From a virus, in the IMG/VR virus record IMGVR_UViG_3300017963_003169, positions 1 to 48,372 of that record: DNA of 48,372 bases, one strand, 5' to 3'. The translations under genes and the position numbers were made by a program. Under the pieces are notes generated by a model. The model saw only the letters and a program-made list of their open reading frames with translations. It made no database searches and was not told the DNA's origin. Below are positions 1-48,372 of the stretch, piece after piece (position 1 is the stretch's first letter; each line of letters starts with the position of its first letter).

Positions 1-678
1 ACTTGATGATGACGAACTGCTAGACGATGAACTTGGAGACTGGCTGCTTGATGACGATGAACTACTGGAACTTGATGATGACGAACTGCTAGACGATGAA
101 CTTGGAGACTGGCTGCTTGATGATGATGAAGAACTAGAGCTTGATGATGACGAGCTACTCGATGATGAACTTGGAGATTGACTACTAGACGATGACGAGC
201 TACTAGAACTTGATGATGACGAGCTACTCGATGATGAACTTGGAGATTGACTGCTCGATGATGAACTACTGCTGGAACTTGATGGTGATCGAGAACTAGA
301 ACTAGACGAACTACTGCTACTAGAACTTGATGGAGACTGACTAGATGACGAACTGCTCGATGAAGAAGAACTTGAACTGCTACTGGATGAGGAACTGCTA
401 GAGCTAGATGGAGATTGTGAGCTAGATGACGAGCTACTGGAAGATGAAGAAGAACTTGACGAACTCGAACTACTACTACTCGATGAACTGCTAGAGTTAG
501 ATGGAGACTGAGAACTAGAACATGATGACGAACTGCTGCTTGAGCTTGATGGACTTTGTGAACTTGAACTGGAACTAGAACTTGACGAACTTGGAGATTG
601 GCTGCTGGATGATGATGAACTCGAAGAACTAGAACTGCTGCTTGAGCTACTACTGCTAGATGATGAACTTGATGATGA
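1..678 (-). repeat. Low-complexity poly-serine coding repeat
   Basis: Every codon from 678 down to 1 encodes Ser except scattered Gln and Pro in a QSP motif. Both serine codon families (TCN and AGY) are mixed irregularly. Near-identical blocks of about 70 bases are seen at the left end, where the 1-60 and 70-130 stretches resemble each other. It is part of the LamG-like gene. Confidence 0.9.
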
Positions 679-1416
679 TCCCGCCGCCACAAAGCCGTAT
701 ACCCGACGCTTTAACGTTAATGGACTTGCGCCGCCATACATAGCCTGTATTTCGTTAAGCGATATAGCTCTATTATACATAAACACACTCGACAACCAAC
801 CACTAAAATTATAATAATGGGTATCATTATAAAGTAAATATCCTATCTGAAGGTTTTTAGATGCAGACCGTATCGCATTGCCACTATCACCAGTCTTTAC
901 CAAACTGCCGTTCACATACAATCTCGCAGTGCCATCATAAGTTCCAACAACATGATATTGCTTGTAGGTTTCTAAAGTGAGTACAGACTCCAAAGCGGCG
1001 CGATTGGCTGTCCCATCATTTATGATCATTCTGAAATGGTCAGTAGAGAGTTTTTGCAAACCATACGTTTCATTACCACTACCGTTCCAGCGTATTACTA
1101 ACTCTTGCTCGCCACTTAGAGTGTAAAACATAACGGAACAAACCAGCGAAATATATTCAACATTCAGCAACGGACTGTACGCAACATTTATTTCGTCCGG
1201 GGAATCAAGACGCAGAGACCCAGCCTCCCATGAATGATTGGTCATTGCTCCGTTAAGTTTATTCCCCGACCAATCATACAAGGTGCTGCCAGTAGCCCCC
1301 AACGCGGGCGACCAGCAGCCCGCCAGCCCGCGCCATAGTTCTGGATACTCCGACTCTGCGGCACATCTAGCGAAGCCTTGACCGTAAGTGGGCTTTGGGA
1401 GAATAATACTCGGCAT
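1..1416 (-). CDS. LamG/concanavalin-like protein with long poly-serine tail (3' end outside window)
   Basis: The frame opens with ATG at 1416 and stays open to the window edge, so the C-terminus is missing. Residues about 20-235 look like a LamG (concanavalin A-like) jelly-roll: a start such as GCWSPALGATGSTLYDWSG, then YDGTARLYVNGSLV and a closing MYNRAISLNEIQAMYGG, which is the usual Laminin_G_3 pattern. From residue 247 to the edge (226 residues) it is almost only serine, broken by short QSPS spacers. The ATG overlaps the stop of the preceding gene (TAATG), so the two are translationally coupled. LamG domains on phage virions usually sit on tail fibres or decoration proteins and bind glycans. 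A tail or surface adhesin is therefore inferred, with serine as a flexible stalk. Confidence 0.8.
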   Translation of the reverse strand, partial: MPSIILPKPTYGQGFARCAAESEYPELWRGLAGCWSPALGATGSTLYDWSGNKLNGAMTNHSWEAGSLRLDSPDEINVAYSPLLNVEYISLVCSVMFYTLSGEQELVIRWNGSGNETYGLQKLSTDHFRMIINDGTANRAALESVLTLETYKQYHVVGTYDGTARLYVNGSLVKTGDSGNAIRSASKNLQIGYLLYNDTHYYNFSGWLSSVFMYNRAISLNEIQAMYGGASPLTLKRRVYGFVAAGSSSSSSSSSSSSSSSSSSSSSSSSSSQSPSSSSSSSSSSSQSPSSSSSSSSSCSSSQSPSNSSSSSSSSSSSSSSSSSSSSSSSSSSQSPSSSSSSSSSSSSSSSSSSSSSSSQSPSSSSSSSSSSSSSRSPSSSSSSSSSSSQSPSSSSSSSSSSSSSSSSSSSSQSPSSSSSSSSSSSSSSSSSSSSQSPSSSSSSSSSSSSSSSSSSSSQSPSSSSSSSSSSS

Positions 1417-1955
1417 TATTGCACCTCGTCAACCAATGGCATCATAGTTATTGACATCTCAACAGCGTCGGCAACGAAAGCAGGTGTGGCGCTGTTTACT
1501 ACAACAGGAGAGACATATCGTAGAGGCGGTGAATATACCCACGTCTGCTGCAAGACGACTGTAGTCCCGTCATTCGTACACGTCAGAGTGCCTATATAGT
1601 CTAGTTGCAACAAACTCTCGGCTAAAGTACTTCCTGCTGTTCCTGTATAGGCGGCGTCTGCCCCCGTAAGTCCGCCAGGGTTGGCTGTGGCTGCTGTAGC
1701 AGACAATGACGGCCCCATATATATCTCCACCGTATCGAGGTCTGTGGGAGCAGAAGCAAACTCTATGCGTGCTGTCACCGCATAACGAGGCGCTCTAGTA
1801 GCTCCCAGGTCGGCCTTTGCCCCCTGTCTCGCCGCTGCCGCCGCTAATCCCGTTAAGTCAATCTGGTGCGTTCTCGTCCCACCATCGCCATTATAGTCGG
1901 TAGTATCTGCCCACACTGTGGGAGTGAGTTCTTTTAATAGAATTTCATTCGCCAT
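1416..1955 (-). CDS. Probable phage virion (tail-associated) protein, 179 aa
   Basis: Small soluble protein of 179 residues, rich in Ala, Thr and Gly, with no membrane segment. ATG at 1955 is preceded by AAGGGGTGATATAG, a good ribosome binding site. The stop overlaps the start of the LamG/poly-serine gene, and the virion-type 157-residue gene lies just upstream. The alternating hydrophobic and Thr/Ser pattern suggests beta-rich structure, as expected of a small structural or fibre-attachment protein. No named family is recognised with confidence; the structural role is inferred from composition and neighbours. Confidence 0.6.
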   Translation of the reverse strand: MANEILLKELTPTVWADTTDYNGDGGTRTHQIDLTGLAAAAARQGAKADLGATRAPRYAVTARIEFASAPTDLDTVEIYMGPSLSATAATANPGGLTGADAAYTGTAGSTLAESLLQLDYIGTLTCTNDGTTVVLQQTWVYSPPLRYVSPVVVNSATPAFVADAVEMSITMMPLVDEVQ

Positions 1956-1967
1956 CTATATCACCCC

Positions 1968-2441
1968 TTATGGCAATTGCCTTGCTTCGGCTACGTCAGC
2001 GGCAGTGACGTTTATGTTAGCCCCAAACAATATCTCAGCACGTGTCGCTGATCTTGTCCCTAATGCTATCAAAGCCGCCCGCGTTACCGGTGCATCTCCT
2101 ACCGTAAAGACTCCCAGTATTTGGTTGACAACATCGGTATTGGTAATATCTATGGAAGTATCGCCGTTACTGAATATAAGCATAATAAGGTCGCGCTTTC
2201 CCTGCGATAATGCTTCCCATTCAGCTATACCCGCAAAAGTTGCCCCGTCTTTCTGTGAACCTATGACATCTCGCACAGCATGTATGGGGACGCTGGCATT
2301 CGGGATGGTTTCTCCAGACAGGCCGACGGTATTTAACAATGCCGCTGCTTCTGGATGACTCGTCCCTGCGTATCCTAAAGTCATAGGATCGGTATCCAGT
2401 TCGGTTTTCAGGACTGCCAATTGGTCATTATCTAAAGCCAT
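1968..2441 (-). CDS. Small phage protein of an ELxTDPxxLGYA-type family
   Basis: 157 residues starting at ATG 2441 with an AGGAGAAAGAAG site upstream. The N-terminus (LAVLKTELDTDPMTLGYAG) matches a pattern I recall from small phage proteins encoded beside tail-fibre genes: a helix, the TDP/LGYA segment, then a region of the type ALLNTVGLSG. The rest is mixed alpha/beta with no catalytic motif. It lies 12 bases upstream of the 179-aa gene and presumably belongs to the same virion operon. Function is not known. Confidence 0.6.
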   Translation of the reverse strand: MALDNDQLAVLKTELDTDPMTLGYAGTSHPEAAALLNTVGLSGETIPNASVPIHAVRDVIGSQKDGATFAGIAEWEALSQGKRDLIMLIFSNGDTSIDITNTDVVNQILGVFTVGDAPVTRAALIALGTRSATRAEILFGANINVTAADVAEARQLP

Positions 2442-2453
2442 CTTCTTTCTCCT

Positions 2454-3398
2454 TTATGCTACACTCCTTATAAGAGCTATACTGTTATTGTATCTATCAC
2501 ACAAAACCATTATATCATCTATTCGTGCTAAACTATCAATCCATTCTGAAGGTATACTTCCTAAGCCATAATAGACACCGGCTAATCCTCCAATAACTGC
2601 TCCTGTAGTATCTGTATCACCCCCAAGATTTATAGCAGCCAATACTGATTCTTTATATGTATCATATTTCAGAAATGTCCATAATGCTGCTTCCAAAGTA
2701 TGTATGACATAACCGTCAGACTGAATTTCGTCTATGTCTATATTAGATATATTACCATCCAGAATTCTATTAAAATGTGGTAATTCATCATACAGCTGAT
2801 TATCGATATAAAATCTATAGCCTAATTCCACCATAGAATGATATGCCGCTAATCTATCCTTACCTGATAGCAATTCGGAAAGCATAATGATATATAACCC
2901 ACAGGCTATCTTTGATCGTGGATGAGCATGAGTAATGCTGGATATATCATGTACCATAAACAGTTTATCGGCTAAATATTCATTTGGATAATATACTGCT
3001 GGTAAAATACACATTAACGAACCATTACCATTGCTTGCAACATCTCTACCTCCCGAATCCGCTGGACTAACACCATTGTTAAGACTGGCTATAGCCGTTC
3101 TGGTAGTATTGCCTATATCGAATACTCTGCCGTATGATGTCCATAGAGCTTCATTATACCATTTGGTATAGGCTTCAGCTATTAAATTAAGATCATATCC
3201 TACACAAAGCTGCTCAGTTAAACATAAAGCTAAAGAGCTATCGTCTGACCACGTTCCTGCTGGCTGATTATGTGTGCCATAAGCCATCATATCAGATACT
3301 GGCTTCCTGTTCCTTGTAGCCCTATCTTGGAACTCTACAGGCACTCCTAAAGCATCGCCTACTATTAAACCTATTATACCATCTTTACAATTCACCAA
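2454..3398 (-). CDS. ADP-ribosylglycohydrolase (DraG/ADP-ribosyl-hydrolase family)
   Basis: 314 residues, close to the usual family length. The N-terminus DGIIGLIVGDALGVPVEF is the family signature. It is followed by GTWSDDSSLALCL, the first metal-binding acidic cluster, and near residue 255 by NLGGDTDTTGAVIGGLAG, the second Asp cluster. These aspartates bind two Mg ions. The family removes ADP-ribose from arginine or other protein sites or from small molecules. The frame begins with TTG at 3398, with GGAAGGA 7-8 bases upstream; GTG at 3395 is an alternative. It overlaps the 109-aa gene by 7 bases and so is co-translated with the MuF/ART-like protein two genes upstream. Reversal of, or immunity to, that domain is inferred. 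Confidence 0.9.
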   Translation of the reverse strand: MVNCKDGIIGLIVGDALGVPVEFQDRATRNRKPVSDMMAYGTHNQPAGTWSDDSSLALCLTEQLCVGYDLNLIAEAYTKWYNEALWTSYGRVFDIGNTTRTAIASLNNGVSPADSGGRDVASNGNGSLMCILPAVYYPNEYLADKLFMVHDISSITHAHPRSKIACGLYIIMLSELLSGKDRLAAYHSMVELGYRFYIDNQLYDELPHFNRILDGNISNIDIDEIQSDGYVIHTLEAALWTFLKYDTYKESVLAAINLGGDTDTTGAVIGGLAGVYYGLGSIPSEWIDSLARIDDIMVLCDRYNNSIALIRSVA

Positions 3399-3721
3399 GT
3401 ATACATCCTTCCCGGTACTGCTCTGAAAAATTCAATCATCTCTTCTCTGGTACGAAATTCCGGTTCTCCATCAATCTTACTCTTGACGTTTTTATTATAT
3501 TCATTTAATGTTAATGGAATGAATTTATAAACCCTGCCATCTTCACCTTTAGCTATTATAGCCTCACCTTCTTGACTTATCTTTGCTCGGTCTATCATAC
3601 GTTGATGGTTCATATCAAACCACGATATATTTCCGGTTACTTCTTCAACATTGATACCGATTAAAGCAGTTCTGTCCTGCCGTGATGTTATTCTGTACAT
3701 ATCTTCTATATCAAATATCAT
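3392..3721 (-). CDS. Small protein between the MuF/ART-like and glycohydrolase genes, 109 aa
   Basis: Starts at ATG 3721, whose ATGA overlaps the stop of the MuF gene, and its own stop overlaps the glycohydrolase start. The middle shows a beta-meander-like pattern (YRITSRQDRTALIGINVEE, then NISWFDMN, EAIIAKGEDGRVYKFIPL); the end is a short helix (TREEMIEFFRAV). No family is recognised. Its position directly after a possible toxic C-terminal domain makes a cognate immunity or accessory role plausible, but that is inference from location only. Confidence 0.65.
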   Translation of the reverse strand: MIFDIEDMYRITSRQDRTALIGINVEEVTGNISWFDMNHQRMIDRAKISQEGEAIIAKGEDGRVYKFIPLTLNEYNKNVKSKIDGEPEFRTREEMIEFFRAVPGRMYTW

Positions 3722-6700
3722 TCCATTAAATCTCCCATTTCCCTTGCTACTCGTACAAAATCCTCAACTCTTTTCCCATTTATCTCTTCCATACCAGCAG
3801 CCCTTAAAGCATCAATCGCTCTATCAGCCTCCTGTCGTGTCCTAACAATTACATTATCTATAGCATCAGGGCCTATAGCCTTTCTAAACATTACTTCATT
3901 ACCAGACCTCAAAAAATCATTCAACTCTGTCGTCAATTCAAGTGGATTAGGAGCTTGACTTAGTGAATAAGGCCTTGTAGTACCATAATTATCAGATAAA
4001 TATCCATAATGATCAAGTCGTCCTAACTCTTTTGGGCTAATCTTAAAAGTATGTCCATAACTTATCCCAAACCTCCGGCCGTCATCACTCTTCGGTATGA
4101 GTCTGGTAAAGACACTATCTGCTCCGCCTGTGCCAAAATCTGAACTTGTAGACATACCATCTACCAAAAGGCCTCTATCATATCTTTCTTTTGATGACAT
4201 AAGTCCATTTTTAACCACATTTACCAAAGCATCATTATCTAACGTACTACTATGATGTATGAGGGATTCTGCACCATTATCACTAAAAGTTTTAATAACT
4301 GAATCAGGCATACGATATGTGCCATAGCCATTGGTGATTTCATTATATGATGTTTTGTTTATTATGGCAGATGCTTGGTTAGGCTTGAATCCTGCATTTA
4401 TCAAGGTTTCCTTTACTTCTTTTCGTAATTCTGGCAGTTTCATTGTCTGGAATTCTTGTCGCTGAGCCAAGGCTCTTGGCTTATCATATTGCCACATAAG
4501 TTTATTGTAAATCAATCGCTTCTCATCTGTTCCTGTTGGAATTTTCAAGAAATCTCTGTTTAATTTCAAGTCGCCAAAAGCCTTCCTAACAACACTTCGC
4601 ATTTCATCTATATCACCGGCATCCACCGTCAAACGTACACTACCTGTTAGAGCATGAATCCCCTGACCAGCAGCATCATCCACTACCTCGAAGAGATAAT
4701 TATCACCCTTGAATCTTGCTCCCTTAGCCATAGTCTTAGTAAAACTATCGGCATGTGGCCCAAGGATATGATTTCCATCTTTATCTATCACAGGAAATCG
4801 CTTTTTATATTCCCAAGGTGCTTTATTACCTCTAGCAATTACCTTTTTAGTAATATCATCACCAGTTTCCTTGAACTGTAACAAAAATTTTTGTTTACCT
4901 TCTTCAGATATTCGTAATATTTCAACATCATGATTTTCTATTCGCCGTCTATCCATTCGTAGATGTTGTGCAGGACCATCCTCAAATATTCCAATATCCA
5001 CATTATCTAAAGCATCTTCTGCTATAGGAGCAGGAGTTGATATAACAGGTTCAGGTAATACTCTTGGTGTTCTTAATATTATACCAGTATCAAAGCCTTT
5101 ATCCGGCTGTAACGTAGTAGGATTAGATACAGTATATGTCATATTAGATGTAACTGGAATGAGCAAACACCTGCAATTATGCGATACTATCTGATTAGCA
5201 ATATAACTTTCATCATCTTGGACACTAAGGTTATAGACGTAGCCTTCGTAATGTTCTTGTTTGATACCCGGATTAGTACAGATACCTACTCCCGGTAATA
5301 TAGATTGTACTTCATTCTCATTAGCAATCTGAGATAATTGCTTTGCTCTTTCTTCAACGTCATAATAATGTACCTTTGGATGACAACTAACACATAAAGT
5401 AATAAGATTCTCCATCCTAGAATTCATCTTATCATTATCAATATGATGAACAACTTTAATACCTCGATATGTGCCACATAACTGACAGATATTACCATCT
5501 CTTCGTCTTATTTCTTTTTTTAGTTTGTCTGTAAAACCATCATCATAAGGCTTCTTTTTTATACCACCTTTCCATGCTAGATTATTCTCTAGCTTATGAC
5601 TATATACTCCAGCTTCAGCAGCACACCTAGTCGAACAATGTTCTTTATAATTTCCGGCAGTAGCATATACCCATGTCCCGCATATAGGACACTCATGGCT
5701 TCGTTGCACTTCAGGCTTAACGATCATTTCTTTAGGGTGTGATAAATTTTGTTTAGCCCATATTCGTGCTATTTCTCGTCTTAATGGATTATTTGTCCAT
5801 TGCATCTTACTCTTAATAATTTGCAATGTGATAACTCTATCATCTAATTTGAGTTTTTCTGCTTCTTTCCATCCATCATCAGTCAATATCCTATGATTAG
5901 GAGTACATTTAACATGCTCACCATTCTCTAATTTTAAACTAATTATCTCACCATTATACCATTTCTTATGTAAACCTATAACAGGTTTCCAATTCCCTAA
6001 ATGAGTAAGAACCAAAGTTCCCTTCTTTATCTTCTCAATAGGAATTGGTCTGTTATTTCTTGGCCTTACTTTATTGGTTATCATCGTACCGGGCAAAAAA
6101 CAATTAAATCCGTTCGGAGGTGTCCAAAGCCCCCATATAGGGTCATCTCTGGGATATATTCTACCATCCATAGCTGCATGAGTTTCTCGTGTTCTCTCAT
6201 CCAGTATAGCACTATACTCATAAGCTGGCACAAAGTCCATTACATCAGGGTCGTTCATCATATTCCATCTACCACGATTATATATGGTAGAGAAATTCGT
6301 CCTGAGTATAGTCTCTGTATGAAATGGTGTTAATGGCTGTCCTTTTCTAGCTTGTGTGCCAAAGACTGTGCCTGTATACTTGACATTGGCTTCTTTCAAC
6401 CCACGTTGAAACTGCTGTAATGTCCATCCTTCATCTACTGCCTTGCTCACTAGCTGTCGTGTACTATTGAGCATATCTTTATCGACTATACCTGCCACAG
6501 TAAATGCTCTGGCTCTTTCCCTAGCTACCATCTTATTGAATTCGGCTTTACTTACTAATTGCCGTCTGCCAAACTCTGCCAATGCCTCTCTTGGCACTAA
6601 GTCTACAGGCTCTTGGAATATGCTAACCCCGCGCACTTTTATTCTATGCCCTAATGAATTCTCTATCTCTTTACGAGCATCATATTTACCCTTGAAGTAT

Positions 6701-6981
6701 GTATAACCAAAGGCATTTAGTAGATGCGCCCGCAATTTAGCACTATTAACTGTGATTTTCTTTAAGTTGGTTAATCTGCCTGTCTTGAGTATCTTATGTC
6801 GTTTAACCTGATTGACTATGTTTTGTTCAATATCCTGTATATCTTTTACAACTGTCTTGGTAGCAGACTGAACTCTATTCTCTTGCTCTTCTGCTCTCTT
6901 CAGGAAATCTATCTTGGTAGCTTCCTCGAATTTACTTAATGGCCTTAATAATAACTTCTCAGGTATTATTGCTACTGACAT
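3718..6981 (-). CDS. MuF-type phage minor head protein with HNH intein and C-terminal ADP-ribosyltransferase-like domain
   Basis: 1087 residues from ATG 6981, which has AAAGG eight bases upstream; a TTG 39 bases earlier lacks a site. Residues about 1-290 form a MuF (phage head morphogenesis) region ending in ILDERTRETHAAMDGRIYP and PPNGFN. A 309-residue intein (294-602) follows, and the host protein resumes at CRCLLIPVT, so the spliced junction reads PNGFNCRC, the family's normal ending. About 300 residues of unassigned linker precede a C-terminal domain (about 907-1087). This has LIHHSSTLDN (cf. the PARP-like LxHxS motif), GMSTSSDFGTGG (an STS motif, 944-946) and SGNEVMFRKAI with a candidate catalytic Glu at 1029. 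The first Glu/Gln of a full ExE is absent. MuF proteins enter the capsid, so the domain may be delivered with the DNA. The MuF and intein calls are firm; the ART call is inference. Confidence 0.88.
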   Translation of the reverse strand: MSVAIIPEKLLLRPLSKFEEATKIDFLKRAEEQENRVQSATKTVVKDIQDIEQNIVNQVKRHKILKTGRLTNLKKITVNSAKLRAHLLNAFGYTYFKGKYDARKEIENSLGHRIKVRGVSIFQEPVDLVPREALAEFGRRQLVSKAEFNKMVARERARAFTVAGIVDKDMLNSTRQLVSKAVDEGWTLQQFQRGLKEANVKYTGTVFGTQARKGQPLTPFHTETILRTNFSTIYNRGRWNMMNDPDVMDFVPAYEYSAILDERTRETHAAMDGRIYPRDDPIWGLWTPPNGFNCFLPGTMITNKVRPRNNRPIPIEKIKKGTLVLTHLGNWKPVIGLHKKWYNGEIISLKLENGEHVKCTPNHRILTDDGWKEAEKLKLDDRVITLQIIKSKMQWTNNPLRREIARIWAKQNLSHPKEMIVKPEVQRSHECPICGTWVYATAGNYKEHCSTRCAAEAGVYSHKLENNLAWKGGIKKKPYDDGFTDKLKKEIRRRDGNICQLCGTYRGIKVVHHIDNDKMNSRMENLITLCVSCHPKVHYYDVEERAKQLSQIANENEVQSILPGVGICTNPGIKQEHYEGYVYNLSVQDDESYIANQIVSHNCRCLLIPVTSNMTYTVSNPTTLQPDKGFDTGIILRTPRVLPEPVISTPAPIAEDALDNVDIGIFEDGPAQHLRMDRRRIENHDVEILRISEEGKQKFLLQFKETGDDITKKVIARGNKAPWEYKKRFPVIDKDGNHILGPHADSFTKTMAKGARFKGDNYLFEVVDDAAGQGIHALTGSVRLTVDAGDIDEMRSVVRKAFGDLKLNRDFLKIPTGTDEKRLIYNKLMWQYDKPRALAQRQEFQTMKLPELRKEVKETLINAGFKPNQASAIINKTSYNEITNGYGTYRMPDSVIKTFSDNGAESLIHHSSTLDNDALVNVVKNGLMSSKERYDRGLLVDGMSTSSDFGTGGADSVFTRLIPKSDDGRRFGISYGHTFKISPKELGRLDHYGYLSDNYGTTRPYSLSQAPNPLELTTELNDFLRSGNEVMFRKAIGPDAIDNVIVRTRQEADRAIDALRAAGMEEINGKRVEDFVRVAREMGDLME
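5176..6102 (-). other. Intein with HNH homing endonuclease, inserted in the MuF gene
   Basis: The 309-codon segment begins with Cys in block A (CFLPGTMITNK), has block B with the TxxH motif (CTPNHRILTDDGW), and ends in block F/G (VYNLSVQDDESYIANQ, then VSHN) before Cys+1. That is a standard class 1 splice set: Cys1, penultimate His, terminal Asn, Cys+1. In the middle are a zinc-finger-like part (CPICG..HCSTRC, host residues 431-453) and an HNH nuclease (ICQLCGTYRG, VVHHIDND, MENLITLCVSCHPKVH, 492-538). Both splice codons were checked on the DNA. All key residues are present, so splicing is expected to work. Confidence 0.95.
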
Positions 6982-7158
6982 AATATATACCTTTATATAA
7001 CACTTGTTATTGTCAACCAAACTTTAGTAAAGAAAATACGTCTTTTTATTCACAACTGTTAATAGGACTTAAAATTCCCTGTATGCTATTTCATCATCTG
7101 AATGATATATATATAACCTACCCGACTAGAATCTCGTTAGAGACGAACTACGACCGTT

Positions 7159-8577
7159 TTAAGTGGTCTTCTGTAAGGCATCATTAAGCAGTTCACATCT
7201 AGCCGCTGTTTCAAGCATCTCTACTTCTATATCATTACTACCATCAGGGCTATAGAATTTATATGGTTCATCGAAAGTTATAGCATCTTGAGCCATCTCC
7301 GAAGCTACTGTCTTCGTGAATGGCATTATATTGAGATAATCGCCTATCCATTTTCGTATATCAGGATCGTTAGGGTCAATGAATCCAGCAGTAGATAAGG
7401 TAGCAGCTATCTTTGCTTTTACCTCGTTGCTCTCTTCAGTCAATGGATAGAATTGGAATTCAGGAAATGTATTAACAGGAAAATTCCATCGAATGAGTGG
7501 TGTGGTAAGCTGTTCATGCATGATCTCTTCTAACATCCTGCCTAAATGCCATAATATACCTATAAAGAGGTCAAATTGTTTCTTACCTAAAGCATAACTG
7601 CCTGTAGAGCCTTTATCCGTGAAGCCTAATAGTTCAGGCACTAACAATGCTCTGGCTATCATCGTATCACGTTTATCAATAGCTTTTGTGTATATATCAG
7701 AGCCAGTCCTGTCCATAGTGACTGTATCTATCTCCACACCTTCTGGCTTGATAGCTTCTGTATGTATCTGTAAATCTTCTAATATTTCTAATAGTTTAGC
7801 TTTCGTATCTTCATCAGTACCGGCAGGATATGTACCAATAAGGAATGGACTTGGATAACGTTCCAGCCATATAGCCTGAAATCTCATTATAACATCTTTC
7901 TGCCACCATGGGATATAAGCCGCTTTCAAGTCCGATATACCATAAGGATTTTCCCACTCAGGCATCCATGACGATATTAGAAATTTATCGACTGGTAGTA
8001 TAACATCTTCTCCACCCTGTTTTTGTGTTAGAGACTCTATATTATTGAATTTATCCATATTAAAGGTGAAATCATGTGGTTTCTTGCTCTTAATACTCGC
8101 TAAGCCTATCTTACCAGCAAATTCACCTTCGGTAATAGGATAATAGTTTTCTTCCAGTATGGAATAGCCATAATCTAAACACGTCATCATACCCAATAGA
8201 AACTTAATGACTGTACCCGGTATCTGTGTCAACTGCTGGTCGTAATATTTAGCGATTAATACGTCTTGTTGAGAATCGCTGGCTGGCTTGATAAACCATT
8301 GAGTAGATAGTCTGGTAAACTTCTTTACAAATAATGTCGCCTTAACTGTGGAGTCCTGTTTCATGGTATCAAATATACTTAAGCCTTTTTTCTCCACTAA
8401 GGTATCGGGATTATGCTGTAAGCCTAAAGCATCCACGATCATAGTATTTCTACCAGTGGCTAACTCCTTACCTACCCAATCGGGATTTATCTTCCCATCG
8501 TCTTTAGGGTCATCTACCTCGTCAAATACGGAGTTATGTCTAAGACTAAGGTCATACCTATCGTCTCGGTTATTCAT
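7159..8577 (-). CDS. Phage portal protein, Mu gp29-like (DUF935 family)
   Basis: 472 residues, start ATG 8577 with AAGGAG upstream. Recognisable family features are the early VKATLFVKKFTRLSTQWFI block, a central segment with KPHDFTFN, and MIARALLVPELLGFTDKGS followed by a helix ending in NFP. The portal forms the dodecameric ring at the capsid vertex through which DNA is packaged and ejected, and it docks the terminase. The order terminase-portal-MuF is the standard head-gene order and supports the call. The stop is followed by about 180 bases without a gene before the MuF start. Confidence 0.88.
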   Translation of the reverse strand: MNNRDDRYDLSLRHNSVFDEVDDPKDDGKINPDWVGKELATGRNTMIVDALGLQHNPDTLVEKKGLSIFDTMKQDSTVKATLFVKKFTRLSTQWFIKPASDSQQDVLIAKYYDQQLTQIPGTVIKFLLGMMTCLDYGYSILEENYYPITEGEFAGKIGLASIKSKKPHDFTFNMDKFNNIESLTQKQGGEDVILPVDKFLISSWMPEWENPYGISDLKAAYIPWWQKDVIMRFQAIWLERYPSPFLIGTYPAGTDEDTKAKLLEILEDLQIHTEAIKPEGVEIDTVTMDRTGSDIYTKAIDKRDTMIARALLVPELLGFTDKGSTGSYALGKKQFDLFIGILWHLGRMLEEIMHEQLTTPLIRWNFPVNTFPEFQFYPLTEESNEVKAKIAATLSTAGFIDPNDPDIRKWIGDYLNIMPFTKTVASEMAQDAITFDEPYKFYSPDGSNDIEVEMLETAARCELLNDALQKTT

Positions 8578-8589
8578 CGCTTACTCTCC

Positions 8590-10290
8590 TTATAGATAAT
8601 CAGAAACTCCGCGAGGCCGTTCTCTCCGACCACTTCTGCCTTTACGAATACCAATAGCAGCTTTTTTCACTTCATCATAAGTCCTATCTGTGCCAGTATT
8701 TAGATGTGACTTATCCTTTACTACGACAACACCTTCTAATAATTTATTTAATGATTCTATCTGCCCTCTTAGCCATGCCACCACTCCACGTCTGGCAGCC
8801 TCTACACAATGGTCGTCTTTCTTTATAGGCTTCTCACTTAAGCCGTTCTCAGGATAGGATAGTTTTTTTATCTCACTGATAAATACAGGGCAAGCACTGC
8901 TTATTATAAATTGTGGCTTTCCATCTACATTCTGCCTTAATAGATGCGATATAGCCATAATACCTTCTTGTATTTCACTTACTACAGGCTTAATAGGTAT
9001 TCCTGCTTTCCTTATCGTATCTATCTCCGTAGCACCAGCAGGGTCGCCAAATGTCATAAGAAATGCCGTATGCCGTCTGCCTTCCTTTAGATGTTCGATA
9101 ATATCCGGCATAGACATACCCGCTTGAACTAATTCATAATAGAATATAATCTGATCTCTTGGTGTGATAGCAAAATATAGGTCTACAAAAGGAGCAGAGA
9201 AACCAAAGTCTGTTGTTCTTGCCTTCTTCCATCCTGTCTCTATATGTATTTCCTGTGCAGGTACTATATGGAAATTTTCATTGAAATCAGGAAAGACTAA
9301 ACCTGTCCGTGAAGGTCGTTTACAGAATAATTCCGCAGCTACATCCAGAATCTTTACCTGCCCTGTTGTCTCATCTGTCTCATAACCCTGTCGTATCTTC
9401 CGTTGGATATTCTCTACTGTATTATGACCCATCTTAGGATGTTCGCTAGGTAAGATAAGTCCCATAGATACCTGCCGCTTATGCTCTTCCCGTGCTATTG
9501 GCTGTAATTTTCTCTCACAGTAAGGGTCTATATTACAGTTATCGCAACGATAATCAAGGCAGGATTCCAATACTTCTAAAATACACGATATATAAAGTTT
9601 ATAACCCTTGATCTCGGCATTATCTACCCAATAGGACATCAATTGCCCTACTTTGTGCATGGTAGACATTAACGAATTAGTTCCTTTATGTCCATGCTGG
9701 TCTGTAGTCTGCTCTAATGCTGAATTGAGTATATCTACTTCCATCTCGTCTATCTCATCGGCAAATAAAGCATTTGGATGTGGCCCTCTCTGAGCTTTGG
9801 TAGACGATGTGGTAATCTCATACATAGAGCCATTAAGAAATTCTGTATAAGTCTTTAATGGCTCTTTTCTTAATACAGCCCTACCACTTATATCATCAGT
9901 AGCTCGCCAGAACATATCAGCAGCCTTATATACTCTCCCTGCTTGAGCGGCAGAGCCAGCACATATATTAGCCTCCCATACCTGCTTGTATCTAGCCTTT
10001 AGCCAACATAATAGAGCAGCATCGAAACTCTTACCCCAGATACGGGCAGCCCATAATAATGAATCCAGTACATGCTCATAATAATTATCTGTGACATACT
10101 CTAAAGGACTGCAATGCCCCGAACATACCGACCTATTAGGCAGCCATACTCCCAGAACTACCCATAGCCATTCCTGAAAGTCCTTCTCAGATGGTGGCCC
10201 GGCTATCAATAGCTCTGTTCTATTCTGCTTTATTTCCATCGCCTTCATCTGTTTTTCCGATAAGACGACTGGTTCTACGGAGGATGTCAT
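8590..10290 (-). CDS. terL: Terminase large subunit (ATPase plus nuclease)
   Basis: 566 residues. The N-terminal ATPase has a deviant Walker A (AARIWGKSFD, about 81-90) and Walker B (NALFADEIDEME, Asp178/Glu179). The C-terminal RNase H-like nuclease shows the metal aspartates TTDFGF (Asp361), FGDPAG (Asp416) and KKDDHCVEAARRG. Between the domains is a four-cysteine cluster (SCLDYRCDNCNIDPYC), likely zinc-binding, which is uncommon in terminases. The protein packages DNA into the procapsid through the portal. ATG 10290 overlaps the small-subunit gene by 71 bases; ATG 10248 is an alternative start and would shorten that overlap. Confidence 0.93.
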   Translation of the reverse strand: MTSSVEPVVLSEKQMKAMEIKQNRTELLIAGPPSEKDFQEWLWVVLGVWLPNRSVCSGHCSPLEYVTDNYYEHVLDSLLWAARIWGKSFDAALLCWLKARYKQVWEANICAGSAAQAGRVYKAADMFWRATDDISGRAVLRKEPLKTYTEFLNGSMYEITTSSTKAQRGPHPNALFADEIDEMEVDILNSALEQTTDQHGHKGTNSLMSTMHKVGQLMSYWVDNAEIKGYKLYISCILEVLESCLDYRCDNCNIDPYCERKLQPIAREEHKRQVSMGLILPSEHPKMGHNTVENIQRKIRQGYETDETTGQVKILDVAAELFCKRPSRTGLVFPDFNENFHIVPAQEIHIETGWKKARTTDFGFSAPFVDLYFAITPRDQIIFYYELVQAGMSMPDIIEHLKEGRRHTAFLMTFGDPAGATEIDTIRKAGIPIKPVVSEIQEGIMAISHLLRQNVDGKPQFIISSACPVFISEIKKLSYPENGLSEKPIKKDDHCVEAARRGVVAWLRGQIESLNKLLEGVVVVKDKSHLNTGTDRTYDEVKKAAIGIRKGRSGRRERPRGVSDYL

Positions 10291-10756
10291 GTGGTCGTTT
10301 AACCTCTAACGTTACCTTCATATCAGGCTCTTCTTCAGGCTGCTGTTCTCGGATGCCAAATAGTATATTGTATTCATCTATGGTAAATTCACTGGCTCGT
10401 AAAGCATCTACAGGCTTGACATCCACTTCTCCAGTATCAAGCTGCTGGTTATACTTAGCAATAGTTCCAAGCTGTGACTTCAATACCATCTTTCTCATTT
10501 CTACTATAGATGGTATATCAATTTTTCGTAAAGTTTCTCTGATAGTTTGCTTGTGTTTTTCTAAGTATGCCTCTCTTTTAGCCTTCCAATTACCTTTATC
10601 TGCATGTTCTTTTACCGTTACTCGATTCTTTACCTTGAATTTTTTACCAAGCTCAGCATAACTCCACTCTATATTCTCGCCAGTGGCAGGATTCACCTTC
10701 CCTGCTATATACAATTCTTCTATCAGTACCCAATCATATTTACTTCGACTGGACAT
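10220..10756 (-). CDS. terS: Terminase small subunit (probable)
   Basis: 178 residues from ATG 10756, preceded by AGAGGTGG; a GTG nine bases upstream is less likely. The N-terminal segment (WSYAELGKKFKVKNRVTVKEHADKG read in two helices) has the size and pattern of the helix-turn-helix that small terminases use to bind the packaging site. The middle is a helical oligomerisation-type region, the tail acidic and basic. It sits directly upstream of and overlaps terL, the usual arrangement. The call rests on position, length and the HTH-like start. Confidence 0.75.
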   Translation of the reverse strand: MSSRSKYDWVLIEELYIAGKVNPATGENIEWSYAELGKKFKVKNRVTVKEHADKGNWKAKREAYLEKHKQTIRETLRKIDIPSIVEMRKMVLKSQLGTIAKYNQQLDTGEVDVKPVDALRASEFTIDEYNILFGIREQQPEEEPDMKVTLEVKRPHDILRRTSRLIGKTDEGDGNKAE

Positions 10757-10832
10757 GTTGTCCACCTCTCATTTGTGTTTCTTTTCTCCATTTTAACTTT
10801 GGTGCTATCATTGAGAAAAATGCTCCCCATTA

Positions 10833-11492
10833 CTATTCAAGACTTTCAGTGGGTGTTAGAGACGATAAGACACATATTTTTTCTAGTATAAGCCCATTTT
10901 GGACTTCCTTGTGTACCTTAGGGTCGATCTCCAGCAGACCGCCAATACGGGCAAACTCTTCATCAATCACGTCCTTAGCCTCTATAGGGTATCGCAATGT
11001 CAACGTCTCCCATTCTTCCGGTGGTTTATCTTCGCCAGTATCGCTAACATAATGGCCTTCCCAATCAAATTCAAGGCTGGCTATTATATCACTTATCTCA
11101 TCATCAGGAATTGGCAGTTGTAGATCATCATATTGCTCAACCATATCCCGCAGCAATTCAGCATATCCGACAGAATTAAAAGGCACCTGTTGCTGATAAG
11201 CTATGGTAAGCTCTTTCGCTCTTTGCTCTGATACGTCTGGTCCTTCATTATATATTAAGAGTTTATGTTGACCTAACTCCTTCCAGCCCCGCCATCGCTG
11301 CTCGCCATCTATAATCTCATAATGGCTATCCACCTCTCGAACAACGATAGGCTGCCGCAGTCCATTCTTTCTTAACGAGCTTACCACCTTCTGATATTCT
11401 GCTGTATCAATATCTTTTGGATTCCATGAATTAGGCTCCACCTTCTCTATATCCACAACTCCTAAATTTTCGGGGTCAAATATTATCTCCAT
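10833..11492 (-). CDS. ParB/Srx-domain protein
   Basis: 219 residues, ATG 11492 with GGAG upstream. Residues about 10-90 fit a ParB/sulfiredoxin-like nuclease domain: VEPNSWNPKDID, VSSLRKNGLRQPIVVREV and the signature YEIIDGEQRWRGWKEL, which corresponds to the GERR phosphoryl-binding box. The rest is acidic and probably partner-binding. Such stand-alone ParB-domain proteins are common beside phage terminase genes, where DNA nicking or packaging roles have been proposed. No ParA partner is present, so chromosome or plasmid partition is unlikely. Confidence 0.85.
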   Translation of the reverse strand: MEIIFDPENLGVVDIEKVEPNSWNPKDIDTAEYQKVVSSLRKNGLRQPIVVREVDSHYEIIDGEQRWRGWKELGQHKLLIYNEGPDVSEQRAKELTIAYQQQVPFNSVGYAELLRDMVEQYDDLQLPIPDDEISDIIASLEFDWEGHYVSDTGEDKPPEEWETLTLRYPIEAKDVIDEEFARIGGLLEIDPKVHKEVQNGLILEKICVLSSLTPTESLE

Positions 11493-11495
11493 TAT

Positions 11496-12018
11496 TCACT
11501 CCACTATAGCATCCCAATCAATACCTCTTGCCTTCCATAATTGTGTATAATACTCTTCCATCTTACGATAGGCTATAATTGCAGCCTTTAGGCGGCTGTT
11601 TCTCGAAGAAGGGCCTGAGTCTAAACATCCATACACAGGCTCTCCTGATGCAGAGACTTGCAGTATTCGTGGAATAGCTCTTTTATTCACTTCGTCATGG
11701 CCGCCTTCACGTTTCAGAGGAAGCTGCCTGAGAGTATCATCTTGCCATGCTGTTAAATTACCATACTGAACTCCGGCTTTCCATGATGTGCTATCCACAG
11801 AATAGAATGGGTATCTATCCAACATCCGCTTCTTAACACATCCGAACCCATGCAATCGAACCTTCTTCCGATAGGCCTGATGTATAATTGGCATATAGTT
11901 TAGCCGTTGCCTGTATATCCTATCCCCCTCAACAGCTACATATCGGCTTTCAGTCTCATCAAGCAATCTATCATAATCCAAAGATGTCATAACCTTTGGA
12001 TGGTAGACAGTGATACAC
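11496..12018 (-). pseudogene. 3' part of DpdA/TGT-like gene, separated by the IS insertion
   Basis: This is the C-terminal half of a phage tRNA-guanine-transglycosylase-like (DpdA-type) protein. The hallmark is VRLHGFGCVKKRMLDRYPF followed by YSVDSTSWKAG; the DSTSW Asp/Ser region lies at the active-site end of the barrel. The in-frame coding extends above ATG 11990 to 12018 (KCITVYHPKVMTSLDY), exactly where the IS begins. A fragment starting at ATG 11990 (164 aa) could still be translated but would lack half of the barrel. The other half lies at 13092-13498. Confidence 0.8.
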
Positions 12019-12021
12019 TTA

Positions 12022-12037
12022 GAGCGTGTCTGAAAAG
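12022..12037 (+). repeat. IS left terminal inverted repeat
   Basis: Begins GAGCGTGT; pairs with the right repeat with two mismatches in 16 bases. Confidence 0.88.
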
Positions 12038-12075
12038 GTTGAAGAAACGAAAATAATGGTGTAAACTAATGGGTT

Positions 12076-12912
12076 ATGGAAAGGAAACCATATCCCAGCG
12101 ATCTGAACGATGCCGAATGGCAGATTATTAAGCCGTTGATACCACCGGCAAAACCAGGTGGTAGACCTCGCAAAACAGATATGCGAGAAGTGCTCAACGG
12201 CATATTCTATGAATTGCGTGGCGGCTGTGCTTGGCGAATGCTTCCCCACGACTTGCCACCTTGGCAAACAGTCTATCACTACTTCCGTCAATGGAAAGGA
12301 GACGGAACCTGGGAACGCATGAATCAAACACTCCGTATAAAGTTGCGCATGGCCGATGGCCGAGAAGCTGAACCCAGCGCAGCAATAATGGACAGTCAGT
12401 CGGTAAAGACCACTGATGTAAAAGGAATCCGGGGTTATGACGCAGCTAAACAAGTCAAAGGACGCAAGCGTCACATTCTGGTAGATACCATGGGATTGCT
12501 TCTGATGGTTCTTGTTCATGCCGGCAACATCCAGGAGCGAGATGGAGCCAAACTCCTTCTGAATAAGGCCAAAGGTTGCTTCACCCGTCTTTGTTTGATC
12601 TGGGCAGATGCTGGCTACAACGGTAAAGCGATGATAGACTGGGTCCGTAATACCCATGGCTGGATACTTGAGATTGTGAAGCGTGATAAAGGCGTCAAAG
12701 GCTTTCAAGTGTTACCTCGTCGTTGGGTTGTGGAACGCACGTTCGCCTGGTTTGGTGACTATCGCCGATTGAGCAAGGATTACGAAGTACTGACTGAGAC
12801 CAGCGAGGCTATGATTTATGCTGCTATGGTCCGCTTGATGGTGCGTCGTCTGGCACTTAAGTCTGTTGAACCAAGAGCTAATTCACAGACAACATCTAAG
12901 GCAGCTGCATAG
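12076..12912 (+). CDS. IS5-family transposase (DDE)
   Basis: 278 residues. The N-terminal part ([44 protein letters not shown]) is the DUF4096-type DNA-binding region of IS5 transposases. The catalytic triad is visible as [10 protein letters not shown] (D), WADAGYNGK (D) and [12 protein letters not shown] (E), with the usual YREK-like R spacing after the Glu. It appears full length and unbroken. It is the only convincing plus-strand gene in the window and has more GC-rich codons than its neighbours, in line with recent arrival. Confidence 0.95.
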
Positions 12913-13075
12913 CTTTTCGCAATCTCAAACTTACTGCGTATTTATGACAGGACCAGTGTATTCCTATGTTGGGATACACTTCCATATGATGAGTATATAA
13001 GGATTCATCATCGGCAATATATCTTGACTCTTTAGAATTTAGCCAGTATATACTCGACTATTAGACCTCTACGGA

Positions 13076-13091
13076 CTTCTCAAACACGCTC
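13076..13091 (-). repeat. IS right terminal inverted repeat
   Basis: On the minus strand reads GAGCGTGTTTGAGAAG, matching the left end at 14 of 16 positions. The upstream half-gene reads through into it and gains about ten foreign codons before a TAA at 13061. Confidence 0.88.
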
Positions 13092-13498
13092 TTAGCAAAA
13101 TATCCCTTCTCTTTTAATACTTCCCGCCACTTTCTCACAACTTCCTGCCCGACTAACTCACCGATATCAAGCTCTATATAATAATCTATTATTTCATAAA
13201 CCTTATGCAGCCATTGAAGAAACAGGCCAAAATAGCTCTCCGGGTCGTTATCTTCTTTTTTCTTTTTCACCCGGCCTGTGGTAGCTAATAAGGAATTATG
13301 CTCAGTAAAAAAACTATGCGCGCCACTATCAACAATAAGGTGTGTGTCCGCTTTATCAAGCTCTTTGAGAAACAACTGCTGCTTATCACTGCTGCCATAG
13401 TAGTAACTCCAAAAGCCATGCCTGATCATCTTATCATCCAAAATCTCTTGATGGAGTGATGCCTTGGTAGTTTCTAAACCTGCAAGGTATATCCTCAT
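13092..13498 (-). pseudogene. 5' part of DpdA/TGT-like gene, separated by the IS insertion
   Basis: N-terminal half of the transglycosylase-like protein, beginning MRIYLAGLET at ATG 13498 (a GTG at 13507 is also possible). It holds HLIVDSGAHSFF, the first barrel motif of this family, where the Asp lies in the substrate pocket, then YYIELDIGELVGQEVVRKW. The reading frame stops inside the IS at 13061. Joined to 12018-11496 after removal of the IS and one TTA copy, the frame is continuous and yields 309 residues. In phages such proteins, with preQ0 synthesis enzymes, put 7-deazaguanines into DNA; tRNA modification is the alternative. Confidence 0.82.
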
Positions 13499-13499
13499 A

Positions 13500-14531
13500 T
13501 CAAGCACCCATTATATCAAGCATCTTATCAATATTCTCAGAATATCTGGCTGTATAAGACAAAAAAGTTTCAGTCATATCTAAAGCCCTTATGACCTTCT
13601 GAACTGCCTCATTAAACGTCTGGTACAAAAGCCGCCTATCGTTAACCAAAACATCCACATAGCTCAATTTGGCAGGGCATATCGGTATACAGCCTAATGC
13701 TAATCCTTCATTAAGAGCATATCCAAATGTCTCTTGATCTGCTGAAGAGAATAATACCTTTGCCCTTGCCAGTTCATCGTAATATTCTTGCTTGGTAAGT
13801 CCTGTCTTAGCTACGATATGAGCAGGAAAGGTGAACCCAGGAATATTACTGGCTAATCGTTGTCTCGAAGTGGTCACTATACCTTCTACTGCTCTTCGTT
13901 TCTGTACTTCTTCTACAAGGTCAAAGAATATCTGTGGATTTTTCTCCTTATCTATCCTGTGTGGGAAAATTATTACCTGCTCTTTCTTGGTAACATTAGA
14001 TTGGATGCTCTTATGATCCCACACTAGCCCGGTATCATAAATATGGCTTAATCCTGTCCAGCCTTGAAGAAGCTCTTTATGGTATCTACTACCAACAAAT
14101 ACATAGTCAGCTAGAGTAAGCCAGCCCATTTCATTATGCCGCGCCCATTGCCTCATCTTATGGGTGAAATCATTAGGGTCAAAGACTCCCGCATAATGGA
14201 CACCGGCAATTACAATGCTAAGACCAAGCTGACTTTCCATATATCGCAACATCTCAATTCCGGGAAACCAGAGGTCAGCTATAAAGAATATGTCGCCATC
14301 GGATACCTTGTCATCATGGAATAGTTGGCACAATTTCTGTAACTGTATCGCCTTATAGTAATTCGTACCTACGGCATCCAAAACTTCGCCATGTGTTATG
14401 CCCTTAGTCAATGGCTCGCCAGCTACCACAGTGTAAGGCACATCACATCGCTGGAATCCATCTATGACCCACTTATACATCTGGGCAGTATATCTCTCTT
14501 CTAGCGGCTCTAATGGCACATACCACAACAT
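13500..14531 (-). CDS. Glycosyltransferase, GT4-like (GT-B fold)
   Basis: 343 residues, ATG 14531 with AGGAGAAGAAAA upstream. The C-terminal Rossmann half has VIIFPHRIDKEKNPQIFFDL and the EX7E-type motif ETFGYALNEGLALGCIPI, which binds the sugar nucleotide in GT4 enzymes. No signal peptide or membrane span is seen, so it works in the cytoplasm. It lies directly upstream of the DpdA-like gene in the 7-deazaguanine operon, so its acceptor could be modified phage DNA, a virion protein or a host glycan; the sequence does not decide. Confidence 0.85.
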   Translation of the reverse strand: MLWYVPLEPLEERYTAQMYKWVIDGFQRCDVPYTVVAGEPLTKGITHGEVLDAVGTNYYKAIQLQKLCQLFHDDKVSDGDIFFIADLWFPGIEMLRYMESQLGLSIVIAGVHYAGVFDPNDFTHKMRQWARHNEMGWLTLADYVFVGSRYHKELLQGWTGLSHIYDTGLVWDHKSIQSNVTKKEQVIIFPHRIDKEKNPQIFFDLVEEVQKRRAVEGIVTTSRQRLASNIPGFTFPAHIVAKTGLTKQEYYDELARAKVLFSSADQETFGYALNEGLALGCIPICPAKLSYVDVLVNDRRLLYQTFNEAVQKVIRALDMTETFLSYTARYSENIDKMLDIMGA

Positions 14532-14541
14532 TTTTCTTCTC

Positions 14542-15600
14542 CTATGACCATGGATCTATCAGCACTTTGCCACACTGTTTCGATGATTGTAATTCCCATG
14601 CTCGCTCAACCTGACTCATAGGCAAAATATGAGTGACCATTTCATCAATCTCCGAGCGATTCTCCCGCATAATCTGCATCAGATGTTCATATCCTTTAAG
14701 GTTGTAATGCCAGATACCATGTATTGATATACCTTTTAGATTTATCTGTGGAGTAACAACCGCTTCGATACTTCCGCCTTGTCCTATCAATGCTATCTCA
14801 GTCTGGATGCCAGCACAAGCTAAGGCTAAAGCTCTGCCACTCTCACTGCCCGAACATTCCAAAATATATCCCGGCCCTCCTGAGCTATCTATGACAACTT
14901 CTTTCACTTTAGATTCTATATCAGCCTCGCCTGTCATAAAGACAATATCAGCACCAACACTCTTGGCTATCTCCCCCCGATATTCATGCTTCGCAATCGC
15001 TATGACGTTCTCACCATAATGCTTGCCTAGGATTATAGCCCCTAATCCAACAGGCCCACAGCCAACGACCAAAGTGTACCCATTACCTGCTTTTAACATC
15101 CGCTGATATGCCCCATAAGCCGGGCCAAAACCGCATAAAGCCATCATAGCATACTTGAAATCAATATCATCGGGGATTCCTGTTAGAAGCCATGACGGCT
15201 TTAATAGATATTGAGCATAAGAGCCTGTGCCTATACTCGACCCTATCACATCTTCATACGAAAACCCATGAGGGCAAAAGATATAATCACCCGATTGACA
15301 AAATCTGCATTTACCACATGATAATAACGGCTGTACAACGACCCTATCGCCTACCTCATAACCTTCCGAATGACTCTCTTCGATATAGCCAACTGCTTCA
15401 TGTCCTAAAGAACAACAATCTCCGCTAATGACACCACGATAAGGATATGTGAACTGCTCATTATTTATATACCCCTTATATTCAGTACATGCCCCCGCAT
15501 ATACAACTCGTATCACCACGAGAGGCTCTTTAGGAACTGGCATAGCTTGATTGATTATCGTTACCTTATGATCAATAACTGCCGCTACCTTCATTGTCAC
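14542..15600 (-). CDS. Zinc-dependent medium-chain dehydrogenase (alcohol/sorbitol dehydrogenase type)
   Basis: 352 residues, a normal length. Visible are the catalytic-zinc Cys in YAGACTEYKGYI, SLGHEAVGYIEE, the four structural-zinc cysteines CGKCRFCQSGDYIFC, and the NAD(P) loop VVGCGPVGLGAI. The substrate is probably a polyol or a sugar derivative. The start is GTG 15600 with GAGG close upstream, or ATG 15594. The upstream ThuA-like gene originally ended at this start before a 112-bp duplication. It is unusual cargo for a phage and may supply a sugar for the neighbouring glycosyltransferase. Confidence 0.88.
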   Translation of the reverse strand: MTMKVAAVIDHKVTIINQAMPVPKEPLVVIRVVYAGACTEYKGYINNEQFTYPYRGVISGDCCSLGHEAVGYIEESHSEGYEVGDRVVVQPLLSCGKCRFCQSGDYIFCPHGFSYEDVIGSSIGTGSYAQYLLKPSWLLTGIPDDIDFKYAMMALCGFGPAYGAYQRMLKAGNGYTLVVGCGPVGLGAIILGKHYGENVIAIAKHEYRGEIAKSVGADIVFMTGEADIESKVKEVVIDSSGGPGYILECSGSESGRALALACAGIQTEIALIGQGGSIEAVVTPQINLKGISIHGIWHYNLKGYEHLMQIMRENRSEIDEMVTHILPMSQVERAWELQSSKQCGKVLIDPWS

Positions 15601-15824
15601 ATGACCTCATGTTCACCAAAATATACTTCTACCGGTCTATCGTAGCTACGATTCGCCCATATTATAGCATTAGATATTATTTTCATCACTATAGGGTTAT
15701 CGTAGATACGATATGACCTCATGTTCACCAAAATATACTTCTGCCGGTCTATCGTAGCTACGATTCGCCCATATTATAGCATTAGATATTATTTTCATCA
15801 CTATAGGGTTATCGTAGATACGAT
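15601..15824. repeat. Tandem duplication, two 112-bp copies
   Basis: 15601-15712 and 15713-15824 are identical except for one base (ctaccgg versus ctgccgg near 15632 and 15744). The unit carries the last part of the ThuA-like gene. Since 112 is not a multiple of three, the copy nearer the dehydrogenase gene is read in another frame, and the gene now ends 15 bases inside it. Near identity implies a recent event. Confidence 0.95.
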
Positions 15825-16431
15825 ATGTGCCATGTCCCGGCCTGAAGTAAAAAATTCGCCCCCGACCCCTATTATAGGCACAACCACTACGGAATATCTC
15901 GCCTCCTGCAAACCAGCTTATAAAAACTAGTTCATCAGGAGTGGGAATATCAAACCGTTCGCCATACATCTCGGCTTCAGGAATTTCTATATACTCAGGC
16001 AAATCTTGAGCTACTGGATGAGCGGGATTGACAACCCAAATTCGCTCCATCTCAGCCCCATGCCGCCATTTAAGGTTACAGGTTGTACCCATTAACTGCT
16101 TGAATACCATAGAAAAATGTGACGAATGCAAAGCTACGAAGCCCATGCCATCTTCTAAAATTCTTCGTACTATTTTATCTACAATAACACGGTCAACCAA
16201 TTCATGATCCATGTGCGCCCACCATACCAATACATCAACATCATCTAAAACGTGGTCAGGCAACCCATGATATGGCTGTTCCATAGTAGCCGTACTGACC
16301 AAGAGCCGGGCATCAGGTAATAATTTCTCTGCTAAGGTGGTATGAACACCATCCGGGTAGACAGTAAGCATTTCTTTCGTACCTTCATCAACCCTGTTAT
16401 CACACCATATCATCGTCTTTATCGGCTGCAC
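15697..16431 (-). CDS. ThuA-like protein (class I glutamine amidotransferase-like fold)
   Basis: 244 residues from GTG 16431, which has AAGGAG upstream; ATG 16413 is an alternative. Family features include MIWCDNRVDEG, DVDVLVWWAHMDH, ILEDGMGFVALHSSHFS, NPAHPVAQDLP and GRIFYFRPGHGTY. The ThuA fold resembles class I glutamine amidotransferases but lacks the catalytic Cys, and roles in trehalose or other sugar metabolism have been proposed. Owing to the tandem duplication the C-terminus is changed from an original end at HEVM to HEVISYLR. The core is intact, so activity is probably kept. Confidence 0.85.
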   Translation of the reverse strand: MQPIKTMIWCDNRVDEGTKEMLTVYPDGVHTTLAEKLLPDARLLVSTATMEQPYHGLPDHVLDDVDVLVWWAHMDHELVDRVIVDKIVRRILEDGMGFVALHSSHFSMVFKQLMGTTCNLKWRHGAEMERIWVVNPAHPVAQDLPEYIEIPEAEMYGERFDIPTPDELVFISWFAGGEIFRSGCAYNRGRGRIFYFRPGHGTYRIYDNPIVMKIISNAIIWANRSYDRPAEVYFGEHEVISYLR

Positions 16432-16443
16432 ATCTAACTCCTT

Positions 16444-16776
16444 TCATGATTCAAGTAATGCTCCATTCTCTCCATCCTCGCTCACGTCAACCTTATATAG
16501 CCTATCGGTATATCGTAGCTGAATTTCTTTCCCTATTGCCTCAGCTATCATCTCACAACTGCCTAAATCCTCCCTGTCTAAACGAGCTACCACGTCGCCT
16601 ATAAGCCAATGACGACATAATATATATTCAATATCCCTATCGTGGTGTAGCTGCTCAATATGAACCTTACAATGGAAGATATGCCTATGCTTAAAACGTA
16701 AGAATGCCACTTCATCAGGAGCATTTAGCCATCTGTGATAGCCCTCAAACTGAAATGTGGTATATGCCCATAGCAT
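16444..16776 (-). CDS. Divergent T-fold (6-pyruvoyltetrahydropterin synthase-like) protein, 110 aa
   Basis: Three features recall a QueD/6-PTPS protomer: FLRFKHRHIFHCKVHIE, in the place of the zinc-binding HGHxW/F strand; GSCEMIAEAIGKEI, like the PTAENLA helix; and YKVDVSEDGENGALLE, like the closing VxETxxxxAxY strand. The catalytic Cys of QueD is not obvious. It lies four bases downstream of folE and in the same operon as a conventional queD, so it may be a second T-fold enzyme or a non-catalytic partner. The relation is inferred from pattern only. Confidence 0.55.
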   Translation of the reverse strand: MLWAYTTFQFEGYHRWLNAPDEVAFLRFKHRHIFHCKVHIEQLHHDRDIEYILCRHWLIGDVVARLDREDLGSCEMIAEAIGKEIQLRYTDRLYKVDVSEDGENGALLES

Positions 16777-16780
16777 AAGT

Positions 16781-17419
16781 CTAACCTATTAGGTGCATTA
16801 GTTCCTGACGAGCATTAAGGTCATTAAAGAAAGCCCCCAATAACTTGCTCGTCTTAGTAATAGCTCCCGGTTTCCTTACTCCTCTTAATGTCATGCAAAG
16901 ATGTTCTGCCTCGATGATAACTGCCACTCCCTGAGGACTGGTCTTTTTCCATATATAATCAGCTATCTTACAGGTTAAGTCTTCCTGTATGGATAAGCCT
17001 AATGAAAAATGATCAACAATTCTAGCCAGCTTCGATAATCCTAATAAATACTGGTTAGGGATGTAGGCCACATGAGCCTTACCAATATAGGGTAAAATGT
17101 GATGTTCGCATATCGAAACCAAAGGAATATCCTTGCACAATATCAACTGGTCATACGATTCTCCATTACTAAAGAATGCCATAGAGAAAGCCTGTCTTTG
17201 TCTGAATTCTTCCCACATTCTAGCTACTCTATCAGGAGTATTCTTTAGTCCTTCCCTATCAGGATTCTCGCCAATACCTTCAAGAAATAAACGTATACTT
17301 CTTCTTATCTTATCCTTATCAATATCCTGATCGGATGGCTGTACTATCTTAGGCCTAGTATCTTGTGTAGCTGTAGGCTCAGTCGCCAGCCCGGATGTTT
17401 TAATATCTTCTGCACACAT
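16781..17419 (-). CDS. folE: GTP cyclohydrolase I
   Basis: 212 residues. It has the zinc ligands and active site of Fol[20 protein letters not shown] and [17 protein letters not shown], plus [12 protein letters not shown] and a QEDLT helix. It converts GTP to dihydroneopterin triphosphate, the first step toward preQ0. ATG 17419 overlaps the queE end by 76 bases. Its first 35 residues are a variable tail before the conserved helices. Being encoded between queE and the T-fold gene points to 7-deazaguanine rather than folate synthesis. Confidence 0.96.
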
Positions 17420-17904
17420 AATCTGGCTATCTCCAAATCGTTATCACATGGCTGTAAGTAAACTCCTGCTTCATACTCAATTCTATTAAAGTCTGATTCA
17501 TTTTGTATGATGTATTTCCACTCGTTTGCTATAGCTCTATTACCTATCTCTATCTCATGGCCTTTCTTAGGGCTTACTGTGATATGGTCAAATCCATCAG
17601 GTATAGGTAGTATACCATTAGTTTCTATAGATAATAAAAAATGACTGGCCTTTAGTTCGCTTATCAAAGGCTCAATCATCTGTATGGTAGGCTCTCCACC
17701 CGTTAGGCATATCCATGGTAGCTCGTATGATAGACACTGTTCGACTATTTGGCTTTCTGTCATTAAATTATAATTGGTATGATATTTGGTATCACACCAC
17801 TCGCATTTTAGATTGCAGCCCGATAGCCTTACGAAAATCATCGCCTGTCCTGCTTTAGCTCCTTCTCCCTGTATACTGGCAAATATTTCGTTTACCTTCA
17901 GCAT
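17344..17904 (-). CDS. queE: 7-carboxy-7-deazaguanine synthase (radical SAM)
   Basis: 186 residues, the short form of the family. The N-terminus [13 protein letters not shown] and the cluster motif [11 protein letters not shown] (CX3CX2C) bind the [4Fe-4S] cluster. TGGEPTIQ is the SAM-binding GGEP box, VSPKKG and the terminal [12 protein letters not shown] are the QueE substrate-site motifs. It makes 7-carboxy-7-deazaguanine from the QueD product. ATG 17904 overlaps the M15 peptidase gene by 7 bases. Confidence 0.96.
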
Positions 17905-18287
17905 GGCCGTTGTCCTCTTATATCACAATGGAATCCCCATGAATATCGTAATATCAACGGGAATTCATCATGAGCTATCTCGTATAATATATCCAAACCA
18001 TTCATGTCCTGTGGAGCTATATCTACAGCATGACCATTGAGATGATATGAATCCCGTTTCCCACCTACAGCTATATTATGAGGTATACACCTAGTCCAAG
18101 ACTTGATTATAATAGGCCTTCCATATCGGACTCTAACACGAAAAATACATTCTAGCAATTCAGGTACTAATATTACAAGGCCACAGTCATGCCATACTTT
18201 GTAATCATCCTTCTGTTCCCATCCATGACACCGTATCTCAGCTAAGGAAAAATTGTCTATAGGTTTAGCTATCCAGTTTATAGCCAT
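17898..18287 (-). CDS. M15-type peptidase (probable endolysin)
   Basis: 129 residues. The zinc site is readable as DSYHLNGHAVDIAP (His..Gly-His-Ala-Val-Asp) with a distal His in WGFHCDIR, as in Peptidase_M15 D-Ala-D-Ala carboxypeptidases and phage L-Ala-D-Glu endolysins. No signal peptide or wall-binding domain is seen. It is the only peptidoglycan hydrolase in the window and is followed upstream, five genes away, by a small single-span membrane protein. A lysis role is likely but its place inside the deazaguanine operon is odd. Confidence 0.85.
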   Translation of the reverse strand: MAINWIAKPIDNFSLAEIRCHGWEQKDDYKVWHDCGLVILVPELLECIFRVRVRYGRPIIIKSWTRCIPHNIAVGGKRDSYHLNGHAVDIAPQDMNGLDILYEIAHDEFPLILRYSWGFHCDIRGQRPC

Positions 18288-18855
18288 ATCTTACTGCCAT
18301 TTCCTTGATATATTTAGTTAATTCATTATCACGAAATTCTAACTCATGCCATGATAAAGCTCTGAAATGACCCTTACGAGTATGAGTATTTCTGGGTATA
18401 TTCGGTATTGGTTGATTCTTAATGCCTATCATATTACACAGCTTAGGCCATTCTGTATCTATATCCTCTACACGATAACGATAATCAGCATATTGTTCTA
18501 TATGGCTATTTAACACCAGCCAGAGTTTCATTACTGAATAGAGCTTGCCATATATTCTTGGATTGATGCCTGTATAATCTACCAGATAAGGCCATGACTT
18601 ATCTATGACCTGCATGGAAGCTATTGTTTTGAGCGGATCACGTATCTGATGAATAAGAAGCCCCTGTTTACATATAGCTGAATGAGGTATGATATGAAAT
18701 GCTGATATACCTCGCTCTCCAAAAGCTTCATGCTTTACGTCTATCCCTACAGCTTGCAGGACATGAGCTATATACTGAGTTCCTGATCGTGGAGTCGCTG
18801 CTATGAATATATACCCCTTCTTATCATAAGGCTGTATATTGAAATCATTTCTCAT
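18265..18855 (-). CDS. Sulfotransferase-like P-loop protein
   Basis: 196 residues. IFIAATPRSGTQYIAHVL is the 5'-phosphosulfate loop and LLIHQIRDPLKTIASM the 3'-phosphate motif of PAPS-dependent sulfotransferases. The remaining helices fit the short version of the fold. It would transfer sulfate from PAPS to a hydroxyl, commonly on a sugar. It overlaps both neighbours (M15 gene by 23 bases, HPRT-like gene by 11). The acceptor cannot be told from sequence. Confidence 0.8.
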   Translation of the reverse strand: MRNDFNIQPYDKKGYIFIAATPRSGTQYIAHVLQAVGIDVKHEAFGERGISAFHIIPHSAICKQGLLIHQIRDPLKTIASMQVIDKSWPYLVDYTGINPRIYGKLYSVMKLWLVLNSHIEQYADYRYRVEDIDTEWPKLCNMIGIKNQPIPNIPRNTHTRKGHFRALSWHELEFRDNELTKYIKEMAVRYGYKLDS

Positions 18856-19351
18856 AATATATATCTAACAGATGTCTGTCTCTCCCTTTATTATCCAGCC
18901 CATAGCCATAGACAAAATGGTCGTCAATATCTATTCCAACATAAGGACAGAATATAGAGAATTGCCTGTTGACTATCTTACTAAGTAAAACACACCACGT
19001 TATTGATTTAGCCTTCTTCATTCTTAATGCAGCACTGATAAATTTAGCAGTAGCTCCTGTATCTATAATATCATCTACTACTATTACATGCCTACCTGTA
19101 ACATCAATACGAGCTTGCCATATCCACTGAACTTCATCGGCTGTCTGTCTGTCTCCATAACTACTTACCTTCACAAAATCTAGCTGATGAAGAATACCAA
19201 GCTGCCTCACTAAATCACTGAAAAACATGAAGCCGCCATTTAATACACATAAGATAATAGGATCGGTATCGGCATAATCCTCATTGATAGATTGTGCTAA
19301 TCTTGTTACGGCTCTTGCTATCTCATCATGCGCTATCAGTAAATTCGGCAT
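18845..19351 (-). CDS. Phosphoribosyltransferase, HPRT-like
   Basis: 168 residues, typical for hypoxanthine/guanine phosphoribosyltransferase. The PRPP loop VIVVDDIIDTGATAKF and the N-terminal ILCVLNGGFMFFSDL block are both present, as is a C-terminal VGIDIDDHFVYGYGLD. It would join a purine base to PRPP. In this operon it may help guanine recycling or handle a deazapurine base, the latter being speculation. It overlaps queD by 26 bases. Confidence 0.9.
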   Translation of the reverse strand: MPNLLIAHDEIARAVTRLAQSINEDYADTDPIILCVLNGGFMFFSDLVRQLGILHQLDFVKVSSYGDRQTADEVQWIWQARIDVTGRHVIVVDDIIDTGATAKFISAALRMKKAKSITWCVLLSKIVNRQFSIFCPYVGIDIDDHFVYGYGLDNKGRDRHLLDIYYEK

Positions 19352-19673
19352 AACAGTCTGGACTCTCCCATATTCTGACCTTCTCGGTATTCTTAAATTT
19401 AGTTTTTATTTCATAATAGAGATAACAGGCAAGGTTCTCAGCAGTAGGATTAAAATCACATATACCATTAAGATATTTGTGATCTGGTAATATGTCTCGA
19501 AGATAGGCTTTCACATCCTTGAAATCTATAGCCAATCCAATTTCATTTAGCTTATCGAACAATAAAAACACTTCAACTATCCAGCGATGACCATGAAGTC
19601 TGCCGCAATCACCATTATAGCCATCCAGAGAATGTGCTGCATCAAAATGTTCTTTAATACATATTCGGTACAT
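19326..19673 (-). CDS. queD: 6-carboxytetrahydropterin synthase
   Basis: 115 residues from ATG 19673, preceded by AAAAGGAG; a longer frame upstream lacks a site. FDAAHSLDGYNGDCGRLHGHRW contains zinc-binding histidines (AAH and HGH) and the catalytic Cys (GDC). DFKDVKAYLRDILPDHKYLN and PTAENLACYLYYEIK complete the family pattern, with the terminal Glu in VRIWESPDCYAEF. It turns dihydroneopterin triphosphate into carboxytetrahydropterin, the QueE substrate. Confidence 0.96.
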   Translation of the reverse strand: MYRICIKEHFDAAHSLDGYNGDCGRLHGHRWIVEVFLLFDKLNEIGLAIDFKDVKAYLRDILPDHKYLNGICDFNPTAENLACYLYYEIKTKFKNTEKVRIWESPDCYAEFTDSA

Positions 19674-20011
19674 TACTCTCCTTTTGTGAGTCGTTGAAAA
19701 AAACCTATTGTTTGGAGGAAAGTTAATAGTGCTATTACGGCAAGTCCAATCTTTACCCACCAATCATGACTGGAACGTGCCTCATTCTTTGCTTGTGTCT
19801 CCTTTGCTAGAACTCTCGCAACTTCTTCTTCATGTAATTTACCTTTTACTTCTAATTTGGTTAATCTTACAGCAATTTCGGCACAAGGAAATTTATCTAT
19901 AATTTTCTTTATTTCGTTGACGTTATCAATGATAGGGTTTATCTTGGCATCCAATAATTCAGCAAATTTTCTCCAATCACCATTTTCCATCTCAATAATA
20001 GCTCCTGACAA
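19673..20011 (-). CDS. Small coiled-coil membrane protein (holin-like?)
   Basis: 112 residues from TTG 20011, with AGGAGG nine bases upstream; ATG 19990 is an alternative. A long charged helical region with heptad character is followed by one membrane span near residues 86-105 (WWVKIGLAVIALLTFLQTIG) and a short basic tail. It is the first gene of the operon that holds queD, the M15 peptidase and folE. Single-span proteins near an endolysin are often holins or spanins, but this is weak evidence. Confidence 0.65.
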   Translation of the reverse strand: MSGAIIEMENGDWRKFAELLDAKINPIIDNVNEIKKIIDKFPCAEIAVRLTKLEVKGKLHEEEVARVLAKETQAKNEARSSHDWWVKIGLAVIALLTFLQTIGFFQRLTKGE

Positions 20012-20103
20012 ATTTTAACACCTCCTCTTAATGGCATTTTTTTTTCGGCAACACCACCCTTTAGAAGGTGTTTATAATAATTTATAATTTAGAAGCTATC
20101 TAC

Positions 20104-20132
20104 AATTTACCATATAAAAACCAAACTGTCAA
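20104..20132 (-). promoter_or_regulatory. Sigma-70-type promoter with extended -10
   Basis: Minus strand: TTGACA at 20132-20127, 17-base spacer, TAAATT at 20109-20104, preceded by TATGG (a TGn extended -10). It lies about 95 bases above the first gene of the queD-terminase operon. It resembles the promoter at 44638-44666 in the TATGG segment. Confidence 0.7.
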
Positions 20133-20181
20133 GAAGTATTGTCTATTTGCTGCTCTAATAGCATCTTTATATATGAATATA

Positions 20182-20241
20182 TAAGGATAGGCCATAGAAT
20201 CGTTGTAGGCAGTAACCTCGTCGGTTTAATCGCTATCCTTA
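20182..20241 (-). other. Structured intergenic element (9-bp closing stem)
   Basis: TAAGGATAG at one end pairs perfectly with CTATCCTTA at the other. Inside, on the minus strand, are AGCGATT and a small hairpin (AACC/GGTT). It lies between a gene terminator and the 20104-20132 promoter. It is not a tRNA: no T-arm or anticodon arm can be drawn. Confidence 0.6.
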
Positions 20242-20256
20242 CGATATGTATAAATA

Positions 20257-20297
20257 CAAAAAGCCCCCCAGACTCCTAAAGGAATCCAGAGGGCTTT
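20257..20297 (-). terminator. Rho-independent terminator
   Basis: AAAGCCC..GGGCTTT stem extended by a CTCTGGATTCC/GGAGTCTGG inner part, followed on the minus strand by five T. It starts 13 bases after the stop of the 328-aa gene and closes the early region before the queD operon. Confidence 0.85.
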
Positions 20298-20309
20298 AAT
20301 TATACAATA

Positions 20310-21296
20310 CTACTTCATTTCCTTTCTGACTTTCTCCAAATCTATAGTAGTCTTAACATGCCTCTCTATAGCCTTCCTATATGCTGCCTGTTGTTCAGTT
20401 ACTTTGTCACGGAAAAGCTGTGTTCCTTCTTTAAGTTTCTCAACCATCTCTGCTAATCGTTCTATTTTCTTATCCTGTCTAGACAACAAATTATCAATAG
20501 CCGTTTCATATCTACTTATAGCTGTTTCCCGCTTTTCAAGCAACTGTTCCAGCCTTACTATTTCAAGTTTCTGTGTTTCTTTCTTTTTAGCCTCTTTCTC
20601 TAATTGCTCTTCGCTAATAACACTCCCTTCTCGTTTCTGATAATTCTTTACTTCCTGAACGATGCCGGGACTTTCTTCTGTTACTTCATTGCTCTTATAA
20701 AACGTGCCAGATACCAATGGATTCTTACGTTTCTTGTACTCTCCTGCTCGTATCTTCCTATCCTCTTCTGCAACAGCCTCCCAGAACTTATCACGATTTA
20801 TAGACCTGAAACCTCTAAACCGTTTTAGGTTTCTAATTCGTGGATATGGCTCTGGAATATATATCACTTCTTCAGGATAACAGCCTACCATTATCTTGCC
20901 TATATCTATCTCCTTAGATAATTCTTTCAGCCTGTGCGCTATAGCCGATAAGGAAGTATCAATACTATATGAAGCTCCCTGTTCGTAACTACCACATTCT
21001 CGTTCCACTACTGGCTCTTCAGGAGCTTCTATGGTAAGCTGTACCTCGAACTCTTCCGCTAACCTCTTCTGTGCCTCTTCACTTATACCTACCAGCTTGG
21101 TAATTGGAAATTCTATAAAAGCCGAAAAAGGCTCTATTCCCGGCTCTGGCTGTACACATAGCACCATATCTCCCCATGACATACCTCTTAACAATAATGG
21201 TGCTACTCGTCTGGTGATACCATATTTCTTAGCTTCTTCTATAAACTTTGGTATCGTATAATTATTCTGTCCTATGAAATTCATCCAATCTGACAT
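20310..21296 (-). CDS. Phage protein with C-terminal coiled coil, 328 aa
   Basis: ATG 21296 is chosen because GGAAGGAG lies just upstream; the frame extends 13 codons further without a site. The N-terminal part (MNFIGQNNYTIPKFIEEAKK, then YGITRRVAPLLLRGMSWGDMV) is globular; residues from about 215 on are a charged coiled coil with a long Glu/Lys/Gln pattern. No enzyme motif is seen. It is the last gene before the 20257 terminator. Function unknown. Confidence 0.75.
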   Translation of the reverse strand: MSDWMNFIGQNNYTIPKFIEEAKKYGITRRVAPLLLRGMSWGDMVLCVQPEPGIEPFSAFIEFPITKLVGISEEAQKRLAEEFEVQLTIEAPEEPVVERECGSYEQGASYSIDTSLSAIAHRLKELSKEIDIGKIMVGCYPEEVIYIPEPYPRIRNLKRFRGFRSINRDKFWEAVAEEDRKIRAGEYKKRKNPLVSGTFYKSNEVTEESPGIVQEVKNYQKREGSVISEEQLEKEAKKKETQKLEIVRLEQLLEKRETAISRYETAIDNLLSRQDKKIERLAEMVEKLKEGTQLFRDKVTEQQAAYRKAIERHVKTTIDLEKVRKEMK

Positions 21297-21352
21297 TTTT
21301 GTCTCCTTCCTATACTGTAAATATAACCAATCCAATTTGGTTTTACATGGTA

Positions 21353-21508
21353 CTATAACCGTCTCGATATATCATCATCTGATATTTTTTTATCCACTTC
21401 GTCCCACTGGCAATAAGGACACTGAAATGAATCATCAATACAATACCATTGCTTACATGAGGGGCATCTAAGAAATGCCCCCCGTTTAATTTCAAATTTC
21501 TTATTCAT
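21353..21508 (-). CDS. Zinc-ribbon microprotein, 51 aa
   Basis: Short gene starting at ATG 21508 with GAAAGG upstream. The protein has FLRCPSCKQWYC and FQCPYCQW, two CxxC knuckles 14-15 residues apart, as in a zinc ribbon, followed by an acidic tail. It fits between the ArdC-like gene and the 328-aa gene. Several such ribbons occur in this genome (26097, 29202, 33327, 47771). Confidence 0.75.
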   Translation of the reverse strand: MNKKFEIKRGAFLRCPSCKQWYCIDDSFQCPYCQWDEVDKKISDDDISRRL

Positions 21509-21529
21509 TATCTATTTCCTTTCTGCCTA

Positions 21530-22339
21530 TTAAGCCACCTCTTCTATTGCCATCTTGCTTTCAATAGCTGTTATGATCTGTTTAGCCCCTTCTGAGATAT
21601 TACCTAAACTGGCTTCCAATAGTTTCTTATCAAGATTATGGAAAGCTAGATATTCAGGAGCTTTCGTCTCTATACCGTAATGCCTTAATACGATATAGGA
21701 GATTGATTCAGCTTCCGTCTCCATCCTTCGTTTGGTATCTTTCTTTCCATCCCAATGCAATAACTCATGAGCCATCTCATGTACTGCAGTGGCAAATTTG
21801 GTATTAAATGTACCATCTTCAGCTATTATTATCTCACCATTTTGCGATGCGCCATAATGCCCGAAGCCCATTGACTCATATTTCACATCAGCTCCGTTCT
21901 CTCGACAATGTGCTACCAAAGCATCAAAGTATTTCCTAGCTCCATCTCCTTCTATATCACTGTTAATCACATCCAATTCATCGCCCTCAGTCTGTGATAT
22001 ATCGAATACTGAGACTGCAAAGAAATACCGGATAATCCTTACGTCAGGATCATCGCTATCCTCATCCTTCTTGAATCCCGGAGCAAGTATCTTTAATCCT
22101 CTCTCTCCTCTCTTTACCTGCCTACCCATCTGTAACCATTTCTGGTAGCCAGCTACTAATGAAGCCTCTGGCATCTGTAACATTATCAATATCTGGTTAT
22201 ATTGACTATAATGCCAGAATTTAGACATAGTATCTAAATGTCTCTTGAATATCTCCGAAGCTCTAACGTCATCCGTCTCGTTGGTCAACTGCTCTAAATA
22301 AGAATCCACTTTTTTAAGCCACTGTGTTGATTTTGCCAT
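21530..22339 (-). CDS. ArdC-like antirestriction protein (ssDNA-binding plus zincin)
   Basis: 269 residues. The N-terminal half matches the ArdC_N-type ssDNA-binding domain (SKFWHYSQYNQILIMLQ, VAGYQKWLQMGRQVKRGERGLKI). The C-terminal half is a metallopeptidase with FATAVHEMAHELLHW (HExxH at 187-191) and a downstream ETEAESISYIVLRHYG helix giving the third ligand. Related proteins protect entering DNA from host restriction. GGAG lies nine bases before ATG 22339. It overlaps the 81-aa gene by 26 bases. Confidence 0.9.
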   Translation of the reverse strand: MAKSTQWLKKVDSYLEQLTNETDDVRASEIFKRHLDTMSKFWHYSQYNQILIMLQMPEASLVAGYQKWLQMGRQVKRGERGLKILAPGFKKDEDSDDPDVRIIRYFFAVSVFDISQTEGDELDVINSDIEGDGARKYFDALVAHCRENGADVKYESMGFGHYGASQNGEIIIAEDGTFNTKFATAVHEMAHELLHWDGKKDTKRRMETEAESISYIVLRHYGIETKAPEYLAFHNLDKKLLEASLGNISEGAKQIITAIESKMAIEEVA

Positions 22340-22559
22340 GACTGGTTCTCCTATTCTGGTTCAGATATTGGACAATATTCCCTTCACTATCGTACTTTGA
22401 TCTCCACTCGATATTACATCCAATATAGTCGGCTATAATCTTTGCCTTACCATAAGCCCCCTCTCCATTGATAGCCCATGCCGATTTCTCAAGTTCGTGA
22501 TTTTCCAATCTTATATTCCATCCATTGCCAATATACTTAATTGCTACCACTGGTTTCAT
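22314..22559 (-). CDS. Small hypothetical protein, 81 aa
   Basis: ATG 22559 has GGAG upstream. The sequence (VVAIKYIGNGWNIRLENHEL, then GKAKIIADYIGCNIEWRSKY) suggests a small beta-beta-alpha fold. Its end overlaps the ArdC-like start, so the two are probably co-translated. Not recognised. Confidence 0.65.
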   Translation of the reverse strand: MKPVVAIKYIGNGWNIRLENHELEKSAWAINGEGAYGKAKIIADYIGCNIEWRSKYDSEGNIVQYLNQNRRTSHGKINTVA

Positions 22560-22625
22560 TATCTATCTCCATAATTCACGCTTAGTTCCATTTCTATCAC
22601 CCCCCATTCCTGGCGTGCTCTTCAG

Positions 22626-22668
22626 TGTGGACCCGCCACAGTCCACAGACGCGGGTCAATGCCCGCGT
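22626..22668. other. Two adjacent GC-rich hairpins
   Basis: TGTGGAC/GTCCACA (22626-22647) and ACGCGGG/CCCGCGT (22649-22668) are two perfect 7-bp stems side by side in the gap after the 69-aa gene. No T-run follows on the minus strand, so they are not a clear rho-independent terminator. Confidence 0.6.
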
Positions 22669-22677
22669 TTCGCTGTG

Positions 22678-22887
22678 TTATAACCAGGATGGACGTTGAC
22701 CGCCATATCGTGCATAATGGGACAATCGCTCCGCCTGGTATTGCATGGATTGGTAATCTGCTTGCCGCTGTTCGTATTCCCTGTCCCAGCCCTCGTCTTC
22801 TGCCTGTTGCCGCCGTTTGGCAAGATCGATGCGCCTGGCGTGCTCTTTGGCGTCAAAAGGTAACCACTTAGTCTTGATATGTTTCAT
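22678..22887 (-). CDS. Small charged protein, 69 aa
   Basis: ATG 22887 follows GGGGGAAAAGACG; an in-frame ATG six codons earlier has no site. The product is helical and strongly charged (DAKEHARRIDLAKRRQQAEDE, then Arg/Gln/Tyr-rich). Codons are more GC-rich than in all neighbours, hinting at separate origin. Function unknown. Confidence 0.6.
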   Translation of the reverse strand: MKHIKTKWLPFDAKEHARRIDLAKRRQQAEDEGWDREYEQRQADYQSMQYQAERLSHYARYGGQRPSWL

Positions 22888-22914
22888 CGTCTTTTCCCCC
22901 TTCATTTACTGATA

Positions 22915-23121
22915 CTATTCCTGTATATCCGGTAGTACATCACTATTATATCGTATCAATTCTTTAGCCAACTCTTCTAATTGTTCCTGACTCAACAACA
23001 GCTCTACCTCTCCATGATTGGTTCTAAAACTTACCACATGATCCGCATAGGCATCATCTTCTGTTGCCTCAATAAATATATCCAGCTTTTTAGCCGATAG
23101 GTCTAATGATATTTCTGACAT
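22915..23121 (-). CDS. Small acidic protein, 68 aa
   Basis: Starts at ATG 23121, overlapping by one base the stop of the preceding 196-aa gene. It has a beta segment then VELLLSQEQLEELAKELIR, a motif also seen in the 87-aa protein at 35451 (ISVFMTKEQMEALYDSLSE). The two may be paralogues. Function unknown. Confidence 0.65.
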   Translation of the reverse strand: MSEISLDLSAKKLDIFIEATEDDAYADHVVSFRTNHGEVELLLSQEQLEELAKELIRYNSDVLPDIQE

Positions 23122-23711
23122 TATTCTTCATCTCCTCCTGGTGCTACTACCTCGTAACCAAATACTCGCTTCACTAAGTCTACTCCATCAGCCCAATTCT
23201 CAGGAGTACCATCACTGGATAGCATTATATCATCACCTAAATGATGTTTGGCTATCAACAAGCAACTGATAACAGCTAGGTCGTAAGGCTTATAGGCTGT
23301 CTTGCAACAGTCGAAATACCTACCATGCTCATCAGGTTCAGACCATTCTCTCAACCGAAATACTCTCGGCAATACAAAACTTTCATGTGAGCAATCCCCA
23401 CCACATGATCGCTTCGTAAGTAATGCCCCTGCAAACCATTGCCCTTCTATCTCTATATCTTCCCCTATTCCATTGGCATGATCTGAAGGCCATGTTATAC
23501 CCAACTCTCTTCGAGTATGACCACAATCCTCAACACCATTAAAGGCTATAAAATCCTGCCCTAATTCAGGTTTGCCATCTCCATGTGGCCCGGCTAACGA
23601 TAGACCACCTTTCTCTAATCCTACAATCAATCTACAGGTATCTTGTACCACTTTCTGGAAGGCTTCATTTCGTAATTCTTTAATTCTTGTCCAATAGTGT
23701 GTATATCCCAT
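23121..23711 (-). CDS. Hypothetical phage protein with MGYTHYW start, 196 aa
   Basis: ATG 23711 follows AAAGGAGATTGAAAA. The MGYTHYWxR start is a pattern I recall from phage and plasmid proteins of unknown function. Cys and His residues are frequent (GVEDCGHTRRE, RSCGGDCSHESF, YFDCCKTAYKPYD), so metal binding is possible. The C-terminal half is helical. No function can be assigned. Confidence 0.7.
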   Translation of the reverse strand: MGYTHYWTRIKELRNEAFQKVVQDTCRLIVGLEKGGLSLAGPHGDGKPELGQDFIAFNGVEDCGHTRRELGITWPSDHANGIGEDIEIEGQWFAGALLTKRSCGGDCSHESFVLPRVFRLREWSEPDEHGRYFDCCKTAYKPYDLAVISCLLIAKHHLGDDIMLSSDGTPENWADGVDLVKRVFGYEVVAPGGDEE

Positions 23712-23724
23712 TTTTCAATCTCCT

Positions 23725-23919
23725 TTATTCGGTTATTTCTGCTACATACTCATCTATCATAGCCATTATATGATCGACTATTTCTATTCGATCCTTAGAT
23801 ACTTGGTTCATTGCCTCAACCATGTTAGAATAATCACCATATTTTCTATTAACAATAGTCAGCATTATATAAAGCATCTCTTCTGACAACTGCTCTACAA
23901 ATACCTGTCGATGATCCAT
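23725..23919 (-). CDS. Small helical protein, 64 aa
   Basis: ATG 23919 follows AAAGGAGACGAA. All-helical acidic product (EQLSEEMLYIMLTIVNRKYG, then MVEAMNQVSKDRIEIVDHIM). Sits between two other small genes in the early region. Function unknown. Confidence 0.6.
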   Translation of the reverse strand: MDHRQVFVEQLSEEMLYIMLTIVNRKYGDYSNMVEAMNQVSKDRIEIVDHIMAMIDEYVAEITE

Positions 23920-23937
23920 TTCGTCTCCTTTATTCGG

Positions 23938-24117
23938 TTATTTACTCAACACAACTTCACTATAATGAGAATTCTTATCTGGTGTTCTGAAATCGTCGAT
24001 AGGCCAATCCTCCCAATTTATATCATCTTTCATCTGAGAACAATGAAATTGACATTTATCACATCCATTATTAAAACACATCTTCCGCAACTTCCAAACT
24101 CGCCAATCTACTCCCAT
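23938..24117 (-). CDS. Small Cys-rich protein, 59 aa
   Basis: ATG 24117 follows AAGGAGATATAAA. The N-terminal part KMCFNNGCDKCQFHCSQMK has four closely spaced cysteines, a likely metal knuckle; the rest is acidic with IDDFRTPDKNSHYSE. The stop TAA is at 23938, 18 bases before the next gene. Not recognised. Confidence 0.65.
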   Translation of the reverse strand: MGVDWRVWKLRKMCFNNGCDKCQFHCSQMKDDINWEDWPIDDFRTPDKNSHYSEVVLSK

Positions 24118-24135
24118 TTTATATCTCCTTATATA

Positions 24136-24206
24136 GCCCTCTAAGCGATTACCAAGCTAAGTATATATCTTTGGTAAGGCCAACAGTTGGAATCGCTGTA
24201 GAGGGC
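24136..24206 (-). other. Y-shaped structured intergenic element
   Basis: Closing stem GCCCTCT/AGAGGGC continues into AGCGATT/AATCGCT after a small bulge. Inside are two further helices: TTACCAA/TTGGTAA with a 15-base AT-rich loop and CCAAC/GTTGG. Together they make a three-way junction of 71 bases, filling the gap between two small genes. It does not fit a tRNA. A small RNA or a DNA cruciform is possible. Confidence 0.65.
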
Positions 24207-24229
24207 TAATATGTTCGTTTAATACTGTA

Positions 24230-24511
24230 TTAGAAGTTTGGTATATAACCATATTCTCCAACAGCTTCTTTAATCTTCCGACACACTTCAATCGCTCCTT
24301 CATTCTGAACCATAGGCTCTTGCTCTGCCATTACCCATATCCATTTCAGAAACAGTAATAGCTCATTCCTCTGCAATAAAGCATGATCGTGAGCTAAAGT
24401 CTCAATAAAGCCTTCAGGATTTAATGAGCAACTATTAACAAATTTACTTACTTCTATAGCTGCCTGTTCACCTAAGATATAGGATTGACTGGTCTTATTT
24501 ACTTTATCCAT
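24230..24511 (-). CDS. Small hypothetical protein, 93 aa
   Basis: ATG 24511 follows GGAGGTAAA. Helical throughout (AAIEVSKFVNSCSLNPEGF, LLLFLKWIWVMAEQEP, EVCRKIKEAVGEYG), with no clear membrane span. It lies 8 bases after the 60-aa gene. Function unknown. Confidence 0.65.
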   Translation of the reverse strand: MDKVNKTSQSYILGEQAAIEVSKFVNSCSLNPEGFIETLAHDHALLQRNELLLFLKWIWVMAEQEPMVQNEGAIEVCRKIKEAVGEYGYIPNF

Positions 24512-24519
24512 TTTACCTC

Positions 24520-24702
24520 CTAATATGTTCTCCTGAATCTCAACTTACTCCTGATAAGCCAGTTATACACAAACCACGTTTTGTCATTTTCAAGAGAATA
24601 TGCCTTAGCTATTATCTCAGCAAATTCATGAGCAGAATAACTAATATTTCTCTTGAGAAGAAAACTAAACCCCAATAAATCCTGTGGCTCAAATTCATCC
24701 AT
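24520..24702 (-). CDS. Small hypothetical protein, 60 aa
   Basis: ATG 24702 follows GGAGGAAATAT. The helical product (SAHEFAEIIAKAYSLENDK, then WFVYNWLIRSKLRFRR) has a basic end. Function unknown. Confidence 0.6.
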   Translation of the reverse strand: MDEFEPQDLLGFSFLLKRNISYSAHEFAEIIAKAYSLENDKTWFVYNWLIRSKLRFRRTY

Positions 24703-24717
24703 ATATTTCCTCCTATC

Positions 24718-24773
24718 TGATTCAGACGACTGACCTGTAATAGGTCTTACTCTGCCCCTCTATCTCTGAATCA
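24718..24773 (-). other. Structured intergenic element, stem plus one hairpin (pair member A)
   Basis: TGATTCAGA/TCTGAATCA (9 bp) encloses a GACCT/AGGTC hairpin. Read on the minus strand the order is stem, G-rich strand with GAGGGGCAGAG, AAGA, hairpin, CAGTCG, stem. The element at 25910-25965 has the same order and similar unpaired bases with different stem sequences. Together the two look like one RNA or binding-site family. Confidence 0.6.
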
Positions 24774-24784
24774 TGTGCAGAATT

Positions 24785-24861
24785 GGTCAGGAATGTTCAC
24801 ATGAGCTACTCGATATATACCATATCTTTTGCGGCTATCTCTAGCACTCTCTCTCCTGACC
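24785..24861 (-). other. Multi-branched structured intergenic element, 77 nt
   Basis: GGTCAGGA/TCCTGACC (8 bp) encloses GCTA/TAGC with a GAGA (GNRA) tetraloop, GATAT/ATATC, and GAG/CTC helices on the minus strand. The length and cloverleaf-like outline recall a tRNA, but no T-arm, invariant bases or anticodon arm fit, so it is not called as one. Confidence 0.55.
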
Positions 24862-24933
24862 TTTGGTTGTTTAGACCGTATACATATTATCACCATCCAT
24901 ATTTCCGTTAATATTTACTGCAATTTCGACTCT

Positions 24934-24950
24934 CAGGAGCTTGTCTCCTG
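24934..24950. other. Perfect 6-bp hairpin after the 251-aa gene
   Basis: CAGGAG/CTCCTG with a 5-base loop, four bases after the stop of the 251-aa gene. No T-run follows on the minus strand. It may protect the 3' end of the mRNA. The rest of 24703-24954 holds the two larger elements above and no gene. Confidence 0.5.
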
Positions 24951-24954
24951 TGTC

Positions 24955-25710
24955 TTATTCCGTTCCTTTGGTCAATTCTACTGCTATCAATGAACTACCA
25001 TCAGCATTAAACCTCAATACTTCACGACCCTCTTCCCAAGCCAATGCCTTACCATGTCTATTAGCCAATCCATAACATACATCTACATTAGCCCAATCGG
25101 CATTGTCATTCGAGCTTGATATATTGATTCTACATAATAGTTCACCATTACGAGCAAGAACATCAACCGATGTAGGATGGTCAGTAAGCTGGATAGCCGT
25201 CCTGCGAAAACCCTCATCAACTCTGGTAGTCAAAGTAGCTTGAGCATCATTTTGACAAAACACAAATTCTCTTTTGCCATGTATTGGCATTTGACCTAGA
25301 ATTTGGTTTTCTTGATCCTCTGTCCATATCATCTCTGTTCTCTTTAACAATTCCAAAAATCCCCGTGTTCCTTCACCTATATACCCAAAACTGAAGCCAT
25401 ATAATATCAAGTCATTCTGTTTGGCTTCTACCCTTACTTCCCATTCACATTCATCTGTCTCTCTTATAGTCACTGATTGAATCGTACCAATCATCTCTTG
25501 ATAATAATTAAACGTTTCAAGACTATGACGTGTTATACCATTCTCTTTTTCAATAATCACCATCTTCTTCTCACCAATTGTAAATGCCAATTCGTTCTCG
25601 TATACCATATTCATGACTATCTCCAATCCCCTTGTTAGGGTGTCTAGCTGCTCCTGTATGCTGTTTCTAGGAGCAGCCCTATTATAATATATCACTACTG
25701 TATCTACCAA
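24955..25710 (-). CDS. Hypothetical protein, up to 251 aa
   Basis: The open frame begins at TTG 25710 overlapping the stop of the 61-aa gene, but no ribosome site precedes it. ATG 25614, with TTGGAG seven bases upstream, is at least as likely and gives 219 residues. The protein is mixed beta/alpha, with long amphipathic strands such as ECEWEVRVEAKQNDLILYG and LLCRINISSSND. No motif is recognised. Confidence 0.65.
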   Translation of the reverse strand: MVDTVVIYYNRAAPRNSIQEQLDTLTRGLEIVMNMVYENELAFTIGEKKMVIIEKENGITRHSLETFNYYQEMIGTIQSVTIRETDECEWEVRVEAKQNDLILYGFSFGYIGEGTRGFLELLKRTEMIWTEDQENQILGQMPIHGKREFVFCQNDAQATLTTRVDEGFRRTAIQLTDHPTSVDVLARNGELLCRINISSSNDNADWANVDVCYGLANRHGKALAWEEGREVLRFNADGSSLIAVELTKGTE

Positions 25711-25889
25711 TCAACCACTGCTGATTCCAACAATGCAGCCCTAATACCTTCTGCATCTTTATATTTATTCTCATGATAGAAGCTATAAGGCTTAGAAGCT
25801 ATCATTGCCGGATTCACCTTAATTACTACCTCCCATCGAATACCCGTCCACAACATCCTTGCCAATTCCAAAGCTATCCACCTATCCAT
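25704..25889 (-). CDS. Small protein, 61 aa
   Basis: ATG 25889 follows AAGGAGGTAGGTA, a very strong site. The N-terminus is an amphipathic helix (WIALELARMLWTGIRWEVVI). Its end overlaps the frame of the 251-aa gene. Function unknown. Confidence 0.65.
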   Translation of the reverse strand: MDRWIALELARMLWTGIRWEVVIKVNPAMIASKPYSFYHENKYKDAEGIRAALLESAVVDW

Positions 25890-25909
25890 TACCTACCTCC
25901 TTATGCTAT

Positions 25910-25965
25910 GAATTAAGCGGCTGTCTCAATTATTGAGTCTTGCCTCACCCTACCACCCTTAATTC
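25910..25965 (-). other. Structured intergenic element (pair member B)
   Basis: GAATTAAG/CTTAATTC (8 bp) encloses a CTCAA/TTGAG hairpin. On the minus strand it reads stem, GGTAGGGTGAGG, CAAGA, hairpin, CAGCCG, stem, matching the 24718-24773 element in order and in AAGA and CAGYCG. It lies between two small genes. Confidence 0.6.
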
Positions 25966-25983
25966 CTGTGTGAGATTGGAGGC

Positions 25984-26100
25984 TTATGCCTCCATTAGTC
26001 CTAAGATAATTCTCATCTCTGTAATAGTCATCTCAGGCTCGCCATCCAATAACTGCTCATTGTAAACTATGACCAATAATTCAATTTCTTCTTCTATCAT
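25984..26100 (-). CDS. Small acidic protein, 38 aa
   Basis: ATG 26100 overlaps the stop of the zinc-knuckle gene (ATGA), with AAAGGAGAAGAA upstream. The product (MIEEEIELLVIVYNEQLLDG, then EMTITEMRIILGLMEA) is acidic and helical. Its stop codon lies inside a GGAGGC/GCCTCC hairpin (25979-25992). Function unknown. Confidence 0.6.
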   Translation of the reverse strand: MIEEEIELLVIVYNEQLLDGEPEMTITEMRIILGLMEA

Positions 26101-26204
26101 TTCTTCTCCTTTACCTTTCCTGTGCCATTACATCTCAAACACTTATGTTCCTTATGCCTCATATATACATATACACCAGTTCCGAAACATCTTGGACAAG
26201 TCAT
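26097..26204 (-). CDS. DnaJ-type zinc-knuckle microprotein, 35 aa
   Basis: ATG 26204 follows TAGGAGGCACAA. CPRCFGTG and CLRCNGTGKV are two CxxCxGxG repeats like those of the DnaJ zinc centre. It is coupled to the 38-aa gene by an ATGA overlap. Such single-pair knuckles occur in phage early regions and usually bind protein or nucleic acid. Confidence 0.7.
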   Translation of the reverse strand: MTCPRCFGTGVYVYMRHKEHKCLRCNGTGKVKEKK

Positions 26205-26218
26205 TTGTGCCTCCTATG

Positions 26219-26797
26219 TTATTCTACCTCTTCTTCAAGAATAATAAATCCTGTTATCTTCTCAATATCTCTAAACATAAATACCAAATCTTGTCGGGCA
26301 TTTACCTTATCCTTTAGTCTCACAATCATTTCTTCTAAGTCTCTTGCTCTGCTAAAGGTATGAGAGGTATATATATAATCAGTAGGACTATCAAGCGAAA
26401 TATCTATTCTTGCAATCAATTCTTCCATATCTCGTTTGATATGCTCTGCTTCTTTACGAACCGCAACCTTTATCTCTCGTATATCGGAATTTGCTTTATT
26501 CCATATATACCGGGTTTCCTCTTTCGCTCTAGCCATATCCTGCTTAGCGACTTCTTCATCAGTGAGAATTATAGCAGCCATTGAAGCATGAATAGCATCC
26601 TGGCCAATACCCTTATCTATGCCTTGCTCTTTCAACCAATTAAATAATTCGGTTACATCTTCTTTAGCCTGTTTCGCCGTACAGGACTTCCACGTTCTAT
26701 ATACGGCTCTTGCTTCAGTTATTCCCGATTCGCTGTAAGCCTCAAAAATTTCTTGATACATAGCCACATCCTTGCTGTCTTTCTTTATCTTCCTCAT
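26219..26797 (-). CDS. Hypothetical helical protein, 192 aa
   Basis: ATG 26797 is preferred over the in-frame ATG at 26836 because AAGGAGAGAATA lies just upstream. The protein is mostly helical and charged, with likely coiled-coil segments (SDIREIKVAVRKEAEHIKR and RARDLEEMIVRLKDKVNAR). It is the first gene after the 27128 promoter, with a 320-base leader. Function unknown. Confidence 0.65.
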   Translation of the reverse strand: MRKIKKDSKDVAMYQEIFEAYSESGITEARAVYRTWKSCTAKQAKEDVTELFNWLKEQGIDKGIGQDAIHASMAAIILTDEEVAKQDMARAKEETRYIWNKANSDIREIKVAVRKEAEHIKRDMEELIARIDISLDSPTDYIYTSHTFSRARDLEEMIVRLKDKVNARQDLVFMFRDIEKITGFIILEEEVE

Positions 26798-27121
26798 TAT
26801 TCTCTCCTTAGTTATCGAACCACCACCTGCTTCCATTATGAAAGCTTACCCAACCCCTCAAGTGTGATTCATGTGTTGGATTTTTACGAGTCTGGAATGT
26901 CAAGTTGCTCTAAAGGAAGGCCTCAAGTTCTTCCCCCTGCAACTTCTTGTAACTTAACCAGCCCTCTTAATTCCGCCATTGAACTATCTAGCTTTATCTA
27001 GCCAGTGCCTTTACCTGCTTTGGAAGGTGTCCAACTTTTTACTTTTGGGCTTCCTCAATTCAGGATTGGTTGCTGTTTCAACCATTTGCTTCTCTAACCA
27101 ACTTCCTTATTTCCTCTTCCA
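26798..27121 (-). promoter_or_regulatory. Long structured 5' leader below a strong promoter
   Basis: About 320 bases between the predicted transcription start and the first gene. The clearest element is the stem AAGTTGC/GCAACTT at 26902-26945 with an inner GGAAG/CTTCC helix. A weaker enclosing pair GTTGGA/TCCAAC and a GGTTG/CAACC hairpin are also visible. Two tiny frames (14 and 24 codons) near the 5' end have no good start signals. No full gene is supported. Confidence 0.5.
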
Positions 27122-27127
27122 TCTAAG

Positions 27128-27156
27128 ATTATAACAGATTATAATATAAAAGTCAA
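27128..27156 (-). promoter_or_regulatory. Sigma-70 promoter with overlapping palindrome
   Basis: Minus strand TTGACT at 27156-27151, 17-base spacer, TATAAT at 27133-27128. The 18 bases ending in the -10 form the inverted repeat ATTATAA-TCTG-TTATAAT. The promoters at 35767 and 40615 share TTGACTTTT and this palindrome. The AT-rich stretch 27160-27319 above it holds no gene. Confidence 0.85.
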
Positions 27157-27319
27157 GAGAAAAATACAAAAAAATAGACTTTTTTAGGCTTTTTTATTAT
27201 AATTTATTATAATATTCCGCTAAACCTACTAATAGCAAGGGTTTATAGGTAGGTAAAATAATTCACTTAAACGTTGAAATTTCTGTATTTTAGCAAGTTT
27301 AGCAGAAATAAGGATGGTA

Positions 27320-27649
27320 TTATGTTTTTTTTATACTGAGGTTAAGATAGAATAATCTATCTTTTATGTACTGCTGATTTATCTTTAGCATCTGGGCTAA
27401 CTCCTGAACCGTCTTAGTCTGATGATAAGTTATCAATACTCGGTCTTGTGTGCTAGTCCATTTGTTCTCTGTCAGATTCAAGACTCTCAATCTACGATTT
27501 ATAACACTTTCACTACAGCCAAATCGTCGAGCTATATCTGGCACAGGCATATCTACTGCCCTTAAAGCTCTAAGTTTCACATCATTTTTATCATTCCATT
27601 TAACTCCTCGCGATTTGATTTTATATTCTTTACCCTTATATTTTAACAT
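27320..27649 (-). CDS. Helix-turn-helix DNA-binding protein, 109 aa
   Basis: ATG 27649 follows GGAGGAGGAAGAAATA. Residues 24-57 (KLRALRAVDMPVPDIARRFG, then CSESVINRRLRVLNL) make a homeodomain-like HTH, and 65-100 (WTSTQDRVLITYHQTKTVQE, LAQMLKINQQYIKDRL) a second similar unit. Such double-HTH proteins (GcrA/Myb-like) act as regulators. It is the last gene above the 27128 promoter. Confidence 0.75.
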   Translation of the reverse strand: MLKYKGKEYKIKSRGVKWNDKNDVKLRALRAVDMPVPDIARRFGCSESVINRRLRVLNLTENKWTSTQDRVLITYHQTKTVQELAQMLKINQQYIKDRLFYLNLSIKKT

Positions 27650-28065
27650 ATTATTTCTTCCTCCTCCTCAATTGAAGCTGCCATATTGTGTAAGGCATAT
27701 ACTGTATCACATCGTGGACATTGCCATACCTGATATTCATATATTGTCAAATCTACTTTATCTGATAAAGAATGCCTATTACAACAATATATATGAATAT
27801 ATCCATATTTACCAAGATTAAACGGAACAGTAACCTGTGTAACTCCATCCTCAATAGCTCTATCATATTCTTCTTTAGCCTTGATTTCACCATCAAGATA
27901 TGTCCAGACTCCTAACAATATATTATCTTTTCGTGGTAATTCTATCCCATAATTCTTGGCCTTATCTAACAGTTGTTGAGCAGTAATACCCTGCTGTCTA
28001 AATATATAATCAATGGCATGTCTTAATTCATCTGCTGTTTCTATAAAACTGATTTCTTTCATCAT
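27643..28065 (-). CDS. Hypothetical protein with C-terminal zinc knuckle, 140 aa
   Basis: ATG 28065 overlaps the stop of the 22-aa gene; its end overlaps the HTH gene by 7 bases. The N-terminal half is helical (ELRHAIDYIFRQQGITAQQL); the C-terminal part YIHIYCCNRH and WQCPRCDTVYAL holds a likely Cys4/His metal site. No family recognised. Confidence 0.65.
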   Translation of the reverse strand: MMKEISFIETADELRHAIDYIFRQQGITAQQLLDKAKNYGIELPRKDNILLGVWTYLDGEIKAKEEYDRAIEDGVTQVTVPFNLGKYGYIHIYCCNRHSLSDKVDLTIYEYQVWQCPRCDTVYALHNMAASIEEEEEIIC

Positions 28066-28130
28066 TCCACCTCTATAGTATCATCTCTTTTCCAATTAGG
28101 ATTATATCGTACATTTATTACTTTGGTCAT
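28062..28130 (-). CDS. Mini-gene, 22 aa
   Basis: ATG 28130 follows AAGGAGAAAT. The product (MTKVINVRYNPNWKRDDTIE plus VE) ends in TGATG overlapping the next start. It could be a real peptide or a translational coupler for the 140-aa gene. Confidence 0.45.
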   Translation of the reverse strand: MTKVINVRYNPNWKRDDTIEVE

Positions 28131-28144
28131 ATTTCTCCTTTTCA

Positions 28145-28645
28145 CTATCTAGGAATAACATCAATACCATAATATTTCCTGATCTTTGCAATAGCTTCCT
28201 TTCGAATTTTACTTATCAATGGTCTACTCAATTTATATATATCAGCGATCTCCCTATCCAGCCACCCTTCGCAATAATAAAGTCTGAGCATTTCTTTCTC
28301 CCTATCCTTAAGAATTGCTAAAAACGTTTCAACATCATTAATAGCATTAACACCAGCCTCGAAACTTGGCACTACAAAATTTTCTGGATAAAGTACAGGC
28401 ATCGTTTCATGCAAAGGTATTTCCACATCAGAATACGATATTTCCCGTATATTTGTTTTTGGATCATGTTTATATCTAGAACTTCTATATTCATCCATAG
28501 CACCATACTTGGCAGCCCAGAAAGGATTTCCCTGCCACATTGAGATGTCGATCTCCTGCTGCATATCTTGAGCATTGTGATAATCGCCATGAGCAATAGC
28601 TATAGCAGCAGGAGAAGGACGTTTATATTTTGATCTATCTACCAT
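28145..28645 (-). CDS. Sigma-region-4-like transcription regulator, 166 aa
   Basis: The C-terminal 65 residues read as a sigma-70 region 4 / ArpU-type domain: AILKDREKEMLRLYYCEGWL, then DREIADIYKLSRPLISKIRK, ending in AIAKIRKYYG. The LSRPLISKIRKEA part is the recognition helix. The first 95 residues are not recognised. It may act as a phage regulator of late transcription. Start ATG 28645. Confidence 0.75.
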   Translation of the reverse strand: MVDRSKYKRPSPAAIAIAHGDYHNAQDMQQEIDISMWQGNPFWAAKYGAMDEYRSSRYKHDPKTNIREISYSDVEIPLHETMPVLYPENFVVPSFEAGVNAINDVETFLAILKDREKEMLRLYYCEGWLDREIADIYKLSRPLISKIRKEAIAKIRKYYGIDVIPR

Positions 28646-28655
28646 AATCCATCAA

Positions 28656-29096
28656 CTATTTATTATGAGACAGCTTATTAGGTTTCCCAATCACCTTATC
28701 AATATCAGATAATTCTGACCAATCACTAGGATCATCATCACCAGGATATCTATTCCGTATTCTCATAACGAAATCCCTACTCTCAATATTATATATCGTC
28801 ATCATTACAATGACTTTTCTAAATGGTTCACCGGGTGGTTGCCATAAAGCAGCTTCCCACGTCTCGGAAACTTCCAACTTGGTAGTATGAGTTATATTGG
28901 TCGAAACTGGCTCTGGTGAATACGTTATTGAATCAATCGTAAAATACTGTTGTACTGCATCCCCACCACTGATCCACGTTGGAGTAGCTGCACCAACAAA
29001 CATGAGCTCTATGTCCTCTGCCAATACCTCAGGCTCTTGTGCAAATGCTAATGATACAAAACACATCAAAAACACAATACAAATAAAATACTTCAT
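28656..29096 (-). CDS. Exported protein with signal peptide, 146 aa
   Basis: The N-terminus MKYFICIVFLMCFVSLAFAQ is a classical signal peptide with a likely cut after LAFA. The mature part is beta-rich and Cys-free, with no enzyme motif. Start ATG 29096 has GGGAGGTAAGGTAAA upstream. An exported small phage protein could be a superinfection-exclusion or envelope factor; this is a guess. Confidence 0.75.
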   Translation of the reverse strand: MKYFICIVFLMCFVSLAFAQEPEVLAEDIELMFVGAATPTWISGGDAVQQYFTIDSITYSPEPVSTNITHTTKLEVSETWEAALWQPPGEPFRKVIVMMTIYNIESRDFVMRIRNRYPGDDDPSDWSELSDIDKVIGKPNKLSHNK

Positions 29097-29201
29097 TTTA
29101 CCTTACCTCCCTATATTATTTCATCTGGAAATAATAATAACACTCGTTCAGTCGTCTTATCTACATCTTCTGGATAAACCTGATATTCTCCATCGCCATC
29201 A

Positions 29202-29381
29202 TCACCTCCCTAATTTAGCCCAGAATAGATATACTGCACAATCAGACCAACGACACAGACATAAGATGCCCCTTCTATGTGGCAAATCCTTATTAGACAA
29301 TGGAGCAAGACTATCTCCTATATGTCCACATACAGGACAGATGCGATATTCTTTAGGTATTACTTTATTATCTGTTCTCAT
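29202..29381 (-). CDS. Zinc-finger protein, 59 aa, possibly longer by frameshift
   Basis: ATG 29381 overlaps the stop of the DUF5131 gene (TAATG) with AGAGAGG upstream. Motifs YRICPVCGHIGD and GILCLCRWSDC form a Cys4-type site. It stops at TGA 29204, within GGGAGGTGATG. In the +1 frame directly after the stop, 30 more sense codons of coding-like character (DDGDGEYQVYPEDVDKTTER and on) run to TAG at 29111 without any start codon. Confidence 0.65.
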   Translation of the reverse strand: MRTDNKVIPKEYRICPVCGHIGDSLAPLSNKDLPHRRGILCLCRWSDCAVYLFWAKLGR

Positions 29382-30145
29382 TATATCCTCTCTGGAAATT
29401 CTCTAATCATTAAATCATCTGGAATAGGCTCTTTGTTGCTCATGTGTTTCATAAAAAAAGCCACTCCATGCTCTCGACACATATCTCTAATCTCTCTAGC
29501 CCAATCAGGATTCATATAACGTGCACCCGGCCCCGTCTCAGCCCCTACAATACACCAGCTTATCCCGGATAAAGCTAAATGTTTTAATGATTCAAGTAAT
29601 GGCTCACATGATAGGAACTTAGTCTGGGCATCTATGGCTCGCAAATCGTCTATACGATACAAATTCTGCTCATTCTCTACAGTAACACCCATCCATATAT
29701 TTGATGTGAAATGAAGTCCTAAGCCCCGATGGTTACACAAGTCCTCCATCCTCTTCGATCTCTTAGTAAGTACCTGCCATATATGTTGATCATATCTATT
29801 CATATTCTCAAATAACCAGTCTATATACCAGTATGGCACATCTTGATGAAAAGTGTCGGACATAGAGTTTAGGAACACACTTCTTGGCTTCTTCCAATCC
29901 GACACTTCCTGCCATGTTTTAGGGTGAATCTTTATTTTATCAAAACCAAATTTATATTTATCCAATCCTTTACCCGGATTCTCACCTTTAGCTATCTTAG
30001 CATAATACATAGCCTGTAATCGTTTAGTCATTCGTCTGGCATAGCAGGAACGACATCCACTGCTGATAGCAGTACAGCCCGTGATACAATTTAATGTTTC
30101 GCCCTTCCAGCCCGGAATATGTGTCCACTCAATCTTAGTCATCAT
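29381..30145 (-). CDS. DUF5131 / phage Gp37-Gp68-like protein
   Basis: 254 residues. The N-terminus KIEWTHIPGWKGETLNCITG and CTAISSGCRSCYARRM carries the family's conserved cysteines (radical SAM-like spacing), followed by HPKTWQ, FLNSMSDTFHQDVP, QVLTKRSKRM, NIWMGVTVEN and a terminal CIVGAETGPGARYM. The family is common in phages and mobile elements; its reaction is not established. Start ATG 30145 overlaps the XRE-HNH gene by 11 bases. Confidence 0.88.
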   Translation of the reverse strand: MMTKIEWTHIPGWKGETLNCITGCTAISSGCRSCYARRMTKRLQAMYYAKIAKGENPGKGLDKYKFGFDKIKIHPKTWQEVSDWKKPRSVFLNSMSDTFHQDVPYWYIDWLFENMNRYDQHIWQVLTKRSKRMEDLCNHRGLGLHFTSNIWMGVTVENEQNLYRIDDLRAIDAQTKFLSCEPLLESLKHLALSGISWCIVGAETGPGARYMNPDWAREIRDMCREHGVAFFMKHMSNKEPIPDDLMIREFPERI

Positions 30146-30839
30146 CTTCCTCTTTTTTTAATTTTTCCCACTCTTCATTAAGGTATCTCACTTCTAACGG
30201 AAAATCTATCTCATATTCTTCCTGAAACGTTACCTTCCCCATATCGTGAACTTCTCTATGATGTAACCTACATAAAGGCACAGCAGAATAATCAGACCCC
30301 TTAAGACCTGTTCCACCAGTCTCAGTATGATGTGCATGTGAAGGCGAACCAAAACATACTATACATTTCTTGGCACGAATCCAGTTCAGATACTCTTCCG
30401 AACGTGGTATCTTAACCTTTTGCGCCTCCATAATCTTCTCCTGTAGCTCATCAATAAAGTTCATATCCATAAATAATACTTCTAATGTTAAACTATATAT
30501 TCTATCAAGTCTCTGTTTTTTACTTCCCTTCTTAGCAAGAATAATATCAATGATTTTTAATAATGCTTCTAATTCATTAGACATCATTCCTGCTTTTTTC
30601 AAGAGTCTATGATACATCTGTAACCAATCAATCTCGTCATCCAGTACAGTCTCAATCCTTTGCGATAATACCCATGCAAGATACGATATACGTTTAATCG
30701 TTATTGTTCTTTTACCAGTCTCAACATCTGACCAGTATGCAGGACTACAGCCCATCACATCTCTGGCAAAGGTATTAAGTGATATATCAAGCTGCTCTCT
30801 TTGTTCTCTTACATACTTTCCAAAAGCTTCGTTAATCAT
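30135..30839 (-). CDS. XRE-type HTH fused to an HNH-like nuclease domain, 234 aa
   Basis: Residues about 1-70 (YVREQREQLDISLNTFARDV, GCSPAYWSDVETGKRTITIK) are a Cro/C1-type HTH. A helical linker follows. Residues about 150-220 (RAKKCIVCFGSPSHAHHTET, YSAVPLCRLHHREVHDMGK) match the HNH-like DUF968/Ref-type module with paired Cys and His. ATG 30839 follows AAGGAGAGATC. The fusion could be a recombination-associated nuclease aimed by the HTH. Both parts look complete. Confidence 0.8.
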   Translation of the reverse strand: MINEAFGKYVREQREQLDISLNTFARDVMGCSPAYWSDVETGKRTITIKRISYLAWVLSQRIETVLDDEIDWLQMYHRLLKKAGMMSNELEALLKIIDIILAKKGSKKQRLDRIYSLTLEVLFMDMNFIDELQEKIMEAQKVKIPRSEEYLNWIRAKKCIVCFGSPSHAHHTETGGTGLKGSDYSAVPLCRLHHREVHDMGKVTFQEEYEIDFPLEVRYLNEEWEKLKKEEDDD

Positions 30840-31065
30840 GATCTCTCCTTCTTTCCTGTTGTTTTACAGCTACATATTTCCTCATCTGTGATTCCACTGT
30901 ATCAAGCCGCTGTTTAAGACTAACCACCTCCTTTTGTAATTTCTCCAACAGTTCGATAGCTCCAGGTATATGACCTAAATCTTTCTCTATGACTTCTTTC
31001 TTAGCTGGTTTCTGAAGATTAGCAATAAATTTTTTGCCTTTACGATTATTTGGTACTTGTATCAT
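30832..31065 (-). CDS. Small coiled-coil protein, 77 aa
   Basis: ATG 31065 follows AGAGGCAGGGAT. The central part (AIELLEKLQKEVVSLKQRLD, then TVESQMRKYV) is a clear coiled coil with basic ends. It overlaps the XRE-HNH gene by 8 bases. Function unknown. Confidence 0.65.
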   Translation of the reverse strand: MIQVPNNRKGKKFIANLQKPAKKEVIEKDLGHIPGAIELLEKLQKEVVSLKQRLDTVESQMRKYVAVKQQERRRDHD

Positions 31066-31078
31066 ATCCCTGCCTCTT

Positions 31079-31282
31079 TCATTCTTTCATGTATTGAGCT
31101 AATACAGTATTCAACCGTATCTGCTCTGCCCTGACTTCATGTAATTGCTGGCTAATAAGCTCATCTCTTTCTTTGGAATATTCATTTACATTTCTTAACC
31201 CAAATGTTAAAAAAATTATAGCTATAGAAATGGATAAAATTATAATTGCTAATAATATCCATATCTTATTCGATATAATCAT
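31079..31282 (-). CDS. Small single-span membrane protein, 67 aa
   Basis: Residues 6-28 (KIWILLAIIILSISIAIIFL) are one membrane segment, followed by an acidic coiled coil (SKERDELISQQLHEVRAEQI). Small proteins of this type in phage early regions may act at the envelope, but the sequence gives no function. Start ATG 31282. Confidence 0.65.
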   Translation of the reverse strand: MIISNKIWILLAIIILSISIAIIFLTFGLRNVNEYSKERDELISQQLHEVRAEQIRLNTVLAQYMKE

Positions 31283-31293
31283 TATCCTATCTC

Positions 31294-32673
31294 CTATATC
31301 GGAAATGGTTCTCTCATATATCCTTTAGCCAAATTCTCAAATCGTAACTTACTCATATTAAACATTAACTTAATCGTTCCAGTAGGCCCATTTCGTTGCT
31401 TACGAATAATCACTTCAGTAGTATGATCGGCTAAATCTTTATCATAATAGCTCTCTCTATATAAGAACATAATCACATCAGCATCTTGCTCTATAGAACC
31501 ACTGCCTCGTAAATCAGACATCCCAGGTCGCTTGTCAGGCGCACCTTCCACACGTCTACTTAACTGAGAAGCTACAAGAATAGGTATATTCAATTCTCTA
31601 GCCAATTTCTTCAAGCCTTTTGATACATTGCTTAATTCCTGCTCTCGATTACCATATCTTAAAGTAGGATCGCTAATCTCTTGAATATAATCTACAGCTA
31701 TTAACTGAATATCATATTGCATTTTGGCTTGGTAAGCCTTCGTTCTCAAATCGCCAATACTGATACCGGCAGTATCATCTATAACGATAGGAGCTTCTGA
31801 TAACTGTCCTGCTCCTATTGCCAACTTCCGCCAGTCCATTTCTCTCACTGTTCCATCCCGCAATGATTGACATGCCACATCACTTATAGAGCCTAGCATC
31901 CTGATTACTACCATCTCTCTGTGCATCTCTGGTGAAAATAATAATACAGGCTGCTTATTCTTCACAGCAATATGCTCAATAATTCTTTGTATTATAGCAG
32001 ATTTTCCCATCGACGGCCTTGCTCCAATCACAATATATTCTGCTTTATGTAATCCCGCTATCATAGCATCTAAATCACTAAATCCGGTCGCCATCCCTGT
32101 GATACCATCCTTACTCTGATATGCCTCATTGATATGATTAAAAGCCTCCTTTATAGTAGACTTAAATGAGACTAAATCATTGGATTCCTTACTGGTTATA
32201 TCCATCACCTTAAGTTGGCTGGTAGACATTAAATCTTGAGCAGTAACCCCATCATCAAAAGCATTATTATATATTTCAGCAGATACACTAATTATTTTCC
32301 TTCGTATAGCCTCATCTCTAACTAGCTTGACATAATATTCTACATTCTGAATGGTAGGTATTGATTCTATCATCTCGTCTAGATATGGCACACCACCAAC
32401 GGCTTCTAAATCAGATGTACTTTCTAACTGCTCGGTAATCGTAAGTAAATCTACCGGTGAGGCATTATTGAATAATGTCTCTATAGCCTTATATATCAAC
32501 CTATGAGATTCCTTGTAGAAATCACCAGCATCCATTTTAGATAATACCAAAGGTACTACCTGTTTACTATCCTCTGCCATCATCATAGCACCTAAAATGG
32601 CTCTTTCCGCATCGACATTCTGCGGTGCTACCCTATCAGGCCATCTAGCTACATTAAGATTCTTGTTATCCAA
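31294..32673 (-). CDS. dnaB: Replicative DNA helicase DnaB
   Basis: 459 residues. The N-terminal DnaB domain begins with VAPQNVDAERAILGAMMMAE; the RecA-like C-domain has Walker A GARPSMGKSA (217-226), the KQPVLLFSPEMHREMV segment, VDYIQEIS and the ELSNVSKGLKKLARELNIPI block. TTG 32673 is chosen as start because GGGGGAGGGGG lies five to seven bases upstream; the ATG at 32706 has no site and would be inside the preceding gene. The enzyme unwinds the phage replication fork. Confidence 0.95.
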   Translation of the reverse strand: MDNKNLNVARWPDRVAPQNVDAERAILGAMMMAEDSKQVVPLVLSKMDAGDFYKESHRLIYKAIETLFNNASPVDLLTITEQLESTSDLEAVGGVPYLDEMIESIPTIQNVEYYVKLVRDEAIRRKIISVSAEIYNNAFDDGVTAQDLMSTSQLKVMDITSKESNDLVSFKSTIKEAFNHINEAYQSKDGITGMATGFSDLDAMIAGLHKAEYIVIGARPSMGKSAIIQRIIEHIAVKNKQPVLLFSPEMHREMVVIRMLGSISDVACQSLRDGTVREMDWRKLAIGAGQLSEAPIVIDDTAGISIGDLRTKAYQAKMQYDIQLIAVDYIQEISDPTLRYGNREQELSNVSKGLKKLARELNIPILVASQLSRRVEGAPDKRPGMSDLRGSGSIEQDADVIMFLYRESYYDKDLADHTTEVIIRKQRNGPTGTIKLMFNMSKLRFENLAKGYMREPFPI

Positions 32674-33322
32674 CTTTAGCCCCCTCCCCCATCCATGCCA
32701 AAGCATTATCTATATTGGCTTTCTGTGCCTGTTTTGCCAATTCTAATACCTGCTGAGGAGTCTTATATCTAAATAATTCATACAGTAGCTCGGTATCTTG
32801 TGAGCTAGGAGTATAATATCTTTTATCGAGCTGCCGTAAAAATCTGAGGCCAAAGCTATCCAATTTTTCTAGTTGATTTTGCGATATACCACCTCCCTCA
32901 GCTAGTGATGGCTTATTCTGGAATGGAATCGTTTTCCATGCCTTCTTTTTTACCTCTCTAGCTGTCTCTTCTACCTTTATCTCTTCTTCGATATTTACCT
33001 CATTTACCTCAGGAACAATAATCGAATTGACCTTATAAGTTCCCGGTCGTGACCTGCCAGCACTCTTATATGTCCATATAGCCTTATTGTCAAGTGTACA
33101 TTCCTTGAATACCCTCTCCCTCAACTTTGGAATATTAGGAGAAGCTACTCCACATTTTTCAGATAGCTCACTATTACCAACCTTGAAATCTGCTGGATAG
33201 TCACGTTCTTTCCATACCGACATTACTGCTATGAAAAAGAAATGCCCCGGTTCGCCAAGTACCTTGGGATAATCAGCCTTATTATATCGTTCCATAATGT
33301 AATCATACAATTCTTGACCCAT
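32666..33322 (-). CDS. Probable replication initiator / helicase loader, 218 aa
   Basis: The N-terminal 95 residues resemble a winged helix (YPADFKVGNSELSEKCGVAS, PNIPKLRERVFKECT) of phage O or DnaD-type replication proteins. An acidic linker leads to a C-terminal helical part (LLYELFRYKTPQQVLELAKQ). It overlaps dnaB by 8 bases, the usual place for a loader. The loader role is inferred mainly from context. Confidence 0.7.
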   Translation of the reverse strand: MGQELYDYIMERYNKADYPKVLGEPGHFFFIAVMSVWKERDYPADFKVGNSELSEKCGVASPNIPKLRERVFKECTLDNKAIWTYKSAGRSRPGTYKVNSIIVPEVNEVNIEEEIKVEETAREVKKKAWKTIPFQNKPSLAEGGGISQNQLEKLDSFGLRFLRQLDKRYYTPSSQDTELLYELFRYKTPQQVLELAKQAQKANIDNALAWMGEGAKVG

Positions 33323-33326
33323 AAAC

Positions 33327-33569
33327 TCACCTCCTTTGATCTAAAATCTTTTTCACTTTAACATGCCATTTGGCAGATATCCAATGCTCAGGAATCCATC
33401 CACGTCCTCTATATCTTCTGACCAATTTTTCAACACAACTATCGCAATAATATCGTTTATCTGGTATTTCACTAGCTAAAGCTCCACCAAAAGGTACTGA
33501 AAAATCAGCATCATGTTTTACAAATCGACCACATTCATAACAACGTAAATCATAATAATATCTGGTCAC
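33327..33569 (-). CDS. Zinc-binding protein, 80 aa
   Basis: GTG 33569 follows AAGGAGGTAGTTAG. LRCYECGRFVKHDADF and YYCDSCVEKLV give two CxxC pairs. The C-terminal part is basic (RRYRGRGWIPEHW, WHVKVKKILDQRR), consistent with nucleic-acid binding. It lies four bases before the replication-initiator gene. Confidence 0.7.
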   Translation of the reverse strand: MTRYYYDLRCYECGRFVKHDADFSVPFGGALASEIPDKRYYCDSCVEKLVRRYRGRGWIPEHWISAKWHVKVKKILDQRR

Positions 33570-33637
33570 CTAACTACCTCCTTACAGGGCAGAACCATCA
33601 CTCATTCATGATCACCCCTCTGAAAGCTACCGGCAAG

Positions 33638-33658
33638 TTGGCCTGAGTAAGCGGCCAA
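33638..33658. other. Intergenic hairpin
   Basis: TTGGCC/GGCCAA with a 9-base loop in the 113-base gap before the hexapeptide-repeat gene's stop. No T-run follows on the minus strand. Nothing else is recognised in this gap. Confidence 0.5.
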
Positions 33659-33682
33659 TTTGACCATCAACCTTTTTTCAAC

Positions 33683-34534
33683 TTATTCGTCTATACCAAG
33701 CATGAGTTCAATCGCCTGCCTGACGGCAGGAATATAATGCTCATATCCTAAGAGTTCCTCTCGAACGTTTCTGGCCTCTGCCAAAATAGCGTCCCAACAA
33801 TTGCTATCATCCTTGATAAGCTCTTTTAGTTTATCAATCCCTGCGACAGGTTCTAATATGGCAAGCCAAAAATGCCGCTCATGATAAAACGACGGCGTAA
33901 AGGTTATTCGCTTTACCGTAATTTTTTCTGACAATAACTGCATCGAGGGGTTATTATACTCGCCGACTTTCTGATACCAGCCGACTTTCTGATACTCGCC
34001 GACTTTCTGAAACCCGCCGACTGTCTGAGACCAGCCGACTTCCTGATACCTGCCGACTTCCTGATACCTGCCGACTTTCTGATACCTGCCGACTGTCTGA
34101 AACCCGCCGACTTCCTGATACCTGCCGACTTTCTGATACTCGCCGACTTCCTGAAACCCGCCGACTGTCTGAGACCAGCCGACTTCCTGATACCTGCCGA
34201 CTTTCTGATACCTGCCGACTTTCTGATACCTGCCGACTGTCTGAAACCCGCCGACTTCCTGAAACCCGCCGACTTTCTGATACCTGCCGACTTTCTGATA
34301 CCTGCCGACTTTCTGAAACCCGCCGACTGTCTGAGACCAGCCGACTGTCTGAGTACCGGCAACTATATCATGTTTTGCTACATGGTAATTGTTATGCACA
34401 TAAATGCTTCCTTTTGCGTCGACCGCTCCAGCAGAAAGCGATCCCGTAATTTCGCAATCATTTGCAAATATCACTATACCATCGAACTCAATATCCCCCT
34501 CGATTTTCCTATCTTCTATCAACCGTGTTTCCAT
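33683..34534 (-). CDS. Hexapeptide-repeat beta-solenoid-like protein, 283 aa
   Basis: The N-terminal 59 residues (IEGDIEFDGIVIFANDCEIT, GSIYVHNNYHVAKHDIVA) have the beta-helical rhythm of bactofilin-like proteins. Residues 60-191 are 22 uninterrupted copies of a hexapeptide xxQxVG (for example RYQKVG, GFQTVG, WSQTVG). Residues about 200-283 are a mixed helical cap. Phage repeats of this sort may form a regular solenoid with variable side chains at the first, second and fourth positions. The gene lies between replication and recombination genes, not with tail genes. Start ATG 34534. Function unknown. Confidence 0.8.
   Translation of the reverse strand: METRLIEDRKIEGDIEFDGIVIFANDCEITGSLSAGAVDAKGSIYVHNNYHVAKHDIVAGTQTVGWSQTVGGFQKVGRYQKVGRYQKVGGFQEVGGFQTVGRYQKVGRYQKVGRYQEVGWSQTVGGFQEVGEYQKVGRYQEVGGFQTVGRYQKVGRYQEVGRYQEVGWSQTVGGFQKVGEYQKVGWYQKVGEYNNPSMQLLSEKITVKRITFTPSFYHERHFWLAILEPVAGIDKLKELIKDDSNCWDAILAEARNVREELLGYEHYIPAVRQAIELMLGIDE
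33962..34357 (-). repeat. 22 tandem 18-bp coding repeats
   Basis: 396 bases made of 18-bp units that vary mostly at the first, second and fourth codons. A WSQTVG-GF pair recurs at units 2, 11 and 19, so a higher-order period of eight to nine units exists. A second frame on the same strand is also open across the region because the unit length is a multiple of three. Confidence 0.95.
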
Positions 34535-34536
34535 TA

Positions 34537-35451
34537 TTACTCATCCTCTACTGTGATATTCTTAGACTTAGCAGCAACACCTAACAATGTCAAGAGATTA
34601 TTGGCTTGCTGTCTGGAAAGTTCACCTAATCCCGATTCGGTAATATCTTTACCCATCTTAGCCTTTACAAAAGCTATGAAGTCAGGATTATCAACCCGTA
34701 TATATTCCAGAGCTATAATATACTTATTGATATAATCTTCCTGATAACCAGTAAGAATATGATCATCCATGTATTTCAAGTATTCAGGCCATTCTTCTGC
34801 CTCAACTTCAGTTCTGGATGTATAATTCTTACCTTTAGAATGGAAGTACCTCAGGCATTCATCCTTCCACTCTTCATCAGTTAAGCCATATAAACTAGCT
34901 TTACCATAGGCAGTTTTCATCGCCCCTTTAGGCTTATTAGCTGACTTATCTTTGATAACAGGTGGTGTCTTAGGCTGTGGTTCATTCGCCTGTCGTCTCT
35001 CAGGAGACTTTCGCTCTATGTCGCGAGGCTCACTATCATCCTCACCAATCCTGCCTGTCAACATCCAGTAATTATAACGACGTGCATAAGTTATATTAGC
35101 TCCCAAATCTTTCATATCATTACTGGCTACCGTAACTTCTAATTCAGTAATTAAATTATCCTCACTATATGCATGTTCCATGACAGTTATCAAGAACTCT
35201 TTATCTTCACGTCTATCCAACTTATCATATACTACTAAACCATGTCTGAGTAAATGAGGATCGGTCACTCGTCTGGTAGCTGCAAGGTCAGCATAATTAT
35301 ACTTCACACGGAAGCCCTGCTTCGTTGTGAAGTCCACTGCCATGTTTTTTTCCAATGGCTCGTATTCCATCATTGCAGAACACAAAGCCTCCCTTAACGA
35401 TTCATGTTTAATTATCTCCATCTGTTCTTTTTCTTTCTTCGCTTCTTCCAT
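34537..35451 (-). CDS. ERF-family single-strand annealing protein
   Basis: 304 residues. The N-terminal domain has the ERF pattern: LREALCSAMMEYEPLEKNMA, FRVKYNYADLAATRRVTDPH, LLRHGLVVYD, and GANITYARRYNYWMLTGRIG followed by acidic EDDSEP. The C-terminal half is a Lys/Pro-rich linker and a small helical domain. Such proteins anneal ssDNA in phage recombination. ATG 35451 directly overlaps the end of the 87-aa gene. Confidence 0.9.
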   Translation of the reverse strand: MEEAKKEKEQMEIIKHESLREALCSAMMEYEPLEKNMAVDFTTKQGFRVKYNYADLAATRRVTDPHLLRHGLVVYDKLDRREDKEFLITVMEHAYSEDNLITELEVTVASNDMKDLGANITYARRYNYWMLTGRIGEDDSEPRDIERKSPERRQANEPQPKTPPVIKDKSANKPKGAMKTAYGKASLYGLTDEEWKDECLRYFHSKGKNYTSRTEVEAEEWPEYLKYMDDHILTGYQEDYINKYIIALEYIRVDNPDFIAFVKAKMGKDITESGLGELSRQQANNLLTLLGVAAKSKNITVEDE

Positions 35452-35714
35452 TATACGTTTTCCTCCATTTTTTCTTGTAGGTGAATCCCTACAGTCGCAG
35501 ACTTCAGCACAGCCTTAGCACGTTCATCAGCCAGAAACTCACTTAGGCTATCGTATAAAGCCTCCATCTGCTCTTTAGTCATAAATACTGATATATCACT
35601 TCCATCCGATTCGATACTCAATGTATCATAGCTGGAATTACCAGCAATGCCTTCCCATCTTTGCATCTTAAACTTAGCCTCTTCATCACGATTGATGTGT
35701 AAAATTGTAGTCAT
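35451..35714 (-). CDS. Small acidic protein, 87 aa
   Basis: First gene below the 35767 promoter and directly upstream of ERF. The segment ISVFMTKEQMEALYDSLSEF resembles VELLLSQEQLEELAKELIRY of the 68-aa protein at 22915, suggesting a duplicated family. ATG 35714 follows AAAGGATGGTGAGATAG. Function unknown. Confidence 0.65.
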   Translation of the reverse strand: MTTILHINRDEEAKFKMQRWEGIAGNSSYDTLSIESDGSDISVFMTKEQMEALYDSLSEFLADERAKAVLKSATVGIHLQEKMEENV

Positions 35715-35766
35715 CTATCTCACCATCCTTTCTTATATCTAATAACCTAATCTATACTACTATTAT

Positions 35767-35795
35767 AGTATAACAAATTATAATTAAAAAGTCAA
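35767..35795 (-). promoter_or_regulatory. Sigma-70 promoter with overlapping palindrome
   Basis: Minus strand TTGACT at 35795-35790, 17-base spacer, TATACT at 35772-35767. ATTATAA-TTTG-TTATACT overlaps the -10, nearly the same inverted repeat as at 27128 and 40615. It would drive the ERF and replication genes. Confidence 0.85.
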
Positions 35796-35812
35796 GAGAA
35801 AAATAAAAAGAC

Positions 35813-36454
35813 CTAGTCATCTATATGAAATATCCATTTTAATATCGCTGGCACAGCATCTTGTAAACTGCTGGCAGTATTATCAGAATACTCACTATGT
35901 TTAAACTCTTCATCTGCTCCGTCAAGTATAATGTGTATCTTCTTACCACAACCAGCCCTATGAGCAGCTTCCATATCTGAAGGATTATCACCTATAAATA
36001 CCATCTGACTCAAATCTGCTCCCATATCTCTAAGTTCATAAAACATACCCGGCTTAGGCTTCCTGCAATTACATCCTTCATCAGGAAAATGCGGACACCA
36101 GAACCACATATCTATATTACCATCAAATTTATGAATCTCTAAGTCCATCACTTCGTAAATAATTTGCCAATCTTCTTCATCCATTATCTCTAAACCAATA
36201 GCCTCCTGATTGGTCAATACATATTGATTGATCTCTAATTCATGAAATAATTTTAGAGTCTCTAATACACCATCTATGAATACTATATCTTTAGGCTTCG
36301 TAATATAATAACAAAGAGGTAATAGACCATCTCGATATAATTGTTGTAGCTTTTCTCTGTTTCTCCATTCTATAGGAATATCACCAGTTCCTAATGATTT
36401 GTTATTATGCCTTATAACTCCATCTAAGTCCAATCCTATAAATCTGTCTATCAT
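35813..36454 (-). CDS. GmhB-like HAD phosphatase
   Basis: 213 residues from ATG 36454, with AAAAGGAGAATTG upstream (an ATG six codons earlier has none). HAD motif I is FIGLDLDGVI, motif II QYVLTNQEAIG, then the GmhB-like zinc-binding loop CPHFPDEGCNCRKPKPGM and motif IV FIGDNPSDMEAAHRAGC. GmhB enzymes remove the C7 phosphate of heptose-1,7-bisphosphate. With a PfkB kinase and cupin nearby, a role in sugar-nucleotide synthesis is plausible. Other phosphate substrates remain possible. Confidence 0.85.
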   Translation of the reverse strand: MIDRFIGLDLDGVIRHNNKSLGTGDIPIEWRNREKLQQLYRDGLLPLCYYITKPKDIVFIDGVLETLKLFHELEINQYVLTNQEAIGLEIMDEEDWQIIYEVMDLEIHKFDGNIDMWFWCPHFPDEGCNCRKPKPGMFYELRDMGADLSQMVFIGDNPSDMEAAHRAGCGKKIHIILDGADEEFKHSEYSDNTASSLQDAVPAILKWIFHIDD

Positions 36455-36468
36455 CAATTCTCCTTTTA

Positions 36469-36804
36469 TCAAAATAATTTGTTATGTCTATATGGACGTA
36501 CTTGATTGGTTTCCAAAACCTTAATAAGCATCTTACCCAAATTTAACTTCCTTGCACCGGCATAATCACAGATACGAACAATACAATCAGCTAATTCATG
36601 AGTAACTTGATCTTTCCGCTGTTGGTCAGTACCACATAATCGTAAGGCCTCCAATGCTTCAGATAATTCACTGTGCATTAAAGCTATTAACTCACCGTCA
36701 TTTCGTTCTGATTCCCACCAACCTTTACTCTCAGCCGTTCCATGAGCAATTGCAACTAAATGATTTATTCCATCTTCTATAACCATTTTTATAGTATTAT
36801 TCAC
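36469..36804 (-). CDS. MazG-like nucleotide pyrophosphohydrolase
   Basis: 111 residues from GTG 36804, which has AAAGGAGG upstream and overlaps the previous stop (GTGA). The helices LIALMHSELSEALEALRLCG and VTHELADCIVRICDYAGARK carry the ExxE..ExxD metal-binding pattern of the family. It hydrolyses NTPs or dNTPs, and phage copies may alter nucleotide pools or alarmones. Confidence 0.85.
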   Translation of the reverse strand: MNNTIKMVIEDGINHLVAIAHGTAESKGWWESERNDGELIALMHSELSEALEALRLCGTDQQRKDQVTHELADCIVRICDYAGARKLNLGKMLIKVLETNQVRPYRHNKLF

Positions 36805-38192
36805 TTTGCCTCCTTTCGTTGTCCAACTCGTAATACATTATCATCAATATCAAACCACACCTCACCTACTTCTGCCATAGCATGTTCTTGTGTGACACCC
36901 TCTTTCAGAATAAAGAATACCTTTCTAGTAGCAGGAGCTTCTGATGGCTCTATTGGAAAAGTAGCCTCTCCTACCTTATAGATACTCCCTGAATGTTCGG
37001 TTCTATATCCAACACCCACAAACCATGTACCATCTATCATCTCAAAAGAATATGGCTTGTCCAGCAGAGTAAATTGTAATAAGCCAGTCCATTTTATTAA
37101 ATCTGTAGATGCTGAAATCACAGCGATATGCGCTGTCCCAACTTCTGTGGAAGTCAATACATAACAAACACCATTTCTGATAAACATATCTCTGACAGAT
37201 TTATCCTTGAAATAATCTACAAGCTGAGGCTGGTCGCCAAACTTTTTCAATACTACAAGTTTAGGATTGGCTAATGATGCAACTCCTCCTAAGTTTACCA
37301 TATAGACAAGTTCATCATTCCATATATCAACCTTGCTATGTGTGATAGCCTGTCCTGTACCCCAACGATAATCTACCAACATCTTATCAACCGTAGTATC
37401 ATAACGATATATACATGGCTTGCTATTCTGATCTGCGCCAAAGACATATAGCACACCATTATTGACAATAGCCTCACGATAATAGCTGGCATCAGTATCA
37501 GTTAATCCATCTATTCCGCTCCATATCTTACCACCATCGACAGATTTTAGAACAGCACTAGACCTATTAGCACCTGACATCGTGATATAGATTGTAGAAG
37601 CATCAAAAGCTATATCGAACAGATGATATGCTCGAGGGATTGTCTGTAATTGTTTCCATCCAACATTCTTGCCACGTTTATATAAAGTTCCTTTATACAC
37701 AGCACCATGTGGGTCAATACCCGGAGTATATAGAATATCTGCATATTCCCTGAAAATATGTAGCTCTTCCTCTATCGTATTGAATTCTCGTATAAAATTA
37801 CCATTTATATCAAATGAAATGATAGGTACATAACTTGCCCCGCCAATATAGTCACCAGTCCCGACATATATTTTTCCATTATAGGCATACATATCCCACG
37901 AAACACGTTTAATCCTATTACTAATTGTCGCTGGCTCTGAATATCGGTAAAGCATAGGATTACCAATTATCTCAACTTCTGCTTGAACATTGTAGACCAT
38001 TATTATCATTATTAAAATTGGTAATATCTTTTGTATTTTATTCATAACCCTTTCTCTCCAATTTAATTTTCTAGGTACGATCATACATCTACAGTTAATA
38101 GGAGTAAAACGTACTCCACTGCCTTGTGAGATATATATCATATCAAATAACTCCAATAATTCTTCCACTGTTAATCCTTCAGGTATTCTCAA
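36801..38192 (-). CDS. Propeller-like protein with internal signal-peptide start
   Basis: The frame starts at TTG 38192 with GGAGG seven bases upstream (463 aa). At codon 50 an in-frame ATG (38045) follows GGAGAGAAAGGGTT and begins a signal peptide (MNKIQKILPILIMIIMVYNV, cut near VQA). The rest is a series of about 45-residue blades (YAYNGKIYVGTGDYIG, FDIAFDASTIYITMSG, VNNGVLYVFGADQNS), as in beta-propellers. The short form would be exported; the long form might stay inside. Phage exported propellers have no general function known to me. Confidence 0.75.
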   Translation of the reverse strand: MRIPEGLTVEELLELFDMIYISQGSGVRFTPINCRCMIVPRKLNWRERVMNKIQKILPILIMIIMVYNVQAEVEIIGNPMLYRYSEPATISNRIKRVSWDMYAYNGKIYVGTGDYIGGASYVPIISFDINGNFIREFNTIEEELHIFREYADILYTPGIDPHGAVYKGTLYKRGKNVGWKQLQTIPRAYHLFDIAFDASTIYITMSGANRSSAVLKSVDGGKIWSGIDGLTDTDASYYREAIVNNGVLYVFGADQNSKPCIYRYDTTVDKMLVDYRWGTGQAITHSKVDIWNDELVYMVNLGGVASLANPKLVVLKKFGDQPQLVDYFKDKSVRDMFIRNGVCYVLTSTEVGTAHIAVISASTDLIKWTGLLQFTLLDKPYSFEMIDGTWFVGVGYRTEHSGSIYKVGEATFPIEPSEAPATRKVFFILKEGVTQEHAMAEVGEVWFDIDDNVLRVGQRKEAK

Positions 38193-38611
38193 TATAATGC
38201 CTCCGAAGGTTTAGCTTTATTAGTCAATTCATCCTCGAAAGTAGAGACTTCCAACAATAATACAAATTGTCTGGTAGCTGTCTCGAAATGATGATATTGA
38301 CCTGCTGGAATTAAAGTTTGCTGCCCTGCTTGCATATCAAGAACTTCATCGACGACATCTGGAATGTCCATCTCAAACTTCGTTAATCGTAATTCACCTG
38401 ACAAGACTTGGAAATATTCTGACTTAGTATCGTGATTATGTTTAGATGATCTGAAGCCCGGGAAGATTACTAACAGTTTACAACACAAGCCCAATTCCCG
38501 ATCATTCACCAGCCACTTTTCATAGCCCCAGATATGTCCTTCGTCCGTATGAACAGCCTCTAAATCATCAATGTTTAATGCAAATATATGTGGAAACTTA
38601 ATCAATCCCAT
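38189..38611 (-). CDS. Cupin-domain protein
   Basis: 140 residues from ATG 38611, with TTAGGAGGTATTG upstream. The two cupin motifs are SSKHNHDTKSEYFQVLSGEL and LIPAGQYHHFETATRQFVLL, which supply the metal-binding His and Glu. Sequence features (GYEKWLVND, EVSTFEDE) resemble sugar-phosphate isomerase or mannose-6-phosphate isomerase type II cupins. It lies between the exported propeller and PfkB genes; sugar isomerisation or epimerisation is inferred. Confidence 0.8.
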   Translation of the reverse strand: MGLIKFPHIFALNIDDLEAVHTDEGHIWGYEKWLVNDRELGLCCKLLVIFPGFRSSKHNHDTKSEYFQVLSGELRLTKFEMDIPDVVDEVLDMQAGQQTLIPAGQYHHFETATRQFVLLLEVSTFEDELTNKAKPSEALY

Positions 38612-38644
38612 CAATACCTCCTAAAACGTCCATATTTGGCTTGT

Positions 38645-38729
38645 ATGCTGTTTCCAGTCAAGCACTAATAAATACCCACATACGATACCGAATCGCCGAC
38701 AAGCCCCGTTTCTGTCCGTTTAACAGCAT
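38645..38729 (-). other. Structured intergenic element (8-bp closing stem)
   Basis: ATGCTGTT/AACAGCAT enclose smaller helices (GACA/TGTC and CGAT/ATCG) on the minus strand. It fills the gap between the 90-aa gene and the cupin gene and matches the architecture of the other elements: outer stem of 8-9 bp plus short inner hairpins. Confidence 0.5.
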
Positions 38730-38730
38730 A

Positions 38731-39003
38731 TTACTCGAAGCCAGCCAACTCCATTAACTCATCCATGTCCTTATCGCTATTATCAGAAACTAGATGATCC
38801 AGTAATCCTTCTTTATACTGTTTAGCAATCTCCACCAATCCACCCAGAACCTTATCCTTTGGAAAACCACCACTAATATTGAATGTGGTCTTTTGTTTTC
38901 CATCTTTATCAAGATATATAGCACAGGCAAATTGTGGAATTATACTACTTTCTGGCATTTCTTTCTTGGAACTCGATGACTTCATCTGTACTATCTTTGG
39001 CAT
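38731..39003 (-). CDS. Hypothetical protein, 90 aa
   Basis: ATG 39003 overlaps the stop of the PfkB gene. The N-terminal 20 residues are basic and Ser-rich; then CAIYLDKDGKQKTTFNIS and a helical acidic tail (DKDMDELMELAGFE). Not recognised. Confidence 0.65.
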   Translation of the reverse strand: MPKIVQMKSSSSKKEMPESSIIPQFACAIYLDKDGKQKTTFNISGGFPKDKVLGGLVEIAKQYKEGLLDHLVSDNSDKDMDELMELAGFE

Positions 39004-40010
39004 TATTTCTCCTCTCCATACAATAGATTATATTCTGAATCCCATTCTTGATTACTAATAACTCTAGCACCATTCGTTTTATAACACTGTACTCTGGCAG
39101 CCGCATTAGCTCTCTTAATAGCCGAAATACTATCCATGCCTGATGAATAACAAATAGTATAAGCCGCTACGAAAGTATCACCACAGCCACAGGTATTGAT
39201 CTCACCTCCTGCCTCTTGTGACCTGACTAAAGTTTCTTTAATATCAGAATAATGAGTGTTATCTATATGATTAGGCTTATTGTATAAAGCCGCTCCAACT
39301 CCTCTTAATGTCAAGAGAATTTCTTTTGCTTTAGTCATCATAAATAAACTGTAAATTCTCGATATTCTATCTAAAGTAAGTTTAGAACCAGTATGATTTA
39401 TAAGTTCCTCTTCATCCAGAATGATAGTACCATTTAAACCTTTCAATAAAGATATACGTTGTCGGCTCATCCCTATAATAGGACAGGTAATATACTCCCG
39501 TATAGCATTAAGAATTAAAGGTGTTAATATGCCCTCACCATTCTCATCATAATCAGCCACAATCAATATATCTACTTCTTCTGATAAACACTGTATATGA
39601 CGTACTAGCTCATGCTGTACTTTCATAATAGGAGGCTCAATTACTTCATTAGCTCTGAATATATGCTCACCGATATCGGTATAATACTTTACATAAGCAG
39701 GAGTTCCATTACCTAATATCATGTGTTTGCTATTTACGAAACCCTCCATCCAGATATTATATAATTTTTTGCTATTATCATCCTCTAATGGATTCCACAC
39801 ACCACAGGGCAACACCCTGACACCCCACTCCTGAAGCAAGTCTACTATATTACCTGCTCCGCCGCCAGTATAAGACGTTTCTTTGGTGTCAAATATGCCC
39901 ATACCATCTTTCTCTCTGGACATCGCTATACCATAACTGCCAATATAGTCTTTATCAAGTGAATGGTCGCCTAAGACACCTACTATGGTATCACACTTTC
40001 TCCAATTCAT
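39003..40010 (-). CDS. PfkB-family sugar kinase (heptose kinase-like)
   Basis: 335 residues from ATG 40010, preferred to ATG 40016 for its AGGA spacing. TGGGAGNIVDLLQEWG is the N-terminal sugar-binding GG motif of the PfkB/ribokinase fold. NTCGCGDTFVAAYTICYSSG carries the GAGD-type anion hole and catalytic Asp, with Cys in place of the usual Ala. Features YVKYYTDIGEHIFRANE and YDENGEGILTPLIL recall HldE (heptose-7-phosphate kinase). With the GmhB-like phosphatase it could work on a heptose. Substrate unproven. Confidence 0.85.
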   Translation of the reverse strand: MNWRKCDTIVGVLGDHSLDKDYIGSYGIAMSREKDGMGIFDTKETSYTGGGAGNIVDLLQEWGVRVLPCGVWNPLEDDNSKKLYNIWMEGFVNSKHMILGNGTPAYVKYYTDIGEHIFRANEVIEPPIMKVQHELVRHIQCLSEEVDILIVADYDENGEGILTPLILNAIREYITCPIIGMSRQRISLLKGLNGTIILDEEELINHTGSKLTLDRISRIYSLFMMTKAKEILLTLRGVGAALYNKPNHIDNTHYSDIKETLVRSQEAGGEINTCGCGDTFVAAYTICYSSGMDSISAIKRANAAARVQCYKTNGARVISNQEWDSEYNLLYGEEK

Positions 40011-40299
40011 TATCATTCCTTTCTGTCCAATAATATAACAAGTCCATAGACTTAAGATAGTCTTTAATCATCTCGCCATTAGGAAAAGTATCAAATGATT
40101 TTATCAACATTTTCGTTGATTCTTCCATACCTTCTGCTGGTATACGAAGAATCTCAGCAAGGGTAATCATCTCTTCAGAAGCCACAGTCTTTCCCAAATC
40201 AGTCATACGATTTGCCAATCGTCTATAAGTCTCAACTAAATTTGTTTGTAACTTTGCTATTGTCGCATAATCTAATTGTATATCCGATAATTCAACCAT
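39991..40299 (-). CDS. Hypothetical helical protein, 102 aa
   Basis: ATG 40299 overlaps by one base the end of the DNA-binding gene. All-helical (YATIAKLQTNLVETYRRLAN, EEMITLAEILRIPAEGM). It overlaps the PfkB start. Function unknown. Confidence 0.65.
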   Translation of the reverse strand: MVELSDIQLDYATIAKLQTNLVETYRRLANRMTDLGKTVASEEMITLAEILRIPAEGMEESTKMLIKSFDTFPNGEMIKDYLKSMDLLYYWTERNDNELEKV

Positions 40300-40562
40300 T
40301 ATCTTACCTCCTCTATCCAGCCCTTTTTCTTAGCTACATTAAATAATGACCCCTTATCAAACATAATAATACTACCGACAATCCACCAAGTAACTTTACC
40401 AGCAACCTTAGCGCCTGGATTCTCAGCCTTTAGATTGCTTACTGTTGCAAAGGTTACCTTGAACAGTAATGAAGCCTCTTTGATAGAAATCAAGTCACGT
40501 CCCATTGGTAATCCTTTATCCTGTATTTCTTTGTATCTTTCAATCTCTTCTGTTGTGAGCAT
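40299..40562 (-). CDS. Excisionase/MerR-like DNA-binding protein, 87 aa
   Basis: ATG 40562 follows CAGGAGGTGATTAA. Residues 25-70 (LISIKEASLLFKVTFATVSN, then GKVTWWIVGSIIMFDKGSLF) have the winged-HTH layout of excisionase-type domains. It is the first gene below a promoter of the palindromic class, so it may control its own operon. Confidence 0.7.
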   Translation of the reverse strand: MLTTEEIERYKEIQDKGLPMGRDLISIKEASLLFKVTFATVSNLKAENPGAKVAGKVTWWIVGSIIMFDKGSLFNVAKKKGWIEEVR

Positions 40563-40579
40563 TTAATCACCTCCTGACA

Positions 40580-40614
40580 TAAAAAAAGTAGAGACAAATT
40601 CCTTCATCTCTACT
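40580..40614 (-). terminator. Hairpin with T-run directly at the transcription start (attenuator-like)
   Basis: AGTAGAGA/TCTCTACT (8 bp perfect, 12-base loop) followed by seven T on the minus strand. The stem starts one base after the -10 box of the 40615 promoter, so the transcript would begin at or inside the 5' arm and reach the T-run after about 30 bases. It could act as an attenuator, a 5' stabiliser, or a stop for upstream readthrough. Confidence 0.75.
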
Positions 40615-40643
40615 ATTATAACAAAGTATAATGAAAAAGTCAA
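40615..40643 (-). promoter_or_regulatory. Sigma-70 promoter with overlapping palindrome
   Basis: Minus strand TTGACT at 40643-40638, 17-base spacer, TATAAT at 40620-40615. ATTATAC-TTTG-TTATAAT overlaps the -10. Same class as 27128 and 35767. Confidence 0.88.
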
Positions 40644-40683
40644 ATGTTTTTTAGGCTATCCCCCTCCCCATCCACCCTTTTAA

Positions 40684-41070
40684 TCATATTCGTAACCAAC
40701 CATTTCCTGTAAGAATTGCCAAAAGAACAATTCCCCAAAAAACTGCCATGACCGCATGTGATATATATTGGTGTAAATGCTCAATATAGCCATAATTTCG
40801 ATATTCTGTGTAAGAAAAGAACCAACAGATAACAGATAAGAAAAGAAGAACCGCACTTATACACAACTGTATACGTTTATACATCATCATCTTGATTACA
40901 TAACTTATCAATAATAATACTGAAAAACTGCCGACTGCCTTTAATTGAATCAGCATAGAAACAATGCCAAAACAGACCATCAATACCGCAATCCCGCCTA
41001 CATGCCACAGAATAATATGATGTAAAGTCTTTGTCCAACCTTCACGCCTCGCTTCATACATATCCGTCAC
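40684..41070 (-). CDS. Four-span membrane protein, 128 aa
   Basis: Four hydrophobic segments are seen, near residues 18-40, 48-64, 68-86 and 106-124 (for example GGIAVLMVCFGIVSMLIQL and AVMAVFWGIVLLAILTG). The frame begins with GTG 41070; ATG 41061 is an alternative. It is the last gene before the 40615 promoter. It may be a holin or an envelope-modifying protein; no family is recognised. Confidence 0.65.
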   Translation of the reverse strand: MTDMYEARREGWTKTLHHIILWHVGGIAVLMVCFGIVSMLIQLKAVGSFSVLLLISYVIKMMMYKRIQLCISAVLLFLSVICWFFSYTEYRNYGYIEHLHQYISHAVMAVFWGIVLLAILTGNGWLRI

Positions 41071-41100
41071 TCACCATCACCCCCAACAGTTAAATGCTTT

Positions 41101-41688
41101 TTAGGCTATCGACCTCAGTTCCGTTATCGTACCATATAGATATACATCCGAAGTACCACCACTGGTTGTAATTTTTATTTCGATACCACCGGTATTAAGT
41201 GATCGCATATCTACCGATGCCAACACCCCGTAAGGATCGCTAAAAATATCAACATCCGTCAACACTCTTTGATATGTGGTAGTCAAATGCACCAACATAC
41301 GAGTAAAATATTCGGTAGTAAGGCTCATTGGTACTGATGAGCTAAACGTTAAAGCGCGATAATATAATCGAAAATTTATCTCGATATAAGTCCCGGAATT
41401 GCTATAATCTCGGGCTGAATCAAATGTAAAAACCACACCATCAGAATCAACATTCGCAAAAGCCTGTCCTTCTATTACCATATTTTGGTCAGAATGTCGA
41501 TAATTATAAGCTGTATTCCCTGCAAGTCTAGCTCCCCATTGCCGTGTGCCAGGGTCTTTATATCCGGGTACAATATTCAAGGCCGTGAATGTCGCAGTAT
41601 TTACATCCTCGTCTCCAAAACCTAGAGCTTGTTTAACAGTTAATAACCATCCTGCTAATATAGCGCATATAGCTATTAATATCTTCAT
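41101..41688 (-). CDS. Protein with signal-like N-terminus beside tail genes, 195 aa
   Basis: MKILIAICAILAGWLLTVKQ is a signal-peptide-like start (cut near ALG). The rest is beta-rich (YIEINFRLYYRALTFSSSVP, GGIEIKITTSGGTSDVYLYG). AAGAGGAGTGTGGT precedes ATG 41688. It follows the 481-aa tail-like gene by 18 bases. It could be an exported phage product or a virion protein; the sequence does not decide. Confidence 0.6.
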   Translation of the reverse strand: MKILIAICAILAGWLLTVKQALGFGDEDVNTATFTALNIVPGYKDPGTRQWGARLAGNTAYNYRHSDQNMVIEGQAFANVDSDGVVFTFDSARDYSNSGTYIEINFRLYYRALTFSSSVPMSLTTEYFTRMLVHLTTTYQRVLTDVDIFSDPYGVLASVDMRSLNTGGIEIKITTSGGTSDVYLYGTITELRSIA

Positions 41689-41706
41689 ACCACACTCCTC
41701 TTATTT

Positions 41707-43152
41707 TTACCAGAAAATAAATGAAGATTCCACCCCATTTCCCCAATCATCTATCGGAGCAATGGTAGATTCAACAACCCCATTACTATTCCCTTCCTGA
41801 TCGAATTGAGGTTTATTATCGAGATCATTATTACTAAAGAATAAAAACCGTTCTAACCAATTCACATCAAAGTTTCCACCAGTTATTCCAAGTCCATCTC
41901 CTTCATCTATCTCACTACTAAACCACCAGAATTTACCCTGTAAAGCAGAAGCATCATATAGCACAGCTTGAGTCATCTGTTGATCTAAATTTGTCTGTAG
42001 GCGATGAACTTCAACATATTCATCAGTAGCAAATAAAGCCGGGTCGGTAATATCCACTATATTACCTAAATCCATCGCCAGCCCTTCGCCATTTCTTAAC
42101 CACGAAATCTTAGCATCATAAGTTGAAATTGGCTCTGCAAACCTACCTAATAATCGCGAAGCTACTATATCCAAATCGTAGGTATTGATAATCTCCCATT
42201 TAGTCGTAAGCTCTAATGTCTTTCGTCCATGTTTATTTACACTGGCAGTATCTTGCTCTGACGAATGACTGACCTGACTCTGACCATATTTCCACGAAAC
42301 ATTATTTACAATGGCATCCAAATCCGCACCATTACTTGATAGGATGATTTCAGGCTCTTTAACTGTTACATCGCCGACGAAGCTATAAAGACCTCTGGCT
42401 GAACTTCTTTCCTGAGAAGGAGCATAAACGTAGACATTAACCTTACCATCCTTACCACTATACAGGAAACCACCTATCTGTTTCATCAGGTCTGTAGCCA
42501 TATCAAGAAACTTACTACCAACAGGCCATGTCGTATCACCTATTATCGTCCCTTCAGTAACAGCCCTAGCAGCCGCTTTACTCGTTGCATCAAATAACGA
42601 TTCAGTATCTTCTAACGTATCCATATTGAACCATGTCAATTGAAAATAATCGTCAAATAAATATTCCAAAATGTCGATAGGATTCATGCCATCAACAACA
42701 TCATTATCAATAGTTAAACTCTCATTACCAGTAATAGCAGTATCTTTCATGTCCTGTAAGGCATCATATATTATCATGTTGGCAGTCCAGCTACTAGCAT
42801 CACTTAGATGTTTTATACGTCCCTGAAACTGTACTGCTGGCTCATTAGACCACGTTGACCCCCATCCAGAAGTAATACGAACCCAATCTTTGATATACTG
42901 CTTGCCGTAAAATATCGAGTCTGGATTCAATCTACTGTACTGATTATCTTCATTCTTTAGAGTCATGGTAACATCAGCTATTTTACTAATACCATGTTCT
43001 TTATCAAGCTGCCGCCTGATAGCTGTGGTAGACAATCTATCTTCGGTCAAGCTGTACTTCTGATCTCCCGGTACATATACCTCTATAATATAGCTAGGTA
43101 TATCGCCAAGTATATATACTTCAACATCTGTGTCAGTCGTATGTATTGCCAT
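41707..43152 (-). CDS. Probable phage tail/baseplate protein, 481 aa
   Basis: The N-terminal region (SLTEDRLSTTAIRRQLDKEH, DVTMTLKNEDNQYSRLNPDS, YIKDWVRITSGWGS) is typical of tail-tip or baseplate hub proteins. The middle has ILEYLFDDYF, FLDMATDLMKQIGGFLYSGK and KVNVYVYAP segments like those of gp27/gpD-type hubs. The end (from about 405) is Asp/Asn-rich and less ordered. It is followed by the 195-aa gene and preceded by a 153-aa gene. The tail role is inferred from fold-like patterns. Confidence 0.7.
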   Translation of the reverse strand: MAIHTTDTDVEVYILGDIPSYIIEVYVPGDQKYSLTEDRLSTTAIRRQLDKEHGISKIADVTMTLKNEDNQYSRLNPDSIFYGKQYIKDWVRITSGWGSTWSNEPAVQFQGRIKHLSDASSWTANMIIYDALQDMKDTAITGNESLTIDNDVVDGMNPIDILEYLFDDYFQLTWFNMDTLEDTESLFDATSKAAARAVTEGTIIGDTTWPVGSKFLDMATDLMKQIGGFLYSGKDGKVNVYVYAPSQERSSARGLYSFVGDVTVKEPEIILSSNGADLDAIVNNVSWKYGQSQVSHSSEQDTASVNKHGRKTLELTTKWEIINTYDLDIVASRLLGRFAEPISTYDAKISWLRNGEGLAMDLGNIVDITDPALFATDEYVEVHRLQTNLDQQMTQAVLYDASALQGKFWWFSSEIDEGDGLGITGGNFDVNWLERFLFFSNNDLDNKPQFDQEGNSNGVVESTIAPIDDWGNGVESSFIFW

Positions 43153-43160
43153 ATCAATAC

Positions 43161-43622
43161 CTATACATCAATAATTCGACGTGAATGTAAGACCGTATCA
43201 ATATCTAAATCTCCATCGTCGTCTCTGTCTATTCTCGCTATAATAGCAATAGTGAGAATATCGCCCCAAAACCTTTCCAGCGGATGGTCTACCTCGAATA
43301 GATGCAATGCCCGATCAAACTTTGGTATTTCCTCCAATAGCTCTGTTGCTAATATACCGTCTGGATTCTCAATTATGGTAGCAGCTTCAGCTTCTAATGC
43401 CTCTTTATTTTTCTGTAGCTTCTCTAAGGCCTGTTTAATCTCCAACAGTCGGGGATTATTCACAGCATTAGCCTGATGATTCCTTAACCATAGAAGAATA
43501 TCATCTTTAGCTCCCTGCAAAGTAGAAGCTCTGCCAATAGTTTCAGTCTCAGTAATTTCATATAAATATGATCCATCCTTCTCCTGCTGTACCCTTACCA
43601 ATTCATCACTCCATCCAGCCAT
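43161..43622 (-). CDS. Hypothetical phage protein with coiled coil, 153 aa
   Basis: A coiled coil runs from about 56 to 86 (LLEIKQALEKLQKNKEALEA). The C-terminal part RIDRDDDGDLDIDTVLH contains an EF-hand-like acidic loop. It lies between the GHMP kinase gene and the tail-like gene. Function unknown. Confidence 0.65.
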   Translation of the reverse strand: MAGWSDELVRVQQEKDGSYLYEITETETIGRASTLQGAKDDILLWLRNHQANAVNNPRLLEIKQALEKLQKNKEALEAEAATIIENPDGILATELLEEIPKFDRALHLFEVDHPLERFWGDILTIAIIARIDRDDDGDLDIDTVLHSRRIIDV

Positions 43623-43631
43623 ATTAACCTC

Positions 43632-44618
43632 CTATCTATCCCATAAGACTTTCACAATCTCAAAACCTTGATCATAATATGCTTGCTCTAATTGTTGATA
43701 CTGTGCTTCATCCTTATACAACCCTATTACTGCTCCGCCGCTTCCCGGCAACTTAACAGGACAATCTAATTCAGTAGCAATCTCAATCATTTTAATATTA
43801 TCCTGACCTATATCGCCATATAAACCCAATCTGGTAGTAAAATTCCATTTCATAAGATGACCGAAATCATCCATTTTACCTTTACCTAATACTGACTTAG
43901 CTCCCTGAGCTATCTTAGCCAGTTTAGCCATAGTCTCTATTACTTCTCTATCGCCTTGCTCAAATCTATACCGTATAGGATTATGTATCTGCCCTGATTC
44001 TTTACATGGATGATTGGTATAAGCTATAAAGGCTGGTGGTAACTCATAATATAACTGTTCATATTTACCATTATCAGGATCGGCTAAATCCATGTATACC
44101 AGGCCGCCATAAGCCTGTGCTACCCTATCCTGAAGGCCAGCAGTAATCCCTAATTCTTTATTCTCCACAGACCATGCTAAATGAGCTTTCTCAGCCTTCG
44201 TAATCTCTACCTGATAATATTCCAGTAGGCAGTTTAGAAGAGCCATTACCAAAGCACTAGAGCCTCCTAAGCCTACCTGTCGTGGTATTGTGGAATTATA
44301 TTTAATACTGAAGCCATACCCGGACTTCATCTCTGGCTGATACTGTTTCTGGAATAATGAACAGGTGGCCTTGATAAGCCGTAATGTACCATAATAGCCG
44401 TATTTTTCTGTATGGTTAGCTAAATCCTGTAATGACTTATAAGTCAACGTATCCATAGCAGTATTAGGCATTATAATTATACCTTCACGTCCTCGTGGCT
44501 CTATAGATACAAATGCTTGCCAATTCTTTACACAAGCTGATAACGTCTTGCCGTAGAAGCCATCTGAAGGATTCCCGGCTAATCCTACCCTTGCATATAC
44601 TGACGAAGAAATAATCAT
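43632..44618 (-). CDS. GHMP kinase, glucuronokinase-like
   Basis: 328 residues, ATG 44618 with AGTAGGAGG upstream. The N-terminus ARVGLAGNPSDGFYGKTLS is strikingly like plant and bacterial glucuronokinases. IPRQVGLGGSSALVMALL is the ATP-binding GHMP motif 2, and LPGSGGAVIGLYKDE motif 3. The enzyme would phosphorylate a uronic acid or related sugar at C1, preparing a sugar-1-phosphate for activation. No nucleotidyltransferase is found nearby. It is the first gene under the 44638 promoter. Confidence 0.88.
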   Translation of the reverse strand: MIISSSVYARVGLAGNPSDGFYGKTLSACVKNWQAFVSIEPRGREGIIIMPNTAMDTLTYKSLQDLANHTEKYGYYGTLRLIKATCSLFQKQYQPEMKSGYGFSIKYNSTIPRQVGLGGSSALVMALLNCLLEYYQVEITKAEKAHLAWSVENKELGITAGLQDRVAQAYGGLVYMDLADPDNGKYEQLYYELPPAFIAYTNHPCKESGQIHNPIRYRFEQGDREVIETMAKLAKIAQGAKSVLGKGKMDDFGHLMKWNFTTRLGLYGDIGQDNIKMIEIATELDCPVKLPGSGGAVIGLYKDEAQYQQLEQAYYDQGFEIVKVLWDR

Positions 44619-44637
44619 CGGTTGCCTCCTACTGGCA

Positions 44638-44666
44638 ATTATACCATACTGTTATCAAATGGTCAA
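44638..44666 (-). promoter_or_regulatory. Sigma-70 promoter with extended -10
   Basis: Minus strand TTGACC at 44666-44661, 17-base spacer ending TATGG, TATAAT at 44643-44638, about 20 bases before the GHMP kinase ribosome site. The TATGG plus -10 matches the 20104 promoter, not the palindromic class. Confidence 0.85.
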
Positions 44667-44671
44667 ATAGT

Positions 44672-45748
44672 TTATATATCAAACCCACATTTAGGAACTG
44701 GTTTAGGCTCAATAGGCTCTTGAATAATATATATCTCTTCCAATTCATGTACCCGTTCAGTCAATTCTAAATTCTTCTCACTCAATATTCTATTCTCTTC
44801 TTCTAAACTGTCCGTCTCGGTGAAGTATGTGTCCATTTCATGCTGTATATTAGCCAGTGTAGCATCCTTTACCGACTTATCATAAGGCCAATCGCAATAC
44901 TTATCAAATTCAGCTTGTAATAAATCACGGCTTTCTAATGCGCCTTGAAAGGCTTTTGACTTGCTGGAACGAATACCCATACGAGCTAGATGTTTAGGCA
45001 TTGGTTTCATCAGATTAGCTGTCCAATTCCCCTCCCAGAATCTACCATGTACCATTAACAATTCTAAGCCATTCATGGTCATGAGCTTTCCAGCTTTCCA
45101 ATAAGCCCTAGTCTCAGGTTTCACCTGAAGATGATGGACTCCAGTAACACATTCACAAGGTATAGTCATAATATCATTAAGTCTGCCGGTTTTCATCAGA
45201 AAGATATTTACCAAATCAAAGTCTGCCCCTGCGCCAGTCCTCTTCTTATGTTCATATAACCCACCCCAGACATCCTTACCATGCCTCTCTATATCCATGA
45301 TTGTTGGCACTGAAGTTATAGTTTTATAATCAAAAATGTCTGGTATATCATTCATCTTAAATTTTTCATGCCAATGTGGACCATAACGATTATTGCTGGC
45401 ATTGCTTCCACCGACCACAAGTCCTGCATCAGCCACTTTGTACCAGTTGAGCATAGAAGCTGTGAAGAACATATCTGAATCATAGACCCCCACAACTCCA
45501 TCAATCTCACAGGCTACTCTAAATCTTTCGAGTTTACAAGCATGAACATGACCTTTAGGATGTGTAATCTTTAGCCACTCATCTACCATGCTATCATGCT
45601 TTTCTCGAAACTCTGGCTCAAGATCATAGTCAAGACAATAAAGCTTGATTTCGTCATTAGGATGATGTGTCCTAAAACTTCGGATGAAAGCCGACATGCC
45701 CGGTTGATAACCTTTATTCGCCGCCACGACTGCTGAAAATTGTGTCAT
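44672..45748 (-). CDS. Glycosyltransferase-like protein with C-terminal coiled coil, 358 aa
   Basis: The N-terminal domain starts FSAVVAANKGYQPGMSAFIR, then ACEIDGVVGVYDSDMFF with a DxD motif, typical of GT-A nucleotide-sugar enzymes. The family is close to GT8/GT2-like but not assigned firmly. Residues about 300-345 form a coiled coil (TDSLEEENRILSEKNLELTE). It acts in the cytoplasm. The gene ends six bases above the GHMP promoter. Confidence 0.75.
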   Translation of the reverse strand: MTQFSAVVAANKGYQPGMSAFIRSFRTHHPNDEIKLYCLDYDLEPEFREKHDSMVDEWLKITHPKGHVHACKLERFRVACEIDGVVGVYDSDMFFTASMLNWYKVADAGLVVGGSNASNNRYGPHWHEKFKMNDIPDIFDYKTITSVPTIMDIERHGKDVWGGLYEHKKRTGAGADFDLVNIFLMKTGRLNDIMTIPCECVTGVHHLQVKPETRAYWKAGKLMTMNGLELLMVHGRFWEGNWTANLMKPMPKHLARMGIRSSKSKAFQGALESRDLLQAEFDKYCDWPYDKSVKDATLANIQHEMDTYFTETDSLEEENRILSEKNLELTERVHELEEIYIIQEPIEPKPVPKCGFDI

Positions 45749-45752
45749 TATT

Positions 45753-46694
45753 TCACCTCATATTTAATTCCATTAATTTATCTGGATCAATTATACTTTG
45801 ATCTAAAAAAGGTGGATATATACACTCAAAACCTGCTGCCTGTTTATGACCACCTCCACGTTTACCATGATACTTATATTCTTTTGCTATCTCCGAAACA
45901 TCAATATCCTTATCCGTGTATAGGCTAATCATCCAGTAGCCATCTTTCATATATCTAAACGTTAGCCATATATCTGCTTCTGGAACAACGGCCTCAAAAG
46001 GGTGAGAATCAAAACGTCCATTTGCAGCATAGCATTTATAATCATGAAAATCTATCCAGAAGCCATTAGTCCTGATATATTCTTGTTGTGTTCTATCCTT
46101 ATAACATTGGATAGTTCTGCCTTCAAGTATCACATGATTCACATAGGCATGTTCATAACGTAAAGAGTTCCAAACTGATGCTAAAGGAGAAGTATCATAG
46201 GCTTGTAGACCGGTACAGAAATGTTTGGCCTTTTTCCCATATTTCCATGTCCATGTATCTCTATCTCCAATCAGTCGTATATATTCAGGACTATCTTCTT
46301 GCTTATGCTCTCCCTTCTTTAATATATTCCACCATACCCATCTGTAAGTAAGCTCACAACCAGCCATAGGCGCAGGGAAATCATCAGGCTTGGTACTTAT
46401 TTGTCTGAGTCCTTGTATCTCAACAGGGAAATCCTTATATTTTTCTATAGCCGTCTTGTGATGATCAATCCATATTATGTTCTCAGTTATTGCCAGAAGT
46501 CTTAACATTTCTTCAGGCTCTATGGAATAATCAAGGATATAAACCCTCTCATCAACATCTATATCATCAAAAGGAAATTCAATACCGTAGTTAATAGGCC
46601 TTATATCTCTCTCTTCTGTAGGCCAATTATCATAATTATTGATTATATGAGCAGCACATCTACCATCTAAATCATCGTGATAAAATACTTTCAT
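45753..46694 (-). CDS. DHH-family phosphoesterase
   Basis: 313 residues from ATG 46694, which has GGAG six bases upstream. Metal motifs are FYHDDLDGRCAA, YILDYSIEPEE, IIWIDHHKTAIEKY (DHH) and IGDRDTWTW; the DHHA1 domain ends with HGKRGGGHKQAAGF. It resembles nanoRNase/oligoribonuclease or pAp phosphatase enzymes. A phage copy could recycle short RNA or DNA oligonucleotides. It overlaps a 47-aa gene at its start. Confidence 0.92.
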   Translation of the reverse strand: MKVFYHDDLDGRCAAHIINNYDNWPTEERDIRPINYGIEFPFDDIDVDERVYILDYSIEPEEMLRLLAITENIIWIDHHKTAIEKYKDFPVEIQGLRQISTKPDDFPAPMAGCELTYRWVWWNILKKGEHKQEDSPEYIRLIGDRDTWTWKYGKKAKHFCTGLQAYDTSPLASVWNSLRYEHAYVNHVILEGRTIQCYKDRTQQEYIRTNGFWIDFHDYKCYAANGRFDSHPFEAVVPEADIWLTFRYMKDGYWMISLYTDKDIDVSEIAKEYKYHGKRGGGHKQAAGFECIYPPFLDQSIIDPDKLMELNMR

Positions 46695-46815
46695 AGTCAT
46701 CTCCAGCTAATAATGATTCTTCAATAGTAAGAGAAAGAACCATTTTATTTTGCCCCTTCTCCTCCACTCTAGCATACCATTCATCAAAAGCATGTCTCGC
46801 TGTAGTTTGTTTCAC
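46672..46815 (-). CDS. Small helical protein, 47 aa
   Basis: GTG 46815 overlaps the stop of the upstream gene (GTGA) with GGAG upstream. The product (TTARHAFDEWYARVEEKGQN then KMVLSLTIEESLLAGDDYES) is acidic and helical. Its 3' end overlaps the DHH start by 23 bases. Function unknown. Confidence 0.6.
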   Translation of the reverse strand: MKQTTARHAFDEWYARVEEKGQNKMVLSLTIEESLLAGDDYESILSR

Positions 46816-47774
46816 TTAAGATTTCTCCATTGTATATCAGGATCGGGTATAGCTAGATTAGTATGTATTTTCTTAATCCAATCTTTGCAATCTTGATTGA
46901 ATTTCTTTAAGTCTCTATACATCCATAAAAATTCCTCAATAGTTCTTTCCCATTCCATCCAATGTGCTATTACACGATAACCAACTCTGGTATGATCTAC
47001 AGCATAATAATAACCTGCTGGAAAGGTCATTTTATCTCCCTGCACACAGTGGCCTGATTCTGCCGTTATTACTATAACATTCTGACCAGCAAGTAAGGAT
47101 AACAATGTTGTACCTGTAGCAGTTCCAATCCTCATCTTAGCCTTAGCTATAGCCCATAAAGTACAATCCAATATCTCAACAGGATCATCAACTAAATCCC
47201 ATACAGCAGGACATTCAAGATGTGCTGTACTATCCGGCTGACCTGCTACCAAACATCTAATACCTTCCGTTTCTAAAGCCTGTTGAAATTCATGCCAATA
47301 TGGAAATGACCTCATCGCTGCATAACCCTGACATCTAGCAAAAAGCAATACATCAAAATCACAATCATATTCCTTGTTGTATTCTGGTATGAAATATTTA
47401 TTTGCCCATTTGAAAGGCTCTACCGGCCCTATATACTTCCTTCGCCATTGTGGAGGCCTACCTGTCTTGATATGTTCATCCCAGACTTCAGGCTCAAAAT
47501 GTTTTCTTATTTGATCATGATAAGGTATAAATCCTTTAGGTACATTTTTACCGGCTTGTTGATAGATATTACCTCCTGCCTTCCGTTGAATAGCTGGTGG
47601 TCGTTCATAGGTATATCGTTCGACACATCTTGGATATAAAGCTTCCATGCCTTTCTCATGACAGACAATCAAATCTCCTTTATATCCATATATACCCGGT
47701 ACATGCTTCATTATAGTACCTGATCCAAACTCTCCCATAAAAGGAAGGCATATAGGTATATCTTTATTTTTCAT
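46812..47774 (-). CDS. Glycosyltransferase-like protein, 320 aa
   Basis: The C-terminal half shows a GT-B-like pattern (AKAKMRIGTATGTTLLSLLA followed by GQNVIVITAE), like the nucleotide-sugar site of GT9 heptosyltransferases. The N-terminus GEFGSGTIMKHVPGIYGYKG is the other Rossmann half. The call is by pattern only; start ATG 47774 overlaps the 44-aa gene (ATGA). Confidence 0.55.
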   Translation of the reverse strand: MKNKDIPICLPFMGEFGSGTIMKHVPGIYGYKGDLIVCHEKGMEALYPRCVERYTYERPPAIQRKAGGNIYQQAGKNVPKGFIPYHDQIRKHFEPEVWDEHIKTGRPPQWRRKYIGPVEPFKWANKYFIPEYNKEYDCDFDVLLFARCQGYAAMRSFPYWHEFQQALETEGIRCLVAGQPDSTAHLECPAVWDLVDDPVEILDCTLWAIAKAKMRIGTATGTTLLSLLAGQNVIVITAESGHCVQGDKMTFPAGYYYAVDHTRVGYRVIAHWMEWERTIEEFLWMYRDLKKFNQDCKDWIKKIHTNLAIPDPDIQWRNLK

Positions 47775-47905
47775 CTAAATCCCACCTCATATATTTCACC
47801 ACATTCAGGACATTCGATAAACTTAATATGCCAATTAAATAATACGATAAACGTTTTACCACATTCATCGCAGATATGCTCCTGTAGAATAAAATTATAT
47901 TCCAT
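47771..47905 (-). CDS. Zinc-ribbon microprotein, 44 aa
   Basis: ATG 47905 lies inside the end of the YkgJ-like gene. EHICDECGKTF and IECPECGEIYE give two CxxCG knuckles 18 residues apart. The stop overlaps the next start. The ribosome site is weak, so translational coupling is likely. Confidence 0.7.
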   Translation of the reverse strand: MEYNFILQEHICDECGKTFIVLFNWHIKFIECPECGEIYEVGFR

Positions 47906-48320
47906 TATATTCACTAGAACTATTTTCATAATCAGCTTCTTCCTTTAGCATCTCATAAATTTTCTGAATATCATATCCTATCTTATTCAATATCTTATTG
48001 GTATCTCTAACACCTCTTAGTTTGCCATTTCGTTTTAGATATGGACATGGCAACTTCTTAATCTTACCATATAGCCTACATACTTTAGGCCGCTGCTCAT
48101 AGATACTACATTGATTTATCTCTCTATCCAAGAAAGCACATAAACCATCATCGGTATAAAGCAGCTTGAATTGTTCATCCATATCCTGTATTCTAGTAAT
48201 TTCCACAGCTATCAAGTCTTTATTTTCTTCATACAAGGCTGATTCGATAGGTACTATACCGCAACATTCTGCTCCTTTGCATTTTCCTGCTGCTATTGCT
48301 TTAGAACATCGGAAGCCCAT
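47895..48320 (-). CDS. YkgJ-like cysteine-cluster protein, 141 aa
   Basis: ATG 48320 follows TAAGGAGGATTAAAGG. Conserved cysteines occur as FRCSKAIAAGKCKGAECCG and LCAFLDREINQCSIYEQRP, then KVCRLYGKIKKLPCPYL, the YkgJ/CxxCxxCC family pattern for a metal or Fe-S cluster. Function in phages unknown. Confidence 0.85.
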   Translation of the reverse strand: MGFRCSKAIAAGKCKGAECCGIVPIESALYEENKDLIAVEITRIQDMDEQFKLLYTDDGLCAFLDREINQCSIYEQRPKVCRLYGKIKKLPCPYLKRNGKLRGVRDTNKILNKIGYDIQKIYEMLKEEADYENSSSEYNGI

Positions 48321-48345
48321 CCTTTAATCCTCCTTAGATTCGGCT

Positions 48346-48372
48346 CTATGCGACTTCAACATCGGTTGTTAT
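48346..48372 (-). CDS. Possible 3' end of an upstream gene
   Basis: The last 27 bases read in one minus frame as ITTDVEVA then TAG, ending 25 bases before the next start. Only a fragment is present, so this is a weak call; another frame is also open to 48332. Confidence 0.25.
   Translation of the reverse strand: MTTDVEVA

What the first reader, a model, noticed from the sequence alone, without database searches (positions are those of the whole stretch)
3392..6981. MuF head protein ending in an ADP-ribosyltransferase-like domain, encoded with an ADP-ribosylglycohydrolase
The MuF protein ends in about 180 residues with LIHHSS, GMSTSSDF and SGNEVMFRKAI, placed like the H/R, STS and Glu strands of ADP-ribosyltransferases. 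Two genes downstream, in the same overlapping operon, is a DraG-type enzyme (2454-3398) that removes ADP-ribose. MuF proteins enter the virion and many carry toxin domains, so this looks like an injected ADP-ribosylating effector paired with its reversal enzyme; the 109-aa gene between could be immunity or a partner. The ART call rests on motifs only.
Basis: partly seen in the sequence, partly recalled or inferred. Interest (0 to 1): 0.85.

Follow-up and report, generated by a model that had tools for sequence, protein, structure and literature searches.

The report
Phage head protein with DarT-like toxin domain
A phage head protein ends in a domain that folds like the bacterial toxin DarT, which attaches ADP-ribose to DNA, and it sits in one operon with a small partner that usually travels with it and an enzyme that removes ADP-ribose, so it looks like a delivered toxin encoded with two protective proteins.

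Summary
The MuF gene (3718-7020, minus) ends in an ADP-ribosyltransferase (ART)-fold domain, followed by overlapping genes for a 109-aa protein and a DraG/ARH-type hydrolase. AlphaFold2 models the C-terminal domain confidently (pLDDT 89, pTM 0.87). Its best solved matches are all DarT, the DNA ADP-ribosyltransferase (Z 13.2-10.6; the next fold 6.9). It belongs to a family without a Pfam or PHROG model: about 92 loci, with Glu1042 invariant in all 55 aligned sequences and weak DarT Pfam hits in 7 of 55. The 109-aa gene, not the hydrolase, is the conserved neighbour: homologs follow in 36 loci, diverge faster than the toxin domain and show no enzyme signature, as expected of a binding immunity protein. 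The hydrolase is adjacent only here. Even so, 5 of 28 large viral records carrying the domain encode one elsewhere, against 0 of 50 portal-matched controls (Fisher p = 0.005). The layout matches the tested Bxa-Bsi-BAH system. This is a new variant of a known kind: a DarT-like domain on MuF, paired with an ARH-type hydrolase. Activity and target are untested.

The parts
3718..7020 (-). MuF minor head protein gene, 1100 codons from TTG (ATG start at 6981): MuF domain, intein, linker, C-terminal ART-fold domain
   Evidence: PF04233 E 1.1e-15 and phrog_220 E 2e-41; 54% identical over residues 13-327 to the MuF of a sister phage, L104
5176..6102 (-). 309-residue intein with HNH endonuclease, inserted between PPNGFN and CRC of the MuF domain
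   Evidence: Intein_splicing PF14890 E 2.9e-15 plus HNH hits; boundaries Cys307 to Asn615, L104 lacks it
3721..4413 (-). C-terminal DarT-like ADP-ribosyltransferase-fold domain (residues 870-1100); match to DarT starts about residue 905; probable catalytic Glu1042
   Evidence: AF2 pLDDT 89.3, pTM 0.87; Foldseek top hit DarT1 8baq E 1.4e-5; VIA Z 13.2, rmsd 3.9, 165 aligned; weak Pfam DarT hit over the Glu region; E in 55/55
3392..3721 (-). 109-aa partner, probable binding (non-enzymatic) immunity protein
   Evidence: homologs directly downstream of the domain in 36 loci; AF2 pLDDT 89.6, pTM 0.82, seven strands and two helices; no specific fold match, best Z 6.8; no Pfam family
2454..3398 (-). 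DraG/ARH-type ADP-ribosylglycohydrolase with Glu22, SDDS and GGDTDT motifs present
   Evidence: PF03747 E 3.7e-70; closest solved chain Listeria Lmo0067 8za7 E 3.2e-88 with these motifs aligned

Best explanation
This is a MuF-type polymorphic toxin module. The N-terminal MuF domain puts the protein in the phage head next to the portal (inferred from the family). The intein must splice itself out first. The C-terminal domain is a DarT-like ADP-ribosyltransferase (fold shown by prediction) that acts in the newly infected cell on a nucleic acid or protein, target unknown (inferred). While the toxin is made inside the producing cell, the 109-aa protein binds and blocks it (inferred from close linkage and fast divergence), and the hydrolase removes ADP-ribose that escapes (inferred from its family and from the tested Bxa-Bsi-BAH precedent). 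My component estimates: ART fold 0.93, active transferase 0.8, partner is immunity 0.65, hydrolase reverses this mark 0.55.
For: Fold: AF2 model, DarT first in Foldseek, seven DarT chains at Z 10.6-13.2 before a drop to 6.9. Invariant Glu at the DarT catalytic position in 55/55. Domain at the extreme C-terminus of most of about 92 proteins, about half of them MuF proteins. Sister phage L104 keeps the MuF platform (54% identity) but has an unrelated C-terminal part. Partner gene directly behind it in 36 loci, including L002, a bacterial contig whose protein has no detected MuF domain. Partner less conserved than the domain in 99% of pairs, 20% against 33% mean identity. Hydrolase in 5/28 domain-bearing viral records of at least 24.5 kb against 0/50 controls, p = 0.005, and on the same contig about 7 kb away in prophage L003. 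Precedent with both immunity types: PMC11699363.
Against: No activity shown. Hydrolase adjacency is unique to this phage; in the others it lies kilobases away and is only about 28-31% identical to this one. Profile-profile alignment with true DarTs is not significant (E 0.13, probability 0.5%) and the Pfam DarT score is below cut-off (12.8 against 22.5 bits). The LxH His is absent in some members (44 of 55 keep it). No integrase or resolvase found in this record, while MuF toxins are said to be on temperate phages. ARH enzymes tested so far did not reverse base ADP-ribosylation of RNA (PMC11833690).
Confidence: 0.55

Rival explanations
1. The hydrolase has nothing to do with the MuF domain: it counters ADP-ribosylation by the host's own defence enzymes, or serves NAD/ADP-ribose turnover, and its place next to the toxin is an accident of a late-gene cargo slot.
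For: Adjacent only in this phage; other domain-bearing phages have it far away or not at all. Phage ADP-ribosylglycohydrolases also occur in large phages of unrelated type.
Against: Overlapping operon; 0 of 50 portal-matched phages have one against 5 of 28 with the domain; same three-gene layout tested as immunity in Bxa; closest solved relative is Lmo0067, numbered next to the T7SS toxin Lmo0066.
Confidence: 0.35
2. The 109-aa protein is a chaperone or head-loading adaptor for the C-terminal domain, not an immunity protein.
For: Next to the domain in most MuF-type loci; small binding-type fold.
Against: Also follows the domain in the bacterial contig L002, whose protein has no detected MuF domain though its 5' end is cut off; MuF toxins are generally followed by small immunity-type ORFs and Bsi acts by binding.
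Confidence: 0.25
3. The domain keeps the ART fold but is catalytically dead, acting as a binding or structural module.
For: The LxH His is lost in some members; no significant sequence match to DarT.
Against: Glu1042, Ser957 and Asp961 invariant in 55/55, and Arg or Lys at 946 throughout; the partner gene and hydrolase association would have no reason.
Confidence: 0.1

Closest known systems
Bxa-Bsi-BAH of Bacteroides stercoris prophage (PMC11699363)
   Same: MuF protein with C-terminal ART, a small binding immunity protein and an ARH1-like hydrolase encoded beside it
   Different: Bxa is reported to modify arginine on proteins; here the ART domain is DarT-like by fold and the MuF domain holds an intein; homology of the ART domains and of the small proteins was not tested
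DarT/DarTG (PF14487; 8baq, 7omu, 7omw)
   Same: Fold, order of elements, Glu on the same strand
   Different: Fused to a head protein; neighbours are an ARH-type hydrolase and a small protein rather than a macrodomain or NADAR antitoxin; sequence below Pfam cut-off; DNA target unproven
MuF polymorphic toxins (Jamet 2017, PMC5576092)
   Same: MuF N-terminus, toxin C-terminus, small ORF directly after
   Different: This C-terminal family has no Pfam or PHROG model and the MuF domain carries an intein
Listeria Lmo0067 (8za7)
   Same: Closest solved hydrolase, numbered next to the T7SS toxin Lmo0066
   Different: Different delivery system

Membership tests
MuF polymorphic toxins | PF04233 MuF domain in a head-gene cluster | tested here: met
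   PF04233 E 1.1e-15, beside Portal_Mu PF06074 E 1.3e-51 and a gene with phage terminase large subunit hits
MuF polymorphic toxins | exchangeable C-terminal effector | tested here: met
   L104 shares the MuF part, not residues 644-1100
MuF polymorphic toxins | small ORF under 150 aa directly downstream | tested here: met
   109-aa gene, homologs in 36 loci
MuF polymorphic toxins | temperate phage | tested here: inconclusive
   no integrase or resolvase in a record that may be incomplete; relative L003 lies in a bacterial contig
MuF polymorphic toxins | toxicity | not testable with these tools
   needs expression
DarT (PF14487) | DarT fold | tested here: met
   Z 13.2 over 165 residues, next non-DarT 6.9
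DarT (PF14487) | sequence above the Pfam cut-off | tested here: not met
   12.8 bits against 22.5; hhalign E 0.13. So I call it DarT-like, not a DarT
DarT (PF14487) | catalytic Glu | tested here: met
   Glu aligned with the DarT Glu, though in weak alignments; present in 55/55
DarT (PF14487) | modifies a base in single-stranded DNA | not testable with these tools
   needs assay
DarT (PF14487) | macrodomain or NADAR antitoxin next door | tested here: not met
   neighbours are a protein without Pfam hit and PF03747
ADP-ribosylglycohydrolase (PF03747) | family score and catalytic/metal motifs | tested here: met
   E 3.7e-70; VPVEF, SDDS, GGDTDT aligned with Lmo0067
Bxa-Bsi-BAH type triad | MuF-ART with a binding immunity protein and an ARH-type immunity hydrolase | tested here: inconclusive
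   all three parts present; binding and protection not tested

The most novel reading that the evidence does not exclude
A phage-head-delivered DarT-like enzyme that ADP-ribosylates nucleic acid in the newly infected cell, reversed by a DraG/ARH-type hydrolase; in the one study read here, ARH enzymes tested on base-linked RNA ADP-ribose had no activity.
Probability: 0.22. Interest if true: 0.8.

Novelty: new variant of a known kind. Interest (0 to 1): 0.6.

Why it matters
It defines a family of DarT-like domains at the ends of phage head and other large phage proteins, with its own small partner family, in records tied to several bacterial phyla. It offers a testable route by which a phage could modify DNA, RNA or protein at the moment of entry, and asks whether ARH-type hydrolases can act on such marks. 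The intein in the toxin's delivery domain adds a possible control of when active head protein forms.

Tried and rejected
Single-sequence searches of viral contigs and INPHARED found no relatives; the genome-contig scan and alignment-based scans were needed. The R-S-E reading of 'STS' was dropped after the fold result. 'Hydrolase as the conserved partner' was dropped: it is adjacent only in the window. A shared recent origin of all the hydrolases was dropped (28-31% identity). Profile-profile comparison with DarT was not significant. The partner's fold matches (PH-like, Z under 7) are not specific. Host could not be assigned; the transposase gave no plasmid match. Paper searches for DarT plus MuF and for intein plus MuF gave nothing on point, in an open-access library only.

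Full report
What is there. The window is a 48,372-base IMG/VR phage record. The MuF gene lies at 3718-7020 on the minus strand, after portal and terminase genes. Its stop overlaps the start of a 109-aa gene (3392-3721), which in turn overlaps a DraG/ARH-type hydrolase gene (2454-3398). Missed was an intein of 309 residues (Cys307-Asn615, window 5176-6102) with an HNH nuclease, placed inside the MuF motif PPNGFN/CRC. A sister phage, L104 (portal 62% identical), lacks the intein and shares the MuF part (54%) but has an unrelated C-terminus that looks like another ART by eye.

What the C-terminal domain is. No Pfam or PHROG family covers it. A scan of bacterial genomes gave six relatives; alignment-based scans of viral contigs and a plasmid search gave more. 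In a profile search about 92 loci carry it, nearly always as the last domain of the protein; 51 of them have a MuF domain (iterated profile, weakest hits uncertain). Others are about 2,150-aa phage proteins, two Saccharibacteria proteins and proteins of Streptomyces and Mycolicibacterium plasmids. Across 55 aligned sequences Ser957, Asp961, Gly965, Gly966, Phe971, Asp1010, Gly1013 and Glu1042 never vary. AlphaFold2 on this alignment gave pLDDT 89.3 and pTM 0.87. The first hits in the PDB are DarT1 (E 1.4e-5) and DarTG (2.8e-4); on VIA-align the DarT chains score Z 13.2 to 10.6 and the next fold, tRNA 2'-phosphotransferase, 6.9. Seven members ring Pfam DarT weakly, best E 0.0021; in the window protein that hit covers the stretch with Glu1042. 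Direct profile comparison with six DarTs aligned the Glu but was not significant. I therefore call it DarT-like by fold, not a DarT.

The partner. A homolog of the 109-aa gene follows the domain in 36 loci, and lies a little further on in L044. None was found next to the 2,150-aa proteins. It is seen in the bacterial contig L002, where no MuF domain was detected, though the protein's start is missing. It is less conserved than the domain in 99% of pairs (mean identity 20% against 33%), and only one residue is invariant across 27 sequences. Linkage and fast divergence are what toxin-immunity pairs show; the distance correlation (r 0.85) is expected from linkage alone. The model is a compact sheet with two helices without a specific match.

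The hydrolase. Its motifs are intact and its closest solved relative is Listeria Lmo0067 (E 3.2e-88). Lmo0066, its neighbour in number, is described as a homolog of the T7SS toxin EsaD. In the 50 records scanned that carry the domain the hydrolase is nowhere adjacent, but 5 of 28 viral records of at least 24.5 kb have one, and in prophage L003 it is on the same contig about 7 kb away. Of 50 portal-matched viral records of 24.5 kb or more none has one, and none has the domain; p = 0.005. The comparison is small, uses related phages and incomplete records, and was designed after the association was seen; the window itself was left out.

How it probably works and what it compares with. The layout is that of Bxa-Bsi-BAH, where a MuF-ART is blocked by a small binding protein and its marks are removed by an ARH1-like hydrolase. 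MuF proteins are known to carry ARTs and to be followed by small ORFs. Delivery with the DNA is the standard inference for this family and was not tested. The DarT-like fold makes a nucleic-acid target possible; but ARH enzymes tested in one study did not reverse base or 2'-OH RNA ADP-ribosylation while acting on phosphate ends, so a protein target, or an unusual hydrolase, remains open.

Verdict. Confirmed observation, interpretation supported with corrections: DarT-like rather than R-S-E, small protein as the conserved partner, hydrolase as a likely but locally acquired second protection, plus an intein. New variant of a known kind.

Noticed in passing
window 5176-6102: 309-aa intein with HNH nuclease inside the MuF domain of the toxin-bearing head protein; absent from L104 and not found in the other domain-bearing loci apart from a weak hit in L026.
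   Followed up: partly
L104 3411-5093: Sister phage MuF with a different C-terminus whose motifs (VYRG, SLNAFT, AHEVIL) look like a classic R-S-E ART; by eye only, no Pfam hit.
   Followed up: partly
window 12076-12912 (+): IS4/5-family transposase between phage genes, on the opposite strand.
   Followed up: no
window 13500-16431, 39003-40016, 43632-44618: Cargo that looks like sugar metabolism: glycosyltransferase, zinc alcohol dehydrogenase, ThuA, PfkB and GHMP kinases.
   Followed up: no
L027, L028, L050, L061, L086 and relatives: Phage proteins of about 2,150-2,540 aa carrying the same DarT-like domain at or near the end, without detected MuF and without the small partner gene.
   Followed up: partly
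L003 and L011 MuF proteins: A kinase-like region (HipA or PI4K-like by eye) lies between the MuF and DarT-like domains.
   Followed up: no
L018 7115-8113: Next head gene contains DMLLYRGV, an ART-like motif by eye.
   Followed up: no
L031, L033 (Streptomyces plasmids): Domain-bearing gene followed by a small gene and, about 5-6 kb on, an annotated ADP-ribosylglycohydrolase family protein.
   Followed up: partly
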